A DNA stretch of 64,000 nucleotides from Citricoccus sp. CH26A (GTDB lineage Bacteria; Actinomycetota; Actinomycetes; Actinomycetales; Micrococcaceae), in assembly GCF_000224415.1 (NCBI RefSeq), contig NZ_AFXQ01000006.1:62001-126000 (forward strand), in the 5' to 3' direction. Below are positions 1 to 64,000 of the stretch, piece by piece. The notes beneath the pieces were generated by a model, which had not been told where the DNA came from, did no database searches, and saw only the letters and a program-made list of their open reading frames with translations. Each line of letters opens with the position of its first letter. Position 1 is the first letter of the stretch. The translations under genes and the position numbers were made by a program.

Positions 1-597
1 CAACTGCTCGAGGCGGCGGCGCGGCTCATGGAGCGCAGCGGTTCGCACGGCGTCTCCATGCAGGCGGTGGCCGACGAGGCGGGCGTCTCCGTGGGCCTGA
101 TCTACCGCTACTTCGCCAACAAGCAGGAACTCGTCCAGGGCGTGATCCTCGGCGTCCTGGACGACATGGCACGGCTCATCCCCGCGGCCGTGGCGCCGGA
201 GGCGGACCCGGTGCGGCGCATGGTCGCGGCCTTCTCGGCCTACTGCAGGGTGGTCGACGACAACCGCGAGGCCGTGCTGCTGACGTACCGCGAGTCCCAC
301 ACCCTGGACGAGGAGGGGCGCCGGCTCATCAAGGACCTCGAGGTCAGGACGGCCCAGCCTTTGACCGACGCCATCCAGGAGGCCCTGGACCGCGGCCTGC
401 TGATGCCGGTCGACACCCGGATCCTCTCCTATGACCTGCTCCTCATCGCCCACTCGTGGTCCCTGAAGCACTGGTACTTCGCACCGAGGATGACGTTCGA
501 GGAGTTCGTGGCGAGCCAGTCGGCCCTCATGCTCGCCACGGCCGTGCACCCCGACCACCGAGACACGTACGCCGACCTGCTGGGCGCGCCCGCCTGA
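1..597 (+). CDS. TetR-family transcriptional regulator (5' end outside window)
   Basis: The reading frame is open from base 1, so the first residues lie upstream of the window; the visible part is 198 codons. Near the start is a TetR-type helix-turn-helix (VSMQAVADEAGVSVGLIYRYF), followed by a diverse alpha-helical ligand-binding domain. TetR regulators of this kind usually bind acyl-CoA or related ligands and repress the operon beside them. The gene lies 73 bp before, and in the same direction as, the cyclohexanecarboxylate-type operon, so it is the likely local regulator; that role is inferred from position. An internal ATG at 28 is not the true start because the helix-turn-helix is complete only if the upstream residues are included. 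Confidence 0.9.
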   Translation, partial: QLLEAAARLMERSGSHGVSMQAVADEAGVSVGLIYRYFANKQELVQGVILGVLDDMARLIPAAVAPEADPVRRMVAAFSAYCRVVDDNREAVLLTYRESHTLDEEGRRLIKDLEVRTAQPLTDAIQEALDRGLLMPVDTRILSYDLLLIAHSWSLKHWYFAPRMTFEEFVASQSALMLATAVHPDHRDTYADLLGAPA

Positions 598-670
598 GCA
601 CGGGTCGCCCCGACCACCCACCCCTGGACCTGCCCGGAGACGCGGCAGGGCCACCACGGAAAGGACCATC

Positions 671-1519
671 ATGACCGCTGAGAACACCACCGCCACCACC
701 GGTTCGTCCCAGGCCCCGGCCGTCCCGGACTTCGGGGACATCACCTACGAGCGCCGCAACGCCGCCGCCGTCATCACCATCAACCGCCCGGACCGCTACA
801 ACGCCTTCCGCTCCCAGACCGTCGAGGAGCTCATCAAGGCCCTCAAGCTGGCCTGGGCCGACCGCGGCGTGCAGGCCGTGATCCTCACCGGGGCCGGACA
901 GAAGGCCTTCTGCACCGGCGGGGACGTCAAGCAGCGCGCCGAGACCGGGGACTACGGCCCGAGCGAGTCCGGCATGTTCGAGATCGGCCTGCTGCACAAG
1001 ACCATCCGCGACCTGCCCAAGCCGGTCATCGCCGCGGTCAACGGCCTCGCCATCGGCGGTGGGCACGTGCTGCACGTGCTGTGCGACCTGACCATCGCCT
1101 CCTCCACCGCCCAGTTCGGGCAGGCCGGGCCCCGCGTCGGGTCCTTCGACGCGGGCTTCGGCTCGGCCTTCCTGGCCCGCATCGTCGGCGAGAAGCGCGC
1201 CCGCGAGATCTGGTACCTCTGCCGCAAGTACGACGCCGCCACCGCCGAGCGCTGGGGCCTGGTCAACGCCGTCGTCGAACCGGACCGGCTGATGGACGAG
1301 GCCCTGGCCTGGGCCGACGAGATCGCGGCGAAGTCCCCGACCGCCATCCGCTTCCTCAAGCAGTCCTTCAACGCCGACACCGAGCACCAGGCCGGCCTGA
1401 GCGCCATGGCGATGTCCGCCCTGGACCTCTACGCCGTGTCACCCGAGGGCATGGAGGGCGCCATCGCCTTCGCCGAGAAGCGGGCCCCCGACTTCGCCTC
1501 CAAGGTCGTCAGCCACTGA
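671..1519 (+). CDS. badI: 2-ketocyclohexanecarboxyl-CoA hydrolase (BadI-like crotonase-fold enzyme)
   Basis: This 282-aa crotonase-superfamily protein carries the MenB/BadI-type segment GPRVGSFDAGFGSAFLA followed by the REIWYLCRKY stretch typical of BadI. BadI opens the ring of 2-ketocyclohexanecarboxyl-CoA by hydrolysis to give pimeloyl-CoA. Ser158 and Asp160 in GSFD and a tyrosine near residue 254 sit where characterised BadI has catalytic residues. The oxyanion-hole segments (CTGGDVK, GLAIGGGHV) are present. About 20 extra N-terminal residues rich in Thr and Ala precede the domain compared with the usual ~260 aa. A purine-rich ribosome site (GGAAAGGA) lies just upstream of the ATG. It is the first gene after the TetR regulator and is followed by aliB-, badH- and aliA-like genes. 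MenB is the main alternative, but the operon context argues against it. Confidence 0.85.
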   Translation: MTAENTTATTGSSQAPAVPDFGDITYERRNAAAVITINRPDRYNAFRSQTVEELIKALKLAWADRGVQAVILTGAGQKAFCTGGDVKQRAETGDYGPSESGMFEIGLLHKTIRDLPKPVIAAVNGLAIGGGHVLHVLCDLTIASSTAQFGQAGPRVGSFDAGFGSAFLARIVGEKRAREIWYLCRKYDAATAERWGLVNAVVEPDRLMDEALAWADEIAAKSPTAIRFLKQSFNADTEHQAGLSAMAMSALDLYAVSPEGMEGAIAFAEKRAPDFASKVVSH

Positions 1520-1583
1520 CCGTCGGCAGACCCACCACGACCACCCCACCACGACCACCCCACCAGGACCAGACGAGGGACCC

Positions 1584-2726
1584 ATGGACTTCACGATCGA
1601 CACGGCGATGCAGGGCTACATCGATGCCGCGGCGGCAATGGCCGATGAGCTGGCGCCGGGCTACCAACAGCGGGAGGCGGACCGGATCATCGACCCGGCC
1701 CTGCGCCTGGAGATGGGCGCACGTGGGCTGATCGCCCCCGAACTCCCGGAGGAGCTGGGCGGACGGGGTGAGCGAGCCCTGACCTCCGGGATGATCACCG
1801 AGCAGATCTCCCGCGGCGACATCAACGTCGGTTACGTCCAGGTGGTCGGCTCCCTGGTCGGGCAGATCCTGGCCCGCAACGCGGGACCCGAGCTGGCGAA
1901 GGCCTGGGTGCCGAAGATCGCCAGCGGCGAGGACATCGTGGCCATCGGCCTGTCCGAGCCCGACGGCGGCTCCGATGCCGGCAACCCCGGCCTCACCGCC
2001 CGGCGCCAGGACGGCGGCTGGGTGCTCAACGGCACCAAGTCCATGTCCTTCGCCCTCCACGCCGGCGCCACCGTGGTCTTCGCCCGGACCGAGGAGAACC
2101 GCCGGGGCCGGGGCATCAGCGCCTTCCTCGTCGAGCTCGACCGCGACGGCGTCGAGCGGCAGGGCACCCCGGACATGGGCACCAAGTGCGTGGGCCGCGG
2201 GTTCGTCACCTTCACCGACACCTGGATCCCGGAACAGAACCTGCTCGGGGCCGAGGGCAAGGGGTTCACCGAGGTCATGCAGGGCTTCGACTTCTCCCGT
2301 GCCCTCATCGGGCTCCAGGTCATCGGCGCCGCCCAGGTCACCCTCGACGAGACGTGGGAGTACGCCAGCCAGCGGATGGCCTTCGACCAGCCCATCAGCA
2401 AGTTCCAGGGACTGTCCTTCCCGTTGGCCGAGGCGGACACGCTGCTGACCGCGGCCCGGGTGCTGTGCCAGAAGACGCTGTCACTGAAGGACGCCGGCCT
2501 GCCGCACACCAAGGAAGCAGCCATGTGCAAGTGGTGGGCGCCGAAGACCGCGTACGACGTCATCAACCAGTGCCTGCTGTCCCACGGCCAGTTCGGCTAC
2601 CTCACGACCCGGCCGATCGAGCAGCGAATGCGCGACGTCCTCGGCCTGCAGATCGGCGACGGCACGGCCCAGATCATGAAGCTCATCATCTCGCGGCAGA
2701 ACCTGCCCCGCGCGGTGGCTCCCTGA
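1584..2726 (+). CDS. aliB: Acyl-CoA dehydrogenase, cyclohexanecarboxyl-CoA dehydrogenase (AliB)-like
   Basis: This is a 380-aa flavin acyl-CoA dehydrogenase with the usual N-terminal helical, middle beta (GLSEPDGGSDAG, NGTKSMSF) and C-terminal helical domains. In the beta-oxidation-like route for cyclohexanecarboxylate it would oxidise cyclohexanecarboxyl-CoA to cyclohex-1-ene-1-carboxyl-CoA with transfer of electrons to ETF. Near the C-terminus the motif that is normally YEGT reads GDGT, so Asp359 stands at the place of the usual glutamate base. The substrate is inferred from neighbours (badI before, badH and aliA after); other branched or cyclic acyl-CoAs are possible. The ATG follows GACGAGGGACCC, a reasonable ribosome site. 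Confidence 0.78.
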   Translation: MDFTIDTAMQGYIDAAAAMADELAPGYQQREADRIIDPALRLEMGARGLIAPELPEELGGRGERALTSGMITEQISRGDINVGYVQVVGSLVGQILARNAGPELAKAWVPKIASGEDIVAIGLSEPDGGSDAGNPGLTARRQDGGWVLNGTKSMSFALHAGATVVFARTEENRRGRGISAFLVELDRDGVERQGTPDMGTKCVGRGFVTFTDTWIPEQNLLGAEGKGFTEVMQGFDFSRALIGLQVIGAAQVTLDETWEYASQRMAFDQPISKFQGLSFPLAEADTLLTAARVLCQKTLSLKDAGLPHTKEAAMCKWWAPKTAYDVINQCLLSHGQFGYLTTRPIEQRMRDVLGLQIGDGTAQIMKLIISRQNLPRAVAP

Positions 2727-2803
2727 GCCGGTGCGGCTCACGCGCCAGCGTCACCCCAGATTCCACCCGACTCCACCAGACCGCCAGAACCATGGAGGAC
2801 ACC

Positions 2804-3577
2804 ATGACTGAACAGACCACCACCGTCAACGAGGAGAACCTGCAGGGCCGGATCTGCATCGTGACCGGCGCAGCCAGCGGCATCGGCAAGGGCATTGCCA
2901 CCCGACTGGTCGCCGAGGGGGCGACCGTCGTCGTCGCCGACCTCAACGGCGAGGCCGCCGAGGCCACCGCCGCCGAACTGGGCAACGGATCCATCGGCAT
3001 CCCCGTGAACGTCACCGACCGTGCCGCCGTGGACGCGATGACCGAGCAGGTCTTCTCCACCTTCGGGCGCATCGACGTCCTGGTCAACAACGCCGGCTGG
3101 GACAAGGTCGGGCCCTTCCTCGAGTCCGAGGTGGACGTCTGGGACCGGGTCATCGCCATCAACCTCTACGGGGTCCTGCACTGCTCGCAGTCCGTGGTGC
3201 GCAGGATGGTCGAGCAGGGCCACGGCACCGTGGTGAACATCGGCTCGGATGCGGCGCGCGTGGGGTCCAGCGGCGAGGCCGTGTACTCCGCCTGCAAGGG
3301 CGGCGTCGTGGCCTTCACCAAGACCCTGGCCCGGGAGGCGGCACGCCACGGCATCACGGCCAACGCCGTGTGCCCCGGCCCTGCCGATACCCCGCTGTTC
3401 GAACAGATCTCCGCGGAGAACCCCAAGCTGCGCACGGCCCTGGAGAAGTCCATCCCGCTGCGGCGGCTGGCCCAGCCGGAGGACCTGGCGAACGCCGTGG
3501 CCTTCATGGCCTCCCCTGCCTCGAAGTACATCACCGGACAGACCCTCTCGGTCTCCGGTGGCCTCACGATGCTCTGA
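2804..3577 (+). CDS. badH: Short-chain dehydrogenase, 2-hydroxycyclohexanecarboxyl-CoA dehydrogenase (BadH)-like
   Basis: A 257-aa SDR protein with the NAD(P)-binding motif TGAASGIG near residue 21, NNAG, and the catalytic YSACK (Tyr161, Lys165). BadH oxidises 2-hydroxycyclohexanecarboxyl-CoA to the 2-keto product that BadI cleaves. Asp in VVADLNG after the second beta strand indicates NAD rather than NADP. I chose ATG 2804 because GGAGGA lies 5 bases upstream; an in-frame ATG at 2792 would place the ribosome site inside the gene. The assignment to BadH rests on position between aliB-like and aliA-like genes, since SDR sequence alone does not fix the substrate. Confidence 0.8.
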   Translation: MTEQTTTVNEENLQGRICIVTGAASGIGKGIATRLVAEGATVVVADLNGEAAEATAAELGNGSIGIPVNVTDRAAVDAMTEQVFSTFGRIDVLVNNAGWDKVGPFLESEVDVWDRVIAINLYGVLHCSQSVVRRMVEQGHGTVVNIGSDAARVGSSGEAVYSACKGGVVAFTKTLAREAARHGITANAVCPGPADTPLFEQISAENPKLRTALEKSIPLRRLAQPEDLANAVAFMASPASKYITGQTLSVSGGLTML

Positions 3578-3630
3578 CCGCCCTGCCCCGCTTTCCTACC
3601 CCCGGTGGCTGCCCGACCAGGAAGAACACC

Positions 3631-5298
3631 ATGCCCCATACCTTCGAGATGCTCCTCACCGACGAGGAGATCACCACCTATACCGAGTCCGGACACTGGC
3701 GGAACAGGCTGCTGGTCGACTACCTCGACGACGCCGTCGCGGCACGCCCCGGACAGGCCTGCACGATCGACGTGCGCGGCTCCCATACCTATGCCGAACT
3801 GGCCTCCGACGTCGAGGACTGTGCCCACGCCCTGCTGGAGTCCGGCGTCCAGGCTGAGGACGTGGTCTCGATCCAGTTGCCCAATTGGTACGAGTGGCTG
3901 GTCATCTACCTGGCCGCCAACCGGATCGGCGCCGTCGCCAACCCGCTGATCCCGATCTACCGCGACCGGGAGATCGGCTTCATGGCGGCCACCGCGCGCA
4001 CCTCGGTGCTGTTCATCACCGAGACCTTCCGGAAGTTCAACTACGCGGACATGGTCGACCGCCTGCGCCCGGAGCTGCCGGACCTGCGGGAGACCGTGAT
4101 CGTGCACGGTGAGGGGGCGCGGGACGGCTTCACGTCCTGGGAGGACTTCCTGGCCCGCGGCCGGGCCCGCCGGGAGTCCGACCCGGTGGACCTGGCGGCG
4201 CTGCGTCCCGACCCGAACTCGCTGGCGCTCATCATGTTCACCTCCGGGACGACGGGCCGTCCCAAGGGCGTCATGCACACCCACAACTCGGTGCTGTCCG
4301 GCGCGCTGCCGTGGCCGGACCGGCTGGGCCTGGACGAGCACTCGGTCATCCACATGGCCTCGACCTTCGGGCACCTGACCGGATTCCTCTACGGCGTCTC
4401 CCTGCCGATCATGCTCGGTGGCACGGGTGTCTTCCAGGACGTGTGGGACGTCGAGGAGTTCGTGGAACTGGTGGAGAAGCACGGGATCAACCACACCTCG
4501 GCGGCCACACCCTTCCTGCACGACCTCATCGGCGCGAGGAACCTCGCCGAGCACGACGTGAGCTCCCTGAGGCACTTCTGCTGCATGGGCGCCCCCATCC
4601 CACGGTCCTACGTGGCCGAGGCCAGGGAGAAGCTGCCGGAGATGAGCGTCTTCGGCGGCTGGGGGCAGACGGAGTGCTGCCTCGTGACCATGGGACACCC
4701 CTCCGACCCGGACGAGAAGATCATCTCCACGGACGGGCGTGCCCTGGACGGGATGCAGACGCGGGTCATCGGCTTCGACGGCCGCCCCGCTGCCCCCGGC
4801 GAGGAGGGGAAGCTGCAGATCCGCGGCCCGTTCCTGTTCCGCGGTTACCTCGGCCAGCTCGACAAGACCCGCGAGGAGTTCGACGGCGACTGGTTCGACA
4901 CCGGCGACCTCGCCACCATGGACGAGGACGGCTACGTTCGCCTGGCCGGGCGCACCAAGGACGTCATCATCCGGGGCGGGGAGAACATCCCGGTGACCTA
5001 TGTCGAGAACGTCCTCTACGAGCACCCGGACGTCGAGGCCGTGGCCGTGATCGGCGTTCCCCACGAGCGGCTGCAGGAGACCGCGGCCGCTGCCGTGGTC
5101 ATGCGCGAGGGCGCGCAGGAGCTGACGATGGACACCCTGAGGGCGTTCTTCGACTCCAAGGGGCTGGCCAAGCCGTACTGGCCCGAGCGCCTCATCATCG
5201 TCCCCGAGCTGCCCCGCACCCCCTCCGGAAAGATCCAGAAGTACCTGCTGCGCAAGGAACTCGTCGAGCAGGCCCAGGCACAAGGAGCACAGAAGTGA
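3631..5298 (+). CDS. aliA: Acyl-CoA synthetase, cyclohexanecarboxylate-CoA ligase (AliA)-like
   Basis: This 555-aa AMP-forming ligase has the ATP-binding loop FTSGTTGRPKGV near residue 207, the adenylate motif GGWGQTE, the hinge DTGDLATMDEDGYVRLAGRTKD, and the C-terminal lysine motif TPSGKIQKY. It would activate cyclohexanecarboxylate with ATP and CoA as the entry step of the operon. Length matches the AliA/medium-chain ligase group. ATG 3631 follows AGGAAGAAC; upstream codons in the same frame overlap badH and are not expected to be translated. The stop overlaps the GTG start of the next gene by 3 bp, so translation is probably coupled. Other cyclic or medium-chain carboxylates are possible substrates. 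Confidence 0.82.
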   Translation: MPHTFEMLLTDEEITTYTESGHWRNRLLVDYLDDAVAARPGQACTIDVRGSHTYAELASDVEDCAHALLESGVQAEDVVSIQLPNWYEWLVIYLAANRIGAVANPLIPIYRDREIGFMAATARTSVLFITETFRKFNYADMVDRLRPELPDLRETVIVHGEGARDGFTSWEDFLARGRARRESDPVDLAALRPDPNSLALIMFTSGTTGRPKGVMHTHNSVLSGALPWPDRLGLDEHSVIHMASTFGHLTGFLYGVSLPIMLGGTGVFQDVWDVEEFVELVEKHGINHTSAATPFLHDLIGARNLAEHDVSSLRHFCCMGAPIPRSYVAEAREKLPEMSVFGGWGQTECCLVTMGHPSDPDEKIISTDGRALDGMQTRVIGFDGRPAAPGEEGKLQIRGPFLFRGYLGQLDKTREEFDGDWFDTGDLATMDEDGYVRLAGRTKDVIIRGGENIPVTYVENVLYEHPDVEAVAVIGVPHERLQETAAAAVVMREGAQELTMDTLRAFFDSKGLAKPYWPERLIIVPELPRTPSGKIQKYLLRKELVEQAQAQGAQK

Positions 5299-6560
5299 AC
5301 ACCGCAATCAACACCGCACCGACCGGTCGGTCTGCGTCGGGGGATCTCTCGGCCTCGTTCCTGGGTCCGGTGGACCTGACGGGGATGGACGGGTTGTTCT
5401 CCGACCAGGAGAAGCAGCTGGCCCTGGAGGTCCGGTCCCTGGTGGACGAGGTGATCCGCCCGAACATCGCTGACTGGTACGAGGCGGCGGTGTTCCCGCG
5501 CGAGATCGTCCCGGAGCTGGGGAAGCTCGGGGTGCTGGGCATGCACCTGGAAGGGTACGGGTGCGCCGGGCGCTCGGCCGTTCAGTACGGTCTGGCGGCC
5601 CAGGAGTTGGAGGCCGGGGACTCCGGGCTGCGGACCTTCGTCTCGGTGCAGGGCTCGCTGGCGATGAGCGCGATCCACAAGCACGGCTCCGAGGACCAGA
5701 AGACCCAGTGGCTGCCGGCCATGGCGAAGGGTGAGGCGATCGGCTGCTTCGGGCTCACCGAGCCCGGGGCCGGCTCGGACCCGGCCTCGATGAGAACCAC
5801 CGCCCGTCAGGAGCCGGGTGGGGACTGGGTGCTGACCGGGACCAAGCGGTGGATCGGGTTGGCGACCCTGGCCGATGTGGCGATCATTTGGGCCCAGACC
5901 GGTGAGCACGGCGACGGGCGTGGGGTGCGCGGGTTCGTGGTGCCCACGAACACTCCCGGGTTCTCCGCCGAGGCCATCGGGTCCAAGCTGTCGATGCGGG
6001 CCTCGGTGCAGTGCGAGATCCACCTCGATGGAGTGCGCCTGCCGGCCGAGGCGATCCTGCCGGCCGAGAGCGCGGTCGGGCTCAAGGGCCCGTTCCAGTG
6101 CCTGAACGAGGCCCGCTACGGGATCATCTGGGGGGTGATGGGCGCCGCGCGGGACTCGTTCAACGCGGTGTTGGACTACACGTTGGGCCGGGAACAGTTC
6201 GGGGCCCCGCTGGCGTCCTACCAGTTGACGCAGGCCAAGCTGGCGGACATGGCGGTGGCGATCAACAAGGGGTACCTGCTGGCCCACCAGATCGGCCGGA
6301 CCAAGGACACCGACCCCAAGGCGTTGACCCCGGCGATGATCTCCACCGGGAAGCTGGACAACTGCCGGGTCGCGATCGGCATCGCCCGGGACGCCCGCGA
6401 GATGCTCGGCGGCAACGGGATCACCCTGGAGCACTCCCCGCTGCGCCACGCCAACAACCTCGAGTCCGTGCGCACCTACGAGGGCACCGACGAGGTCCAC
6501 CAACTCACCATCGGCCGCACCCTCACCGGCATCGGCGCCTTCACCCGAACGGAGCAGTGA
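5295..6560 (+). CDS. gcdH: Glutaryl-CoA dehydrogenase-like acyl-CoA dehydrogenase
   Basis: 421 aa from a GTG start preceded by AAGGAG with 7-base spacing and overlapping the aliA-like stop. The sequence has the glutaryl-CoA dehydrogenase pattern: GYGCAGRSAVQYG, the SGLRT arginine region that in this family helps bind the distal carboxylate, NEARYGIIWGVMGAA, and RTYEGTDEVHQLTIGR with the catalytic base Glu396. The enzyme would convert glutaryl-CoA to crotonyl-CoA and CO2, a late step after pimeloyl-CoA is shortened by beta-oxidation. R. palustris carries a comparable gene (badJ) in its alicyclic acid pathway. I cannot exclude that it acts on pimeloyl-CoA instead, because a second paralogue lies at 8347-9633. 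Confidence 0.82.
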   Translation: MNTAINTAPTGRSASGDLSASFLGPVDLTGMDGLFSDQEKQLALEVRSLVDEVIRPNIADWYEAAVFPREIVPELGKLGVLGMHLEGYGCAGRSAVQYGLAAQELEAGDSGLRTFVSVQGSLAMSAIHKHGSEDQKTQWLPAMAKGEAIGCFGLTEPGAGSDPASMRTTARQEPGGDWVLTGTKRWIGLATLADVAIIWAQTGEHGDGRGVRGFVVPTNTPGFSAEAIGSKLSMRASVQCEIHLDGVRLPAEAILPAESAVGLKGPFQCLNEARYGIIWGVMGAARDSFNAVLDYTLGREQFGAPLASYQLTQAKLADMAVAINKGYLLAHQIGRTKDTDPKALTPAMISTGKLDNCRVAIGIARDAREMLGGNGITLEHSPLRHANNLESVRTYEGTDEVHQLTIGRTLTGIGAFTRTEQ

Positions 6561-6562
6561 CC

Positions 6563-7399
6563 ATGACCGACCAGCAGACCCACCAGCAGGTCGACATCGC
6601 GGTCTCGTTGCAGAGCCTCCCGGAGGCCTTCGAGACGATCCTGGCCGAGGTGAGCGGCGCCGTCGGGACCATCACCATCAACCGCCCGGACAAGCGCAAT
6701 GCGCTGTCCCGGACGGTGCTGGCCGAGATCGGCCGGGTCCTGGACGCCTGGGAGGAGGACGAGGCCGTCTCCGCCGTGATCTTCACCGGCGCCGGGGAGA
6801 AGGCGTTCATCGCGGGTGCGGACATCTCCCAGCTCGCGCACTACGACCTGCCCTACGGCCTGGCGGCGCACATGCAGCGGCTGTACGACCGGATCCAGGA
6901 CTACCCCAAGCCGACCCTGGCCGCCCTGAACGGCGTGGCGATGGGCGGTGGACTGGAACTGGCGATGAGCTGCGACATCCGGATCGCCGCGGAGCACGCG
7001 AGGATGGGCCTGCCGGAGACCACGCTGGGCGTGCTGCCCGGCGCGGGCGGGACCCAGCGCCTGTCCCGGCTGGTCGGCACCGGCCGGGCGGTGGAGATGA
7101 TCCTGACCAGCCGGATCCTCACCGCCGCCGAGGCCGAACGCTACGGCCTGGTGACAGCGGTCGTCCCGGCCGCCGAGCTGCTCCCGACGGCGGCAGCCAC
7201 CGTGGGCACTATCCTCACCAAGGGTCCGCTGGCGATCCGGCTGGCCAAGATGGTCATCGGCCAGGGCGCGGAGACCGATCAGAGGACGGGCCTGCTGCTC
7301 GAGCGGCTGGCGCAGACCCTGCTGTACACGACCGAGGACAAGGCCGAGGGCGCCGCCGCCTTCCTCGACAAGCGCACCCCGGAGTTCCGGGGCCGATGA
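6563..7399 (+). CDS. Enoyl-CoA hydratase (crotonase; BadK-like role possible)
   Basis: This 278-aa crotonase has both catalytic glutamates of true hydratases: Glu132 in [11 protein letters not shown] and Glu152 in [15 protein letters not shown], spaced 20 residues as in mammalian enoyl-CoA hydratase. It begins 2 bp after the previous stop; the ATG follows GGAGCAG. In the operon a hydratase is needed twice: to hydrate cyclohex-1-ene-1-carboxyl-CoA (the BadK step) and to hydrate crotonyl-CoA or the pimeloyl-derived enoyl-CoA. This is the only gene in the cluster with the intact hydratase pair, so it may serve both. The N-terminal 25 residues are a variable extension. Confidence 0.85.
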
Positions 7400-7445
7400 C
7401 GCGCGCGACCGACACGACATGGACGACCCGAAGGGTGATGCAGCG

Positions 7446-8357
7446 ATGACGACGAACCAGAACGCGGGACAGGCCACGCCCCCGGCGGCCACGGACACCG
7501 GGGTCCGGCAGATCCTGGTGATCGGGTCCGGGGCGATGGGCCGGCAGATCGGCATGGCGGCCGCCGTGGCCGGGTTCACCACCACCGTCCGGGACGTGGC
7601 CGCCGAGGCGGTGTCCGCCGCGGAGCAGGACATGCGCACCTGGCTGGAGGGCCGGGTCGCCAAGGGCCGGATGGACCAGGAGAGCGCTGACGCGGCCTGG
7701 GAGCGGATCACGTTCACCACCGACCTGGAACCGGCCATCACCACCGCCGACCTGGTCATCGAGGCCGCCACCGAGAAGCTCGACGTCAAGCGCTCGGTCT
7801 TCGCCGAGCTGGACCGCCTGGCCCCGCCCCACGCCATCCTGGCCACGAACTCCTCCACCTACGGCTCCTCCGCGGTGGCCGATGCCACGGGCCGGCCCGA
7901 GAAGGTGTGCAACATGCACTTCTTCAACCCGGCCCTGGTCATGAAGGCCGTCGAGGTCGTCCGTCACGACTCGACGTCCGAGAAGACCGTCGCGACCGTC
8001 GAGGCCGTGGCCCGGGCCATGGGCAAGATCCCGGTGCTGCTCACCAAGGAGGTGCCCGGTTTCGTGGCCAACCGGCTGATGGGCGCGGTCCGCAACGAGG
8101 CCCTGGACCTGTACTCCCAGGGTGTCGCCTCGGTCGAGGACATCGACGAGGCCGCCAAGAACGCGCTGGGCCACCCGATGGGTCCCTTCGAGCTGATGGA
8201 CCTGGTGGGCCTGGACGTCACCTACCTCATCCGCCAGGCCACCTACGAGCTCACCGGGGACGAGGCCGAGAAGCCGCACCCGCTGCTGGAGCAGAAGTAC
8301 CGGGCCGGCGAGTTCGGCCGCAAGACCGGGAAGGGCTGGTACAGCTATGGACACTGA
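7446..8357 (+). CDS. 3-hydroxyacyl-CoA dehydrogenase (3-hydroxybutyryl-CoA dehydrogenase type)
   Basis: 303 aa with an N-terminal Rossmann fold (VIGSGAMGRQIG), the hydroxyacyl dehydrogenase segments VIEAATE, ATNSSTY and HFFNPALVMKAVEVV (catalytic His in the last), then the dimerisation domain with GFVANRLM and GHPMGPFELMDLVGLD. It oxidises L-3-hydroxyacyl-CoA to 3-ketoacyl-CoA with NAD, the step before thiolysis. Start choice is uncertain: ATG 7446 is favoured because homologues begin shortly before the Rossmann fold, but ATG 7419 is in frame and gives nine more residues. The stop overlaps the next gene by 11 bp. The conserved glutamate after HFFNP is present. Confidence 0.88.
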   Translation: MTTNQNAGQATPPAATDTGVRQILVIGSGAMGRQIGMAAAVAGFTTTVRDVAAEAVSAAEQDMRTWLEGRVAKGRMDQESADAAWERITFTTDLEPAITTADLVIEAATEKLDVKRSVFAELDRLAPPHAILATNSSTYGSSAVADATGRPEKVCNMHFFNPALVMKAVEVVRHDSTSEKTVATVEAVARAMGKIPVLLTKEVPGFVANRLMGAVRNEALDLYSQGVASVEDIDEAAKNALGHPMGPFELMDLVGLDVTYLIRQATYELTGDEAEKPHPLLEQKYRAGEFGRKTGKGWYSYGH

Positions 8358-9633
8358 GGCGATGCCGCAGGCCACCGACCCCCACCCCGTGGACTGGGCG
8401 CAGGACACCGCGGAATACCTGGACTCCCTGCGCTCCGGGCTCACCACGGCCCGGGACACGGACTACCTGCTGCTCGAGCAGGACCTGCCCGAGGACGCAC
8501 GGCGGGCCCGGGCCGCCGTGCGGGCCTTCGTGGACCGGGACGTGCTCCCGGTCATCAACGGTTACTGGGAACGGGCCGAGTTCCCCTACGAGCTGTTGGA
8601 ACCGCTGGCCGCCACGGGCGTGGTCGGAGGGGCCATCACCGGGCACGGCGCGCCGGGACTCTCGCGGCTGGCCGCCGGACTGGCCACGGTGGAGCTGTCC
8701 CGCGGGGACGGGTCGATGAACACGTTCCTGGGCGTCCAGGCCAACCTGTCCATGGGCACGATCAACATGCTCGGCTCCGAGGAGCAGAAACGGCGCTGGC
8801 TGCCGGACATGGCGGCCCTGCGCAGGATCGGGGCCTTCGCGCTGACCGAACCCCGGCACGGCTCGGATTCCGTGAACCTGGACACCACCGCCCGCCGCGA
8901 GGGCGACACCTGGGTCATCAACGGTGCCAAGCGGTGGATCGGCAACGGTTCCATGGCCCACCTGGTCATCATCTTCGCCCGCGACGAGGCCGACGGGCAG
9001 GTCAAGGCCTTCGTGATGGAACGCGGGGACCCCCGCGACCCGGAGGACCGCCCGGAGGGTTTCGACTACCAGGTCATCGAGGGCAAGGTCGGCAAGCGGG
9101 CGATCCTGCAGGCCAACCTGTCCTTCCGGGACCTGCGGATCCCCGAGGAGAACCGGCTACCGGGGGCCCGGGGCTTCCGGGACGTGTCCCGGGTCCTGGC
9201 GACCACCCGCGGTGGTGCGTCCTGGGAGGCGCTGGGGCATGCCCTGGCCTGTTTCGAGGCGGCCGTGACCTACGCCGAGGTCCGCGAGCAGTTCGGCCGC
9301 CCGGTCGGGTCCAACCAGCTCGTGCAGAACACGCTGGCACAGATGCTCACCGAGCTCACGGCCATCCAGTTGCTGTGCTTCCGGATGGCCCACCTGCAGG
9401 AGACCGGCCAGTGGACCGGGTCGATGGCCTCGATCGCGAAGATGCACACCGCCAACAAGGCCCGCTGGATCGCCCAGCAGGCGCGGGACCTGCTGGCCGG
9501 CAACGGGTTGCTGCTCGACTTCCACGTGGCGCGGCACCTGACGGACATGGAGGTCGTGCACACCTACGAGGGCACCGAGTTCATCCAGTCGTTGCTGATC
9601 GGACGGAAGATCACCGGGCAGAACGCCCTGTGA
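8347..9633 (+). CDS. Acyl-CoA dehydrogenase, glutaryl-CoA dehydrogenase-like paralogue
   Basis: 428 aa if read from ATG 8347, which overlaps the end of the preceding gene; an ATG at 8362 is also possible. It shares the layout of the 5295-6560 enzyme: ELSRGDGSMNTFLGVQANL, ALTEPRHGSDS, NGAKRWIGNG, and HTYEGTEFIQSLLIGR with Glu408 as the base. It lacks the clear arginine seen in SGLRT of the other paralogue (here DGSMN), so it probably does not bind a dicarboxylic acyl-CoA the same way. Its substrate is unknown; a medium-chain acyl-CoA or another step of the alicyclic pathway is likely. It is the last gene of the operon. Confidence 0.8.
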   Translation: MDTEAMPQATDPHPVDWAQDTAEYLDSLRSGLTTARDTDYLLLEQDLPEDARRARAAVRAFVDRDVLPVINGYWERAEFPYELLEPLAATGVVGGAITGHGAPGLSRLAAGLATVELSRGDGSMNTFLGVQANLSMGTINMLGSEEQKRRWLPDMAALRRIGAFALTEPRHGSDSVNLDTTARREGDTWVINGAKRWIGNGSMAHLVIIFARDEADGQVKAFVMERGDPRDPEDRPEGFDYQVIEGKVGKRAILQANLSFRDLRIPEENRLPGARGFRDVSRVLATTRGGASWEALGHALACFEAAVTYAEVREQFGRPVGSNQLVQNTLAQMLTELTAIQLLCFRMAHLQETGQWTGSMASIAKMHTANKARWIAQQARDLLAGNGLLLDFHVARHLTDMEVVHTYEGTEFIQSLLIGRKITGQNAL

Positions 9634-9676
9634 CCTCGGCGGTCCCGGCAGTCGGGGCGACCACTACGCTGGGTCC

Positions 9677-10231
9677 ATGCCCTCCGACGTCGTGAACCCC
9701 GCCTCCCGGAACCGCACCGGGGAGAAGACCCTGGTGATCCTCCGCCACGCCAAGTCCGACTGGCCCAAGGGCGTGCCGGACCACGAGCGGCCCCTGGGCG
9801 GGCGGGGCAACCGGGAGGCACCGCTGGCCGGGAAGTGGCTGGTGGAGCACGGGATCTACCCGGACATGATCCTGTGTTCGGACGCCGTGCGCACCCGGCA
9901 GACCTGTACCTGGGTCTGCAGCGAGCTGGGCGAGAAGGCGCCGACCCCCTACCTGGACTCCCGCCTCTACGACACCGATGACACCGGCGCCCTCGCCGTG
10001 ATCAACGAGACCGAGGAACAGGTGCGGACCCTGATGGTGGTCGGCCACCTGCCGTGGGTCCAGGACCTCGGGATGCGGCTGTCCTCCATCGACTCCGACG
10101 AGGAGGCGGTGGTCAGCATGGCCGAGCGGCTGCCCACGCTGGGCCTGCAGGTGTTCGCCGTGCCGGGGGAGTGGGCCACCCTGGACGGCCGCGACGCGCG
10201 GATGACGCACTTCGTCGTGCCGCGCCCCTGA
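9677..10231 (+). CDS. SixA-like histidine phosphatase family protein
   Basis: A 184-aa branch-1 histidine phosphatase. The RHG-type catalytic motif appears as LRHAKSDW near residue 22 with His as the nucleophile, followed by CSDAVRTRQT and the second histidine in VVGHLPWV. SixA-family enzymes remove phosphate from histidine in phosphorelay proteins in E. coli; actinobacterial members have mostly unknown targets. The upstream sequence has TACGCT six bases before the ATG, so the transcript may be leaderless. It is separate from the catabolic operon, which ends 43 bp earlier. A hydrophilic N-terminal extension of about 15 residues precedes the fold. Confidence 0.85.
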   Translation: MPSDVVNPASRNRTGEKTLVILRHAKSDWPKGVPDHERPLGGRGNREAPLAGKWLVEHGIYPDMILCSDAVRTRQTCTWVCSELGEKAPTPYLDSRLYDTDDTGALAVINETEEQVRTLMVVGHLPWVQDLGMRLSSIDSDEEAVVSMAERLPTLGLQVFAVPGEWATLDGRDARMTHFVVPRP

Positions 10232-10256
10232 CGCGCCGGCCACGTCGAGGGCGGCC

Positions 10257-11459
10257 TCAGGTCTTCGCGTCCTGACGGGGGATCACGACGTTCCGGATGA
10301 CCAGCAGTGCCGCGGCGGTCACGGGGATGGCGATGAGGGCGCCGAGCAGGCCGAGCAGCGTCCCGCCGACGAGGGCGCCGATCACCACGAGTGAACCGGG
10401 GACGGCGATCACCCGCGTCATCACGCGCGGGGTCAGCAGGTAGGCCTCGACCTGCATGTACACCAGGTAGGCGATCGCGAAGAACAGGGCGGGCACGGGC
10501 CCCGTGAACAGGGCCAGGACGCTGCCGATCACCCAGAACAGGACCGTCCCCACGAGCGGGATCAGGGTGATGCAGAACGCGGTCACCGCCATCAGCGCCG
10601 GGAACGCGAGTCCGAGCACCAGGTGCAGGATGAGGACCACGGCGGCGTTGCACAGGGCCAGGATCACCATGCCCCCCAGGTAACCGCCGACGGACTGGGT
10701 GATCCTCTCCGTGAGGTCCTCGAGGACCTCACGGCTGCGCGCCGGGGCCAGCCGGTAGAACGACTGCTTCATCTGCCGCAGCGACGCCAGGAAGTACAGG
10801 GACAACACCAGGACGATGAGCAGTCCGGAGAACCCGTTGGCGATCCCGAAGCCCGCCTGGAGCGCGCCCCCGCCGATCACCGACAGGCTGCCCGGGTCGG
10901 TGAGGAAGTCCTCGACCCGACCGGTGAGCGTGCCCAGCCCGTCGCCGAACATCTCCCGCAGGCGGGCGTAGGCCTCGGACCGGATGACGTCATCGACGAA
11001 ACCGGGGATGCGCTGGACGAAGACGACGATCTGCCCCACCACGGCGGGGATGATCAGCGCCAGCACGCCCACCACGGCCAGGACGAAGGCCGTGAAGGTG
11101 AGGGTTATGGCCGCCGGCCGTCCGAGCCCGGCCCGTTCGAGGGCGCGCACCGCCGGGTCGAGCCCGAGGGCGACGAACAGGGCGAGCAGGATGTACATCA
11201 GGACCGTCGTCAGGCTGGACAGCGCCAGGGCCAGGACCACGGCGGTCAGGGCGCCCAGGGTCAGGACGAAGCCGAAGCCGAAGGGATGGCCCAGGGCGTC
11301 CAGCGCGGTGCGGAGCTTCGTCCGGGTGGCCTCGGGGCCCGACCGCACGGGCCGGTCCCGCGGTGAGGGCGGGGGCGACGCCGTCTGCGGGGGCGGCGGG
11401 GACGGCCGGTCCTGCCGGGGATCCCGTGCGGGGGGTTCTGGGGAACTGGCCTGGGTCAT
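10257..11459 (-). CDS. AI-2E family transporter (PerM-type membrane protein)
   Basis: 400 aa from ATG 11459. The first ~75 residues are Pro/Arg/Ser rich and probably cytosolic; then come roughly eight hydrophobic segments with the family features, including the long amphipathic region after the third segment (DDVIRSEAYARLREM) and the QVEAYLLTPRVMTR signature near the C-terminus. Members of this family export autoinducer-2 in E. coli or act as proton-coupled exporters in other bacteria; the substrate here cannot be read. A longer frame reaching 11603 would run into the tRNA terminator and has no support. It converges with the SixA-like gene, with 25 bp between the two stops. Confidence 0.88.
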   Translation of the reverse strand: MTQASSPEPPARDPRQDRPSPPPPQTASPPPSPRDRPVRSGPEATRTKLRTALDALGHPFGFGFVLTLGALTAVVLALALSSLTTVLMYILLALFVALGLDPAVRALERAGLGRPAAITLTFTAFVLAVVGVLALIIPAVVGQIVVFVQRIPGFVDDVIRSEAYARLREMFGDGLGTLTGRVEDFLTDPGSLSVIGGGALQAGFGIANGFSGLLIVLVLSLYFLASLRQMKQSFYRLAPARSREVLEDLTERITQSVGGYLGGMVILALCNAAVVLILHLVLGLAFPALMAVTAFCITLIPLVGTVLFWVIGSVLALFTGPVPALFFAIAYLVYMQVEAYLLTPRVMTRVIAVPGSLVVIGALVGGTLLGLLGALIAIPVTAAALLVIRNVVIPRQDAKT

Positions 11460-11558
11460 CGACGCCGCCTGGGATTCGTCTGGATCGGCGAGGACCGGCG
11501 GGTACCCGCATGCCTGATCGTAGACGGTCCGCCAACGGTCAACGGAAGGGCGTGGATG

Positions 11559-11596
11559 CGGAAGAGGCCGGACCCGTGGGGGTCCGGCCTCTTCCG
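11559..11596 (-). terminator. Rho-independent terminator of tRNA-Arg
   Basis: A 16-bp perfect inverted repeat (CGGAAGAGGCCGGACC and its complement) with a 6-base loop lies 15 bp past the 3' end of the leftward tRNA-Arg. It probably ends the tRNA transcript. Confidence 0.8.
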
Positions 11597-11610
11597 TCTT
11601 CATTACCTGG

Positions 11611-11684
11611 TGCGCCCTAAGGGATTCGAACCCCTGACCTTCTGTTCCGTAGACAGACGCTCTATCCAGCTGAGCTAAGGGCGC
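11611..11684 (-). tRNA. tRNA-Arg (anticodon ACG)
   Basis: On the minus strand the 74 bases fold as a cloverleaf: 7-bp acceptor GCGCCCT/AGGGCGC with discriminator A, D-arm TAGCTCAGCTGGATAGAGC, anticodon stem TCTGT/ACAGA around loop CTACGGA (anticodon ACG), and T-arm GGGGTTCGAATCCC. CCA is not encoded. Adenosine at position 34 is expected to be edited to inosine so that the tRNA reads CGU, CGC and CGA. There is no sign of an integrated element at this tRNA. Confidence 0.97.
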
Positions 11685-11840
11685 ATCGCCGCGAACGGCC
11701 TTGAAGAACTATAGCGATTCACCTGCCGTTCGCCAAATCGGCCTCGATCGGGGTCCCGGTGGGCCCCGGGGGTGGGTCCCCCGGCGGGTCATTCCGGGCA
11801 TGCGGGGAGGGGGTGCGGTGCCGGGGCCGGGTGTCCGGTA

Positions 11841-11883
11841 GGTGACGTCACCGGAACGGGCGTGTGATCTGCGTGGGTAGAAT
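11841..11883 (+). promoter_or_regulatory. Promoter region of pckG with 12-bp palindrome
   Basis: A perfect 12-bp palindrome GGTGACGTCACC (11841-11852) lies just upstream of TAGAAT (11878-11883), a good actinobacterial -10 box, about 100 bp before the pckG start. The palindrome sits where a regulator would touch the -35 region; no clear -35 hexamer is present, which fits activator-dependent control. Function is inferred from position only. Confidence 0.4.
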
Positions 11884-11984
11884 GAGGCACCGGAGACGGT
11901 GTACGCACAACGGAGTGCCGGCCACTGACGGCCCGTTCCGGAGGCGACCCCAAAGGCAGCCGCTACCCAATGGAGGGAACCCCC

Positions 11985-13826
11985 ATGGCAGACAACTCCT
12001 CACTCACCTTCGCAGACCGAGCCGTGGCGGAGGCCCCGACCTCGTACGGGAAGCTGCTCGACTGGGTGAAGGAGGTCGCCGCCCTGACGGAGCCGGACTC
12101 CGTGTACTGGGTGGACGGTTCGCAGGAGGAGTATGACCGCCTGGCCGCCGAATTGGTCGAGGCCGGCACCTTCGTGAAGCTCGCCGAGGACAAGTTCCCG
12201 AACTCCTACGCCGCCTTCTCCGACCCGGCCGACGTCGCCCGCGTGGAGGACCGCACGTTCATCTGCTCCGAGAAGGAGGAGGACGCCGGCTTCACCAACA
12301 ACTGGATGGAGCCCGGCGAGATGAAGGGCATCCTCCAGGACGCCTTCGCCGGTTCCATGCACGGGCGCACCATGTACGTGATCCCCTTCGTGATGGGTCA
12401 CCTGGACGCCGAGGACCCGAAGTTCGGCGTGGAGATCACCGACTCCGCCTACGTGGTCAACTCCATGCGCATCATGGCCCGCATCGGCACCGACGTGCTG
12501 CGCAAGATGGAGGAGACCGAGGCGTTCTTCGTCCCGGCCCTGCACTCCGTCGGCGCCCCCCTGGAGGACGGCGAGGAGGACGTCGCCTGGCCGTGCAACG
12601 AGACCAAGTGGATCGTGCACTTCCCCGAGGAGCGCTCCATCTGGTCCTACGGTTCCGGTTACGGCGGCAACGCCCTGCTGGGCAAGAAGTGCTACGCGCT
12701 GCGCATCGCCTCGGTCATGGCCCGGGACGAGGGCTGGCTCGCCGAGCACATGCTGATCCTGCGGCTGACCAACCCGGAGGGCAAGTCCTACACCATCTCC
12801 GGCGCCTTCCCCTCGGCCTGCGGGAAGACCAACCTCGCGCTGATCGACCCGACCATCGAGGGCTGGAAGGCCGAGACCCTGGGTGACGACATCACCTGGA
12901 TCCGCCCCGGCCATGACGGCGAGTTCCGCGTGGTGAACCCGGAGACCGGGTACTTCGGCGTGGCCCCGGGGACCGGTTGGTCGACCAACCCGAACGCCAT
13001 GCGCGCGATCGCCAAGGGCAACTCGATCTTCACCAACGTCGCCCTCACCGACGACGGCGGCGTGTGGTGGGAGGGCATGACCGACGAGGTCCCGGCGCAC
13101 CTGACCGACTGGCGGGGCAACGACTGGACGCCCGAGTCCGGAACCCCGGCGGCCCACCCCAACTCCCGGTTCTGCACGCCGATCGAGCAGACGGACATGC
13201 TGGCCCCGGAGTACAACGAGCCGAACGGCGTGAAGCTGGACGCCATCCTCTTCGGTGGCCGCCGCAAGACCACCGTCCCGCTGGTCACCGAGTCCTTCGA
13301 CTGGGAGGACGGCATCTTCAAGGGCGCCACCCTGTCCTCGGAGACCACCGCGGCCGCGGCCGGCGCCGTGGGCGTCGTCCGCCGCGACCCGATGGCCATG
13401 CTGCCGTTCATGGGCTACGACGCCGGTGACTACCTCGAGCACTGGGTCCGGGAGTCGGGCAAGGTCGCCCAGGACAAGCTGCCGAGGATCTACCTGGTCA
13501 ACTGGTTCCGTCGCAACCGCGATGGCGGCTTCGCGTGGCCCGGTTTCGGCGAGAACTCACGTGTGCTGAAGTGGATCGTCGAGCGCCTCGAGGGCACGGC
13601 CGATGCCACGGAGACCCCGATCGGCCGCACCCCGACCCCGGAGTCCCTGGACCTGACCGGGCTGGAGATCTCGGCCGAGGACCTCGAGGACGCCCTGAAG
13701 GTCGACACCGAGGAGTGGACGGCCGAGGTGGCCTCCATCGAGGAGTGGTTCGCGCGGTTCGGCTCCTCCCTCCCGGCCTCGATCGGCGGTCAGCTGGACG
13801 GACTGAAGCAGCGACTGGGCGCCTGA
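11985..13826 (+). CDS. pckG: Phosphoenolpyruvate carboxykinase (GTP)
   Basis: 613 aa, the usual length for the GTP-dependent enzyme. It interconverts oxaloacetate plus GTP with phosphoenolpyruvate, CO2 and GDP, the first committed step of gluconeogenesis from organic acids. Key motifs are the kinase-1a loop [11 protein letters not shown] (about residues 272-282), the substrate site [27 protein letters not shown], and the C-terminal NWFRRN. ATG 11985 is preferred over an in-frame ATG at 11970 because GGAGGG lies 7 bases before it. The gene is monocistronic, with its own promoter and a strong terminator behind it. Its product would serve growth on the acetyl-CoA and succinyl-CoA yielded by the catabolic operon at the left of the window. 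Confidence 0.97.
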
Positions 13827-13869
13827 GGCGCCGGTAGCCCCCTCGGCCGCGTCCGGGGGGCGGGACACG

Positions 13870-13911
13870 AACGGGCCGGGCCCGGTGGGTGACCACCGGG
13901 CCCGGCCCGTT
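13870..13911. terminator. Bidirectional terminator between pckG and hmp
   Basis: A perfect 19-bp stem (AACGGGCCGGGCCCGGTGG) with a GTGA loop lies between the convergent pckG and hmp genes, so it can end both transcripts. A T-rich run follows on the plus side (TTCTCGT). Confidence 0.9.
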
Positions 13912-13965
13912 CTCGTCAGGTGGGCGCGGGCCGGCGTCGTGGGGCACGACGCCGGCCCGGCCGGC

Positions 13966-15147
13966 TCAGGCGGCCAGCCAGAGATCCGGCCCGAACACCT
14001 CGTAGTGGATGTCCGTGGCCGGGATGCCGGCGGCGATCGCCTGGGAGCGCACGGCCTTCATGAAGGGCAGTGGCCCGCAGAGGTAGACCTTGGCGTCGGC
14101 CGGGAGATCGACGGCGGCCAGGTCCATGAATCCCGGGCGCGGGGCCAGCTCGGCGCTGGCGTCCGTGGTGTCCTCGAGCCACAGGGCGAGATCGGCGTTC
14201 GGCAAGGCGGTCAGGCTCTCGCGCATCTGGTCCTTGAGGGCCCAGTCGCCCTCGGTGCGCTCGGCGTGCAGGACCAGGACCTGGCGCTCGGAGGCCTCCG
14301 CGGCGAGGGTCTGCAGGACCGAGGCGCTGGGGGTGCAGCCGATGCCGGCGGTGGCCAGCACGAGGGGGGCGTCCGAGGTGTCGAGCTCGATGTCCCCGTA
14401 GGGGTTGGACAGTTCGACGACGTCACTCACCTGCACGCTGTGGTGCAGGAAGGGGGAGACCTCCCCGCCCTCGTCCAGCTTCGTGGTGAACACGCGGGTG
14501 GTGGTCGAGGCGGCGTCCTCGGACAGGGAGTACTGGCGGCACTGGCGCAGGCCGTCGGCCAGGCGCACGCGCACGGAGACGTACTGGCCCGGGCGGGCGA
14601 CAGTGGCCGGGGTCGCGTCCGCGGGCTCCAGGCGGAAGGTGACGCTGCCGCGGCCCGCGGGCTCCTTGGCGACCACGCGCCACGGGGACCAGGCCTGGTC
14701 GTTCGCCTGCTGGGCGTACAGGCCCTTCTCGATCTTGATCAGGGCGTCGGCCATCAGCCAGTACACCTCGGTCCAGGCCGCGGCCACCTCCTCGGTGACG
14801 GCCTCGCCCAGCACGTCCACGATCGCGGCGAACAGGTGCTCGTAGACGATGGGGTACTGCTCCTCGACGATGCCCAGGGAGGTGTGCTTGTGGGCGATGC
14901 GGGTCAGCACCTTCTCGGGCAGGGTGTCCGGGTGCTCGATGAGGTGGGAGGCGAAGGAGGCGATGGAACCGGCCAGTGCCTTCTGCTGGGTGCCGTTGCG
15001 CTGGTTGGCGCGGCTGAAGATGCCGTCGAGCAGCTCGGGGCGCGCGGCGAACATGCGGGCGTAGAACTTCGGGGTGATCTCGTCCAGGTGGGCTGCCACC
15101 ACGGGAAGCGTGGCCTCGATGACGGGGCGGGCGGTGTCCGAGAGCAT
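13966..15147 (-). CDS. hmp: Flavohemoglobin, nitric oxide dioxygenase
   Basis: 393 aa with an N-terminal globin domain and a C-terminal FAD/NAD(P)H reductase. In the globin, Tyr29 (KFYARMF) and Gln54 line the distal pocket and His88 in KHTSLGI is the proximal haem ligand, matching E. coli Hmp. The reductase has the FAD motif RQYSLS, the NADH motif GIGCTPSASVL, and a C-terminal VFGP. The enzyme oxidises nitric oxide to nitrate using O2 and NAD(P)H in the cytosol. GGAG lies at a good distance before the ATG. Downstream in transcription order lies pckG in convergent orientation; upstream is the nsrR-like gene, in the same direction, whose product is the likely repressor. Confidence 0.96.
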   Translation of the reverse strand: MLSDTARPVIEATLPVVAAHLDEITPKFYARMFAARPELLDGIFSRANQRNGTQQKALAGSIASFASHLIEHPDTLPEKVLTRIAHKHTSLGIVEEQYPIVYEHLFAAIVDVLGEAVTEEVAAAWTEVYWLMADALIKIEKGLYAQQANDQAWSPWRVVAKEPAGRGSVTFRLEPADATPATVARPGQYVSVRVRLADGLRQCRQYSLSEDAASTTTRVFTTKLDEGGEVSPFLHHSVQVSDVVELSNPYGDIELDTSDAPLVLATAGIGCTPSASVLQTLAAEASERQVLVLHAERTEGDWALKDQMRESLTALPNADLALWLEDTTDASAELAPRPGFMDLAAVDLPADAKVYLCGPLPFMKAVRSQAIAAGIPATDIHYEVFGPDLWLAA

Positions 15148-15169
15148 GTCGACTCCTTCGTCGATGAAA

Positions 15170-15219
15170 CTTGCTTGGCGTATGCAAGATTGACACTCTG
15201 ATTTCTACACCTCGTAGAA
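15170..15219 (-). promoter_or_regulatory. Putative NsrR operator region upstream of hmp
   Basis: Two inverted repeats lie before hmp. The first, CTTGC-N9-GCAAG (15170-15188), ends 23 bp before the start codon. The second, TTCTAC-N5-GTAGAA (15203-15219), is a perfect 6-bp repeat about 20 bp further upstream. Regulation by the nearby NsrR-like protein through one of them is likely; which one is bound cannot be decided from the sequence. Confidence 0.55.
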
Positions 15220-15422
15220 GTTCACGTCAAAACGAGCGCGTCACACCCGTCCACGGGACGCCACCGAACGCCCCTGGGGGAGTCAGGAGGAGTCCGGGGA
15301 GTCCAGGGCGCACTGGTGGAGGGGTGCCGAAAGTGGCTGAGGATGGCGGTGGCGGTGGCGGAGGCGCTGGCGATGGCTGGAGGTGGTGCGGCCGCGATTC
15401 CGGGGGGCGCGGGGGAGGCCGG

Positions 15423-15869
15423 TCAGCGGACCGCCGGCGTCGGCAGCTGAACGGGCTCGGGCGGGCCGGTCAGCTGGGCGACCGTGGTCCCGTCCAGCTC
15501 CGCGTAGAAGGCCTCCCGCGCCCGGGCCAGCGCGGACCGCAGTCTGCAGCCGTCCAGCAGCGGGCAGGGCCGCCCACCGTCGGTGACGGCACCGGTGCAG
15601 TCCACGATGTCCGGCTGGGTGTCGAGGTCGCGCAACAGGCCGCCCACGGACAGCCCGAGGCCGACCGGGGTGATGCGGGCCCCGCCATGGCGCCCGCGTG
15701 ACACCTCGAGGGCGCCGCGGTTCTTGAGCTCCAGTACCGCCTTGCTGACGTGGTTGTAGGGGATCCCGACGGACTCGGCGATCTCCCGGCCCGTCATCTG
15801 CCGGTCCGGCTGGGCGCCCAGGAGCATGAGGGTGCGCAGGCAGACGTCGCCGAACGCGTTGAGCTTCAC
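15423..15869 (-). CDS. nsrR: Rrf2-family nitric oxide-sensing repressor (NsrR)
   Basis: 148 aa from GTG 15869. The N-terminal winged helix-turn-helix (MTGREIAESVGIPYNHVSKAV) is typical of Rrf2 proteins, and three cysteines in CTGAVTDGGRPCPLLDGC have the arrangement that binds the Fe-S cluster in NsrR. Nitric oxide destroys the cluster and releases the repressor, turning on hmp. The start VKLNAFGD matches the N-terminus of Streptomyces NsrR, which fixes the GTG even though GGAGG is unusually close to it. An in-frame longer ORF upstream covers recQ and is a shadow. The gene is transcribed toward hmp, with 275 bp between them. Confidence 0.9.
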   Translation of the reverse strand: MKLNAFGDVCLRTLMLLGAQPDRQMTGREIAESVGIPYNHVSKAVLELKNRGALEVSRGRHGGARITPVGLGLSVGGLLRDLDTQPDIVDCTGAVTDGGRPCPLLDGCRLRSALARAREAFYAELDGTTVAQLTGPPEPVQLPTPAVR

Positions 15870-15998
15870 CCCTCCATTGTCCCAGATCCAGGACCATGGG
15901 GGACCCGAGGTACTGCACAGCCCACCGGGCGAGGCCCCGACTTCACGGTGCGGCGGCGTGCCGGTTAGCGTGTCCCCGCCGGCTGGAATACTGGGCGC

Positions 15999-18209
15999 AT
16001 GGTGGACGAAGAGTACGGCCAGGCAGACATCGACCTGCTGACGGGGGGCGGTGCCGAGCGCCCGGACGGCCTGAAGGACGAGGCGCTGGAGATCCTGCGC
16101 CGGCTCGTGGGCCACCCCGACGCACAGTTCCACGAGGGGCAGTACGAGGCGATCGAGGCGCTGGTCGCCCGCCGTCGTCGCGCCCTCGTGGTGCAGCGCA
16201 CCGGCTGGGGGAAGTCCGCGGTCTACTTCGTGGCCTCCCTGCTCCTGCGGGCCCGGGGCGCCGGACCGACCCTCATCGTCTCCCCGCTCCTGGCCCTGAT
16301 GCGGGACCAGGTCGCCGCCGCCGCCCGGGCGGGGGTGCGGGCGGAGGCCATCAACTCGGCCAACGCCACCGAGTGGGACCTGGTCCAGCAACGCCTCGCC
16401 GAGGACTCCGTGGACGTCCTGCTGGTGTCCCCGGAGCGGCTGAACAACCCCCACTTCCGGGACGTGCAATTGCCGGACCTCATTCGCCGCACCGGGATGC
16501 TCGTGGTGGACGAGGCACACTGCATCTCGGACTGGGGTCACGACTTCCGTCCGGACTACCGGCGGATCCGTGACCTCATCGCCCAGCTGCCGGGCTCCGG
16601 CGAGCGCCGTGTCCCCGTCCTGGCCACCACCGCCACGGCCAATGCCCGGGTCGTCCAGGACGTCGCGGAACAGCTCGGCGTCGCCGGCACCGAGGAGGTC
16701 TTCGTCCTGAGGGGCCCGCTCGCCCGGTCGTCGTTGCGGATGGGGGTGCTGAGGATGCCCAGCCCTGCCAGCCGGCTGGCGTGGCTGCTCACCCACCTGG
16801 GGGACTTTCCCGGCTCGGGGATCGTCTACGCGCTGACCGTGTCCGCGGCGGAGGACACTGCCCGGGCCCTGCGGGAGGCCGGGCACGAGGTGGCCGCGTA
16901 CACCGGCCGGACGGATCCGGAACAACGCGCGGAGCTGGAACAGGGTCTGAAGGAGAACCGGGTTAAGGCCCTTGTGGCCACCTCGGCGCTCGGCATGGGG
17001 TTCGACAAGCCGGACCTCGGGTTCGTCATCCACCTGGGAGCGCCCAGCTCCCCGGTCGCCTACTACCAGCAGGTCGGCCGCGCGGGCCGGGCCACGGACC
17101 ACGCGGACGTGCTCCTGCTGCCGGGCACCGAGGACCGGGACATCTGGCGGTACTTCGCCACCACGTCCATGCCGGACGAACACCGGGCCCGGACGGTGCT
17201 GAACGAGCTGGAGGCGGCGGGCCGGCCGCTGTCCGTGCCCGCCCTGGAGACCCGCGTGGACGTCAAGCGCACCCCGCTGGAACTGCTGCTGAAGGTGCTG
17301 GCCGTGGACGGGGCGGTCGAGCGGACCCAGGGCGGCTGGCAGCGCACCCGCCAGGCGTGGACCTATGACGGGGAGCGGTACGGCCGGGTCGCGCAGGCCA
17401 GGGTGCACGAAGAGAACCTCATGCTGGACTACGAGAACACCACCGGTTGCCGGATGGAGTTCCTCTCCCGCGTGCTCGACGACCCCGAGGCCACCCCGTG
17501 CGGCCGGTGCGACAACTGCGCCGGCCCCTGGTATCCCACTGCGGTGGCGGAGACGGCCCGGGACAGCGCCTCGCGGGCCATGGGCCGCGTCGGCGTGCCC
17601 ATCGAGCCGCGCCGGACCTGGCCGAGCGGGATGGACCGGCTCGGCGTGCCCCTGAAGGGCCGCATCCCCGAGGAACTGCAGAACGGCGAGGGCCGGGCCG
17701 TGGCCCGCCTGACCGACCTGGGCTGGGGAGGCCGGCTGCGGGCCCTCTTCGCCACCACCCGGGACGGTGTGGTCGACGCGCCCATCGACGAGGACCTGCT
17801 GCAGGCGGCCGTCAAGGTCCTGACCGCCTGGGAGTGGGAGCAGCGTCCGATCGCCGTGGTCTCGGTTCCGTCGACGTCACGGAACCAGCTGGTCACCTCG
17901 TTCGCGGAGGGGATCGCACGGATCGGGCGGTTGCCCTACCTGGGCCACCTGGAGTTCGCCAGCGACGTCCCGCGCAGCGAGTCCGGCGGGAACAGCGCGT
18001 TCCGCCTGGCCTCGGTCTGGCAGCGGTACACGGTGCCCGGCCCGATGCGGGACCAGCTCGCCTCCGCCGAGGAGTCGGGTCGGCACGGACCGGTCCTGCT
18101 GGTGGATGACCGGGCGGACAGCCGCTGGACGCTGACCGAGGCCGGCCGGGTACTGCGCGAGGCCGGCGCCCAGGGCGTGCTGCCCCTCGTCCTGGCGCTC
18201 GCGGGCTAG
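15999..18209 (+). CDS. recQ: RecQ-family ATP-dependent DNA helicase
   Basis: 736 aa. Helicase motif I reads QRTGWGKS (about residue 67), motif II is DEAHCISDWGHDFRPDY, and motifs III-VI follow (TATANARV, IVYALTVSAAEDTA, QQVGRAGRA). The RecQ zinc site is seen as CRMEF...TPCGRCDNC near residues 484-507. After it comes a ~230-aa C-terminal region typical of the long actinobacterial RecQ form, with no obvious HRDC domain. The enzyme unwinds DNA 3' to 5' in repair and recombination. The gene is divergent from nsrR; AATACT lies 13 bp before the ATG, suggesting a short or absent leader. Motif I has Trp where most RecQ proteins have a smaller residue. Confidence 0.92.
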   Translation: MVDEEYGQADIDLLTGGGAERPDGLKDEALEILRRLVGHPDAQFHEGQYEAIEALVARRRRALVVQRTGWGKSAVYFVASLLLRARGAGPTLIVSPLLALMRDQVAAAARAGVRAEAINSANATEWDLVQQRLAEDSVDVLLVSPERLNNPHFRDVQLPDLIRRTGMLVVDEAHCISDWGHDFRPDYRRIRDLIAQLPGSGERRVPVLATTATANARVVQDVAEQLGVAGTEEVFVLRGPLARSSLRMGVLRMPSPASRLAWLLTHLGDFPGSGIVYALTVSAAEDTARALREAGHEVAAYTGRTDPEQRAELEQGLKENRVKALVATSALGMGFDKPDLGFVIHLGAPSSPVAYYQQVGRAGRATDHADVLLLPGTEDRDIWRYFATTSMPDEHRARTVLNELEAAGRPLSVPALETRVDVKRTPLELLLKVLAVDGAVERTQGGWQRTRQAWTYDGERYGRVAQARVHEENLMLDYENTTGCRMEFLSRVLDDPEATPCGRCDNCAGPWYPTAVAETARDSASRAMGRVGVPIEPRRTWPSGMDRLGVPLKGRIPEELQNGEGRAVARLTDLGWGGRLRALFATTRDGVVDAPIDEDLLQAAVKVLTAWEWEQRPIAVVSVPSTSRNQLVTSFAEGIARIGRLPYLGHLEFASDVPRSESGGNSAFRLASVWQRYTVPGPMRDQLASAEESGRHGPVLLVDDRADSRWTLTEAGRVLREAGAQGVLPLVLALAG

Positions 18210-18334
18210 GAGGGCCAGGACGGCATCTGGGGGGGCGCACGCGCCAGGGGGCCTTGCGGTGTCGTCCCTGGGGTGGCGTCCCTGGGGACGGGGACGCAGG
18301 AACGGCGCTCAGGAACGGCGCTCGGGAACCGGGC

Positions 18335-19852
18335 TCAGGAAGCCTGTCGGACCAGGGCCAGCACGGCGTCGCGGACGCGTTCCATGGTCGGGGTGTCCCG
18401 GGCCTCCCCGTTGTAGCGCAGGAACGGCTCCGTGTTGGACGGGCGGAGGTTGAACCACCAGGCGCCGTCCACGGCCGCGACCGTCGTGCCGTCCATCCGG
18501 TCCACGCGCACCCGCGTGCCGGCCAAGCCTGATCCCTGCAGGTGGGCGTCGTCCGCCACGGTGTCCTGACCGGAGGAGGCGGTGTCCCCGGCCAGCGTGG
18601 GGGCGAAGACCTCGAGCACGCGCGCCACCGCTCCGGCCTTGTCCTCGACCTCGGAGTTGAGCTCACCGGAGGCGGAGTACGGGTCGTACTCGGCGGCCAG
18701 CTCCGACAGCGGTCCCTCCTGGGCCCCGAGTGCCGCCAGGACGTGCATGGCGGCCAGCATCCCGGTGTCGGCGTTGAAGAAGTCCCGGAAGTAGTAGTGC
18801 GCGGAGTGCTCGCCGCCGAACACGGCGCTCTCCTCGGCCATGACCGCCTTGATGAAGGAGTGCCCCACGCGGGTCCGCACGGCGCGGCCACCCTCGGCGG
18901 CCACCAGTTCCGGCACGGCGTGGGAGGTGATCAGGTTGTGGATGATGACCGGTTCGGCCTCGGGGGCGTGCACGGTGCCGTTCACGGTGTCACCGGCCCT
19001 GGCCCGGACAATCTCCCGGCGGGCCACGAGGCCGGTCACGGCGGACGGGGAGACCGGGGCGCCCTGCTCGTCGATCACGAAGCAGCGGTCCGCGTCGCCG
19101 TCGAAGGCCAGGCCCAGGTCCGCGCTGTGTTCCGTGACGGCCCGCTGCAGGTCCCGGAGGTTCTCCGGCTCCAGCGGGTTGGCCGGGTGGTTCGGGAACG
19201 TACCGTCCAGCTCGAAGTACAGCGGCACGATCTCCAGCGGCAGCGCCTCCAGGACGGCATTTCCGAGCACGGCGGGCGTCGTCTTGCCGGCCATGCCATT
19301 GCCGGCGTCCACGACCACCTTCAGCGGGCGGATGTCGGACAGGTCCACCAGGGACCGCAGGTAGGAGGCGTAGCCCGAGAGCATGTCCTGTTCCGTGACC
19401 GACCCGGTGCGTTCACCGGCGGGCACGTCACCGGCGTCCAGGTACCCCTGGGCGACGTCGCGGATCTGGAACAGGCCCGTGTCCGAGGACACCGGGACGG
19501 CCCCGGGCTTGGCCATCTTCATGCCGTTGTACTCGGCGGGGTTGTGGGAGGCGGTGAACACCACGCCCGCCGCCTGCTCCACGCCGCAGGCGTAGTAGAG
19601 CATGTCCGTGGAGACCAGCCCCAGCATGACCACGTCGGCGCCGCGTGCCGTCGCCCCCGCGGCGAAGGCACGGGCGAACTCCGGGGAGGAGGGACGCATG
19701 TCCCCACCCACCAGGACCCGGTCCCCGGCCAGTCCCAGCACGTCCACGAACGCGGCACCCACCGCGCGCACCGAGGCGACGGTGATCGTCTCGCCGACGA
19801 TGCCGCGGACGTCGTAGGCCTTGAAGGACTGGCTGAGGTCAACTGAAGTCAT
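18335..19852 (-). CDS. manB: Phosphomannomutase/phosphoglucomutase
   Basis: 505 aa of the alpha-D-phosphohexomutase family. The phosphoserine loop is TASHNPAEYNGMK (Ser102), the metal loop DGDADRCF lies near residue 257, the sugar-specificity loop GEHSAH near residue 350, and the phosphate-binding RPSNTEP near the C-terminus. GEHSAH is the form that accepts both mannose and glucose phosphates. The enzyme supplies mannose-1-phosphate for glycan and GDP-mannose synthesis. I chose ATG 19852 because the domain start (FKAYDVRG) follows 10 residues later; the longer frame to 19954 is GC-rich leader. It is divergent from the MFS gene. Confidence 0.93.
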   Translation of the reverse strand: MTSVDLSQSFKAYDVRGIVGETITVASVRAVGAAFVDVLGLAGDRVLVGGDMRPSSPEFARAFAAGATARGADVVMLGLVSTDMLYYACGVEQAAGVVFTASHNPAEYNGMKMAKPGAVPVSSDTGLFQIRDVAQGYLDAGDVPAGERTGSVTEQDMLSGYASYLRSLVDLSDIRPLKVVVDAGNGMAGKTTPAVLGNAVLEALPLEIVPLYFELDGTFPNHPANPLEPENLRDLQRAVTEHSADLGLAFDGDADRCFVIDEQGAPVSPSAVTGLVARREIVRARAGDTVNGTVHAPEAEPVIIHNLITSHAVPELVAAEGGRAVRTRVGHSFIKAVMAEESAVFGGEHSAHYYFRDFFNADTGMLAAMHVLAALGAQEGPLSELAAEYDPYSASGELNSEVEDKAGAVARVLEVFAPTLAGDTASSGQDTVADDAHLQGSGLAGTRVRVDRMDGTTVAAVDGAWWFNLRPSNTEPFLRYNGEARDTPTMERVRDAVLALVRQAS

Positions 19853-19962
19853 CACGACATGCCATCCTAGGCCAGTCCCCGGTCCGGATCCGCGGGCCCG
19901 TGCCGTGCCCGTGCCGGTGTGCTGTGCCGCGACACCGGACGGAGGGGCCTGCACCGAGGGTC

Positions 19963-19978
19963 TAGAGTCGCCATCGTG
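19963..19978 (+). promoter_or_regulatory. Leaderless-type promoter of MFS gene
   Basis: TAGAGT (19963-19968) is a good -10 box and lies only 7 bases before GTG 19976, so transcription probably begins at or next to the start codon. No Shine-Dalgarno sequence precedes the GTG. This decides the start in favour of GTG 19976 over the in-frame codon at 19919. Confidence 0.5.
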
Positions 19979-21187
19979 AACGGTTCAGGCAGTGCTGCGT
20001 GGTCCGGCCACGTGCCGGGCGCCGGAGGCTACCGGCGGCTGTTGCTGGGACTGTTCCTGGCCGGCGTCGCGACCTTCGCCCAGCTCTACTCACCGCAGGC
20101 CATGCTGCCGCTGATCAGCTCCGACCTGGCCGTCTCCGCCCAGGACGCCGCCCTGATGGTGTCCCTGGCCACCCTGGGGCTGGCGGTCAGCGTGATCCCC
20201 TGGTCCTATGCCGGGGACCGGTTCGGCCGCAAGCGCACCATGGGCTGCGCGGTCCTGGCGGCCTGCGCCTTCTCCCTGGTCGCCACCGCCGTCCCGGCCT
20301 TCGAGGCCGTGCTCGCGTTGCGCTTCCTCGAAGGGCTCGCGCTCGGTGGCGTGCCCGCCCTGGCCATCGCGTACCTCAACGAGGAGGTCCACCGGCTCTC
20401 CGCCGCGGCCGCCGCCGGGACCTACATCTCGGGCACGACCGTGGGCGGGCTGACCGGGCGGATCGTCGCCGCCCCGCTGGGCGAGCTCGTGGACTGGCGG
20501 CTCGGGATGCTGGTGGTGACCCTGCTGTCCGTCGTCTGCGCGGCCGGGTTCCTGGCCCTGGCTCCCGCCGCCCGCCGCTTCACCCCGCACCGCACGACCC
20601 TCCGGCGGGCCGTAGAGGCCCTGACGGTCAATCTGCGCTCCCCGGTGCTGCTGGGCATCTACGCCCAGGGCACGTTGCTCATGGGCGGTTTCGTGGCCAT
20701 GTACAACTACCTGGGCTACCACCTGCTCGGGGAGCCCTTCGGCCTGCCGATCACCTTGGTCTCCCTCGTCTTCCTGGCCTACCTGGCCGGGACCTGGACC
20801 TCACCGCTGGCCGGCCGGCTCGCCGCGCGCCACGGGCGCCGGGCGGTGCTGCGGGCGGCCACCGCCGTGATGGTCGCCGGCGTGCTGCTCACCCTGGTGC
20901 CCAGCGTGTGGGTCGTGCTCGGGGCCACAGTGCTGTTCACCGGGGCGTTCTTCGCCGCGCACGCGGTCGCCTCCGGCTGGGCCGGGGCCGCGGCCACGGC
21001 CGGACGAGCACAGTCCGCGTCCCTGTACAACCTGGGCTACTACTCCGGTTCCAGCGTGTTCGGCTGGCTGGGCGGGGTGTTCCTGACCGGACTGGGCTGG
21101 CCCGGGACGGTCCTGATGACGGTGGTGCTGGCGCTGCTGGCCCTCGCGCTCGCCTCGGTGCTCCTGCCCCGCGACACCCCTGCGTGA
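19976..21187 (+). CDS. MFS transporter (YnfM-like exporter family)
   Basis: 403 aa with twelve predicted membrane helices. The loop between helices 2 and 3 carries the MFS signature as YAGDRFGRKRT, and the second half repeats it as AGRLAARHGRR. The N-terminus AQLYSPQAMLPLISSDLAVS is typical of the YnfM/arabinose-efflux type drug:proton antiporters. The exported compound is unknown. Start GTG 19976 is supported by a -10 box immediately upstream. The gene stands alone, with 204 bp to the next gene. Confidence 0.88.
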   Translation: MNGSGSAAWSGHVPGAGGYRRLLLGLFLAGVATFAQLYSPQAMLPLISSDLAVSAQDAALMVSLATLGLAVSVIPWSYAGDRFGRKRTMGCAVLAACAFSLVATAVPAFEAVLALRFLEGLALGGVPALAIAYLNEEVHRLSAAAAAGTYISGTTVGGLTGRIVAAPLGELVDWRLGMLVVTLLSVVCAAGFLALAPAARRFTPHRTTLRRAVEALTVNLRSPVLLGIYAQGTLLMGGFVAMYNYLGYHLLGEPFGLPITLVSLVFLAYLAGTWTSPLAGRLAARHGRRAVLRAATAVMVAGVLLTLVPSVWVVLGATVLFTGAFFAAHAVASGWAGAAATAGRAQSASLYNLGYYSGSSVFGWLGGVFLTGLGWPGTVLMTVVLALLALALASVLLPRDTPA

Positions 21188-21391
21188 GAAGGCTCACGGC
21201 ACCCGTTCCGTGATGATCCTCGATGCGGCATCGTCCCAGTTCAGGGAGGACCTGACGCGGCCGGCACCGAAGATGAGAGCCCTCTCATCCGCCGCTCATG
21301 TGCCGTTCATGGCCGGTTGGTTCCATGGGTGACGAGGCCGACGGAACACCCCGGACGGTCACCGACGCACCGCACGTGAGAGGCATCAGCC

Positions 21392-22537
21392 ATGACGATC
21401 GAGATGACCAACACCGCCAGCACCCTTCCCCTGGTCGAGACCGCCGGCGCCACCTACCAGCGGCTGGAGCTGCCCGCCCGCGTCCAGGCGTCCTACACCA
21501 CCCGCTTCGTGGCCCACGCCGTCGAGGCGGACCGGGCCGGGTTCCACCTGGCCGCCGGCCCCACCGTCACCCCGAAGGCGGGTGACGTGGTGGTGGCGCG
21601 CGTGACCGAGATCCTCAACCACAAGCGCGTAGAGACCCCCGAGTCCCGCAAGGCCATCCTGTTCCCCGGCGCGCTCATCATGCTGGCCTACGGCCACCGC
21701 TACGCGGCCGACCAGTTCCTGGCCCACGTGCCGGACTCCCTCGAGCCCTGCCACCTGGTGGCCGCCGGTGGGGTCGCCGGGATGGTCACCGAGCAGCACG
21801 TCAGCGTGGACGACCCCACCCGGATCGAGCCGCTCGGGTTGCTCGCCGACGACCTCGGCGTCGTCAACCTCACCCGGTTCGCGCCCTACGCCCTGAACCC
21901 GGTCCCTCCGCTCGGCGCCGCCGCCACCGAGCTGGCCGGCACCCTGCCGGGCCGGCCCACGGTCATCGGGGTGCTGGGCACCTCCATGAACTCGGGGAAG
22001 TCCACGGCCATGGCCACCCTGGTGAACGGCCTGACGAACGCCGGCCTGACGGTCTCGGCCGGCAAGTCCACCGGCACCGGTGCGGGCAACGACCCGATGA
22101 TCTACCGCGACGGCGGCGCCGCCAGGGTCCTGGACTTCACCGACTTCGGGTACCCGACCACCTTCCGGCTGGACTTCGAGCAGGTCCGTGCGCTGACGGT
22201 CAACGTCATCGACGCCCTGTCCGGGACGGACACCGACGTGGTCGTCGTGGAGATCGCCGACGGCGTGTACCAGGGCGAGACCGCCCGGTTGCTGCGGGAT
22301 CCGCTGTTCCACGCCGTCGTGGACCGCATCGTGTTCGCAGCCGGGGACGCCCTCGGCGCGGTCGGCGGCGTGCGCGAGCTGCAGGCCGCGGGCCTGGACG
22401 TCGCCGCGGTGTCCGGCGTGCTGACCTCCTCGCCGCTGGCCACCGCAGAGGCCCGCGCGGTCCTGTCCGTTCCGGTCATCGACACCTACGCACTCACCGG
22501 GGCCGCCGTCTCCACCGCGCTGCTGCCGCGGCACTGA
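21392..22537 (+). CDS. P-loop NTPase (DUF1611-like), first gene of membrane cluster
   Basis: 381 aa. The C-terminal half holds a P-loop domain with Walker A GTSMNSGKST (about residues 196-205), a second conserved KSTGTGAGND, and the hydrophobic strand VVVVEIADG that ends in an acidic residue like Walker B. This arrangement recalls DUF1611/MobB-like NTPases. The N-terminal ~180 residues form an unrecognised domain. No membrane segment is seen. The gene is followed after 7 bp by a membrane ABC protein whose own ATPase site has decayed, raising the idea that this NTPase supplies nucleotide hydrolysis in trans; that is inference. ATG 21392 is preceded by GAGAGGCATCAGCC, a fair ribosome site. Confidence 0.7.
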   Translation: MTIEMTNTASTLPLVETAGATYQRLELPARVQASYTTRFVAHAVEADRAGFHLAAGPTVTPKAGDVVVARVTEILNHKRVETPESRKAILFPGALIMLAYGHRYAADQFLAHVPDSLEPCHLVAAGGVAGMVTEQHVSVDDPTRIEPLGLLADDLGVVNLTRFAPYALNPVPPLGAAATELAGTLPGRPTVIGVLGTSMNSGKSTAMATLVNGLTNAGLTVSAGKSTGTGAGNDPMIYRDGGAARVLDFTDFGYPTTFRLDFEQVRALTVNVIDALSGTDTDVVVVEIADGVYQGETARLLRDPLFHAVVDRIVFAAGDALGAVGGVRELQAAGLDVAAVSGVLTSSPLATAEARAVLSVPVIDTYALTGAAVSTALLPRH

Positions 22538-22544
22538 GCGCGGG

Positions 22545-24407
22545 GTGGAGCGCATCACGGCCTCGCGGCCGGTCCCCGGGACGGCCACCACCCATCCCAC
22601 GTTGGAGGACATCCTGGACACCCCCGACACCACAAAGACCCCCTACGCCGCGGGTCACGCAGCGGACCTCGAGGACGAGGGCACCGCCGAGGCGACCGGC
22701 ACGTCCGAGCGGATGCCCACGATCTGGGCGGGCCGGCGCCGCCACCTGCTGGTGATCCTGGTCCTGCTCGGCATCTTCCAGGCAGTGATGGCACTGGTGA
22801 TGGCGTTCAGCGTGGATGCCCTGCTGGGCGCCCCGGCGCAGTACAACGCCGCCCTGAACTCCGGGACCGCGCCGGACGGATCGGCCCTGGACCCGGCCGC
22901 TGTCGCCGGCGCGCGGCCCCTCGTCCCCTGGCCGCAATTGACCGTCCTGGGCGTGGCCGTGCTCTCCGTCTTCGGTGCACGCTGGGCCGAGCGGGTGGCC
23001 GGGGAGGACCTCGGCCAGGACTACGTGTACGAACTGCGCCGCAAGCTCATCGGCACCTCCCTGGCCGGCGCGGGCAACCCCTCCCTCGGGGTGACCATCA
23101 CCCGGGCCTCCAACGACCTCACCGCGGTGCGCAACTGGGTCTCCCAGGGCATCGTCCCGCTGATGACCTCCCTGCCCCTGGTGGCGGTGGTGCTGGCCGT
23201 GCTGTCCCTGGCCGACTGGCGGGTGGGCCTGGCCGTCGGCCTGCCGATCGTGCTGTTCGGACTCGCCGTGCCCCCGCTGGCCAGGGCGACCTTCACCCGC
23301 GCCCGGTACCTGCGCCGCCGTCGGGGCCGGATGTCCGCCCGGATCGCGGACACGGTCCGGGCCGGTGAGTCCATCCAGGCCGCCGGCGGTGTCCGTCGCG
23401 AACTGAACGCGCTGGACCGCGACTCGGGCAAGGTGGTGGGTGCCGCCGTCGCCCGCGCCCGGATCACCGGGCTGGTCCGCGCCTCGGCCATCACCGCGGC
23501 CTCACTGGCCACCGCGACCGTGGTGGTGCTGGGCGCCCTGGGGATCATCGACGCCGCCGGGGTGGCCTCGTCCATGACCCTGGTGGGCGTGATGACCACC
23601 CCGCTGGGTGACCTGGGGCGCGTGGTGGAGTACCGGCAGAACTACAAGGCCGCCCGCCGCATCCAGGCCCCGCTGCTCGCCGAGGCGGCAGCACTGGAGA
23701 AGGCGGAGAGGGACCGCGAGGAGCGCTGGAAGGACCGCCCCCGGGACCGGCCCGCCTCCGGTCGCCACGGCCTGAGGATCGGGAACATGGTGGTCCAGGG
23801 CCAACGGGTGCCGATGCTCCAGGCCCACGCGGGGGACGTCATCCACGTCCGGTCCGAGGACCCGGGCCGGGTCCACCCGTTCCTGCTGAACCTGCTCGCG
23901 GGGCAGAACACCCCTGCTGCTCCGGGGCAACCGGTGCCGGACCTGGAGATGACCGTGGACGGCTACGACTACACCCTGGCCCCGGGCCGCCAGCGCCGCA
24001 GGCTGGTGGGCCACGCCTCCGGGAGGGTGCCGCTGGAGCGCGGCACGGTCTCGCGCGCGATCACCTACCGCAAGCCCGCGGCCACCGACGATCAGGCCGC
24101 GCAGGCCCTGGCCCGGGTGGGGCTGGACGAGGTGCTGCCGAGCCTGCCGAAGGGCGCCCGCACGAGGATCACCAACGGCGGGCACCCGCTCACCGGGTCC
24201 CAGATCGCCCGCCTGAAACTGGGCCGGGCGCTGCTGGACGACCCGCCCCTGCTCGTGCTGGACGGCATCGACACGGACCTGGACGAGGAGGGCCTGCGGT
24301 TGTTGCGCCGCGAGCTGGAGGAGTACCCCGGAGTGGTGCTGTTCACCTCGCAGAATCCCGGCAGGGTGGCCCCCGGCCACCGGGTCTGGACGGTCGACGC
24401 GCCCTGA
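22545..24407 (+). CDS. ABC half-transporter with degenerate ATPase domain
   Basis: 620 aa from GTG 22545 (an in-frame ATG at 22713 is possible). Residues ~65-350 form a six-helix ABC exporter membrane domain. The C-terminal ~220 residues align with an ABC ATPase, but every catalytic element is lost: the Walker A position reads RSEDPGRVHPF with no GK(S/T), the signature is LTGSQ, the Walker B is LLVLDGID without the following glutamate, and the switch histidine is absent (FTSQNPG). The fold seems kept while ATP hydrolysis is not possible. It may need the P-loop protein encoded 7 bp upstream or act as a non-transporting membrane scaffold. The N-terminal 56 residues are Thr/Asp/Glu rich. Confidence 0.75.
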   Translation: MERITASRPVPGTATTHPTLEDILDTPDTTKTPYAAGHAADLEDEGTAEATGTSERMPTIWAGRRRHLLVILVLLGIFQAVMALVMAFSVDALLGAPAQYNAALNSGTAPDGSALDPAAVAGARPLVPWPQLTVLGVAVLSVFGARWAERVAGEDLGQDYVYELRRKLIGTSLAGAGNPSLGVTITRASNDLTAVRNWVSQGIVPLMTSLPLVAVVLAVLSLADWRVGLAVGLPIVLFGLAVPPLARATFTRARYLRRRRGRMSARIADTVRAGESIQAAGGVRRELNALDRDSGKVVGAAVARARITGLVRASAITAASLATATVVVLGALGIIDAAGVASSMTLVGVMTTPLGDLGRVVEYRQNYKAARRIQAPLLAEAAALEKAERDREERWKDRPRDRPASGRHGLRIGNMVVQGQRVPMLQAHAGDVIHVRSEDPGRVHPFLLNLLAGQNTPAAPGQPVPDLEMTVDGYDYTLAPGRQRRRLVGHASGRVPLERGTVSRAITYRKPAATDDQAAQALARVGLDEVLPSLPKGARTRITNGGHPLTGSQIARLKLGRALLDDPPLLVLDGIDTDLDEEGLRLLRRELEEYPGVVLFTSQNPGRVAPGHRVWTVDAP

Positions 24408-24430
24408 GGGGGGCCACCTAGACTGGTCCC

Positions 24431-25192
24431 ATGGAATACCTCGTGCCGGCGTTGATCGTCGTGGTGGTGGGCGCCATCGTGGGCGGTGGGGCCTGGTGGC
24501 TCTCCCGCCGCGCGTCCTCCCCGACCCCAGAGTCCGGCGCTGCCGGACAGCGGCGCCGCGGCAGGCGGTCCCTGGCCGGCCGGGTCAGTTCGGAGAGTGC
24601 CCGCGTGGCCTCGGGCCGGCTCGACCAGGAGTCCCACCGGGAGATCTACCGGCTCATCGCCGCGGGCCGGACCAGCGACGCCGTCATGGCCTACCGCCAG
24701 TCCACCGGCCTGGGGACCTTCGAGTCCATGCTGGACGTCCAGGCACTGGCCACCTATCCGCAGATGTGGGTCCGCCCCGGGTCCGCCCCGGGCCCGGCAT
24801 CGGCCCCGGGACCGGCCCCGAGACCGGCCGCGGACGCCGGGCCGGCAGGACAACCCCAGCCGTCGCCGGCGCAGGACGGCCCGGCGGGGCCGGGGGACTC
24901 CGCGACCGAGGAGGCCCCGGACACCACCAACCTCGTGGTGCCCCAGGACTGGCTCACCGACGCGCTGCCGGCAGATCGGCCCTTCGAGCTGGAAGTGGTC
25001 CGCGATGAGACCACGGTGCGGGTCTCCAGCGCGGACCTGCCCCCCTTCCTCCGCGACCAGCTCACCGCGATGGTGCGCGACGGCCGCATCGAGGAAGCGG
25101 CGCTGGAACTGTCGGCGCACACCGTGCTGACCGCGGAGGAGTCACTGCAGTTCCTGCACATCCTGCAGCGCGAACAGGGCCAGGACGACTGA
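24431..25192 (+). CDS. Membrane-anchored protein with L7/L12-like motif
   Basis: 253 aa: an N-terminal membrane helix (residues 4-24), a basic stretch, then REIYRLIAAGRTSDAVMAY, which resembles the C-terminal fold of ribosomal protein L7/L12 as found in small actinobacterial membrane proteins. A Pro/Ala/Gly-rich linker covers residues ~115-155, and an acidic C-terminal domain with RDGRIEEAALELS follows, which looks like a second copy of the same helix motif. Function is unknown. TAGACT lies 8 bases before the ATG, so a leaderless transcript is likely even though the gene sits 23 bp behind the ABC protein. The strong terminator after it closes the cluster. Confidence 0.7.
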   Translation: MEYLVPALIVVVVGAIVGGGAWWLSRRASSPTPESGAAGQRRRGRRSLAGRVSSESARVASGRLDQESHREIYRLIAAGRTSDAVMAYRQSTGLGTFESMLDVQALATYPQMWVRPGSAPGPASAPGPAPRPAADAGPAGQPQPSPAQDGPAGPGDSATEEAPDTTNLVVPQDWLTDALPADRPFELEVVRDETTVRVSSADLPPFLRDQLTAMVRDGRIEEAALELSAHTVLTAEESLQFLHILQREQGQDD

Positions 25193-25201
25193 GGCACACG
25201 C

Positions 25202-25238
25202 GAAGGCGCCCGGCCCCTCGAGGGGACCGGGCGCCTTC
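25202..25238. terminator. Terminator after the ABC cluster
   Basis: GAAGGCGCCCGG...CCGGGCGCCTTC forms a 12-bp stem extended by CCCC/GGGG with one bulged base, between the rightward 24431-25192 gene and the leftward PRC/DUF2382 gene; it can serve both. Confidence 0.85.
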
Positions 25239-25252
25239 ATGAGTGGGTCGGG

Positions 25253-26200
25253 TCAGCGACGACGGGCGTCGCCCTCGCCGTCCACCTCGACGTCCTCGTG
25301 CTGGACGGTGCCCGAGACGCGCTCGGTGTCCTGCACGCGGTTCTTGTCCACGGTGACCTTCTCGGCGGTGGCGGTCTTGTCCACGACCGGCACCTCCTCG
25401 CGGGTGGTCACCACGACCTCCTCGTCGCCGGTGTTCCTCAGGGCCTCGGGGGAGTTCGGATCGATGGGCTCGCGCTCGACGACGACCTCCTCGCGGGACA
25501 CGGGGACCTCGACGGTCTCGGTGTCCGTGTAGGTGTGCTTGCGCAACCGCACCTGCCCGGTCTCGCGGACCTCGGTGCCCACGTCGAGCTGTTCATCGCG
25601 CACGACGACCGACTCGCGGTCGGTGCCGGCGCCGTGGGTGTCCGCCCCGCCGGTGCCGGTGGTGTGGATGCCGCCCTGGCGGTCGGCTCCGCCGGCATCC
25701 ACATCGCGGTCCAGGTCGGCGGCGGTGTCGTTCGCGTGACCGCGCTGGACACCCAGGCCACCCACGCCGCCGGCCGCGGTGCCGCTGGCGGCGGTCCGTC
25801 CGACGTCCGGGTCGGTGTCCTGCCGGAGGCCGGTCCCCGCGGCCCGCGGGGAGCCGACGGCGTCATCGCCGTGCCGCCCGCCAGCCGGGTAGTCCAGGGA
25901 GTAGTACTCGTAGATCCGGCGCTCTTCCTCGGGCGTCAGGGATCCGTCGGCGTCGATGTTCGGGGCGTCCTTGACGAAGGCCTTGTCGAACGGGACCTGG
26001 AGGCCGTCCTGGGACTGGGTGGCCTGGGAGACGGGTACGAAGGTCTCCTTCATCCCGAACAACCCGGTCTTGACCGTGACGAAGGTGGGCTGGTTGGTCT
26101 GGTCGTCCAGGTAGACCTGGCCGACGGACCCGATCTTGTCCCCGTCAGTGCCGTAGACGGTGGCGTGCTGAAGCTTCTCGACTGAGGTGAAATCCTGCAT
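25253..26200 (-). CDS. PRC-barrel and DUF2382 (YsnF/AvaK) stress-type protein
   Basis: 315 aa. Residues ~1-85 form a PRC-barrel domain (ATVYGTDGDKIGSVGQVYLD), followed by a low-complexity Gly/Asp/Thr linker of ~110 residues with local repeats, then a DUF2382 domain (~200-310) with the typical ESVVVRDEQLDVG, VSREEVVVEREPID and EEVVVTTREEVPVV segments. Proteins with this pair of domains are common in Micrococcales and are linked to general stress responses; molecular function is unknown. It is cytosolic by sequence. The ATG is preceded by GGGGAACATGCC, a weak ribosome site. About 165 bp upstream lies a sequence resembling a stress sigma-factor promoter. Confidence 0.9.
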   Translation of the reverse strand: MQDFTSVEKLQHATVYGTDGDKIGSVGQVYLDDQTNQPTFVTVKTGLFGMKETFVPVSQATQSQDGLQVPFDKAFVKDAPNIDADGSLTPEEERRIYEYYSLDYPAGGRHGDDAVGSPRAAGTGLRQDTDPDVGRTAASGTAAGGVGGLGVQRGHANDTAADLDRDVDAGGADRQGGIHTTGTGGADTHGAGTDRESVVVRDEQLDVGTEVRETGQVRLRKHTYTDTETVEVPVSREEVVVEREPIDPNSPEALRNTGDEEVVVTTREEVPVVDKTATAEKVTVDKNRVQDTERVSGTVQHEDVEVDGEGDARRR

Positions 26201-26365
26201 GGCATGTTCCCCTTACTCGTGGTGTCCGGCATGCGTTCACATGCCTGATGGAGACGCACCTGCCGGGATGAACCGGCGAGGATTCGGTATCGACCGGTCT
26301 CGCCTGTCCGGGTCGCGGAAGCAGGTGGGATACCGACCGAGTGCCTACCCCTGACGCTAGGCACG

Positions 26366-26391
26366 CCACCCGGGGGCTTGTCACCTCAAAC
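26366..26391 (-). promoter_or_regulatory. Possible SigB-type promoter of the PRC/DUF2382 gene
   Basis: Reading the minus strand, GTTT and GGGTGG are 16 bases apart, close to the GTTT-N12/17-GGGTAT pattern of actinobacterial stress sigma factors. It points at the stress-type gene 165 bp downstream. The -10 part is imperfect, so confidence is low. In the rest of 26201-26597 I see no gene; an inverted repeat TCGGTATC/GATACCGA lies at 26284-26336. Confidence 0.3.
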
Positions 26392-26556
26392 AGGGAGTTA
26401 CCAGCCTCTTCAGAGGATCCGCCAAGGTCGCGGACGTCGATGCGGTCGATGCGGAGGTCCCGCGCGGGAGGCTCCGGATCGTCGACCGGGCGGCGGGAAG
26501 GCGGAGGGGTGACTGGGCCCCTGCAGGAGACCCGCAAGGACGGTCGGAACGAGAGA

Positions 26557-26589
26557 TGCCGCGGGACCCGGACAACGGGTCCCGCGGCA
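26557..26589 (-). terminator. Terminator of tRNA-Ser(GCT)
   Basis: A perfect 14-bp stem (TGCCGCGGGACCCG) with a 5-base loop lies 8 bp past the 3' end of the leftward tRNA-Ser(GCT), followed by TCTCTCGTTCC. Confidence 0.85.
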
Positions 26590-26597
26590 TCGCGGGC

Positions 26598-26686
26598 GGA
26601 GACGGGGGGATTTGAACCCCCGGCCCAACTTTCGCCGGGCCCTTCATTAGCAGTGAAGTCCATTCGGCCGCTCTGGCACGTCTCCT
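26598..26686 (-). tRNA. tRNA-Ser (anticodon GCT)
   Basis: 89 bases on the minus strand. Acceptor GGAGACG/CGTCTCC with discriminator G, anticodon stem CTTCA/TGAAG around loop CTGCTAA (anticodon GCT, codons AGC/AGU), a long class II variable arm (GGGCCCGGCGAAAGTTGGGCC), and T-arm GGGGGTTCAAATCCCCC. The long arm confirms serine. CCA is not encoded. Confidence 0.97.
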
Positions 26687-26766
26687 TCGGCCACCGGCTC
26701 GACGGCCGGTAACCCTGCCATGTTAGCCGCCTCGGGCGCTCCGAATCAAAGCGCGCCCCGGCCAGG

Positions 26767-29163
26767 TCACTGGGCAGGCCCGCCGACGCCTGCGGGATCG
26801 GCCGTCCCGGCGTCCTGGCGCACCCCCGGGACCCGGGCGCCGTCACCGACCGACTGCCAGAGGAACTCCAACGACCTGGCGTGCATGGCCGCCGCCTGGC
26901 GGTTGTCGCTCGCCCCGGCGTGCCCGCCCTCCAGGTCCTCGTGGAACCAGGCGTTGGGCACCCCGAGGCGCTGCATCCGCGCGGCCATCTTGCGCGCCTG
27001 GACCGGACCGACCCGGTCGTCCGAGGTCGCCGTCCACACCAGCAGGTCCGGGTGCCCGGTGCCGTCTCCGGCCCCGTCCCGGCCCTGCGTCGCGTCCGCC
27101 ACCGGTTCGTCCAGCAGCAGGTGGTAGGGAGAGAAGGTCCGGATGAACTCCCACTGGTCCGCATCGTCCGGGTCCCCGTACTCGGCGATCCAGCTGTGCC
27201 CGGCGGACAGCACCGTGTACCGGCGCATGTCCAGCAACGGCACCCCGCAGCTCAGGGCGCCGAACAGTTCGGGGTACCGGGTGGCCATCACGCCCATGAG
27301 CAGCCCTCCGTTCGAGCGTCCCGTGGCCGCCAGGTGGGCGCGGTCGGTGACCCCCCGGTGCACGAGGTCCCGGGCGACCGCGGCGAAGTCCTCGTAGGCC
27401 CGGTGCCGGTTCTCCCGCAGCGCCGCGCGGTGCCAGTCCGGCCCGTACTCACCGCCGCCGCGGATGTTGGCGATCACGTGGATCCCGCTCCGTCCGGCGT
27501 CGTTGACCCGGGTCAGCCAGCCCAGTCCGTGGACACCGGAGTAGGCCGGCAGCTTGGACGCCAGGAAGCCGCCGTAGCCGTCCATCAGCACCGGGTGCGT
27601 CCCGTCGGCCTCCAGGTCCTCGGGTCCCACCTGGAAGTACGGGACGCGGGTGCCGTCCGCGGACACCGCGAAGTACTGCCGCACGCACAGCCCGGTGGCG
27701 TCGAAGCGGTGCGGGGCGGTGCGCACGGTCACCAGCGCGGGGACGACGCCGGCCGCACCGGTCCCCGGGCTCGGGGCGCCCGGCCCGGTCGCCCCGGCCG
27801 ACGGGGCCGCGGGAAGGACCGCCGGCAGGGTCGCCCGGAGCAGGGTCGGGGGCGTCAGGGCCCCGGTGGCGGTGATCCACAGGTCGTCGCCGCAGTCCTC
27901 GTCCTCGTCGTCGACGGCCCCGACCGAGAGCGTCAGGTAGGGGTCGGCGGGATTGGGGGTCTGCAGGACCAGGGGCCGGGCGCTCGCGGCGGCATCCGGG
28001 GTGCCCAGGAGCGACTGGGGGAGGACCAGGACGGAGGAGGCCACGTGGCGCAGCACCGTCAGCACCAGGTGGGACCTCGTCCACGACCAGGAGGACAGGG
28101 TGGCTTCCGGGCCGGGCACGAAGGCCGGTTGCGGCTCCTCCGTCCCGTCGAGGAGGCCGGCCACCGTGCACACGAGCAGGGAGCCGGAGGGATGGCGGAC
28201 GGTGGTCCCGTCGGGCAGGTGCCGGTCCCAGTCCGATTTCAGGAACAGCACCAGCCACTGCCGGTGCACGTCCACCTCGGCGTCCTCGGGCACGTCCACG
28301 AGCCGCCAGCCCGGCCGCGGTCCCTCGGCCTCCGGGTCCCGCAGCCACGTGGTGGAGCGGTAGAAGTCGATCGCGTCGATCGCCACGGTGCGTTCCCACC
28401 CCGGTGTCGAGTCGTGGCCGCCGAAGGCCGCCACGTGCCCGCGGTCCACCGAGAACACGGTCTGCGCCTCCTGCAGGGACTGTCCCCGGGCCAGGATCCG
28501 CAGCGTGCTGGCGTAGGAGGACTGGGTGGCGTCGCCGGCGTCGGGATCAGGGTCTGTCACGGTGCCGACCAGCAGGTGGTCCCGGTCGATCCACGACGCC
28601 TGGGTCTTGGCCACCGGGAGACTGAAGCCCGGCAGGGACGCATCCGTGCCCGCGGACCGCTCGCCGTCCCCGGGTCGGCCGTCGGTGGGAACGAACGCCC
28701 GGGCGGTCAGGTCGAACTCACGCACGGCGACGGCGTCACCCCCGTCCGGGGACAGGCGCACCAGCGCGCGGTCCCAGTCCGGGCGCAGCAGCCGGGCACC
28801 GGAGAAGACCCAGGGGGTGCCCTCCTCCTCGGCGAGCCGGTCGACGTCCAGCAGCACCTCCCAGTCGGGGTCCCCGGCCAGGTAGGACTCCCAGTCGGTG
28901 CGCCGCCACACCCCGCGGGGGTGTTCGGCGTCCCGCCAGAAGTTGTAGTACATCCCACCGCGCTTGCTGACGTGGGGGATGCGGTCCGGGGCGTCCAGGA
29001 CCTCGGTCACCTGGTCGCGCAGGCGGCGGAACCCCTCCGTGTCCAGCTGCGCCTCGGTCCGGGCGTTCTGCCGGCGCACCCACTCCAGGGGGCGCTCGCC
29101 GTGGATGTCCTCGAGCCAGAGGAACTCGTCGTCGGTGCCGGTCACGGGTGGTGTCTTCGCCAT
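26767..29163 (-). CDS. Prolyl oligopeptidase family serine peptidase (S9A)
   Basis: 798 aa from ATG 29163. The N-terminus EFLWLEDIHGERPLEWVRRQN is diagnostic of S9A oligopeptidases. A beta-propeller covers ~80-490, and the C-terminal alpha/beta hydrolase domain carries the nucleophile Ser617 in GRSNGGLLMG, the acid in TATSDDRVGP, and His in EGGHAG. These enzymes cut short peptides after proline or related residues in the cytosol; no signal peptide is seen. A longer frame reaching 29388 overlaps the divergent FAD gene and lacks support; GGAGGG lies directly against ATG 29163, an unusually short spacing. A Pro/Gly/Ala-rich insert (about residues 455-480) in the loop before the catalytic domain is not typical. 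Confidence 0.9.
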   Translation of the reverse strand: MAKTPPVTGTDDEFLWLEDIHGERPLEWVRRQNARTEAQLDTEGFRRLRDQVTEVLDAPDRIPHVSKRGGMYYNFWRDAEHPRGVWRRTDWESYLAGDPDWEVLLDVDRLAEEEGTPWVFSGARLLRPDWDRALVRLSPDGGDAVAVREFDLTARAFVPTDGRPGDGERSAGTDASLPGFSLPVAKTQASWIDRDHLLVGTVTDPDPDAGDATQSSYASTLRILARGQSLQEAQTVFSVDRGHVAAFGGHDSTPGWERTVAIDAIDFYRSTTWLRDPEAEGPRPGWRLVDVPEDAEVDVHRQWLVLFLKSDWDRHLPDGTTVRHPSGSLLVCTVAGLLDGTEEPQPAFVPGPEATLSSWSWTRSHLVLTVLRHVASSVLVLPQSLLGTPDAAASARPLVLQTPNPADPYLTLSVGAVDDEDEDCGDDLWITATGALTPPTLLRATLPAVLPAAPSAGATGPGAPSPGTGAAGVVPALVTVRTAPHRFDATGLCVRQYFAVSADGTRVPYFQVGPEDLEADGTHPVLMDGYGGFLASKLPAYSGVHGLGWLTRVNDAGRSGIHVIANIRGGGEYGPDWHRAALRENRHRAYEDFAAVARDLVHRGVTDRAHLAATGRSNGGLLMGVMATRYPELFGALSCGVPLLDMRRYTVLSAGHSWIAEYGDPDDADQWEFIRTFSPYHLLLDEPVADATQGRDGAGDGTGHPDLLVWTATSDDRVGPVQARKMAARMQRLGVPNAWFHEDLEGGHAGASDNRQAAAMHARSLEFLWQSVGDGARVPGVRQDAGTADPAGVGGPAQ

Positions 29164-29252
29164 CCCTCCATCAGACCACGGACTGCGTCCGGCCGGGTCC
29201 TCCCCCCTAGGCTGGGGGACAGCACCCTTCCCGGCCCGAGAGGACACCGCCC

Positions 29253-31220
29253 ATGCCGCCCACTCCCGACGTTCCGCCCCCGGCCAGGATCGCCGTCGTC
29301 GGAGCCGGACCTCGGGGCACCACGTTCCTGGAGCGGCTCCTGGCGGTGATCGAGGAGGCACGGGACGCGGGAACGGGACCGTCCGCACCGGTGGTGGACA
29401 TCGTGGTGCTGGATCCGCACGCCCCGGGCCCCGGCCGGGTCTGGCGCACCGACCAGTCGCCGTTGCTGCTGATGAACACCCCCTCCTTCTTCCCGACGGC
29501 GGCCGCGGCCGGCACCCCGGGACTGCGCGCCTCCTCCGCGGGCCAGACCTTCGACCAGTGGCGGATGTCCTACCCGGACCGGGCCGGTGACCTCGACCGC
29601 ACCGACTACCCGCCCCGCGCGGTCTACGGCCTGTACCTGTCCGACCTGTACTGGGAGGTGACCCGGGCGCTCGAGGCCAGCGGCGCCGTCGGGACCATCA
29701 CCTGGGAACGCACCGAGGTGGAGTGCCTGGAACCGCGCCCCGAAGGCGGGGTCCGGTTGGGGCTGCAGGGCGGGCGGACGCTGGAGGCGGACGCCGTGGT
29801 GCTGGGCCTGGGCCATGTCCCGGCCCGGCTGAACCGGGAGCAGCAGGGGCTGCGGTCGTCGGCCGCGGAACTGGGGCTGGACTACCGGGGGCCGAACCTG
29901 CCGGCCGAGGTGGACTGGGACGCCGTGCCCGCGGGCGAGGACCTGCTGGTGCGTGGCATGGGGCTGAACTTCTTCGACGCGATGGCGCAGCTGACGCTCG
30001 GCCGGGGCGGGCGGTTCGTGGACAGCGGGGACGGACCGGGCCGCGCCCTGCGCTACGAGCCGTCCGGTCGCGAGCCGGTGATGCACCCGGCCTCCCGCCG
30101 GGGGGTCTGCTACCTGCCCAAGGCCGAACTGGAGACGTTCGTCCCGCACGCGGTGTCCCTGAAGTACCTGGTCCCGGAGGAGGTGGACCGGCTGCAGGAC
30201 GAGCACGGGACGCTCGACTTCATGGTGCACCTGTGGCCGCTGATCCACCGTGACGTGGTGCGGGCCTACTACTTCACCATGGCCCGGACCCGACCGGAGG
30301 TCCTGGGCGGCGCCGAGCGTGCGGGGGAGTTCCTCGCGGGCCTGGTCGGCCAGTTCGAGGCCGCCGGCCGCGGCGAGCCCGTGACCGCGCACCACGCCCA
30401 GGAGCTGCTGCACACCTACCAGCCGGGGATGCCCTTCCTGGACATCCGCGCCCTCGCCCGGCCGTTCGAGCGGCAGGTGTTCGACTCGGGGACCGAGTAT
30501 CAGGACGAGGTCGTCGACTTCCTGGCGGGTGTCTGCGCCGAGGCCGCGGCGGGGGAGGACTCCCCGCTGATGGTCGCGATCGGCACCCTGCACGCCGCGC
30601 GGCTGGAGGTGAAGCGCCTGGTGGCGGAGCGGCGCATCACCGATGCCTCCCGCCGGCGGGATGTGTCCGGGTGGTTCGAAGTCCTGGTCGAGGGGCTGGC
30701 CTCCGGTCCGCCCCTGCTGCGCGTGGAGCAGCTGCTGGCCCTGGCCCGGGCCGGACTGGTCCGGTTCGTGGGACCGGACCCGCAGTTCGAGGCCGACGCC
30801 GGCCGGTCCCTGTTCACCGTCTCCAGTCCGCAGGTGGGAACCGACGAGGCCGCGCTGGACGTGCACCACGGGCGGTGGATGGTCGAGGCGATGATGCCGG
30901 CGAACCGGGTGCAGCAGTCCTCCTCGCCCCTGGTGGCCTCCCTGCTGAGGGACGGCACGGCCGTGCCGTACGCGGTGGAGGACGAGGAGGGGGAGGTGCT
31001 TCCGGGGCGCGGCTTCGACGTCACCGGGCGGCCCTACCGGCTCAAGGACGCCCAGGGGCGGGTGCACGAGCGCGTGTTCGTCCTCGGCCTGCAGCTGGCC
31101 TCCGTGCAGTGGGGCACCGCGATCGCCGCCGAGGCCGGGCAGGACCCGGACGGCCGCGCCCGGACGCTCGGTGACGCGGACGCGGCAGCCCGCGCGGTCT
31201 GGGACCTCCTGGTCCGCTGA
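29253..31220 (+). CDS. FAD/NAD(P)-binding protein (HydB-like N-terminal FAD domain)
   Basis: 655 aa. The N-terminus RIAVVGAGPRGTTFLERLL is a dinucleotide-binding motif of the FAD-NAD(P)-binding family, and a second conserved region reads NTPSFFPTAAAAG. A further motif VVLGLGHVP (about residue 183) matches the second nucleotide strand. The rest is long, mostly helical, and has no recognised domain. Related proteins in Streptomyces and Micrococcaceae are annotated only as FAD/NAD(P)-binding; some link to siderophore or adenylation enzymes, but nothing here suggests that. GAGAGGA lies upstream of the ATG, and TAGGCT some 45 bp before it is a possible -10. It is divergent from the S9 peptidase. 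Confidence 0.8.
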   Translation: MPPTPDVPPPARIAVVGAGPRGTTFLERLLAVIEEARDAGTGPSAPVVDIVVLDPHAPGPGRVWRTDQSPLLLMNTPSFFPTAAAAGTPGLRASSAGQTFDQWRMSYPDRAGDLDRTDYPPRAVYGLYLSDLYWEVTRALEASGAVGTITWERTEVECLEPRPEGGVRLGLQGGRTLEADAVVLGLGHVPARLNREQQGLRSSAAELGLDYRGPNLPAEVDWDAVPAGEDLLVRGMGLNFFDAMAQLTLGRGGRFVDSGDGPGRALRYEPSGREPVMHPASRRGVCYLPKAELETFVPHAVSLKYLVPEEVDRLQDEHGTLDFMVHLWPLIHRDVVRAYYFTMARTRPEVLGGAERAGEFLAGLVGQFEAAGRGEPVTAHHAQELLHTYQPGMPFLDIRALARPFERQVFDSGTEYQDEVVDFLAGVCAEAAAGEDSPLMVAIGTLHAARLEVKRLVAERRITDASRRRDVSGWFEVLVEGLASGPPLLRVEQLLALARAGLVRFVGPDPQFEADAGRSLFTVSSPQVGTDEAALDVHHGRWMVEAMMPANRVQQSSSPLVASLLRDGTAVPYAVEDEEGEVLPGRGFDVTGRPYRLKDAQGRVHERVFVLGLQLASVQWGTAIAAEAGQDPDGRARTLGDADAAARAVWDLLVR

Positions 31221-31224
31221 CGAC

Positions 31225-31259
31225 GGTGCCCCCGGGACCTGGCAGGTCCCGGGGGCACC
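31225..31259. terminator. Terminator between convergent genes
   Basis: Inverted repeat GGTGCCCCCGGGACCTG and its complement with a minimal loop, immediately after the FAD-protein stop and before the leftward nuclease stop at 31313; it can end both transcripts. Confidence 0.85.
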
Positions 31260-31312
31260 CTCCCCGCGGCCGGGGCGTCGACCGGCCTCAGCGGGGCGTT
31301 CGGTCCCTGAGA

Positions 31313-34138
31313 TCAGGGTCGGGTGGGGTGATCGCCGGCCGTGCCCGGACCACCGTGGTGGCCCGGACCCCGATGCGGGTGGTCCCCGCCGCGGCCCGGG
31401 GCACCTGCCCCGTTGTTCTGGCCCCCGCCGTTTTCCTGGCCCCCGCCGTTTTCCTGGCCCCCGCCGTTTTCCTGGCCCACCCCGTTGTTCTGGCCCGGGG
31501 CGTTGCCGCCCTCGTGGTTGCCGCTGTTGTGGCCCGGGCCCTTGTTCGGGTTGTCCGCGCCGTTGCCCGGTTCACCCGGTTCGCCCGGCTCTCCCGGGTC
31601 CTCCGCGTCGGCCGGTGCGAGGTCCAGTCCGACCAGGACCGGGTCGTGGTCCGAGGAACGCCACTGGTCTGCGGCGTAGAGCATCTCGTTGACGTAGTTG
31701 TAGCGCGAGTACTCCAGGGCCACGGACTCGTCGGCGTTGATGTCCCAGACATCGGCACCGGTCACCGTGGCCTCGGCCGCGGCGTTGGTGAGGATGCCGT
31801 CCAAGGAACCGACAGAGCCGTCGAAGGCGTAGGTGTGCTCACCGGTCTTCGGGGCCTGCGAGACGTACCCGGCGTCCTCCATGACCCGGATGGGGTCCTC
31901 CTTCTCGTAGGAGTTGAAGTCGCCGACGAGCAGGACCTTCTCCACGCCGGTGTCGTCCTGCAGTTGCGCCGCGAAGGCGACCAGGGCCTCGGCCTGGGCC
32001 ACGCGGTCCGCGTTGGAGGCCCCCTGGCCGTCGCCGATGTCCGTGTTGCCGGCCCCGGAGCCCGAACCCTTGGACTTGAAGTGGTTGGTGATGGTGATGA
32101 ACCGGGTGGACTCATCCCCGTCCACGGCCTGGAACACCTGCGCCAGCGGCTCGCGGGCGTTGTCGAAGGCGACCTGGTCGTCGAGGATCACCGACTCCCC
32201 GACCGTCTCCACGATCGCAGGCTGGTAGATGAAGGCGTTGCGGATGACGTCCTGGGAAGCGAGGTCCGGGGTCACCGAGGGAGTCTCGGCATACGCCCAC
32301 TTCTCGGCCCCGGCATCGGCGTTGAGCGCCTCGACCAGGGTGGCCAGCGAGTGGTCGCGGTCCTGTCCGAACACGGCGGAGTTCTCGATCTCCTCGAGGC
32401 CGACGACCGACGCGTCCAGCCCGTTGACGGCCTCGACGATCTTGGCCTGCTGGCGTTCGAGGTTGACCTCGTCGTAGGCGCCGCGGGGATCACACCGGTT
32501 GGTCGTGATGGGGTTGCCCTCGCGGTCCTCGTAGGCGTCGCAGGACTCGAACCGGTTCCCCAGGGTGGTGAAGTAGTTCAGCACGTTGAACGTGGCCACG
32601 GAGACGGTGCCGCCGACCTCGGCGGGCGCCTCCTCGCCGGTCCGGGTGTCCTCGAACCGGGCGGGCTGGACCTGGTCGGCGTTCTCGTCCGTCAGGTGCG
32701 CCAGCGGCTGGAAGCTCCAGGCGCCGTAGCGGAAGTCCAGGATCACCGGGGTGGTGAAGTCGACTCCGGAGCCCACGCGCACCGGGTCGTCCAGGTCCAG
32801 GTACGGCAGCGCGTTCTGGTTCCCGGGGGAGCGCATGAAGTTCGTGCCGGCGCCGTCGTCGAGGACGATGAGCTTCTCGTCGTTCTCGGCCATCACGGCC
32901 TGGGCCGCGGCACCCGGCTCGGCGACGGTCGTCGGGTTCAGCAGCGGGCTGTCCCCGGGCACGATGCCCAGCGAGCCGTAGGTGTTGACGTCGTAGTTGT
33001 CCGTGATCGTCCAGTCGCCGGCGGGGGCGATGAGCATGCCCTCGTGGGCCTCCTTCTCGGCCTCGGTGAGCGGGAACTCCAGTTCCGTGGGTTCCACCGC
33101 GGCGTCCTCGTTGAGGACCTCCACGCCGCCGTCGGCCACGGTCAACTGCGTCAGGGCGTAGTACTCGCCGGCCGTGCCCGTGACCTGGACGTGGTCACCG
33201 AGGGCGACGTCGTCCACGGTGTCCCGCGAGTAGACGAAGATGCCGTCCGAGGCGCCGTCGCCGTCACCGTCGCCGGTGTCACCGCCGGTGCCGACGGTCT
33301 GCAGGTAGTAGCCGGCGTAGCCGCCGGTGGAGTACACCGCGGTGACCACGCCGCGGGTCGTCACGACCTGCCCGGCCAGCGGGGTGGCCTCCCCGGCGCC
33401 CTGGATCCGGGCGATGGGGATGACCTCGGTGGGGGTGACGGGATCCTCGGGTGCCGGGTCGGCCGGGTCGGCCGGGTCACCGGGGTCGCCCGGTTCCGAG
33501 GAGGCGTTCGTCGGCGTCACGGTCCCGGAGAGGCTGAAGTCGGCCGAGTTGTCGTCCGTGTCCACACCACCGGCGGCACGGTTCATCGACCTCGGGTCCG
33601 AGTTGGCGGACGGGGACTGCGCGGCGGCGGTCTCGAAGGTGTTCGAGGAACCGTAGCCCAGCAGGTCGACCAAGCGCTCGTCCTGGCCGGAGAGGACCGA
33701 ACCGGTGGACAGTCCCGTCAGGGCCGCGGACTGGTCGGAGAGCACCAGGGTCCCGCTGGTGCCGGAGAAGGACACGCCCGTGGTGGCATCCGGGGCGGGC
33801 AGGGCCTGGCCGGCGGAGCCGTTCGAGCTGCCCTGGACCAGGTAGTACCCCCGGGCGGGGATCGTGCCGGAGAGCCGCACGACGCCGGTCGGGGCCGAGC
33901 TGCCGCCGGAGGACCGGTACTGCAGGGACCAGCCCTCCAGGGAAACCGGGGTGTCCGTGGGGTTGTGGAGCTCGACGAACTTGTGCGTGTAGACGGCGTT
34001 GGCCGACCCGCCGTTCGTGTAGGCCTCGCTGATGACGACGGCGTCACCCGCCGGTGAGGCCTGGGCGGGGACGACGACGGCCGCGGAGAGCAGGGCCAGC
34101 GTGGCCCCGACGGCGGTCAGTCGGTGGGTGGTCTTCAT
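31313..34138 (-). CDS. Secreted ExeM/NucH-like endonuclease/exonuclease/phosphatase with lamin-tail domain
   Basis: 941 aa. A Sec signal peptide (residues 1-27, ...VVVPAQA-SPAG) is followed by a lamin-tail domain (~32-150: VVISEAYTNGG, KFVELHNPT, GWSLQYRSS), a linker rich in Pro/Asp, an OB-like region (~250-340), and an endonuclease/exonuclease/phosphatase domain (~450-800) with ATFNVLNYFTT, GLEEIEN, ITNHFKSKG, GDFNSY and RSSDHDPV. The last motifs carry the catalytic Asp, Asn and His. Such enzymes degrade extracellular DNA. The final ~85 residues are Gly/Asn/Gln-rich repeats with QENGG units. No LPXTG or anchor is present. Its tail resembles that of the 5'-nucleotidase encoded just upstream, and the two may be co-regulated. 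Confidence 0.92.
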   Translation of the reverse strand: MKTTHRLTAVGATLALLSAAVVVPAQASPAGDAVVISEAYTNGGSANAVYTHKFVELHNPTDTPVSLEGWSLQYRSSGGSSAPTGVVRLSGTIPARGYYLVQGSSNGSAGQALPAPDATTGVSFSGTSGTLVLSDQSAALTGLSTGSVLSGQDERLVDLLGYGSSNTFETAAAQSPSANSDPRSMNRAAGGVDTDDNSADFSLSGTVTPTNASSEPGDPGDPADPADPAPEDPVTPTEVIPIARIQGAGEATPLAGQVVTTRGVVTAVYSTGGYAGYYLQTVGTGGDTGDGDGDGASDGIFVYSRDTVDDVALGDHVQVTGTAGEYYALTQLTVADGGVEVLNEDAAVEPTELEFPLTEAEKEAHEGMLIAPAGDWTITDNYDVNTYGSLGIVPGDSPLLNPTTVAEPGAAAQAVMAENDEKLIVLDDGAGTNFMRSPGNQNALPYLDLDDPVRVGSGVDFTTPVILDFRYGAWSFQPLAHLTDENADQVQPARFEDTRTGEEAPAEVGGTVSVATFNVLNYFTTLGNRFESCDAYEDREGNPITTNRCDPRGAYDEVNLERQQAKIVEAVNGLDASVVGLEEIENSAVFGQDRDHSLATLVEALNADAGAEKWAYAETPSVTPDLASQDVIRNAFIYQPAIVETVGESVILDDQVAFDNAREPLAQVFQAVDGDESTRFITITNHFKSKGSGSGAGNTDIGDGQGASNADRVAQAEALVAFAAQLQDDTGVEKVLLVGDFNSYEKEDPIRVMEDAGYVSQAPKTGEHTYAFDGSVGSLDGILTNAAAEATVTGADVWDINADESVALEYSRYNYVNEMLYAADQWRSSDHDPVLVGLDLAPADAEDPGEPGEPGEPGNGADNPNKGPGHNSGNHEGGNAPGQNNGVGQENGGGQENGGGQENGGGQNNGAGAPGRGGDHPHRGPGHHGGPGTAGDHPTRP
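31423..31476 (-). repeat. Three tandem 18-bp repeats in the nuclease tail
   Basis: CCCCGCCGTTTTCCTGGC (plus strand) occurs three times without gaps, flanked by diverged copies. It encodes GQENGG units. The copies are identical at DNA level, so unit number is likely to vary between strains. Confidence 0.9.
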
Positions 34139-34271
34139 GGAGTCACTTTCGGTGGTGCGAGCGGTGAAGGACGGTTGACATGGTCACATGTGACGCTGAA
34201 CGGCCGGTGTCCGGCGGTTGGCCGCGGGTGGACGGCGGTGCAGTACCCTCCGGCCGGGCCCGGGGACGGCA

Positions 34272-34300
34272 ATGCCCCCGGGGACGAATCCCGGGGGCAT
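34272..34300 (-). terminator. Terminator after the 5'-nucleotidase gene
   Basis: ATGCCCCCGGG and its complement form an 11-bp stem with a short loop, 42 bp beyond the leftward stop at 34342, separating it from the nuclease gene. Confidence 0.75.
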
Positions 34301-34341
34301 CACCGTGACGGCCGGTGTTCCGTCCATGTCAATGCGTCGGA

Positions 34342-36633
34342 TCAGGACGAGCGCGGGCCCGTGCCGTTGCCCTGGTTCTCACCGGGGGCGCGGCCGCCGT
34401 CGTGGTTGCCGCTGTTGTTGCCGGGGCCCCTGTTCGGGTTGTCCCGGCCGCTGTTGTTGCCGGGCCCCTTGTTCGGGTTGTCCGTGCCGGCACCCGGCTG
34501 GCCGGTGCCGCTGACGCTGAGCGGGAGGCGCACCTCGGAGGTGGAGGCGTACCGGTCGTCGTAGGTCACGGTCATGACCAGGGTGCCCTCGGCCGCGGTC
34601 CCGGGAGCGGAGATCCCGGCGAGGGTGACGGTCTCACCCTCGGCGGCGATGTCCTGGGAGCCGAGTTCGGTCACCGTGCCGTCGGTGGCCTCGAAGGCCA
34701 CGGCGACGTCGGTGGCCTCGCCGGCGCCGTCGGAGTCCAGCTCGAGGTCGTCCAGGGTCAGGACGATCTCCTCACCGGGGGCCACTGTCCCGGGAGCTCC
34801 CGTCACCTCCACGGAGTTCTTGGAGAAGTCCGGACGGATGTCACCGGTGGCGGCGGTCTGCGCCTGGATGTACTCCTGGTACGCCTGGTTGTCCATGATG
34901 CCCAGGTCGACGTACCCCTGCTGGCCGGTGGCGAAGCCCTCGTAACCGTCGGGGGCGGGGTTCTCGGTGCCGACCCAGGAGGTGTCACCCAGGAAGGACA
35001 GGGTGGCGATGGTGTACACCTGGTCCATCTCCACCGGCTCGCCGCCGATCCAGATGCCGGTGACCTTGTCGTCCTGGGCACGGGAGTCGTCGAAGGTGTA
35101 GGTCAGCTCCTCGGACCAACCCAGGTGGTTGGTCTTCTGCCCGTTCTGCCAGTTCTCCTCGAGGACCTGCTTGATCGAGGAGCCCGGGAGGTCGAAGTAG
35201 ACCAGGGTGTTGCCGAACGGCGCGAAGTCGAGGACCTCGCCGAGGGTCACCGTGCCGTGTGCGGCGGTCGGCTTGGCGGTGAACTCACCGCCCGCGGTGA
35301 ACTGGTCGTACAGCAGTTCGGCGCGCAGGCCGCCGGAGTTGGTCACGCCCAGGTCGACGGCGGGATTGGACAGGGCGACCCTGTCCTTGAGGGCATTGGC
35401 GGCCCAGTTGCCCAGGGTGGTCTCCTGGCGTCGGGTGCCGCCGGCTCGCCAGGATCCCGATTCGGCGATGCGCACCTTGTAGTCGGTGGTGATCGATGCG
35501 TCGATCTCACCGATCTCGGTCTTCTGCAGCTCCTCGAACTCCGCGACGGCCGCCTGCTCCAGGGCGTAGACGGCGGCGGTGGCCTCGGACTCCGCGGCGG
35601 CGGCTGCGGCATCCTGCTCCGACTGCTCGATCAGCGAGGAGTCGTAGCCGAGGACCTCGGAGGTCTCGGTATCGATCTCGAGCTCGACGGCGGCGAGCAG
35701 GTTGCCGGACTGACCGGCCTGCACCACCGGGCGGTTCTTGGGTCCGTCCTCGGTGGGGACGGTGGTGTCGTAGTTATAGGCCTGGTGGGAGTGGCCGTTG
35801 AAGATCACGTCCACCGCCGGGTCGGTGTCGTTGACGATGCGCTCGAAGACCTCGGAACGGGCGGTCTCCTCCTCGAGCGAGCCGTTGCCGTCGGCACCGT
35901 CGTGGTAGGAGGCCACGATGATGTCGGCCTCCTCATTGTCCTCGTCCTCGACGCCGTCCGAGAGCATCCGGGCGACCTCATTGACGGCGTCCACGTGGTA
36001 CGGGACCTCATTGCCCTCGAGGCCGGCACCGGTGGTGGTGGCGTAGAGGTTGTTCGGCACGGCGCCGATCACGGCGACCGTCACGCCGCCCACCTCGAAC
36101 ACCTCGTGGGAGGACAGGACCGGGTCCTTGGTCTCCGGGTCCACGAAGTTCGCGGCCAGGATATCGAAGTCCGCGATCTCCAGCACGCGGTCCTGCAGGT
36201 CGTCCAGGCCCTTGTCGAACTCGTGGTTGCCGGCGGCCGAGACGTCCAGGTCGAGGGCGTTCATGATCTCCAGGGTCGGTTCGTCCTGCTGGACGTTGGA
36301 CACCGAGGCCGAGGCGCCGATCAGGTCCCCGGCGCTGGTGAACAGGGTGGACCCCTCCCCCTGGGCGGCCTCGAACGCGGCACGATAGTCCTCCACGGTG
36401 TCGGCGAACTGCGTGCCGGAGAAGTCGGGGGACAGGGCGCCGTGGAAGTCATTGAAGCTCAGGAGCGAGATCTTCTCCGTGCCCTCGGCGGCCGGGACGG
36501 CGGCGGCCTCGATGGCCTCCCCGGCGGTCACGGTCGGCACGGTGGTGTCGGCGGAGGCCGGGAGCGCTGCGGCAGGGGCGATGGCGAGCCCCGCGGTGAG
36601 CACACCGGCCAGCAAGGATTTCCTTGGCTGCAT
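34342..36633 (-). CDS. Secreted bifunctional metallophosphatase/5'-nucleotidase (UshA-like)
   Basis: 763 aa. Signal peptide residues 1-28 (...ALPASA-DTT). The metallophosphatase domain has LLSFNDFHGAL, AGDLIGAS, AAGNHEFDKG and NGHSHQ, which supply the two-metal ligands; the 5'-nucleotidase C-terminal domain follows at ~390-600 (TLGNWAANAL, TNSGGLRAE, FAPFGNTL). Residues ~610-715 form an Ig-like domain. The last ~45 residues are a Gly/Asn/Pro tail ending in GPRSS. The enzyme releases phosphate from extracellular nucleotides and, together with the secreted nuclease downstream, could let the cell use DNA as a phosphate or nucleoside source. GAGGAACC lies before the ATG. Confidence 0.94.
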   Translation of the reverse strand: MQPRKSLLAGVLTAGLAIAPAAALPASADTTVPTVTAGEAIEAAAVPAAEGTEKISLLSFNDFHGALSPDFSGTQFADTVEDYRAAFEAAQGEGSTLFTSAGDLIGASASVSNVQQDEPTLEIMNALDLDVSAAGNHEFDKGLDDLQDRVLEIADFDILAANFVDPETKDPVLSSHEVFEVGGVTVAVIGAVPNNLYATTTGAGLEGNEVPYHVDAVNEVARMLSDGVEDEDNEEADIIVASYHDGADGNGSLEEETARSEVFERIVNDTDPAVDVIFNGHSHQAYNYDTTVPTEDGPKNRPVVQAGQSGNLLAAVELEIDTETSEVLGYDSSLIEQSEQDAAAAAAESEATAAVYALEQAAVAEFEELQKTEIGEIDASITTDYKVRIAESGSWRAGGTRRQETTLGNWAANALKDRVALSNPAVDLGVTNSGGLRAELLYDQFTAGGEFTAKPTAAHGTVTLGEVLDFAPFGNTLVYFDLPGSSIKQVLEENWQNGQKTNHLGWSEELTYTFDDSRAQDDKVTGIWIGGEPVEMDQVYTIATLSFLGDTSWVGTENPAPDGYEGFATGQQGYVDLGIMDNQAYQEYIQAQTAATGDIRPDFSKNSVEVTGAPGTVAPGEEIVLTLDDLELDSDGAGEATDVAVAFEATDGTVTELGSQDIAAEGETVTLAGISAPGTAAEGTLVMTVTYDDRYASTSEVRLPLSVSGTGQPGAGTDNPNKGPGNNSGRDNPNRGPGNNSGNHDGGRAPGENQGNGTGPRSS

Positions 36634-36865
36634 CAGTCTGTGGTTCCTCTGGTGCCCCAGAAACGGTGCGGTCCAGCCGGCGACGGGGCTGATTCCGGCG
36701 TGGACGACCGCCGTCCGAGAAGGACGACGGTCCCATCATCGCACCACCCCCGCATGAAGTCTCGGTGACGCCGGAAATAACGGGAGGGCATACGACAGAT
36801 GCAGGGGCACGGCGGACCGGTTCCCCGCCTGACACGGGAGCATGCGGCGCGTGATGCCGCGGAGA

Positions 36866-36922
36866 GCGGATGGTAAGGGATTCGAACCCTTGGCACGGGG
36901 TTACCGCACACTGGTTTTCAAG
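36866..36922. repeat. attL: displaced 3' part of tRNA-Ser(TGA)
   Basis: 57 bp match positions 56211-56267 with a single difference (A at 36908, G at 56253). It is the 3' half of tRNA-Ser(TGA) on the minus strand, from the anticodon loop to the acceptor end, with no 5' half. This is the scar left when an element integrated in the tRNA gene and replaced the 3' end with its own copy. Confidence 0.93.
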
Positions 36923-37476
36923 TTTCGGCGACCCCGGAATGGCGGGTTCCGGACGGTTTCGCGGTGTCCCAAGTTCCCCGGAATCACGCGCATTTGAGTC
37001 TGTCGCGTGCTTCCTCGTGTTGCGACGTTGCTGCGCCTGTGGCCACAGAATGGCCACAGTCGGCACCGGCATTTTCCGGATCGTTCAGAGTGACGGCGCG
37101 TTGTCTGAACAGAGTGTTTCGCCACAGTCGGCATGGGGATGCTCGAATACCCGGGAGGTAGTCCGCCACGGCGGGCACATGGTCTCCGAAATCCCCCACC
37201 GCCTATCCCAGTGGGGACTTCCGCATGATTTCGAAATATTCGATACGGCGAGAATAGTGGGTATAGGGCCATCTGAGGGCAAAATGCGGGCAGAAACAAG
37301 GCAGGAGTTCTTCTGCCTCAATAGTCGCTTCATCGGATTAGTACTCGCCACTTCGTTGAGCTCCGGCCTGAGGCTAGCGCTGGGTCGCACCCTAATCGAG
37401 CCGCCTTGGTCCGAGAGATCCTGGCTTTTGAGATGAGCCTGGGCGTAGCGTGCGGCGTCTGAGGGAGACCGCGGGA
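36923..37476. other. Element left end, no convincing gene
   Basis: This stretch has more A and T than the chromosome around it and only short frames with no recognisable similarity; frames running through the tRNA scar are artefacts. It contains short repeats that may be integrase arm sites (listed separately). Confidence 0.6.
37041..37133. repeat. Putative integrase arm-type sites, left end
   Basis: GGCCACAG occurs at 37041-37048 and 37052-37059 with 11-bp spacing, and the longer GCCACAGTCGGCA occurs at 37053-37065 and 37121-37133. The same GGCCACAG-N3-GGCCA pair is found at 56123-56140 beside attR and at 51338-51353 in the 3' end of int. Presence at both element ends suggests protein binding sites. 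Confidence 0.5.
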
Positions 37477-38220
37477 TCAAGGGAGTGGGAAGCGCTTAAT
37501 CACCATATCGGCCAGCGACGTTGTCCGACTGTCGATGTCATCGGCGGTCCAAGAGTCTCGCGTGGCGAGCTCGGTGTTCAGCGAGAGATTATTGCGGTAT
37601 CCGATGAACCTGCCCTTGGAGTCCTGACGGTCGCGCTTCTCCATAAACGACTTATTACCAAGGTTGCTGTTGTAGGCGGTAATGGTGAGGTTACCGAGTC
37701 GGTGCCGGTGCTCCTCTTGAACCTGCATGGCTGCCTCTGGGCCCCCGAGCATCTCCTGCCACGCGGATGGCAAGTTCTCGCCCTGCGGAAGGATGTGCTC
37801 GATCGTCCAGACGAAATGGTTCTTCTCCTGACGCCACAGGTCCACCTTCGTCTCCTTGGTCATGGCATCCTCGGCCAACGTTGCGAGTACGAACCTCGTT
37901 ACGTCTGTGTTCTCCTCGTAGATCCGCCCCACCAGGCGCGCCCGGAACTCTTCGTCCGACGCCGAAACAGAATTTAGACGTTCGCTGACGACCGCCAGGA
38001 CCTCATCACCACGGGCATTACCCACAGCGTCGATAGTGGTCATGAACAGCTTCGCGAGGGCATACGTGGGTGGGTACCCCGTCAAGTTACGCCGGACGAA
38101 GAAGCTTGTCAGGCGATCAACGGCCGTCTCAACTTGCTTGTCGGTCAGTTCCAGTTCGGACTGCTTAGACATCAGCCACATGATCAGCACATACGAGGGC
38201 GCACCCTGGGCACGCATCAA
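37477..38220 (-). pseudogene. GmrSD-type (DUF262/DUF1524) restriction protein, 5' truncated by an IS
   Basis: About 248 codons remain. The C-terminal DUF1524 nuclease motif is intact: VWTIEHILPQGENLPSAW followed by RLGNLTITAYNSNLGNKSF, the HNH-like pair of this family. Upstream is only the end of the DUF262 helical region; the N-terminal NTP-binding part that should precede it is missing because an IS3 element starts at 38221. The ATG at 38220 is an accident of the junction. Full-length relatives are type IV restriction enzymes that cut modified phage DNA. No remainder of the gene was found on the far side of the IS, so a deletion accompanied or followed insertion. Confidence 0.85.
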
Positions 38221-38253
38221 TGGGACTGCTGCACGAATAGGTGACAGGGTGGG

Positions 38254-39123
38254 TCAGGCTGCCTGAGCGGCCGGTGTGGTCATGATGGTCTCGTATTCGA
38301 CGGGGGTCAATCGGCCCAGGGCTGCTTGCCGGCGGCGTCGGTGGTAAGTCCGCTCGATCCAGGTGACAATCGCGATCCGCAGCTGTTGGCGGGTCGTCCA
38401 CTGGCGGCGGTCCAGGACGTTCTTCTGCAGGAGCGCGAAGAAGCTCTCCATCGCGGCGTTATCCCCGGCCGCGCCGACCCGGCCCATGGACCCGACCATG
38501 GCGTGACGGTGCAGGGCGCGCACGAATTTCCGGGACCGAAATTGAGACCCCCGGTCCGTGTGGACCACGCAGCCGGCCACTTCGGTGCGTCTGGCCACGG
38601 CATTGTTGAGCGCATCCACGGCCAGGCGGGACTTCATCCGGTCGCTAATGGAGTAGCCCACGATCCGGTTGGAGTACACGTCCTTGATCGCGCACAGGTA
38701 GAGCTTTCCCTGACCGGTGCGGTGTTCGGTGATGTCGGCCAACCAGAGCTCGTTCGGGGCGTCGGCGGTGAAGTAGCGTTTCACCAGATCGTCGTGGACC
38801 GGCGGGCCGGGCTTTTTGCCGTTCTTGCCGCGCTTCTTCCCGAACGCCGACCACCACCCGTTGGTCGAGCAAACCCGCCACATCGTCCGGTCGCACGCGG
38901 CGTGGCCGGCATCGCGGGCCTCGTCGGCCAGGTACCGGTAGCCGAACTCGGGGTCGTCGCAGTGGGCGTCGAACAACGCGTTGGCCAGGTGCGCCTCGGC
39001 CAGTTCGGCGTCGGTGACCGGAGTGACGAGCCAGCGGTAATAGGGCTGGCGGGAGAGCTTCAGGACCCGACACGTCACCGTGACGGGGACTCCGTCGGCG
39101 GCGAGCTCCTTCACGAGCGGGTA
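38254..39123 (-). CDS. IS3-family transposase orfB (DDE domain), separated from orfA
   Basis: The frame begins just inside the IS110 junction at 39123; the first ATG is at 39114, giving 286 aa. It has the helical HTH_21-type start and the rve integrase core with DDE residues: DITEHRTGQGKLY (Asp), VVHTDRGSQFRS (Asp) and DNAAMESFFALLQ (Glu). In the intact element it is made as an OrfAB fusion by -1 frameshifting at AAAAGG. Here the join is broken by the IS110 insertion, so fusion transposase cannot be made from this copy, although the catalytic domain is complete. Confidence 0.88.
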   Translation of the reverse strand, partial: YPLVKELAADGVPVTVTCRVLKLSRQPYYRWLVTPVTDAELAEAHLANALFDAHCDDPEFGYRYLADEARDAGHAACDRTMWRVCSTNGWWSAFGKKRGKNGKKPGPPVHDDLVKRYFTADAPNELWLADITEHRTGQGKLYLCAIKDVYSNRIVGYSISDRMKSRLAVDALNNAVARRTEVAGCVVHTDRGSQFRSRKFVRALHRHAMVGSMGRVGAAGDNAAMESFFALLQKNVLDRRQWTTRQQLRIAIVTWIERTYHRRRRQAALGRLTPVEYETIMTTPAAQAA

Positions 39124-39384
39124 GCGCTGTAATGGCTTCTGGCGGGCCTGTGGCCGGCTGAGAGGCTGAGCCGTAGTTCGGTCGTGTGACTCCGGGTAGA
39201 ACCGACCCGCCCGGTGGCGGTGTCTTTAAAAGGACGTGTCCGCGGTCGAACTACGGCTCGGTCTGTCCGCGCAGATGCCTTGATCAGAAGCCTGTCCGCC
39301 CCCACGGCGTGACTCATTACAGAAGTGTCTCTGAGCGACCCCGGGCCAGCCCGCCGCAGTGCTGATACCCCGAAGGAGCTCACT
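39124..39384 (+). ncRNA. Candidate bridge RNA region of the IS110 element
   Basis: IS110-group elements encode a structured bridge RNA in the non-coding left end that guides recombination. This leader has no gene and contains a 13-bp perfect inverted repeat (GAGCCGTAGTTCG at 39168-39180, complement at 39247-39259) and other paired segments. Identity as a bridge RNA rests on position and family knowledge; guide loops were not resolved. Confidence 0.4.
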
Positions 39385-40431
39385 ATGCCTGTAGTCGCCG
39401 AACACTTCGAACACGTTGTCGGCATCGACACCCATGCCCGCTCTCACACCTACTGCATCGTCGAAACGCGCACCGGTGTCGTCGTCGACACCGGCACGTT
39501 CCCGACCAGCAGCGCGGGGCTCGACCGCGCGATCAGCTGGATCGGGCGACGATCGCGAGGAACGACAGTGCTGGCCGCCGTCGAGGGAACCTCCTCCTAC
39601 GGTGCCGGCATCACCGCAGCCCTGACCGCCACCGGTATCGAGGTGGCCGAGATCCGGCCACTGTCGCGACCGTCGCGTGCCCGAACGGGCAAGTCGGATC
39701 CCATCGATGCCGAGGCCGCGGCGCGGGTGGTGATCGGCGAAGACCTGCGCCGCCTCGCTCAACCGCGCCGCACCGGAGATCGAGCAGCCCTGCGGGTACT
39801 GCTTGCGGCTCGCTCCCTCCTGGACCAGCAGCGCACCGCCAACCGGAACGCACTCACCGCGCTGCTACGCAGCACGAACCTGGCCGTCGACGCCCGCAAA
39901 CCGCTCACAGACACCCAGGTCGCAGCCATTGCCGGATGGCGGACCGGACGCGACGATGCCACCACGCGGGTGTTCCGGGAAGAAGCGCGCCGGCTCGCCA
40001 AGACCGTTGTCGAGCAAACTCGTCTCCTTCAAGACAATCACCGCCACCTCGCCCAGCTCACCGAAGCTCTCGCACCCGGTCTGCAGACCATTCCCGGAGT
40101 CGGAGCAGTCACCGGCGCGATTCTCGTCACCGCGTACTCCCACCACGGCCGCGTGCGATCTGAAGCCGCTTTCGCGTCCCTTGGAGGAATAGCACCGTTG
40201 CCAGCATCGTCGGGAAACACCACCCGCCATCGGCTCTCCCGATCCGGCGACCGCCAACTCAACCGCGCAGTCGACGTCGTCGTCCGAACCCGCATGAGCT
40301 ACGACCAACCCACCCGCAACTATGTGACACGCCGACGCTCCGAAGGCCTCTCGAAACGGGAGATCAGGCGCTGCCTCAAACGCTACGTCTGCCGCTCCCT
40401 CTACCGGGAGCTACGCAGGCGAATGGCTTGA
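39385..40431 (+). CDS. IS110-family transposase (DEDD/serine recombinase)
   Basis: 348 aa from ATG 39385 with AAGGAG 8 bases upstream. The N-terminal RuvC-like DEDD domain shows HVVGIDTHARSHTYC, AAVEGTSSYGA and KSDPIDAEAAARV; the C-terminal Transposase_20 domain shows LQTIPGVGAVTGAILVTAY and SGNTTRHRLSRSGDRQLNRA, with the serine expected to attack DNA. Both domains appear intact, so the element could be active. It reads opposite to the IS3 genes around it. Confidence 0.94.
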   Translation: MPVVAEHFEHVVGIDTHARSHTYCIVETRTGVVVDTGTFPTSSAGLDRAISWIGRRSRGTTVLAAVEGTSSYGAGITAALTATGIEVAEIRPLSRPSRARTGKSDPIDAEAAARVVIGEDLRRLAQPRRTGDRAALRVLLAARSLLDQQRTANRNALTALLRSTNLAVDARKPLTDTQVAAIAGWRTGRDDATTRVFREEARRLAKTVVEQTRLLQDNHRHLAQLTEALAPGLQTIPGVGAVTGAILVTAYSHHGRVRSEAAFASLGGIAPLPASSGNTTRHRLSRSGDRQLNRAVDVVVRTRMSYDQPTRNYVTRRRSEGLSKREIRRCLKRYVCRSLYRELRRRMA

Positions 40432-40751
40432 CTCCCGGCATAGAAGCGTCCTTTTGACGGCAGGTTGGCCTGCGACAGGTAGGCCGCGGCGCGGCGCAGC
40501 ACCTCGTTCTCCTGCTCCAGCAACCGGATGCGCTTCTTGGCCTCGCGCAGTTCCGCGTTCTCTGCGGCGGTCGTTCCGGGCCGGGCGCCGTCCTCGACGT
40601 CGGCCTGGCGCATCCAGTTGCGCAGGCAAGACTCCGCGATGCCGAAATCCGCGGCGATCTGCTTGATGGTCTGGCCGGGTTCACGGTTGCGGGCGACGCG
40701 CACGACGTCGTCGCGGAACTCCCGGGGATAGGGCTTGGGCACGGTGCTCAT
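40401..40751 (-). CDS. IS3-family orfA, 3' end replaced by IS110 sequence
   Basis: Codons from 40751 to about 40443 are genuine orfA: PYPREFRDDVVRVARNREPG and a helix-turn-helix (KQIAADFGIAESCLRNWMR), then a leucine-zipper-like coiled coil (AELREAKKRIRLLEQENEVL). After LPSKGRFY the frame runs into the IS110 right end and adds foreign residues. The protein would bind the IS ends; without orfB fusion it cannot transpose but could repress. Confidence 0.8.
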   Translation of the reverse strand: MSTVPKPYPREFRDDVVRVARNREPGQTIKQIAADFGIAESCLRNWMRQADVEDGARPGTTAAENAELREAKKRIRLLEQENEVLRRAAAYLSQANLPSKGRFYAGSQAIRLRSSR

Positions 40752-40973
40752 CCTTCCAGCAACGCCTCACAGCGTCACAGATCAGATGTCACCTATTCGT
40801 GCAGCAGTCCCTATTGCGGTGCACGATGTCTTCGCGTCCTCAGCCCATGGTGATGCGTTGATCAATCACCATCTGTGTTCCAAAGGTCGAAGCGAAACGG
40901 CGGCGGATCCATTTGAGTCTGCTGGTCGCCACGCGGGCACGCTCACGTGTCGAACCGTGAGAATATCCATGTC

Positions 40974-42674
40974 ATGACGACGTCCAAGGTTGTTGCCCGA
41001 GTCCTCGATGGACACCGACTTGAATGCGTGGTGACGCCACCTCAGGGTCAGTCCCTGACGCTCTCGGGCGCGGCGACTGATCCGATTCCCCAGTTCGAGA
41101 AGTCTGGGCTCGGAACCCACGCGTTTCTCGTGGACCATGCCTGGGCTTACGCATTGTCCAGGTTTCAGGCCGTTAACCTGCCGGACCTCGGCCAGCAGAA
41201 GAACGCCGAGAAGCGAGCCGAAGAGGCGAGGAAGATCACCGAGTGGGTGGCCGACCTTGCCGACGATCTCTCGGACGAAGAGAAGTTCGGGTGGTGTTCT
41301 GCTTGCATCAAGCAACAAGGGCACCGCAAGGTGAAGCAGCCCGTCGGTCAACTGCCTGCCTACCTCTGCAACGGATGTGGTACCCCAACGTGGTCTTGCG
41401 CCGGAATCGGGTGTAAGAACATGGCGGTTCGCGACCGGACCGCCTTAAAGATGCAGCCCTATTGTGCGGAGCATCGACACGACATTCCCGGTTTCGCCAA
41501 GGCCGATAGCGAGCTGGCAGCGCTGAACGAGTATGAGGAGTTCCTCGCGTACGACAAACCGAACTTGGCACGTAACGCCAAGATCGCAGGCGCTGTTGGC
41601 GCCGGCGTTGCCTTGGCGACGCCACTCGCCTACTTCGGTGCCCCCGTCGTCGGGGGCGCGATCGGGGCGATGGTCGGCGGCTACTCGGGGGCCGCGGCCA
41701 CCAGTTTCGGTCTCGCCCTTCTGGGGGGAGGATCACTGGCGATCGGCGGTTTAGGGATGGTCGGTGGCACCTATGTGGTCGCCGGTCTGGGTGCTGCCCT
41801 GGGCGGAAGCCTGGGGGCCTCGGTCATGAACGCCTACGTCCAGCAGGACAAGTCCTTCCACATTGAGATGCTCAGGGGGGGTACCGGCATTCCTGTGGTG
41901 GTCTGCAATGGGTTTCTCAGCGAAAGTGGCAAGGGCTGGGGCGAGTGGAAGGACATTGTCACCCGCCGATACCCGGACTCTCCCGTCTACCGCGTCCACT
42001 GGGGTGCCAGGGAACTTAGACACCTGGAACTGCTTGGAGGTAACGGGGCTGCAGGCGCTTTCGGGATAGCGGCCCTCAAGAATGCCGCAGCAAGGGCAGC
42101 CAAATCGGCCGCGATAAAGATCAACGCGGTCGCACCGGCGCTGATCGCCGCGGACCTGGCGAAGAACCCCTGGCACGTCGCCAAGAACCGTGCAGACAAG
42201 ACCGGCGTCATCCTCGCCGACCTGTTGGCTCGGACCGATGAGGAGTCCTATGTGCTGATCGGGCACAGCCTGGGCGCGAGGGCGATGGTGGTCACAGCCC
42301 AGACGCTGAGCACCAAACCTGGTGGGCCACGCGTTCACGCGGCGCACTTGCTCGGACCTGCCATCGGCGCCAAAAGCGACTGGCACTCGCTGACGGCCAC
42401 GGTTGATGACGCGGTGTACAACTACCACTCCAAAATGGACGATGTCCTTAAGTACGTTTATCCGGCTGCACAGGCGGGACAGACCCCTGCCGGATACAGC
42501 GGATTCGAGCCCGCGGTGGACCGGTTGAAGAACGTTGACGTGTCAAGCATCGTCAAGTCGCACCATGACTACCACCACAACGTATACCTGGAGAAAGCCG
42601 CATCCCCTGATGAGTCCGATCCAGGGCGGCCCGGCGGCACAGCACCTGAAGCCTCGGTTTCAGCTGATGCCTGA
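40974..42674 (+). CDS. DUF726 membrane alpha/beta-hydrolase with zinc-finger-like N-terminus
   Basis: 566 aa from ATG 40974 (GTG 40947 is an in-frame alternative; neither has a clear ribosome site). Residues ~108-165 hold four CxxC/CxxH-like pairs (WCSAC, LCNGCG, SCAGIGC, YCAEH), probably zinc ligands. Residues ~203-292 are Gly/Ala-rich hydrophobic helices. The C-terminal domain is an alpha/beta hydrolase with VVVCNGFLS, nucleophile Ser432 in GHSLGARA, and a late His region (HHDYHHN). This is the DUF726 family, known from fungal and animal TMCO4-like proteins and scattered in bacteria. Activity is unproven; a lipase-like or membrane-damaging effector is possible. Codon use is less GC-rich than in the chromosome. 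It sits in the island beside a broken restriction gene. Confidence 0.8.
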   Translation: MTTSKVVARVLDGHRLECVVTPPQGQSLTLSGAATDPIPQFEKSGLGTHAFLVDHAWAYALSRFQAVNLPDLGQQKNAEKRAEEARKITEWVADLADDLSDEEKFGWCSACIKQQGHRKVKQPVGQLPAYLCNGCGTPTWSCAGIGCKNMAVRDRTALKMQPYCAEHRHDIPGFAKADSELAALNEYEEFLAYDKPNLARNAKIAGAVGAGVALATPLAYFGAPVVGGAIGAMVGGYSGAAATSFGLALLGGGSLAIGGLGMVGGTYVVAGLGAALGGSLGASVMNAYVQQDKSFHIEMLRGGTGIPVVVCNGFLSESGKGWGEWKDIVTRRYPDSPVYRVHWGARELRHLELLGGNGAAGAFGIAALKNAAARAAKSAAIKINAVAPALIAADLAKNPWHVAKNRADKTGVILADLLARTDEESYVLIGHSLGARAMVVTAQTLSTKPGGPRVHAAHLLGPAIGAKSDWHSLTATVDDAVYNYHSKMDDVLKYVYPAAQAGQTPAGYSGFEPAVDRLKNVDVSSIVKSHHDYHHNVYLEKAASPDESDPGRPGGTAPEASVSADA

Positions 42675-43101
42675 CTGCACCCATCGGATGGGCTCGCCGG
42701 CGGCTCAAACTGCCACGTCCATAAGACTGGACGGTCGGATTGCCATCACGCTGATTGGTGCTCTCGACCTTGAGGTCTAAGCGCGGAGCCCGGAACCTCA
42801 CTGGAAACGCCGCAAAGGCCCGAGCCGATGGCGGCCGCGAATGGAGGGGCCGCCGGGTTGAGGACACCTTCGGCGACGGGGACGAATGGCGGGAACGGCA
42901 GCAACTGGACTGGTCAGAGACGCCGAAACGACGGCAGACGTCATCAACGACCCAAGCTAAAATTGGGCCGACTCCTAAGCAACGTCCTTCATCGAGGCAG
43001 GCCGCAGCTTGCCCCACTTGTCGCATCACGCTGCCGGCCACCGGACGGTGCGATTCGTGCTCTGACTGACGATTCGGCGCTGCACGCTGTGGCCGCCGGT
43101 T
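42675..43101. other. Non-coding stretch after the DUF726 gene
   Basis: Only short frames without similarity are seen, the longest overlapping the end of the DUF726 gene. No clear hairpin or promoter was recognised. Confidence 0.5.
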
Positions 43102-43677
43102 CTAGTGTCTCGGGAGCATGTCCTGGAGGGTGAGTTTCGGCCGCCCCTTGGACCCGTCCTCGTACCCCTCCACGTATCCAGCCATCTGCGCCATGGCGGT
43201 CAGGTAGTCGACGTCCTCACGCCGGGCCATCTGATCCGCAGCGTCCATGTGCCCTTTTTCGTACCCGTAGCGGTAGGCGTGCCGGACTCCGGAGGTCTCC
43301 AGTTCGGTCCGTAACTTCTCGGCTTGTTCTTCCGAGGCTGCGAGGGCGGACACCAGCAGGGCATTCGAGCGCACCGTCTTGTCCCACATGGTGGCGTACT
43401 GTTCCGCTTCCTGGGCCGCGTCTGCCGCCCTTGACTCGGCGCCCTGCAGCTGGACCTCCAACAGGCGCCGATCGTCCTTCAGAGACCGCACCTGAGCCCG
43501 CAGCTGGTCCACTTCGGACTTCTCGAGGACCGACCGGCACCGGGCCCGGTAGGCCGCTTGGCGGTGCGCGTCGGAGCAGTACCGCCGGCCCATGGACGGG
43601 TCCGTCAAGGGCTGATCACACCACCCGCAGCGGACGGCGAGAGGACGACGGGGAGAGGAGCGGCGGGCCTTAGCCAT
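43102..43677 (-). CDS. Zinc-ribbon/coiled-coil element protein, intact copy
   Basis: 191 aa. The N-terminus has CGWCDQPLT...RRYCSDAHRQAAYRAR, a small CxxC...CxxxH zinc motif seen in actinobacterial element and plasmid proteins. Residues ~50-125 are a strong coiled coil (LRAQVRSLKDDRRLLEVQLQ, EQYATMWDKTV). The C-terminal part has YRYGYEKGHMDAADQM and a short TLQDMLPRH tail. Function is unknown; DNA-end or plasmid-maintenance roles are possible. A second copy with ~80% protein identity lies at 45840-46414 but is frameshifted, so this may be the working gene. No ribosome site stronger than AAAGGGAACC precedes the ATG. Confidence 0.75.
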   Translation of the reverse strand: MAKARRSSPRRPLAVRCGWCDQPLTDPSMGRRYCSDAHRQAAYRARCRSVLEKSEVDQLRAQVRSLKDDRRLLEVQLQGAESRAADAAQEAEQYATMWDKTVRSNALLVSALAASEEQAEKLRTELETSGVRHAYRYGYEKGHMDAADQMARREDVDYLTAMAQMAGYVEGYEDGSKGRPKLTLQDMLPRH

Positions 43678-43970
43678 GGTTCCCTTTCATAACGGGCACC
43701 CGTTACATCGTCACGGACAAAATGTCCCCAAGTGCACCTTGGTGCCAGACGTGTGCTGACGAATCTTGGTGTTGGTAGTGCCTGCTAAAAGTGCGGCTGC
43801 GAGGCCGGACTCGAGGGGCCGAGCCTGGAGTCCTGTTTGCGAAGTCTGTCCGTGTGTTCGGAGAGTGGATGGCTCGGTCGTGGTGGGGTGTCTACAGGGT
43901 GATGAGGGCGAACAGTAGGAGCCAGCCGAGCAGCGTGACGAGGGCCAGCGCGGACAGCATCAGGTGCCTC
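43102..43970. repeat. Duplicated element segment, copy A
   Basis: Matches 45840-46600 in the same orientation. It covers the coiled-coil gene and the last ~25 codons of the small membrane protein (ending LLGWLLLFALITL). Copy A has about 100 extra bases at ~43690-43790. The homology stops near 43970, where the FAD-oxidase segment begins. Confidence 0.8.
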
Positions 43971-44155
43971 CTGGGGAGTGGGCGCCCACACGGGTTTGCC
44001 ATGGCTTTGACGGCAGGGACCGCCCCCGCGCTGCACGGCGATCCAAGCGCCGTCCGTGCTGGCCCGGTGTAGTTGGTGGGATGTGTCGGTGCCGGACGGG
44101 CGATCCGCCCGGGCGCGCTGCTAGGCCCCGTGGCCGACGTGCTATGCGGCACCGA
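43678..44155. other. Remnant of membrane-protein gene and filler
   Basis: No intact gene. At 43892-43970 the minus strand holds the C-terminal remnant of the 73-aa membrane protein of copy B. The remainder up to the FAD-oxidase stop at 44156 has no recognisable content. Confidence 0.6.
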
Positions 44156-45802
44156 TCATCCGAACCGTGCGGAGAAGCTGTTCTGGAACCGCAGCCCCGG
44201 GTCGTAGCGGCGCTTGGTCGCGAAGAACTCCTCGAGCCGCGGGTACGCCTGCGCTACTTGCTCCCTGGTGTAGTGCTGTTGGTAGGGCAGGTAGAACGTG
44301 CCGCCGAGGTCCAGGGAGGACTCGACCAGAGCACGCGTCAGGGAGGCCATGTCCGCGCTGGCCTCGTCGCTGACCTCTTGGCTGAGGAAGAGCACCACCG
44401 AGAACCGTTCCCCCTGCGCGTAGTCCAGGACGATGTCCTCGCGGTGGACCGAACGGATCGAGGCGCTGAGCAGCTGGGCGTCGTGACGGCCGAGTTGGAC
44501 ACGCAGCTCGTCGAGGAAGGGGACGATCTGTTCGGGGGGCAGGAAGTACTCGTGCAACACGTCGGTGTACTGCGGGAGCCTATTCTGCAGGAAGCCCAGG
44601 CTCTCGTACATCGCCTGGTTGCGTCCGACCATGCACGCCTCAGCCTCGCGCAGGGCCTCGTTGCGCGACTGCAGACAACCACGCACCCGCGGCAACAGCT
44701 CGCGCTGGGCCGTCCACCGCAGGCGCTGCCCGAGATCACCGGTACGGGCCAGGTTGAAGATCAACCGACTCACCGGGTCCGAGGCCCGCTCCTTCAGTGG
44801 TGGGACCAGCTCGGTGGTGTCGACCCGCTCATAGGTGTAGACGATCGCTTCTTGCAGCAGGCTGTCCGGGGAGGTCGACAGGTGCGTGTAGGTCAACCGC
44901 ACCGCGTCGTCGACCGCCACCTGCGAGGCGAAGACCTGCGGGAAGTCGCGGTGCTCGATGACGGTGCTGCGCAGCCGGTACATTTCGCTATCGACCAGGT
45001 TGAGCTCCACGTCGAGCACCACCCCGAAGAGCCCGTAGCCGCCGACGACGGCCTGGAACAATTCGGGCTCCTGGTCCGGGCCGACCCGGTGCACGGTGCC
45101 GTCGGCGAGCATCACCCGCAGGGAGCGGATCGTGGACGACAGGCTCCCGGCGCGAAAGTCCAGTCCGTGCGCGTTGACCGAGACCGTGCCCCCGACACTG
45201 AGCACATCCACGCTGGGCATGGTGGCCACCGACAGCCCGAGCGGGTGCACCGCCTCCAGCACCTGATGCCACGTCGCGCCGGCCTGCACCGTGACCGTCC
45301 TGGCGTGCTCGTCCACCGTGATCGCGTTCAGCCCGCGCATATCCACGACCAGCCCACCGGGGTAGGACGCCTGCCCGCCCATCGCGTGCTGCGTGCCCCC
45401 GACGGAAACGACCAGGTCGTTCTCCTCGGCGAAGGCGAGGGCAGTCCGCACCTCGTCCTCGTTGGCCGGGCGGACGACACCGAAGACCGGGGTCCGGGTC
45501 AAACAACTGGCATCGGACACCGTGCCGCCCTGCTGGGCCAGAGCACCGGGGTATGCCGCAGCGTCCACCGGCGCGGTCGCGCGCGCAGCGGCGGGGGTGG
45601 GTAGCGGTGGTGCCGGGCTGACGACGCAGTCCTTCGCCGCAACCGGATCCCCCGACCACAGGGCGAGATGCGGGCCGCCCACGACCAGGACGAACAGCAG
45701 GGCCAGCGCGGCAAGAAAGGTGCGCACCCGCCTCCTGCGCGGCGATCGGCGCTCCGGCGGCCGAGGGCTGCCACTGCGCTCATGCGCCACGGACGATCCC
45801 AT
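44156..45802 (-). CDS. Membrane-anchored FAD-binding (PCMH-type) oxidase
   Basis: 548 aa. An Arg-rich N-terminus and one membrane helix (about residues 27-47) are followed by an outside domain. The FAD domain reads VVSVGGTQHAMGGQASYPGGLVVDMRGLN with the GGxxH pattern where His may carry covalent flavin, and VLSVGGTVSVNAHGLDFRAGSL. The C-terminal substrate domain ends FFATKRRYDPGLRFQNSFSARFG, as in aldonolactone oxidase-type and related VAO-family enzymes. Substrate is unknown. The gene lies between two copies of the duplicated segment and reads with the element operon; it looks like an acquired cargo gene. Confidence 0.82.
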   Translation of the reverse strand: MGSSVAHERSGSPRPPERRSPRRRRVRTFLAALALLFVLVVGGPHLALWSGDPVAAKDCVVSPAPPLPTPAAARATAPVDAAAYPGALAQQGGTVSDASCLTRTPVFGVVRPANEDEVRTALAFAEENDLVVSVGGTQHAMGGQASYPGGLVVDMRGLNAITVDEHARTVTVQAGATWHQVLEAVHPLGLSVATMPSVDVLSVGGTVSVNAHGLDFRAGSLSSTIRSLRVMLADGTVHRVGPDQEPELFQAVVGGYGLFGVVLDVELNLVDSEMYRLRSTVIEHRDFPQVFASQVAVDDAVRLTYTHLSTSPDSLLQEAIVYTYERVDTTELVPPLKERASDPVSRLIFNLARTGDLGQRLRWTAQRELLPRVRGCLQSRNEALREAEACMVGRNQAMYESLGFLQNRLPQYTDVLHEYFLPPEQIVPFLDELRVQLGRHDAQLLSASIRSVHREDIVLDYAQGERFSVVLFLSQEVSDEASADMASLTRALVESSLDLGGTFYLPYQQHYTREQVAQAYPRLEEFFATKRRYDPGLRFQNSFSARFG

Positions 45803-45839
45803 GGCTCAGTGAACACCAGCCGCCCGACCGAGGCCAGAG

Positions 45840-46414
45840 CTAGGGTCTCGGCAGCAGGTCCTGGATCGTCAACTTCGGACTGCCCTTCTCGCCTGCCGCG
45901 TACCCCTCCATGTATCCGGCCAGCTTCGCGTAGGCGGTCAGTTCGTCGACGTCCTCCCGCCGGGTCATCTGGTCTGCGGCGTCCCTGTGCCCTTTTTCGT
46001 ACCCGTAGCGATAGGCATGCCGCACGCCCGTCGTCTCCAGCTCGGTCCGCAGCTTCTCGGCTTGATCTTCCGAGGCTGCGAGGGAGGACACCAGCAGGCC
46101 ATTGGACCGCACTGTCTTCTCCCACATAGTGGCGTACTGTTCGGCTTCCTCGGCCGCGTCTACGGCCCTTGCCTCGGCGCTCTGCAGTTGGACTTCCAGC
46201 CGGCGCCGGTCGTCTTCAAGGCTCGCACCTGTGCCCGCAGCTGCTCCACCTCGGACCCCTCGGGGACGGGCCGGTGTCGGGCCCGGTAGGCGGCCTGGCG
46301 GTGGGCGTCCGAGCAGTACCGCCGGCCCCCGGAAGGGTCCGTCAAGGGCTCATCACACCACCCGCAGCGGACGACGAGAGGACGACGAGGAGAGGAGCGG
46401 CGCGCCTTGGCCAT
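45840..46414 (-). pseudogene. Zinc-ribbon/coiled-coil element protein, frameshifted copy
   Basis: The N-terminal part (MAKARRSSPRRPLVVRCGWC... to VRALK) and the C-terminal part (from the coiled coil to TIQDLLPRP) are in different frames. Compared with the intact copy, one base is missing in CGTCTTCAAGG near 46213-46220. The two copies are otherwise collinear. Either the gene is dead or the base is a sequencing error. Confidence 0.8.
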
Positions 46415-46600
46415 GAGATTCCTTCATAACGACCGGCCTCGAAGGGCTGGGCCAGGAGCCCTGCTTTCGAAGTCTGTCGGTGTGTTCGGAGAGTGGATAA
46501 CCCGGTCCTGGTGGGGCATCTACAGGGTGATGAGGGCCAGCAGTAGGAGCCAACCGAGCAGCACGACGACGGCCAGCGCGGACAACAGGACGCGCCCTCG
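45840..46600. repeat. Duplicated element segment, copy B
   Basis: Same-orientation counterpart of 43102-43970. Copy B is still joined to the rest of the element operon (membrane protein, sigma-like gene), so it is probably the original location, with copy A the displaced part. Confidence 0.75.
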
Positions 46601-46741
46601 CGGACCCCGCGCCCAGTCCGGGACGCGCCCTTCCAGGGACGGCGGCAGGGCGGCGTCCACGGACTGACGGACCCACGCTCGGCGGGCCCTGCGGACCCGA
46701 CGGCCAGAGGCCCGGAGGGACCGACGAAACCGGCGCAGCAT
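46520..46741 (-). CDS. Small membrane protein, translationally coupled to the sigma-like gene
   Basis: 73 aa. The first ~45 residues are very basic (RRFRRSLRASGRRVRRARR), and the last ~23 form one membrane helix ending LLGWLLLLALITL. Its ATG overlaps the sigma-like stop as TGATG, so it is made only when that gene is translated. It is a possible membrane partner or anti-sigma-like anchor; no known family was recognised. Copy A at 43.9 kb keeps just the helix. Confidence 0.6.
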   Translation of the reverse strand: MLRRFRRSLRASGRRVRRARRAWVRQSVDAALPPSLEGRVPDWARGPRGRVLLSALAVVVLLGWLLLLALITL

Positions 46742-47565
46742 CACAGGTCCCCGGGGAACAGCTGGTCTTGGTCGGCGGCGGGCCAACCCTTGTATTGGAA
46801 GGCCCACGCTGCGGCGCGGGCCAGGACCCGGATCCGTGACCAGTACTGGCGGACGGTATTGCGCGGTGTCCCAGTGATGCGAGCCAGGGCGTGCGCGTCC
46901 ACGGCCGTGACGCCCCCAGCGCGTTGGGCTGCGCCGAGGTACACCGGTGCGTGCCGGCCGATCGCGCTGGGCACGCTGGCTACCGTCGCCACGATGGACG
47001 GCGCGTCCTCGGGCGCCTCCAGTGCGGCGCGGATCACCTGCGCCAGGGCGACAACGTCACGGGAAAGGGACCGCAGGGAGTTGACGGAGACGCCGAGGGC
47101 TGCGCTGGCCGCCGTGGTGTCCCCGTCGTAGACCAGATGCAGGCGCAGAAAGGTCTCCACCCGTCCGGCGTCCATGCCGAGAGCATCCTGGACCAGGTGC
47201 AGCACGCCCAGCACCTGCCGGAGCTCGTCGGCGGCGTCCACGCGCCCGGTGTCGTCGTCCACGCAACCATGGACGGCTGAGTCTCCTTGTGTGGCGGTGA
47301 GGGCTTCGAGACTGTCCGCTTTGCCGCCGTTGCACTGGGAGCCGTTGCTGGCGGTCTTGCGGTAGTAGTCATGGACCCGGCGCCGGGCCACCACGCGGCA
47401 CAGGGTGGGCCAGTCCCCGCGGTCCGGGTCGAACTTCACCGTCTGGAGGGAGAGCCAGGTCTCTTGGAGCAGGTCGTCGATGTCGTGCGCCGGTCCGCCG
47501 TACTGGCGGACCATGGCGGTAATGACGGGGCGGAGGCGGTCGAGGTCTACCTGTGTCGTGGTCAT
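46741..47565 (-). CDS. Sigma-70 family-like protein of the element
   Basis: 274 aa. Residues ~8-72 resemble sigma region 2: VITAMVRQYGG, DIDDLLQETWLSLQTV and WPTLCRVVARRRVHDYYRK. The middle has a helical segment with a HTH-like GDTTAASAALGVSVNSLRSLSRDVVALAQ, and the C-terminal part has another (ALARITGTPRNTVRQYWSRIRVLARA). A clear ECF region 4 is not present in the usual place, so it may be a sigma-derived regulator. It overlaps its neighbours on both sides (4 bp ATGA with the 103-aa gene, TGATG with the membrane gene), placing it in the middle of the element operon. Confidence 0.7.
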   Translation of the reverse strand: MTTTQVDLDRLRPVITAMVRQYGGPAHDIDDLLQETWLSLQTVKFDPDRGDWPTLCRVVARRRVHDYYRKTASNGSQCNGGKADSLEALTATQGDSAVHGCVDDDTGRVDAADELRQVLGVLHLVQDALGMDAGRVETFLRLHLVYDGDTTAASAALGVSVNSLRSLSRDVVALAQVIRAALEAPEDAPSIVATVASVPSAIGRHAPVYLGAAQRAGGVTAVDAHALARITGTPRNTVRQYWSRIRVLARAAAWAFQYKGWPAADQDQLFPGDL

Positions 47566-47873
47566 CGGGTGGTCTCCTTCCGGATGGCCCGGACGATGTG
47601 CTGCTCGGCTGCGCGCTGAGCGCGTCGGGCGATGCTGAAGTGTTGGTTCGCGGCCCGGTCGAGAGCTCGCAGATCGCGGCTGGGGGTCCAGCAGCCGAGG
47701 CCCGTCATGCCGTGCCCGGCGAGGGCTTGCGCCTGGGCATCGGTGGCGGAGGTGTCCGCGGCGTTGAGGGTGTGCAGCAGGTCGCGGGTGCGGTGTTTCA
47801 GCGACTGGATCGGCAGGGGCGTGACGGTGGCCAGCAGCGGCGGCTGCATGGCTGGGGGCTTGTGGGTACTCAT
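47562..47873 (-). CDS. Hypothetical element protein
   Basis: 103 aa, soluble and mostly helical, with no recognised family. ATG 47873 overlaps the stop of the initiator-like gene (ATGA), and its own stop overlaps the start of the sigma-like gene in the same manner. An upstream ATG at 47897 is less likely because of this coupling. The C-terminus is basic (RRAQRAAEQHIVRAIRKE), compatible with nucleic-acid binding. Confidence 0.6.
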   Translation of the reverse strand: MSTHKPPAMQPPLLATVTPLPIQSLKHRTRDLLHTLNAADTSATDAQAQALAGHGMTGLGCWTPSRDLRALDRAANQHFSIARRAQRAAEQHIVRAIRKETTR

Positions 47874-48640
47874 GCCGCGGTTTCCTTCGGTTGCCACCCG
47901 CCGAGCGCGGCCGCGGTGATGACCTGACGGCGGACGGAGCAGTTCGGGCCGAGCTCGGCCGCGGCCTGTTCCATCAGGGCCAGGTGCTGCATCGGTCGGG
48001 CTTGGAGATAAGCACTTGCGGCTGCATAGATCTCCGTGTCGATTCCGTCTGCCGTCTGTGCGCCGAAGTTTTCCACAGGCGCTGGTGAGGGTGGCTGGGA
48101 CTCAACCAGTTCCTCCTGCCTGTATTCCTCTAGTGGTTCCTCAGTCCTCATAGGGGGCACCGTTTCGGTGGGGCTCGACCCACCGTTTCGGTGGGGCTGC
48201 TGGGGCACCGTTTCGGTGGGGCTCAGGGGCACCATTTCGGCGGGGCTGCGTTGCGGTCTGGGGTCAGTCCTGTGGACAACTGCCCAGGTGGTGACGGGCC
48301 GCCCGGTGCCGCTTCGGGTGATCGTCGGGGTCGCCGTCGTGTTCGGGTCGAGGGTCAGGGCGTATTCGGCTCGATTACCATGGCGCGCTGCGCCATTGGG
48401 GACGATGGCGCCTGCACGCTTCAGGCTGGCCGTTACCCGGCGGAACTGTTCGGCCGCGCTATCCGGGTTGGCTTCGGGATCGAGGCCGAGATGCCGGGCA
48501 CCGACTTGCCAGCCACCGAAGTAGACCGGTGGCGTGCCGGCGTCCAAGGAAACCAGCGCCATGAAGGTCAGCAGACGGTGGTCGCGGTGGCCTAGGTGCT
48601 TCCAGTAGTGCGAGACCAGCAGCGCGTTGGAGGCACCCAT
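47870..48640 (-). CDS. Replication-initiator-like winged-helix protein with internal iterons
   Basis: 256 aa from ATG 48640, which has GGGAG about 9 bases upstream (GTG 48670 is in frame but lacks one). The N-terminal ~110 residues (LLTFMALVSLDAGTPPVYFGGWQVGARHLGLDP, then a second helix pair) resemble the winged-helix domain of small replication or replisome-organiser proteins of actinobacterial elements. A Pro/Thr/Glu-rich linker with SPTETVP repeats and a C-terminal helical domain follow. The linker is encoded by four near-identical 18-bp repeats (separate entry). Replication role is inferred from fold, iterons and position next to xis/int, not from a clear family match. Confidence 0.6.
   Translation of the reverse strand: MGASNALLVSHYWKHLGHRDHRLLTFMALVSLDAGTPPVYFGGWQVGARHLGLDPEANPDSAAEQFRRVTASLKRAGAIVPNGAARHGNRAEYALTLDPNTTATPTITRSGTGRPVTTWAVVHRTDPRPQRSPAEMVPLSPTETVPQQPHRNGGSSPTETVPPMRTEEPLEEYRQEELVESQPPSPAPVENFGAQTADGIDTEIYAAASAYLQARPMQHLALMEQAAAELGPNCSVRRQVITAAALGGWQPKETAA
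48158..48247. repeat. Four iteron-like 18-bp repeats inside the initiator-like gene
   Basis: CACCGTTTCGGTGGGGCT begins at 48158, 48181 and 48206, and a variant with two changes begins at 48230; spacing is 23, 25 and 24 bp. Each has a CACCG-TTT-CGGTG dyad. Because spacing is not a multiple of three, copy 2 is translated in another frame (QPHRNGG) than copies 1 and 3 (SPTETVP), so conservation is for DNA and not for protein. Confidence 0.8.
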
Positions 48641-48683
48641 CAGCCACGCTCCCGGGGCTCGCCGCGCCACGGCGGGGACGCGG

Positions 48684-48935
48684 TCACGCCGTCACCCCCA
48701 AAATGCCGAGAGCCACGACGACGGCGTCGAGGTCGTCGCGTAGGTCACGAGCTGCGGCGAGGCTGTGCCCACCGGCGGCATCCTCCCGGACCACCACCTC
48801 CACGTCCCGGTTCGGCGTCCAAATGGAGTAAACCTCCCCGGACTGGGGGCCGTAAGCGATCCGGCCGCCCGGGTCCAGGGTGAACCCGGCTGGCGGGTCG
48901 ATACACGGAAAATCGCTCGCGCTAGAATGGGTCAT
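48684..48935 (-). CDS. Small hypothetical element protein
   Basis: 83 aa with no recognised family; contains an acidic, leucine-rich C-terminus (RDLRDDLDAVVVALGILG). ATG 48935 is preceded by AGGAGTCAGGATCC, giving a good ribosome site. It is second in the leftward element operon, between the excisionase and the initiator-like gene. Confidence 0.6.
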   Translation of the reverse strand: MTHSSASDFPCIDPPAGFTLDPGGRIAYGPQSGEVYSIWTPNRDVEVVVREDAAGGHSLAAARDLRDDLDAVVVALGILGVTA

Positions 48936-48967
48936 GGATCCTGACTCCTGAAAAGTGGCTGGTTCCG

Positions 48968-49009
48968 AAGGGCGTTCGCAGGTCTCCCCAGACGTGTGCG
49001 AACGCCCTT
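48968..49009. terminator. Hairpin between xis and the operon
   Basis: AAGGGCGTTCGCA and its complement form a 13-bp perfect stem with a 16-base loop, followed on the plus side by TCTCG. It lies after the leftward excisionase gene and could act as an attenuator that lowers expression of the genes behind it. Confidence 0.55.
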
Positions 49010-49075
49010 TCTCGTGCTTTCGGCTCTTGCCGCTTCGTTAGCCGCGACATGCTCTGCCGCCGGTTCTCTATGCCC

Positions 49076-49282
49076 TCAGACACTCCTAGGTTCTCCGGCC
49101 AGAAAAGCCTCAAGCTCAGACCGGCTGACAAGCTTCTTTCTGCCTAGCTGCAGCACGCGCACGGGGAACTCGCCGCGCGCGGCCAGCTCGTAGGCCGTGC
49201 TTTTCCCGATGCCGAGCACGCGGCCGGCATAGGGAAGGCTTACTGTCTGCTGTTCGGGGCGTGCCGTACTTTCGATGCTCAT
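49076..49282 (-). CDS. xis: Excisionase / AlpA-type helix-turn-helix protein
   Basis: 68 aa with a MerR/excisionase-like winged helix: VSLPYAGRVLGIGKSTAYELAARGEFPVRVLQLGRKKLVSRSELEAFL. Such proteins bend DNA at the attachment site and direct the integrase to excise. It is divergent from the XRE repressor, with a 115-bp control region between them, as in temperate elements. Confidence 0.85.
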   Translation of the reverse strand: MSIESTARPEQQTVSLPYAGRVLGIGKSTAYELAARGEFPVRVLQLGRKKLVSRSELEAFLAGEPRSV

Positions 49283-49328
49283 TGCGTCTCCATTCGATTT
49301 AGGAATGTCGAAAACCGTCTCTGCACTT

Positions 49329-49388
49329 CAAATCGTAATCTCTCATCCCGACTGCGGTCAAGGGCTTTCGTATGTCATTTCGTAGTAC
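49329..49388 (+). promoter_or_regulatory. Control region between xis and the XRE repressor
   Basis: TTTCGTA occurs at 49366-49372 and 49378-49384 (12-bp spacing), with a related AATCGTA at ~49331. TAGTAC (49383-49388) lies 9 bases before ATG 49398, so the repressor message is probably leaderless. The repeats overlap the -35/-10 region and are good candidates for the repressor's own operator. Confidence 0.5.
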
Positions 49389-49397
49389 TGTGTCCGA

Positions 49398-50060
49398 ATG
49401 GCACTACTGACAGATGAAGGCATCGGCCGCGCTATTCAGGCTGGCAGGCAGCGTTTGGGGATCCTTCAATCGGAACTGTCTGAGCGCCTGGCGATTCAGG
49501 GGCTGGTCTGGTCTCAGGCCACGATCTCCAAAGTCGAGCGAGGGGACAGGCCGGTTAGGGCCACCGAGATTCCGGCCATTGCGCAAGCTCTAGACATGGA
49601 CGTGTCGGATCTATTCACGCCATGGGAAAGTGGCCTCCAACTCCGCTTGCAGGAAGCGACCAAGCAAGTGCATCAACTCGATCAAGAACTCAAAGAGATC
49701 GGGGAGGAGTACATCCGCGTGAAAGCAAAGATGCGGGAAGTTGACGCAGCTCTCGGGACGGCGGGCGATCGCGCACAGGCGCTTCGTCTGCTGATCGATT
49801 TCACCCATGGCGCGACAAACGTCGAATGGGTCTCGTGGAGCGCTGAGGCGCTCGTGTCCTACTGGACCAATGCCTTCCAGCCCCCGCTGGACCTCGGGGA
49901 GCTTGCTGCGCAGTTGGGTGAGCACCGCGTTGGATCAGTGGATCAAGACAGGGTCATTGACCTCGAGAAGATATTTCCTCATGTGAGATTCGGTCACTCC
50001 GGCAAGGACGACGTCACGGATGAAAATCAAGATCTGATCGCGGGTCGGAGGAAGTCATGA
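49398..50060 (+). CDS. XRE-family repressor of the element
   Basis: 220 aa. Residues ~8-75 are a Cro/cI-type helix-turn-helix (GIGRAIQAGRQRLGILQSELSERL ... SQATISKVERGDRPVRATEIPAIAQAL). Residues ~85-120 are a coiled coil (LQEATKQVHQLDQELKEIGEEYIRVKAKMREV). The C-terminal region is unrecognised and lacks a Ser/Lys LexA-type protease dyad. It probably represses xis and the leftward operon and also its own gene. Its stop overlaps the int start by 4 bp (ATGA), so repressor and integrase are made from one message. Confidence 0.82.
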   Translation: MALLTDEGIGRAIQAGRQRLGILQSELSERLAIQGLVWSQATISKVERGDRPVRATEIPAIAQALDMDVSDLFTPWESGLQLRLQEATKQVHQLDQELKEIGEEYIRVKAKMREVDAALGTAGDRAQALRLLIDFTHGATNVEWVSWSAEALVSYWTNAFQPPLDLGELAAQLGEHRVGSVDQDRVIDLEKIFPHVRFGHSGKDDVTDENQDLIAGRRKS

Positions 50061-51367
50061 AGGGGCACGTGTGGAAGCGGTGCCCGTGCCAACCGGAGGA
50101 GTTGCCTCGGGGACGGGACGGGCGACCGCTGGCGTGCAAGCGGCGTCACGGTACCTGGTCGTACAGGTTGGATGCCGGCCCGGATCCGGTGACGGGGAAG
50201 CGACGACGGCCTTCCAAGGGCGGCTATGTAACTCGTGAGGAAGCCGAAGCAGCGCTGTCAGACGCCATGGCCGCGGTGGGGGCCGGCACCTGGACGGATG
50301 ACCAGCGGCAGACCGTGGGGGAGTACCTGGACCGTTGGCTGACGCGGAAAGCAGCGGGGCTGAAGCCCACAACGGTGGACACCTACCGGTCGCACATCGA
50401 GCTGCACATTCGGCCGGAGCTTGGCCGACTGAAGCTGCGCGACCTCCGGCCCGAGCACGTCTACGCCATGCTCCAAACCGTAGCGGAGGGCCGGAGCGCG
50501 GCCATGGTGCACCGCGTGCGGGCCACGCTGCGCACGGCGCTGGCGGCTGCCGTGAAGGAACGTTTGCTGTCGTGGAATCCGGCCAGAGATCTCGACATGC
50601 CGCGGGAGGCGCGAAAGAGGGTCGAGCCATGGACGCCGGAGGAGACCGGAGCGTTCCTGGACGCGGTGGCCGGGGACCGGCTGGCGGCGCTCTTCCATGT
50701 CGTGGCGTACCTCGGGTTGCGGCGGGGAGAGGCGCTGGGGCTGCGCTGGGATGACGTCGATCTGGTGCGCCGCCGGGTCGTCATCCGTCAGCAGGTCGTC
50801 CAGATGAACCTTCAGTCGGTCGAGGCTAGCTGTCAGTACTGCGGAGAAGCGCACCCGGGGATCGGGATCACGGAGCCGAAGACGGACGACAGCGCGGCCG
50901 TGGTGCACCTGGATGCCGGGACCGTGTCTGTGCTGCTGTCCCAGCAGCTGGCGCAGGGCGAGGAGCGGGAGGCATGGGGGGACGCATACCGGGACCACGG
51001 GCTGGTGTTCGCCCGGGAGGACGGTGCGCCGATCCGGCCGAGTTGGCTCACTGCGCGGTTCTTGGAGCTTCAGGAGGGTGTGACCGTCCCTGTGAGCGCG
51101 GAGGACCCGGAAGGCACTCAGCGGCCGCTCAGGCGCGTCCGGCTGCATGATCTGCGGCACGGCACGGCGTCCCTGATGATCGCGGCCGGCGTGGACGTGG
51201 CCGTGGTGTCCAAGGTGCTGCGCCATTCGACGATCAAGCTCACCGTGGACACGTACGGACACCTGCTGCCGGGGGTCGGCGAGGCCGCCGCGGAGCAGCG
51301 CGCAGGCATGATCCCGCGGGCGGCGTCTCGCACCGATGGCCACAGTTCGGCCAAGAATGGGGCCTAA
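50057..51367 (+). CDS. int: Tyrosine integrase of the element
   Basis: 436 aa. The N-terminal part has a short Cys-containing head and an AP2-like arm-binding domain (GTWSYRLDAGPDP...KGGYVTREEAEAAL), followed by a SAM-like core-binding domain (~90-170). The catalytic domain shows Arg222 (YLGLRRGEALGLRW), His364/Arg367 (LHDLRHG), and Tyr400 (VDTYGHLL). A CQYCGEAHPG insert in the catalytic domain is unusual. It should recombine attP with the tRNA-Ser 3' end. It now lies 4.7 kb from attR, whereas such genes normally abut the site. Confidence 0.95.
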   Translation: MKGHVWKRCPCQPEELPRGRDGRPLACKRRHGTWSYRLDAGPDPVTGKRRRPSKGGYVTREEAEAALSDAMAAVGAGTWTDDQRQTVGEYLDRWLTRKAAGLKPTTVDTYRSHIELHIRPELGRLKLRDLRPEHVYAMLQTVAEGRSAAMVHRVRATLRTALAAAVKERLLSWNPARDLDMPREARKRVEPWTPEETGAFLDAVAGDRLAALFHVVAYLGLRRGEALGLRWDDVDLVRRRVVIRQQVVQMNLQSVEASCQYCGEAHPGIGITEPKTDDSAAVVHLDAGTVSVLLSQQLAQGEEREAWGDAYRDHGLVFAREDGAPIRPSWLTARFLELQEGVTVPVSAEDPEGTQRPLRRVRLHDLRHGTASLMIAAGVDVAVVSKVLRHSTIKLTVDTYGHLLPGVGEAAAEQRAGMIPRAASRTDGHSSAKNGA

Positions 51368-51405
51368 TCGGCCTCGGAGACAAGGGAAGAGGCCCCGCTG
51401 AGCGG
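51290..51405 (+). repeat. 3' end of int duplicated near attR (copy 1)
   Basis: These bases match 56076-56190 with about 85% identity, including the last ~27 codons of int and the left arm of the terminator. Homology stops after GCTGAGCGG at 51405, where the right arm of the hairpin has been replaced by AGCATTCAGG: the terminator of this int is cut in half by the module that follows. Confidence 0.85.
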
Positions 51406-51535
51406 AGCATTCAGGTCCCACGCTAACGCCCGTCGACTTCTCGCGCCCGATGGGGACTGGCTTGGCTGAGCATCCACGACGAGTGGGCCTATACCGGCCG
51501 ACACTGGCCGATCCACGCAGCACCCTACCGAGGTG

Positions 51536-52285
51536 CTACAACCGCTGCACGCGGCGGCCGATTTCCTTCGCAGCGTCGACTACCAGGGGTGCGAACTCCA
51601 GGCAGCGTTCCCTGGTCATCCGACTGCTCGGGCCTGAGACAGACAGGGCGCCGAGGGGGATGCCCTCCGAGCCCACCAGGGGCGCGCCGACCGAACTGAT
51701 TCCCTCAAACAGTCCACTGCTGTTGAGGGAAAACCCCTCTTTGCGGACCTGACGCACCCGGTCGAGCACCGCGTGGCGGTCGGTGAGGGTCTGCGGCGTG
51801 CGGGGCGCCAGCGACCCTTCGAGGATGTTGTCGATCTCTTCGTCAGGTAGGGCGGACAGGAAGGCGAGCCCGGTGGCCGCGGCGTGGTATGGGATGACAG
51901 TACCCAGCGGGAAGAACGCCCTGAGCTCATGCGGGGAGTCGAGGCGTTCAATGAGCACCAAATGCCCGGCCTCCTGTGCCACGAGATGGACCGTTTCCTT
52001 CGTCTGCAATTGCAGACGGTTCATGCTCTCGAGCGCCATCTCCCGCAGCGTGGTGTCCACCGAGACCCCGCGCCCCAGCCAAGCGAAGTGCGGCGTCAGG
52101 GACCAGGCCAGCGAAGGCGCCGGTGCCTGCGTCGCCCACCCGCCTTCCTGAAGCGTGCGCAATAACCGCAGCGCCGTGGCCTTGGACATGTCCAGCCGTC
52201 GAGCCAGCTCGGACAGGCCCAGCGGACCTGCTGCTGCCAGATCTTCGACCAGCCCGAGCGCGGCCGAAACACTGTGGGTCGCCAT
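51536..52285 (-). CDS. IclR-family transcriptional regulator
   Basis: 249 aa. N-terminal winged helix (LGLSELARRLDMSKATALRLLRTL) and C-terminal IclR effector domain (ALESMNRLQLQTKETVHLVAQE ... GISSVGAPLVGSEGIPLGALSVSGPSSRM). Members sense small carboxylates or aromatic acids. It is divergent from the transporter gene and very probably acts on the three half-site operator between them. Confidence 0.92.
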   Translation of the reverse strand: MATHSVSAALGLVEDLAAAGPLGLSELARRLDMSKATALRLLRTLQEGGWATQAPAPSLAWSLTPHFAWLGRGVSVDTTLREMALESMNRLQLQTKETVHLVAQEAGHLVLIERLDSPHELRAFFPLGTVIPYHAAATGLAFLSALPDEEIDNILEGSLAPRTPQTLTDRHAVLDRVRQVRKEGFSLNSSGLFEGISSVGAPLVGSEGIPLGALSVSGPSSRMTRERCLEFAPLVVDAAKEIGRRVQRL

Positions 52286-52334
52286 GCGTGACTCTCTTCC
52301 CGGAGGTCCGCAAACTCGGCCTCCATCTGGTCTG

Positions 52335-52405
52335 TTGACCGACTCACGAATGTGATCTAGGTTACTCGGTGTCAGTCAGTGAACCGTTGGTTCACCTAGT
52401 GAACC
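52335..52405 (+). promoter_or_regulatory. Promoter and triple half-site operator of the transporter operon
   Basis: TTGACC (52335-52340) and TAGGTT (52358-52363) are separated by 17 bp, a standard housekeeping promoter. Just past the expected start point are three alternating half-sites GTGAACC-GTT-GGTTCAC-CTA-GTGAACC (52379-52405), giving two overlapping perfect 7-3-7 palindromes. Position downstream of the -10 box suggests repression by blocking transcription, most likely by the divergent IclR protein. Confidence 0.7.
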
Positions 52406-52425
52406 ACAAGGAAGGAGGGGCGGCA

Positions 52426-53802
52426 ATGGAGGTTTCCTTCGCGGCCATCCTGATTTTTGTGGCGGTCTTCGTGGTCGCCACTCTGCGCAAGGTCCATTTG
52501 GGCGTCATCATGCTGGCCGCGGCTGCCGGGGTGGGCATCTGGATGGGCGGCATGGGCCTCGACGAGGTCATCGATGGCTTCCCCGTCTCGCTGCTCATCC
52601 TCTTGGCCGGTGTCACCTACTTCTTCGCCATCGCTCAGGCCAACGGGACCGTCGACCGCCTCATCGACGCCGTCATCGCCCGGGTCGGCGACCGCGCCGC
52701 CGTGCTGCCCTTCGCCATGTTCGCCCTCACCACTGGCATCGCCGCCATGGGCGCGCCTTTGGCCGGCCTGGTCATGTTGCCGATCGCCATGCCGCTGGCC
52801 AAGAAATACGGGATTGACCGGGCCCTGATGGGCCTCGCCGTCGGCTCGGGCATCAGCGCCGGCGGGTTCGCACCCACCAGCCTCTTCGGCATCGTCACCT
52901 ACGGGACCGCCCATTCAGTGGGGATCCCGCTGAATCCCTTGGTGCTGTTCGCCATCGCCCTCGCCTTCAACCTAGTGCTCACGGTGGCGGCCTTCTTCAT
53001 GTTCGGCGGCCTTCGGCTTCTCAGATCCGCCCCGCGCATCGACCCGGATGCGACCCCGCGCCCGGGCCTTGCCGGTAAGTCACCACTGCCGCAGCACCCT
53101 TTCGAGAAGGAACAGTTTGCCGCCCGGTCCCAGTCCGTGACCACGGCACTGCTGGAACGCGAAGCTCAGGCACCAGCGCCCAAGACCCGGATGAGCGTCG
53201 CCCAGATCGCCACCATCCTGTGCATGGTCGGCCTGGTGGTCAGCGTCATCGTGGTCGCCATGATGGGCATGGACCCGGACATCGGGATCCTGTGCTTCGT
53301 CTTCGCCACCGTGCTCGCCCTCATCGACCCGCAAACCGGCAAGGGCGCCGTCGCCAAGATCGACTGGTCCACCATCCTCATGGTCGGTGGCATCATCACC
53401 TTCGTCGGCGTGCTGCAGCACGTGGGCGCCGTGGACATGCTCGGCGAAACCGCCAGCCAGATCGGCGCGCCGCTCATCGCCGCCTTCGTGATCTGCTTCA
53501 TCGGGGCACTCGTCTCCGCGTTTGCCTCCACCACCGGCATGCTGGCCGCCCTGGTGCCACTGGCCATCCCGCTGGTGTCCGGCGGGGACCTTGCCGGTTG
53601 GGCCGTCATCGCGGCCCTGGGCGTGTGCTCCTCCATCGTGGACGTCTCCCCGTTCTCGACCGTCGGCGCCACCGTGGTAGCCACGGTCGATGAGGTCGAG
53701 CGCCCCCGCATCACCAACATCCTGACCAAGTGGGGGCTGTCCATGGTCCTCGTGGGTCCGCTCATGCTGATCGGCACCCTGGTCCTCCCCTCGGCGTTCT
53801 GA
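52426..53802 (+). CDS. SLC13/MatC-type permease, probable dicarboxylate transporter
   Basis: 458 aa from ATG 52426, which has AAGGAGGGG upstream; the earlier in-frame codon at 52369 lies within the operator. About 12 membrane segments occur in two halves joined by a hydrophilic loop (~residues 210-250). The N-terminal half has the MatC_N-type sequence (LRKVHLGVIMLAAAAGVGIWMGGM) and conserved GAPLAGLVMLPIAMPLAKKYGID; the second half has FASTTGMLAALVPLAIPLVSG. The family imports malonate or other dicarboxylates. It is the first gene of a module with a CoA-transferase and a crotonase, so the imported acid is probably activated to its CoA thioester. Confidence 0.82.
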   Translation: MEVSFAAILIFVAVFVVATLRKVHLGVIMLAAAAGVGIWMGGMGLDEVIDGFPVSLLILLAGVTYFFAIAQANGTVDRLIDAVIARVGDRAAVLPFAMFALTTGIAAMGAPLAGLVMLPIAMPLAKKYGIDRALMGLAVGSGISAGGFAPTSLFGIVTYGTAHSVGIPLNPLVLFAIALAFNLVLTVAAFFMFGGLRLLRSAPRIDPDATPRPGLAGKSPLPQHPFEKEQFAARSQSVTTALLEREAQAPAPKTRMSVAQIATILCMVGLVVSVIVVAMMGMDPDIGILCFVFATVLALIDPQTGKGAVAKIDWSTILMVGGIITFVGVLQHVGAVDMLGETASQIGAPLIAAFVICFIGALVSAFASTTGMLAALVPLAIPLVSGGDLAGWAVIAALGVCSSIVDVSPFSTVGATVVATVDEVERPRITNILTKWGLSMVLVGPLMLIGTLVLPSAF

Positions 53803-53842
53803 TGCCGGCTCCAATAACCACACCCACCCGAAGGAGACCGTC

Positions 53843-55075
53843 ATGACCACCACCCCCGCGCTTCCCCTCGACGGCGTGACCGTCATCGACCTCAGCCGAG
53901 CCCTGGCCGGCCCCTACTGCACGGCCCTGCTGGCCGACATGGGCGCCCGCGTCATCAAAATCGAGTCCGGCGCCGGCGACCCCTCACGCCAATGGCCCCC
54001 TTTCGACGGCGAGGACAGCCTGTACTTCGACTCGGCGAACCGGAACAAGGAATCCCTCTGGCTCGACCTGTATACCGACGAAGGCAAGGAGTTGTTCCGC
54101 CAGTTGCTCTCTCGGGCGGACCTGCTGGTCGAGAACTACAAGCTGGGAACCCTGGAGAAGATGGGCTTCGGACCCGACGAACTGGCCGAAGCCAACCCCG
54201 ATCTCGTCCACGTCAGTGTGAACGCCTACGGGCTGCACGGCCCTCTCAAGCACCTGCCCGGCCTCGACCAAGTCATCCAGGGCATCACCGGCCTGACCTC
54301 GGTGACCGGCCCGGCCGACAGTGAGGGCTACCGCGTCGGGTTGCCCATCGTGGACATCGCCTCCGGGATGATCGCGGCCTTCACCGCCGTGTCCCTGCTG
54401 CTCGGCCGTGACCGCGGCAACCTGGCACGCTCCGGAGCCACATCCCTGTACGAGACCGCCCTGGCGATGTCCGTGTTCCAGGGCCAGAAGGCCATCACCA
54501 CCGGGCACGCCCCCGAACGCCAAGGCAACAGCCACCCGAGCATCACCCCCTACGGCTCCTACCCCACCGCCACCGACTCCATGGTCCTGGCGGTCTCCAC
54601 ACAACGGCACTGGACGGACTTCTGCACCCTCATCGACCGCCCCGACCTGACGGCCGACCCACGCTTCGCCACCGGCCAGGACCGCACCGCCCACCGCGAG
54701 GCACTCGACGCCGAGATCACCCAGGCACTGGCCACCCGGCCAGCCGAAACGTGGCTGGCCGAACTACGCCAGCTCGGCATCCCGGCCGGACCCATCCTCG
54801 ACTACCAGCAGGCCATGGACTCCGAGCAGACACAGGCCCTCGGCATGATCCGGGACACCACGACCCCGGACGGCCGGCAACTGCGCCTGCTGCGTGGCCC
54901 CGTCACGGTGAGCGGCGAGCCGGTCACCGTCCGCACGGCGCCACCTCGACTGTCGGCCGACGCGCGAAACATCCTGCGCGGACTCGGCCACAGCGACGAA
55001 GACGTGGACCGCATGGCGGCAGACGGCATCATCCGCGACGACTTGCACGAGCTGGCGGGGGCGGGTCAGCGATGA
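53843..55075 (+). CDS. CaiB/BaiF family (class III) CoA-transferase
   Basis: 410 aa with the family N-terminus DGVTVIDLSRALAGPYCTALLADMGARVIKIES and the catalytic aspartate Asp171 in LPIVDIASGM. YPTATDSMVLAV and the GIPAGPILDYQQAMD region near the C-terminus also match. It moves CoA between two carboxylic acids through acyl-enzyme anhydride chemistry. It is placed after the dicarboxylate-type permease; donor and acceptor cannot be read. AAGGAGACC precedes the ATG. The stop overlaps the crotonase start by 4 bp. Confidence 0.9.
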   Translation: MTTTPALPLDGVTVIDLSRALAGPYCTALLADMGARVIKIESGAGDPSRQWPPFDGEDSLYFDSANRNKESLWLDLYTDEGKELFRQLLSRADLLVENYKLGTLEKMGFGPDELAEANPDLVHVSVNAYGLHGPLKHLPGLDQVIQGITGLTSVTGPADSEGYRVGLPIVDIASGMIAAFTAVSLLLGRDRGNLARSGATSLYETALAMSVFQGQKAITTGHAPERQGNSHPSITPYGSYPTATDSMVLAVSTQRHWTDFCTLIDRPDLTADPRFATGQDRTAHREALDAEITQALATRPAETWLAELRQLGIPAGPILDYQQAMDSEQTQALGMIRDTTTPDGRQLRLLRGPVTVSGEPVTVRTAPPRLSADARNILRGLGHSDEDVDRMAADGIIRDDLHELAGAGQR

Positions 55076-55932
55076 ACGCGGCTACCGAAACCGGCGGCAT
55101 CACGGTCAGCGTCACCGACGGCATCGGCCGTCTGATTCTAGACCGGCCCAGTCACAAAAACTCGCTGACCAAGGCCATGTGCCTAGAACTGACCGAGGCG
55201 GTCACCCGACTCGACGCCGATCCGGACGTCGCGGTCATCACCCTGCAGGGGGCCGACGGCAACTTCTGTGCCGGGGCAGGACTCGACCAGTTCGACCAAG
55301 TGCTCTTCGACGGGGCGGACGATGGATCAGCCGGTCCGGGCACGGACCGGTTGAGCGAAGCCGACGCGGCCATCCGGGCCACCCGGAAGCCGACCGTGGC
55401 CCTCGTCGAGGGAATCTGCATGGGAGGAGGCTGGCAGATCGCAGCCGCGGCCGACGTCGTGGTGGCGTCCACGACGGCCCGTATTGCCGTCACCCCTTCG
55501 AAGTTGGGCATCGTCTATCCGCGAGCCGGGCTCGAGCGACTCGCGGACCGCGTGGGCATGGACCGCGCGAAATACCTGCTCTTGACCGCCTCTGAGGTGA
55601 CCCCCACACAGGCCGAGCAGTGGGGACTCGTCACCGTGCTGTTCGAGGCCGAGACGTTCGCGGCGCAGGCCGCCGGGGTCGTATCGACCATCCGGTCTCG
55701 GTCCCTGTTCTCCAACGTATCCCACAAACGCCTGCTGGACGGCTACGCCGAACGAGGCTCCGGCGTGGACATCTCCGAGGACGCCCGCCACGCCTACGAG
55801 GCCGATTGGACTCGAACTTGGGAGGACTTCCGGACCGGCCCAGACCTGGCCGAGGGACGGAGGGCCTTCGCCGCCAAGGAACGTCCTGCCTTCCCCTGGA
55901 CACTGCCAGAAGACCAGGCGGTTCATCTATAG
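55072..55932 (+). CDS. Enoyl-CoA hydratase/isomerase family protein
   Basis: 286 aa. Crotonase fold with oxyanion-hole segments (NFCAGAGLDQFD, GICMGGGWQIAAAADVVV) and the ADVVVAS strand. The two hydratase glutamates are not conserved: positions read GGGWQIA and IAVTPSKLGIVYPRAG. It therefore is unlikely to be a simple hydratase and may be an isomerase, hydrolase or lyase. It begins inside the CoA-transferase stop (ATGA), so the two are coupled and probably act in sequence on one acyl-CoA. Confidence 0.8.
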   Translation: MNAATETGGITVSVTDGIGRLILDRPSHKNSLTKAMCLELTEAVTRLDADPDVAVITLQGADGNFCAGAGLDQFDQVLFDGADDGSAGPGTDRLSEADAAIRATRKPTVALVEGICMGGGWQIAAAADVVVASTTARIAVTPSKLGIVYPRAGLERLADRVGMDRAKYLLLTASEVTPTQAEQWGLVTVLFEAETFAAQAAGVVSTIRSRSLFSNVSHKRLLDGYAERGSGVDISEDARHAYEADWTRTWEDFRTGPDLAEGRRAFAAKERPAFPWTLPEDQAVHL

Positions 55933-55949
55933 GATCCGGGCGGAAACGA

Positions 55950-55989
55950 CAACGGCACTGGTGCAGAGGACGCGGCACCAGTGCCGTTG
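55950..55989 (+). terminator. Terminator of the transporter/CoA-transferase operon
   Basis: CAACGGCACTGGTGC and its complement form a perfect 15-bp stem with a 10-base loop, 18 bp after the crotonase stop. Confidence 0.85.
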
Positions 55990-56067
55990 CATCTCCCAAG
56001 GCAAGTCCCAAGGTGTTCCGGCAGCGGACAGGAGGCCGCCGCAAGGTGTACAGCAGTCCGTCGCCGC

Positions 56068-56152
56068 GGCTGCCGCGGAGCAACGCGCTGGCATGATCCC
56101 GCGGGCGGCGTCTCGCGCCAATGGCCACAGTTCGGCCACAAATCGGGACTAA
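56068..56152 (+). pseudogene. Remnant of a second, related integrase (C-terminal ~27 codons)
   Basis: Frame reads AAAEQRAGMIPRAASRANGHSSATNRD, against EAAAEQRAGMIPRAASRTDGHSSAKNGA at the end of the intact int. It lies 60 bp from attR, exactly where an integrase gene should end. The rest of the gene is missing; upstream sequence belongs to the metabolic module. It differs from the intact copy at several bases, so it comes from a related element rather than a fresh duplication. Confidence 0.85.
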
Positions 56153-56170
56153 ATGGCCCTGGAGACGAGG

Positions 56171-56199
56171 GAAGCGGCCCCGCTGAGCGGGGCCGCTTC
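56171..56199. terminator. Terminator between int remnant and tRNA-Ser
   Basis: GAAGCGGCCCC and its complement form an 11-bp stem with loop GCTGAGC, followed by CCTTTGTTT on the plus strand. It served the integrase and can also end the convergent tRNA transcript. Confidence 0.88.
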
Positions 56200-56210
56200 C
56201 CTTTGTTTAC

Positions 56211-56267
56211 GCGGATGGTAAGGGATTCGAACCCTTGGCACGGGGTTACCGCGCACTGGTTTTCAAG
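56211..56267. repeat. attR: element-supplied 3' part of tRNA-Ser(TGA)
   Basis: The 57-bp counterpart of 36866-36922. Identity to attL ends in the anticodon loop of the tRNA, which sets the crossover inside this segment. The single mismatch (56253) falls in the variable arm. Confidence 0.92.
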
Positions 56268-56299
56268 ACCAGCTCCTTCGGCCGCTCGGACAACCATCC
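56212..56299 (-). tRNA. tRNA-Ser (anticodon TGA), element integration site
   Basis: 88 bases on the minus strand. Acceptor GGATGGT/ACCATCC with discriminator G, anticodon stem CTGGT/ACCAG around loop CTTGAAA (anticodon TGA), long variable arm (TGCGCGGTAACCCCGTGCC), and T-arm AAGGGTTCGAATCCCTT. The 5' half is chromosomal; the 3' part was brought by the element and keeps the gene functional. Confidence 0.97.
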
Positions 56300-56433
56300 A
56301 GAAGGTCCAGTCTAGACGGCCGGCGCCCGGTTGCCGTGCGGGTGGCAGGGAACCGGCCTGACGGTAGATCATGGACGGAGCCCTGCCCGCGCGCGTCCGG
56401 CGTGCACCGATTGCCCACAGCCACGGAGGAACC

Positions 56434-57507
56434 ATGACCACGCAGCCCCGGGACGCGTCCCACCCGACCATGCAGGCCATCTCCTACACCGGCGCCGGCG
56501 GTCGTGAGGTCGTGACCGTCGTCGAGTCCGAGATCCCCGTCGCAGGACCGGGGGAGGTGCTCATCCGGGTGCACGCCGCCGGGATCAACCGGGCGGACCT
56601 GTTGCAGCGGGCGGGGAACTACCCGGTGCCTCCCGGTGCCCCGGACGGGCCGGGGCTGGAGGTCTCCGGGACGATCGAGGAGACCGGGGCCGGCGTCGGG
56701 CCCTGGGAGTTCGGCACGCCCGTCTGCGCCCTGCTCACCGGCGGGGGGTACGCCGAGTATGTCGCGGTCCCGGAGGGGCAGGTGGTCCCGGTGCCCGACG
56801 GCGTCTCCCTCATCGATGCGGCCGGCCTGCCGGAGGTGGCCGCCACGTGCTGGTCCAACCTCGTGATGGAGGCGGGCGTCCAGGCCGGGGACTGGGTCCT
56901 CGTCCACGGCGGCACCGGGGGCATCGGCTCCTTCGCCCTGCAGCTGCTGGCCGCGCTGGGGGCGCGTCCGCTGGCCACCGCCGGCAGCCCGGAGAAGGTC
57001 GAGCGCTGCCTCGAGCTGGGGGCTGAGGCCGCCGTCAACCACCGCGAGGAGGACTTCGTGGAGCGCGTGCGGGATATCACCGGCGGGCATGGCGCGGACG
57101 TCATCCTGGACGTCATCGGGGCGAAGTACCTCGAGCGCAATGTCGACGCCCTGGCCCGGGGCGGCCGCCTGGTGGTCATCGGCCTGCAGGGCGGGGGCTC
57201 GGGGACCCTGCCGCTCGGGAAGCTGATGGGCGTCAACGGCTCGGTGACCGGGACCCTGCTGCGGCCGCGTCCGGTGCAGGAGAAGGCGGAGATCATGCGC
57301 CAGGTCCGCGACCAGGTCTGGCCGCTGGTCAGCGCCGGGAAGATCCGCACGACGACGGACACCGCCTTCCCCCTGGACCGTGCGGCACAGGCCCAGGACC
57401 GTTTCGAGGAGGCGGATCGCACCGGCAAGGTACTGCTCGTCACCGAGGCCGCCGCCGCGGACACCGCCGACGCCGTGCACTCCGGCGCGCAGCGGCACCG
57501 CCCGTGA
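56434..57507 (+). CDS. NAD(P)H:quinone oxidoreductase (zinc-independent MDR family)
   Basis: 357 aa from ATG 56434 with GGAGGAACC upstream. The N-terminal GroES-like domain (GEVLIRVHAAGINRADLLQRAGNYPVP) has the NRADLLQR signature of PIG3/quinone oxidoreductases; the Rossmann part has HGGTGGIGSFALQL. No zinc ligands are seen. It reduces quinones with NADPH. It is the first chromosomal gene right of the island and overlaps the next gene by 1 bp (TGATG). Confidence 0.92.
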   Translation: MTTQPRDASHPTMQAISYTGAGGREVVTVVESEIPVAGPGEVLIRVHAAGINRADLLQRAGNYPVPPGAPDGPGLEVSGTIEETGAGVGPWEFGTPVCALLTGGGYAEYVAVPEGQVVPVPDGVSLIDAAGLPEVAATCWSNLVMEAGVQAGDWVLVHGGTGGIGSFALQLLAALGARPLATAGSPEKVERCLELGAEAAVNHREEDFVERVRDITGGHGADVILDVIGAKYLERNVDALARGGRLVVIGLQGGGSGTLPLGKLMGVNGSVTGTLLRPRPVQEKAEIMRQVRDQVWPLVSAGKIRTTTDTAFPLDRAAQAQDRFEEADRTGKVLLVTEAAAADTADAVHSGAQRHRP

Positions 57508-57956
57508 TGGCCGGGCCGTTCGCACGCGGACGCCAGCAGCGGAAGGACGATCGCGAGCTCGGCACCGACCTGTGGCGCCGCTGTTATGACTGGTTCGCCC
57601 GGTCCCTGGACCGGTACTGGCAGGTCGTGGACGAGGCGCAGCGCAGCGGGAGCATCCCGCAGGACGAGATGAACGGGCTGGTGAACGCCGGCAACGTGCT
57701 GGCCGAGCTGCTGCCGCGGGTCCGGCGGCTGTGCGTCGAGGCCCGGCGGGAACACCCCGAGCACGGGATGGAGATCCCGGCGCCCGTCTCGGACCTGCAC
57801 CGGGTGCTGTCCCGGGCCGCCAACGACCTGGCCACCACGGCGCAGGCGGCCGCCATGTTCCGGCTCGGCCAGTCCTCCCTGCAGTCCGTGGGACGCCGGG
57901 CCGAGAAGGTCATCGCGGCGGTGGAGGAAGCAGAAACGCTCCGCCCCGAGACCTGA
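57507..57956 (+). CDS. Conserved hypothetical protein
   Basis: 149 aa, helical and soluble, with no recognised domain. Sequence such as TDLWRRCYDWFARSLDRYWQVV and LLPRVRRLCVEARREHP resembles a conserved protein found next to quinone oxidoreductase genes in Micrococcaceae, from memory and not checked. Translation is coupled to the upstream gene by a TGATG overlap. Confidence 0.7.
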   Translation: MAGPFARGRQQRKDDRELGTDLWRRCYDWFARSLDRYWQVVDEAQRSGSIPQDEMNGLVNAGNVLAELLPRVRRLCVEARREHPEHGMEIPAPVSDLHRVLSRAANDLATTAQAAAMFRLGQSSLQSVGRRAEKVIAAVEEAETLRPET

Positions 57957-57985
57957 GTCCCGGAGGCGGAGCGCGTCTGCTGCGG

Positions 57986-58059
57986 AGCCCCCTGCCGGAT
58001 TCGAACCGGCGACCTGCTCTTTACGAGGGAGCTGCTCTGGCCAGCTGAGCTAAGGAGGC
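57986..58059 (-). tRNA. tRNA-Thr (anticodon CGT)
   Basis: 74 bases on the minus strand. Acceptor GCCTCCT/AGGGGGC with one G-T pair and discriminator T, D-arm TAGCTCAGCTGGCCAGAGC, anticodon loop CTCGTAA (anticodon CGT, codon ACG), and T-arm GCCGGTTCGAATCCGGC. CCA is not encoded. Confidence 0.95.
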
Positions 58060-58252
58060 GTTACCGTGGCGCCCGCCGTGCGAGTGCCACGGCTGTCCAT
58101 GGTAGCGGCAGGGTGGCCTGCCGGGCAAAGCGTGTCACGCAGCCGGGGCCGGACGGACCGCACCGGGGCGCCCGGTGCGGTCCACAACCCACAGATGACG
58201 TTCACTTCACGGCCAACCCCCGGACAGCTGGGTGCGGTGGAGTGGGACGACC

Positions 58253-59029
58253 ATGAACGAGACCCCGGCACCTGCCCGGGCCGTCGTCGAGGGGAGAACG
58301 GACGTGACGATGCCCTCCACCACCCGTCCGGGGCCCGGCCTGGAACCGGCGCGCCCCCTGAGGCTGGCCGTGCTCGACATGTCCGGCACCACGGTCGACG
58401 AGGGCGGCCTGCAGGACGAGGCGTTCAGCACGGCCCTCCGCGAGGAGGGGATCGAACCGGGTGGCTCCCGGCATGACGCGCTGGTGGGTTACTTCCGGCG
58501 GTCCCGCGGCACCCCCCGCCACGAGGTCTTCCGTTCGATCTTCAGTGAGGACGCGGTCGTCGCCCGGCGGGCCAACCGGCGCTTCGAGACCGCCTATGAC
58601 GAGTTGCTCGCCGAGCGCGGGGTGCGGCCGGTTCCGGGAGCCGCCGAGGCCATGGCCGAACTGCGCGAGGCGGGGCTGAAGATCGTGCTGACCACCGGCT
58701 TCGCCCGGCACACGCAGAACATGATCCTGGAGTCCCTGGGGTGGATGGGCGTCTCGGACCTGAGCCTGTGCCCCTCGGACGCGGGCCGGGGCGTGCCCTA
58801 CCCGGACATGATCCTCACCGCCCTGCTGGCCCTGGACCTGGACGACGTCCGCTCCGTGCTCGTCGCGGGAGACACGGTCGGGGACATCCGTGCCGGCCGG
58901 CGCGCGGGGGCCGGGCTCACGGTCGGCGTGCTCTCCGGCTACCACGACGGGCCGGCGCTGACGGCGGCCGGGGCGACCGCCGTCGTGCCCTCCGTCCGGG
59001 ACATCCCGGCGCTGGTCCGGGGCCGCTGA
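58253..59029 (+). CDS. HAD-family phosphonatase-like hydrolase
   Basis: 258 aa from ATG 58253. The HAD nucleophile is Asp42 in LAVLDMSGTTVDEGG; the DMSGTTV form is characteristic of phosphonatase-like hydrolases. Motif II is VLTTGFARH, motif III/IV lies in GVPYPDMILTAL and VAGDTVGDIRAGRRAG. The enzyme removes phosphate or cleaves a C-P bond; the phosphonatase Schiff-base lysine was not identified, so phosphonoacetaldehyde is not assured. The N-terminal ~25 residues are a variable extension, and ATG 58310 is another possible start. Confidence 0.85.
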   Translation: MNETPAPARAVVEGRTDVTMPSTTRPGPGLEPARPLRLAVLDMSGTTVDEGGLQDEAFSTALREEGIEPGGSRHDALVGYFRRSRGTPRHEVFRSIFSEDAVVARRANRRFETAYDELLAERGVRPVPGAAEAMAELREAGLKIVLTTGFARHTQNMILESLGWMGVSDLSLCPSDAGRGVPYPDMILTALLALDLDDVRSVLVAGDTVGDIRAGRRAGAGLTVGVLSGYHDGPALTAAGATAVVPSVRDIPALVRGR

Positions 59030-59115
59030 CGGGGCTCGTCCCCGGCCGGTCACCTGCACCGGCCACCTGAACCGGTCACCGCCACCCGCGCCGGCCGGTC
59101 ACGGACCCGGAGGCG

Positions 59116-60750
59116 TCAGGGGCAGGTCAGCCCGTCCTCGGGTACGGTCCCGTCCACGAGGTAGGCGTCCACGGCGTCCTCGATGCAGTCCCCGGCCCGA
59201 CCGTAGGCCGTGTGGCCCTGGCCCTCCCAGGTCACCAGGACGGCCGACTCCAGCTGCTCGGCCAGGACCGAGGCCCACTCGTAGGGGGTCGCGGTGTCCC
59301 CGGTGGTGCCGACGACCACGATGGGCGCCGCGCCCGGAGCGCTGGCCGGGGCCGGTTCGCTCACCGGGGCCTCGGGCCACACGGCGCAGTACAGCCCGGA
59401 GTAGGCCAGGAACCGGCCCAGGGTCGGGGAGGCCTCGTCCAGCTCCGCGGCCTGCTCGCGCAGGACCTGCGTGTCCGCCGGCGCCGGCCCGTCGAGGCAC
59501 TTGACGGCGGTGATCGCCGCGGTGACGTTCGAGTCGTACGTGCCGTCCTCGTCCCGTCCGGCACCCAGGTCGGCCAGGTGCAGCATCAGGTCGGGGTTGC
59601 CGTCCAGTGCGTCCTGGACGGCCGTGGTCAGCACGGGCCAGCTCTCGTCGGCGTTCAGCGCGAGGATCATCCCGGACACGAACGTGCTGGCCGGCACCTG
59701 GCGTCCGTCCGAGGCGGTCATCGGGGACTGCTCCACCTGCTCGAGGAGGCGCCGGACCTGGGCCACCGCGTCCTCCGTAGTCCCGGAGAGGGGGCAGTCG
59801 CTGCCGGCCAGGCAGTACTCCGCCCAGGAGGCCAGCGCCTCCTCGTAGGAGGCGGCCTGGGCCAGCGTCACCTCGGACTCGGGCAGGGACGGGTCCATGG
59901 CGCCGTCCAGCACCATGCGTCCCACGTTCTGCGGGAACAGCCCCGCGTAGGTGGCCCCCAGGTCGGTGCCGTAGGAGAAGCCCAGGAAGTTCAGCCGGTC
60001 GTCCCCGAGCACCGCGCGCAACAGGTCCATGTCCCGCGCGGAGCTCTCGGTGTCCACGTGGCCCAGGACCTCCCCGGTGTGCTCCTCGCAGGCCTCGGCG
60101 AACTCGCGGGCGGACTCGCGCAGCTGGTCGAGCCCCTCGTCCGTGGAGGGGTCGATGTGGCCCTCCCGGGCCTCGTCCATCTCCTCGTCCGTCAGGCAGG
60201 TGACCGGGGCGGAGCGGGACACGCCGCGGGGGTCGAAGCCGACCACCGTGTAGTGCTCCCGGACGTCCGCCGAGACGGCGTAGTCCAGTCCCTCGACCAC
60301 CATGTCCACGCCGGAGACGCCCGGCCCGCCGGGATTGACCAGCAGGTGCGGGGCGTCCTCCCCGGCCCCGGCCGAGCGGACCAGGGCCAGTTCGATGCTG
60401 TCCCCGCCCGGGTCCGCGTAGTCCAGCGGGGCACTCGCGGTGGCGCACTCGAAGCCGCCCCGGTCCTGTTCGCAGTCCTGCCACTGCAGGTCCTGGTCGT
60501 AGTACTCCCCGAGGCCGTCGGGCACCTCCCCGGGGGCGGTTGTCCCGGGGCCGGCGGACCCGCCGGTGGCCTCCTGCCCGCCTCCCGACGTCGTCCCCTC
60601 CGCGCCGGTGCCCGTCCCGCCACCGGCCCCGCCCTCGGGGGTGCAGCCGGTCAGGAACAGTCCCGCGGCCAACAGGCCGGCGAGCAGGGGCACCCGACGG
60701 CCGGGACTGCTGCCGAGGGGGCGGAGGGAAGCACGGGGACTCTGGCGCAC
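59116..60750 (-). CDS. Lipoprotein alpha/beta hydrolase (TAP-like, tripeptidyl aminopeptidase type)
   Basis: 544 aa from GTG 60750. Signal peptide with lipobox LFLTGC (about residue 30) directs it to the outer face of the membrane; a Gly/Thr-rich linker follows. The hydrolase domain has LLVNPGGPGVSG (oxyanion), nucleophile in NFLGFSYGTDLGA, DGAMDPS, and a C-terminal TAP-like region with GTTGDTATPYEWA and the last His in EGQGHTAYGR. Relatives cleave N-terminal tripeptides or esters. It lies 10 bp after holB and is probably in one operon with tmk-holB, a common arrangement in Micrococcales. Confidence 0.9.
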   Translation of the reverse strand: MRQSPRASLRPLGSSPGRRVPLLAGLLAAGLFLTGCTPEGGAGGGTGTGAEGTTSGGGQEATGGSAGPGTTAPGEVPDGLGEYYDQDLQWQDCEQDRGGFECATASAPLDYADPGGDSIELALVRSAGAGEDAPHLLVNPGGPGVSGVDMVVEGLDYAVSADVREHYTVVGFDPRGVSRSAPVTCLTDEEMDEAREGHIDPSTDEGLDQLRESAREFAEACEEHTGEVLGHVDTESSARDMDLLRAVLGDDRLNFLGFSYGTDLGATYAGLFPQNVGRMVLDGAMDPSLPESEVTLAQAASYEEALASWAEYCLAGSDCPLSGTTEDAVAQVRRLLEQVEQSPMTASDGRQVPASTFVSGMILALNADESWPVLTTAVQDALDGNPDLMLHLADLGAGRDEDGTYDSNVTAAITAVKCLDGPAPADTQVLREQAAELDEASPTLGRFLAYSGLYCAVWPEAPVSEPAPASAPGAAPIVVVGTTGDTATPYEWASVLAEQLESAVLVTWEGQGHTAYGRAGDCIEDAVDAYLVDGTVPEDGLTCP

Positions 60751-60760
60751 GCGGGGCCTC

Positions 60761-61989
60761 TCAGGGATGGTCGGGCGGTCGTCGGTCGAGGATCCGGTCC
60801 GGCAGGAAGCTGGTGGCCATCGCCTCGAGCGCCAACAGGGGCGGGACATTGCCGGCCAGCCGGCGCCGGGCCGTGGAGACGGCGTCGATCCGCTCCACGG
60901 TGCGTTCCGGGGAGGCGGCCCGGGCATAGGAGGCCAGCTCGTCGCGCAGGTGCTCGTTGACCAGTTCGGCGTCGGTGCCCAGCTGCAGGGCCAGCACGTC
61001 CCGGAACAGTCCCGTGAGGTCGATCATGGCCCGGTCCAGGGTGTCGTGCACGGCACGCTTGTTCCGCGCCGTCTGGGCGTCCTCGAGCCTCTTGACGTGG
61101 TGGCGCAGCTTGGCGGGAACCTTTTCGTCCTCGGCCAGGCCGAGGGACCGCAGCAGGTTCCGCCGTTCCTCGGCGTTGCGGACCTCGGCGGAGGAGGCGG
61201 CCTCCTGCTGGGTGACCTCCACGAGCTCCTTGGCCATCGCCACGGCGTCCGAGGTGGCCTTGACGCGCAGGGGCAGGTGCACCACGGACTCGCGGCGGGA
61301 CCGCGATCCCTCGTCCCGGGCCAGGCGCCGGGCCATGCCCACGTGGGACTGGGAGGCCCGGGCGGCGAACAGGGCCAGGTCCGGGTCCAGGCCGTCGCGT
61401 TCCACCAGCAGGTCCGCCACCGCCCGCACGGCGGGGATCCGCAGGCCCACCTGGCGGCACCGGGACCGGATGGTGACCAGCACGTCGGCGGGGAGGGGGC
61501 GCACAGCATCCAGACGGTCCGCTCGGGCGGTTCCTCGATCGCCTTGAGCAGCACGTTCGTGGCCCGCTCCGTCATCCGGTCCGCGTCCTCCATGATGAAG
61601 ATGCGCCAGCGCCCGGAGGTGGGACGGTCCTGGGCGAGCGCGATCAGGTCGCGGACCTCGTCGATCTTGTAGGTGACGTTCTCGGTGGCCAGCACCTTCA
61701 CGTCCGCGTGGGTCCCGGCGGCGACGGTCAGGCAGGCGTGGCAGCTGCCGCAGCCCCGCCGCTCCGGGTCCTCGACCTCGCACTGCAGCGCCTGGGCGAA
61801 GGCCCGGGCCGCGTTGGACCGGCCGGATCCCGGCGGGCCGGTGAACAGCCAGGCGTGCGTGGGCCGGTCCGCCGCGGCGGCCCGGGACAACTGCTCGACG
61901 GCGGCCTGCTGGCCGGCCAGGTCGGCCCAGGCCGGCGCCAGGGCGACCGGGGCGGTCTGGTCCGCGGGGACGGGGGAGGGCGCGGTCAT
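60761..61989 (-). pseudogene. holB: DNA polymerase III delta' subunit, frameshifted in this sequence
   Basis: ATG 61989 overlaps the tmk stop (ATGA). The first ~165 codons encode the AAA+ clamp-loader domain: GPPGSGRSNAARAFA (Walker A-like), zinc ligands CGSCHACL, and KAIEEPPERTVWMLCAPSP. The frame then breaks near 61490-61499 (GGGG-A-GGGGG run), and the remainder, ADVLVTIRSRCRQVGLRIP to the C-terminus at 60761, lies in the neighbouring frame. One added C in the run would restore a ~410-aa protein. Delta' is essential, so a sequencing error or a tolerated frameshift is more likely than a dead gene. Confidence 0.85.
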
Positions 61990-62723
61990 GACCGGCTCCC
62001 CTCGGACGGTGTCCCGTCGGTGGCCATCGCCCCGGAGCGGTCCCGCTGGCCCAGGAGTCCGGTGACCCGCTCCAGCACCTCATCGGCCAGCTCCGGAACC
62101 GGCCGCGCGGCGTCCAGCACCAGGTACCGGCCCGGGTCGGCGGCCGCACGGTCGGTGAAGGCCGCCCGGATGCGCGCGTGGAAGGACTCCGGCTCGGACT
62201 CCATCCGGTCCGGCCCGGCGCCCCCGGCCGACTGCTCGCGCAGGGCCCGCCGCGCGGCGGCCGTGCCGGTGGCCACGTCCAGCAGGACCGTGAGGTCCGG
62301 GTGCAGTCCGTCGGTGGCCCACTCGTTCAGCTGCGCCACCGTCTCGGTACCGAGGTCCCGTCCGGCGCCCTGGTAGGCCACGGAGGAGTCCACGTAGCGG
62401 TCGGTGACCACGATCCGCCCGTCCGCCAGGGCCGGGACCACCAGCTGGCGCACGTGCGCAGACCGGGAGGCGGCGAACATCAGGGCCTCGGTGACGGCGT
62501 CGATGGGGGCATACCGCGGATCCAGGACGAGCTCGCGGAGCCGCTCGCCGATGTCGGTCCCGCCCGGTTCGCGGGTCGGCAGCACGTCGTGGCCGGCGGC
62601 CCGGAGGCGCTCGACCAGCAACCGGGCCTGGGTGGACTTGCCCGAACCGTCCCCGCCCTCGAAGGCGATGAACACGCCCCGCCCTCGGGTTCCGGGGACG
62701 GTGGCAGCAGGCGTCTCAGTCAC
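61986..62723 (-). CDS. tmk: Thymidylate kinase
   Basis: 245 aa. Walker A FEGGDGSGKST (about residues 20-30), the DR(Y/W) motif TDRYVDSSVAYQGAGR, and REPGGTDIG are as in bacterial dTMP kinases. The C-terminal ~25 residues are a variable extension. The enzyme makes dTDP from dTMP for DNA synthesis. It overlaps holB by 4 bp, and the pair with the lipoprotein hydrolase forms an operon. It is divergent from the PLP enzyme gene with 80 bp between. Confidence 0.96.
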   Translation of the reverse strand: MTETPAATVPGTRGRGVFIAFEGGDGSGKSTQARLLVERLRAAGHDVLPTREPGGTDIGERLRELVLDPRYAPIDAVTEALMFAASRSAHVRQLVVPALADGRIVVTDRYVDSSVAYQGAGRDLGTETVAQLNEWATDGLHPDLTVLLDVATGTAAARRALREQSAGGAGPDRMESEPESFHARIRAAFTDRAAADPGRYLVLDAARPVPELADEVLERVTGLLGQRDRSGAMATDGTPSEGSRS

Positions 62724-62803
62724 CGATCCAGCCTACCGGCGGCGGCGTCACGGTGCCGAACGATCCACGGCGCGGGCCCGGCGGCGGACGTACGATGTGG
62801 CCC

Positions 62804-64000
62804 ATGCATCCCGAAACCCTCTTGGTCAGTGCCGCCCGTCCCGCGAAGGAGGTCGACGCGCCCGTCAACGAGCCCGTGCACCTCACCTCCACCTTCGTGG
62901 GATGGGAGGCCGGGGGTGGTGCCGACCGCCGGGTCTACGGCCGGATGTCCAACCCCTCCTGGGACGGACCCGAGGAGCTGCTGGCCGCGCTCGAGGGGGT
63001 GCCGGACCCACAGTCCACCCCGGCCCTGCTGTTCTCCTCCGGCATGGCCGCGATCGCCGCGGCACTGCACCTGGTCCCGGTCGGCGCACGCGTCATCGCA
63101 CCGCAGCACGCCTACAACGGCCTGACCTCGCTGCTGGAGAGCATGGGCGACTCCGGCCGGCTGAGCGTCGACCAGGTGGACATCACGGACACCGCGGCGG
63201 TCGTCGGAGCGCTCGAGGGGGCCTCGATCCTGTGGCTCGAGTCCCCGACCAACCCGATGCTGGAGGTCGCGGACCTGCCCGCGCTCACCGAGGCCGCGCA
63301 CGCGGCCGGGGCGCTCGTCGTCGTGGACAACACCTTCGCCACGCCCCTGGTGCAGCGTCCGCTCGACCTCGGGGCCGACGTCGTGGTGCACTCCGTGACC
63401 AAGTACCTGGCCGGGCACTCCGACGTGGTGATGGGCGCGGCCGTCACCGCCGACCCGGAGCTGCAGGCCAGGCTGCACGCCCACCGGACCCTGCACGGGG
63501 CCATCGCCGGGCCGATGGAGGCCTTCCTGGCGCTGCGCGGGATGCGCACCCTCGCCCTGCGCCTGGAGCGCTCGCAGGCCAACGCGGCCGAGCTGGCCCG
63601 CCGGGCGGAGGCGGCCCGGCGCGAGGGCACCCTGCCGATCGCCGCCGTGCGCTACCCGGGACTGGCGGGGCACCCGCAGCACGCCCTGGCGGCGCGGCAG
63701 ATGCACGGTGGCTTCGGTTCCGTGCTGACCGTCGAGGTCGCCGCCGGCCGCGGTGAGGACGGGGCCGATCCGGCCGAGGACGAGTCCGCGGCCGCGGCCG
63801 ACGCCGCGGTGCGGGCCCTGCGGCTGTGGGTGCCGGCCACCTCGCTGGGCGGTGTGGAGTCGCTCGTCGAGCGCCGGCGTCGCTTCGCCGCGGAGCCGAG
63901 GACCGTGCCCGCCGGGCTGCTGCGGCTCAGTTGCGGGATCGAGCACGTGGACGACCTGTGGGACGACCTCGTGCAGGCACTGCGCGCCGCCGCGGCCGAG
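62804..64000 (+). CDS. Cystathionine gamma-synthase/lyase family PLP enzyme (3' end outside window)
   Basis: 399 codons are open to the last base with no stop, so the end lies outside. Key motifs: YGRMSNPSWD, FSSGMAAIAAAL, ESPTNPMLEVADL, DNTFATPLVQRPLDLGADVVVHSVTKYLAGHSDVVMG with the PLP lysine Lys200, and LRLSCGIEHVDDLWDDL near the end. The family makes or breaks cystathionine and related thioethers in methionine and cysteine metabolism; synthase or lyase cannot be decided. TACGAT lies 7 bases before the ATG, so the message is probably leaderless. Confidence 0.9.
   Translation, partial: MHPETLLVSAARPAKEVDAPVNEPVHLTSTFVGWEAGGGADRRVYGRMSNPSWDGPEELLAALEGVPDPQSTPALLFSSGMAAIAAALHLVPVGARVIAPQHAYNGLTSLLESMGDSGRLSVDQVDITDTAAVVGALEGASILWLESPTNPMLEVADLPALTEAAHAAGALVVVDNTFATPLVQRPLDLGADVVVHSVTKYLAGHSDVVMGAAVTADPELQARLHAHRTLHGAIAGPMEAFLALRGMRTLALRLERSQANAAELARRAEAARREGTLPIAAVRYPGLAGHPQHALAARQMHGGFGSVLTVEVAAGRGEDGADPAEDESAAAADAAVRALRLWVPATSLGGVESLVERRRRFAAEPRTVPAGLLRLSCGIEHVDDLWDDLVQALRAAAAE

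Follow-up and report, generated by a model that had tools for sequence, protein, structure and literature searches.

A putative iteron-type replication origin within an initiator-like gene of an actinobacterial integrative element

Four 18-bp repeats located inside a gene for a 256-aa initiator-like protein of Citricoccus sp. CH26A are most probably the iterons of a replication origin; we put the probability of this reading at roughly 0.8. The gene, here called rep, is part of an integrative element, and its product would bind the repeats and melt an AT-richer stretch next to them, the element then replicating as a circle. The window analysed here is a stretch of 64,000 nucleotides (contig NZ_AFXQ01000006.1), and all coordinates refer to it. 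Arrays of such repeats keep their place and their spacing between homologous genes, independently of reading frame and of the end of the open reading frame (ORF). They are followed by a dip in GC content and an array of AGGA motifs, and the element in the window is bordered by att sites, with empty sites in related genomes.

The repeat array and the rep gene

The array (48158..48247, minus strand) consists of units starting at 48158, 48181, 48206 and 48230, corresponding to a spacing of 23, 25 and 24 bp (24, 25 and 23 in the direction of rep). Copies 1-3 are identical across all 18 bp and copy 4 deviates at two of the 18 positions. The units are in mixed reading frames, since copy 2 lies in a frame different from that of copies 1, 3 and 4. 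A chain score, calculated for four 16-mers located 21-28 bp apart, reached 42 of 48 for this array; 60 synonymous-codon shuffles scored at most 36 and 60 dinucleotide shuffles at most 31. The 3.47-Mb genome contains the exact 16-mer at three places, always within the array. Since the score exceeds all shuffles and the 16-mer is found genome-wide only here, the repetition goes beyond what the encoded protein explains.

A previous sequence-only reading of this DNA had proposed four repeats with an identical copy in a second frame, and the shuffles, the frames and the identity of copies 1-3 confirm both points. Its proposal of a dyad in every unit stands in part: copies 1-3 contain CACCG-TTT-CGGTG, but for the unit consensus the best dyad (6 pairs) does not surpass that of a shuffled consensus (p = 0.40). 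The helical phasing that it had read from the spacing has to be given up, since 23-25 bp equal 2.2-2.4 turns at 10.5 bp per turn and the units are therefore not phased on one face.

The rep gene (47870..48640, minus strand) encodes a protein with a predicted winged-helix-type N-terminal domain, a linker and C-terminal helices. In an AlphaFold model built from 12 sequences (overall pTM 0.49), residues 1-130 form a confident N-terminal domain with a pLDDT mostly near 90, residues 131-197 have a pLDDT below 50, and the C-terminal helices follow. The low-confidence segment is presumably a disordered linker, and it is this segment in which codons ~132-185 encode the array and the tract behind it.

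No family was found for the protein in Pfam, NCBIfam or PHROGs, and all 12 members of an alignment of homologues (A1, 12 rows) are without a convincing match in Pfam or NCBIfam. Ten remoter relatives gave weak family matches, the best to a TrmB-type HTH (E 0.0002, below the cut-off). Comparison with the PDB using Foldseek likewise yielded weak matches, MarR-type proteins first and none at E <= 0.001, and the two matches of the A1 profile to sequences of solved structures are at chance level. Of the viral models in BFVD, that of an uncharacterised Microbacterium phage Megan protein matches best (E 1.3e-4).

Arrays in homologous loci

The query P0001 had matches in 13 of 295 genomes of the family, including the window's own, and in 6 of 396 genomes drawn from the order, of which two were not new. 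With A1, matches were obtained in 7 of 394 genomes drawn from the class (three already known), in ten IMG/VR contigs and in five named genome contigs, four of which, to judge from their lengths, were already known and none of which was matched by P0001 alone. The named contigs belong to Arthrobacter horti, Sinomonas gamaensis and three Arthrobacter sp., and these relatives point to the Micrococcaceae as the host family. A tblastn search of the phage collection with P0001, L052, L053, L054 and L025 returned nothing, as did one of the plasmid collection with P0001 and L052. From 32 distinct matches three were dropped before counting (G345, which tblastn did not refind; G913, with an ORF unlike the family; and L055, a near-identical copy of L054), leaving 29 distinct loci; L080 and L136, found later, are outside this set.

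In 27 of the 29 loci an array clearly beyond shuffles is located in the same place, and in the other two it is weaker. The first unit begins 19-146 nt past the codon of a conserved tyrosine (Tyr93), after the winged-helix-type segment, and 87 of 89 intervals measure 22-25 bp, the array finder having searched spacings of 20-28 bp and permitted 19-29 bp in extension. Conservation of repeat spacing and number in homologous elements had been named in advance as a check on the proposal, and the homologues agree with it. Since the finder returns at least three units by construction, the unit number is not evidence in itself; the evidence lies in the comparison with shuffles. The sequences of the units differ between most homologues (e.g. 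CCCCAACAAAACGTTGGGG, GGGTAGTGGTGACGACTACCC, GGGAACAAATCGTTCCC and GAGCAAAATGCTC) while their place and spacing stay, which makes a mere recent duplication less likely.

Of the 21 arrays lying within the ORF, 19 exceed all 60 synonymous shuffles; those of L026 and L053 were reached by 1 and 4 of 60, respectively (and that of L055, the near copy of L054, by 1 of 60). The ORF ends early in the remaining eight loci, where the array straddles the stop codon (four loci) or comes after it (four loci), and in all eight the array exceeds 40 of 40 dinucleotide shuffles. Arrays across or after a stop codon in 8 of 29 loci argue that the repeats serve the DNA and not the protein. As a background, 136 other ORFs of 150-420 aa, called mechanically in the 12 nearest loci, had a mean chain score of 29.2 and a maximum of 37, with three reaching 36; the 12 family genes scored 33-45, nine of them above every other ORF.

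A consensus dyad beyond shuffles (p <= 0.05) was found in 13 of the 29 arrays, the window array not being among them. Mantel tests of whether the iterons co-vary with the putative recognition helix were significant, with p values of about 0.001 and 0.0005. Iteron similarity correlates less with the putative recognition helix (r 0.24) than with the rest of the domain (0.35), and we therefore claim no specificity code.

The AT-richer tract and the AGGA motif

Directly after the array lies a putative DNA unwinding element (DUE; 48085..48159, minus strand), an AT-richer tract whose 75 nt contain five AGGA on the rep-sense strand. In all 29 loci the GC content over the 40 nt that follow the array is below the local base, and the mean drops to 49-50% directly past the array, the local base being 65-67%. 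Averaged over the 12 nearest genes, the GC content of 45 nt is 0.50, the means of 300 synonymous shuffles going no lower than 0.563, and codon choice accounts for their dip only in part. In single genes the dip was reached by 28 of 300 synonymous shuffles for the window, by 51 of 300 for L028 and by 0 of 300 for L025.

The AGGA motif, often embedded in AGGAACCAC or AGGAATAC, occurs 91 times in the 29 regions of 75 nt and the complementary TCCT once. Dinucleotide shuffles of the same regions contain on average 31.4 AGGA (maximum 47) and random windows from the same loci 8.7 (maximum 16). The 21 regions within ORFs contain 75 AGGA, more than any of 300 synonymous shuffles (at most 44), and the eight non-coding regions contain 16, compared with 2.1 on average and at most 8 in random windows (500 draws). 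AGGA is present in all three frames (43, 16 and 16), and 43 of 66 gaps between motifs measure 10-13 nt. It is found in 25 of the 29 tracts and missing in four.

One DUE pattern matched seven places in 295 genomes, six of which are family loci, and the reversed pattern matched none. In viral contigs it matched two places, one being the further family member L080. A loose AGGA pattern returned 53 viral stretches, none of which encodes the family according to tblastn, and an exact 20-base string had no matches. A third pattern was absent from 297 genomes of the order, a negative that is weak since the tract of the window is itself not matched by this pattern. We also considered the DUE motif as a general host motif, which is not supported: the DUE pattern occurs once in the window's genome, at the array site.

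The seventh place is an orphan AGGA array (L141; G085:C1:2350698-2350723) of five units directly after a gene that by eye reads as ribosomal protein S9. Its 3-kb locus holds no family gene, the best tblastn E value among the matches listed being 0.017. It may be what is left of an element, or the AGGA motif may have another use.

The sequence-only reading had offered a replication origin or an operator for the array. As an autoregulatory operator, the array would be bound by the product of the gene in which it lies, and the operon would thereby be kept from being transcribed. This fits dyad-type sites and a winged-helix-type protein, and initiators often autoregulate. However, the array begins ~390 nt into the gene, and its core has no second site in the window outside the array when up to two mismatches are allowed. 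In addition, an operator needs neither the AT-richer stretch seen in 29 of 29 loci nor the strand-specific repeat seen in 25 of 29. With a core unique in the window and an AT-richer stretch in every locus, the origin is favoured and an autoregulatory operator is unlikely.

The integrative element

The element that carries the proposed origin is ~19.4 kb long and inserted in a gene for tRNA-Ser (TGA; 56211..56299, minus strand). At its left end, attL (36866..36922, plus strand) is a copy of the 3' end of this tRNA and matches attR (56211-56267) to 98% over the 57-bp repeat. Of the seven other genomes of the genus that were searched, three (G034, G082 and G102) have an empty site. There, the left flank (72% identical) directly meets the tRNA-Ser, matched over its full 89 bases, and the right flank resumes ~2 kb further on, the far side of the tRNA being different. 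The integrative nature assumed before finds support in the att repeat with tRNA-Ser and the empty sites of three congeners.

Upstream of rep, a small ORF of 83 aa without family match (48684..48935, minus strand) and an excisionase-like HTH_17/AlpA-like protein of 68 aa (49076..49282, minus strand) are encoded. Divergent from xis-rep are the genes for an XRE-type repressor-like protein (49398..50060, plus strand) and a tyrosine integrase (50057..51367, plus strand). An ORF of 111 aa without family match (47562..47897, minus strand) directly follows rep, and further downstream lies the gene for a sigma-70-region-2 protein of 274 aa (46741..47565, minus strand). A promoter scan gave one weak site. 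Next to attR, a remnant of the 3' end of a second integrase is located (56060..56193, plus strand; 87% to 51275-51408), which suggests the accretion of two elements. This remnant and the IS genes reveal a composite insertion, and the copy in the window may therefore be inactive.

According to Pfam, the 25 ORFs in or at the element include no FtsK-type transfer protein and no ParA/ParB partition family, nor any phage structural, packaging or phage-interference family above cut-off. These results bear on two further explanations of the array. Some relatives of rep are located near phage genes (terminase on the contigs of L050, L052, L054, L056 and L058, portal on that of L054, major head protein on those of L054 and L059; 10 proteins tested), and rep might be a regulator gene of a satellite or phage, with the array as a packaging or transcription-control site. 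The 25 ORFs without a packaging family speak against this, as does the layout of iterons plus AT-rich tract, which is that of lambda ori, and we regard such a function as quite improbable. The array might also be a partition (parS-like) or other nucleoprotein site and not an origin. Repeat arrays can be centromeres, and an extract of PMC7157519 describes a parS locus of five direct repeats adjoining repA in some mycobacteriophages. Here, however, ParA and ParB are missing among the 25 ORFs, and throughout the 29 loci the array is tied to the rep gene with an AT-richer stretch after it, leaving a partition site very improbable. Coding repeats or slippage, that is, a low-complexity linker peptide with incidentally repetitive DNA, would suit the one-frame repeats of some homologues (e.g. 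the first four of five units in L056 and the three units in L029) but is hardly tenable in view of the mixed frames in the window and many homologues and of the 19 of 21 in-ORF arrays that beat every synonymous shuffle, and is already contradicted by the eight loci with the array partly or wholly outside the ORF.

Comparison with known systems

An origin with this anatomy is present in phage lambda, where the O gene contains four annotated 18-bp iterons (intervals 20, 24 and 23; frames 0, 2, 2 and 1) and, 3' of them, an AT-rich and purine-rich 40-nt stretch of 22% GC. The passages on lambdoid phages in PMC7466680 place the origin, consisting of iterons and an AT-rich region, in the middle of O. 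Used as a positive control, lambda O gave a chain score of 41, with a maximum of 32 in 60 synonymous shuffles. The window iterons likewise lie within the initiator gene with the AT-richer tract directly 3'. In contrast to lambda, which has an A-rich tract, the rep family has AGGA repeats in this position; its iterons vary between relatives, and in some the array is located outside the ORF. Comparison of A1 with lambda O using hhalign gave a probability of 0.2%, detecting no homology, and the two ORFs after rep have no match to a helicase loader (P), one of them being sigma-like. By analogy, the window origin may work like lambda ori, the layout of which it shares.

A similar arrangement exists in SPP1. 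The parts of PMC6316719 that deal with this phage describe gp38 as the origin-binding protein, oriL with direct repeats within gene 38 and an AT-rich DUE, and a loader (gp39) and helicase (gp40) of its own. Rep resembles gp38 in layout, having the repeats within its own gene together with an AT-richer putative DUE; unlike in SPP1, the two ORFs after rep are without a loader or helicase match.

Criteria for AICEs, including a transfer protein, are given in the relevant portion of PMC3218068, a study that built its own RepSA profile. Like AICEs (pSAM2 and relatives), the window element is actinobacterial and integrative, and its integrase is accompanied by an att site at a tRNA. It differs from them in that a FtsK/SpoIIIE transfer protein is absent among its 25 ORFs, and the AICE replication families DUF3631 (RepAM) and Prim-Pol are not among these either. 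In PICIs, integrase and repressor are divergent from xis-rep, and the window element has the same arrangement, but unlike PICIs it has no packaging family above cut-off. Among the relatives, L054 and L056 share features with PICIs, having an integrase-like gene, rep and terminase, and L054 in addition has portal and major head protein genes. In the passages considered from the Streptomyces satellite paper PMC10690885, the terms iteron and replication initiat- are absent.

L054 and L056 are IMG/VR contigs of 14-15 kb, on which the integrase-like gene (recognised by eye), rep with its array and terminase lie together; they resemble capsid-forming satellites. Elsewhere, a Prim-Pol gene is located directly upstream of the rep relative (L030), or serine-recombinase-like genes (by eye) lie beside it (L028 and L031). 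Since the contexts range from Prim-Pol and serine-recombinase-like to phage genes, the rep module seems to be common to different kinds of element. Rep is best read as belonging to an initiator family not described so far, in which initiator and origin form a movable cassette, found in integrative elements and on satellite-like and phage contigs. Among the papers listed by full-text searches of open-licence literature, which leaves out most subscription papers and all of bioRxiv, we found no description of the family or its origin; one may exist in other literature.

Proposed mechanism and significance

Excision of the element would come first, followed by origin function. The rep product would bind the four dyad-type iterons via its N-terminal winged-helix-type domain, and the resulting nucleoprotein complex would melt the adjoining AT-richer stretch. 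The strand-specific AGGA repeats might mark the strand that receives the initiator, loader or helicase, and host proteins would replicate the excised circle. Both the iterons and the putative unwinding element fall within the coding region of the presumably disordered linker, in which the constraint on the protein is low. We infer that rep's own product binds the array, that the AT-richer stretch is melted and that the element replicates autonomously in a theta-type mode.

More tentatively, and with somewhat less than even odds, rep represents an undescribed actinobacterial initiator family that moves among integrative elements, satellites and phages as a self-contained cassette of initiator plus origin, with iterons diverging together with the initiator. 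If so, this divergence would keep related elements from cross-reacting. The unwinding element would be the conserved, strand-specific AGGA array, with gaps mainly of 10-13 nt, acting as a single-stranded code for entry that either the initiator or a host loader reads, and the protein sequence of the linker, including a TQEPxEEY-like motif, would be largely a by-product of two DNA codes.

Among actinobacteria, few origins of integrative elements and temperate phages seem to be well mapped; in the sections of PMC7157519 concerned with mycobacterial prophages, an origin upstream of or inside repA is merely suggested. The 29 natural variants provide the anatomy of an origin by comparison alone, namely the bases of the iterons and those of the unwinding element, both being DNA-level signals. 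Minimal replicons can be predicted from them and are directly testable. The DUE pattern, whose seven places in 295 genomes are six family loci and an orphan array, is a signature for finding such elements, and the family lends itself to studying the joint change of an initiator and the sites it binds. In addition, it provides an example in which a conserved 'protein motif' seems to be chiefly DNA signal.

Further genes of the element

The mobile element carries its own sigma-like factor (46741-47565), and relatives of this sigma-70-region-2 protein are present in the two closest loci, L021 and L022, from congeners. The two copies of the integrase 3' end (51275-51408 and 56060-56193) are 4.8 kb apart, with genes for IclR, a citrate/dicarboxylate transporter, a CoA-transferase and an enoyl-CoA hydratase between them.

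PADLOC, applied to seven ORFs, gave one strong match, at 37480-38220, which covers just the C-terminal part of Orf5/HEC-06-type defence proteins, the others being weak. For the gene at 37477-38220 (minus strand), the matches to GmrSD-type restriction endonucleases and to the Orf5/HEC-06 models are confined to the C-terminal part of these; IS genes adjoin it, and it is possibly a truncated defence gene. A DUF726 protein is encoded at 40947-42674 (plus strand), with a weak match to the candidate defence family PDC-M09A (E 1e-5). Two diverged gene copies (43102-43677 and 45840-46414, minus strand), 82-85% identical, flank a gene for a FAD-binding oxidase; by eye they have a zinc-ribbon-like N-terminus, and the second copy reads as two ORFs.
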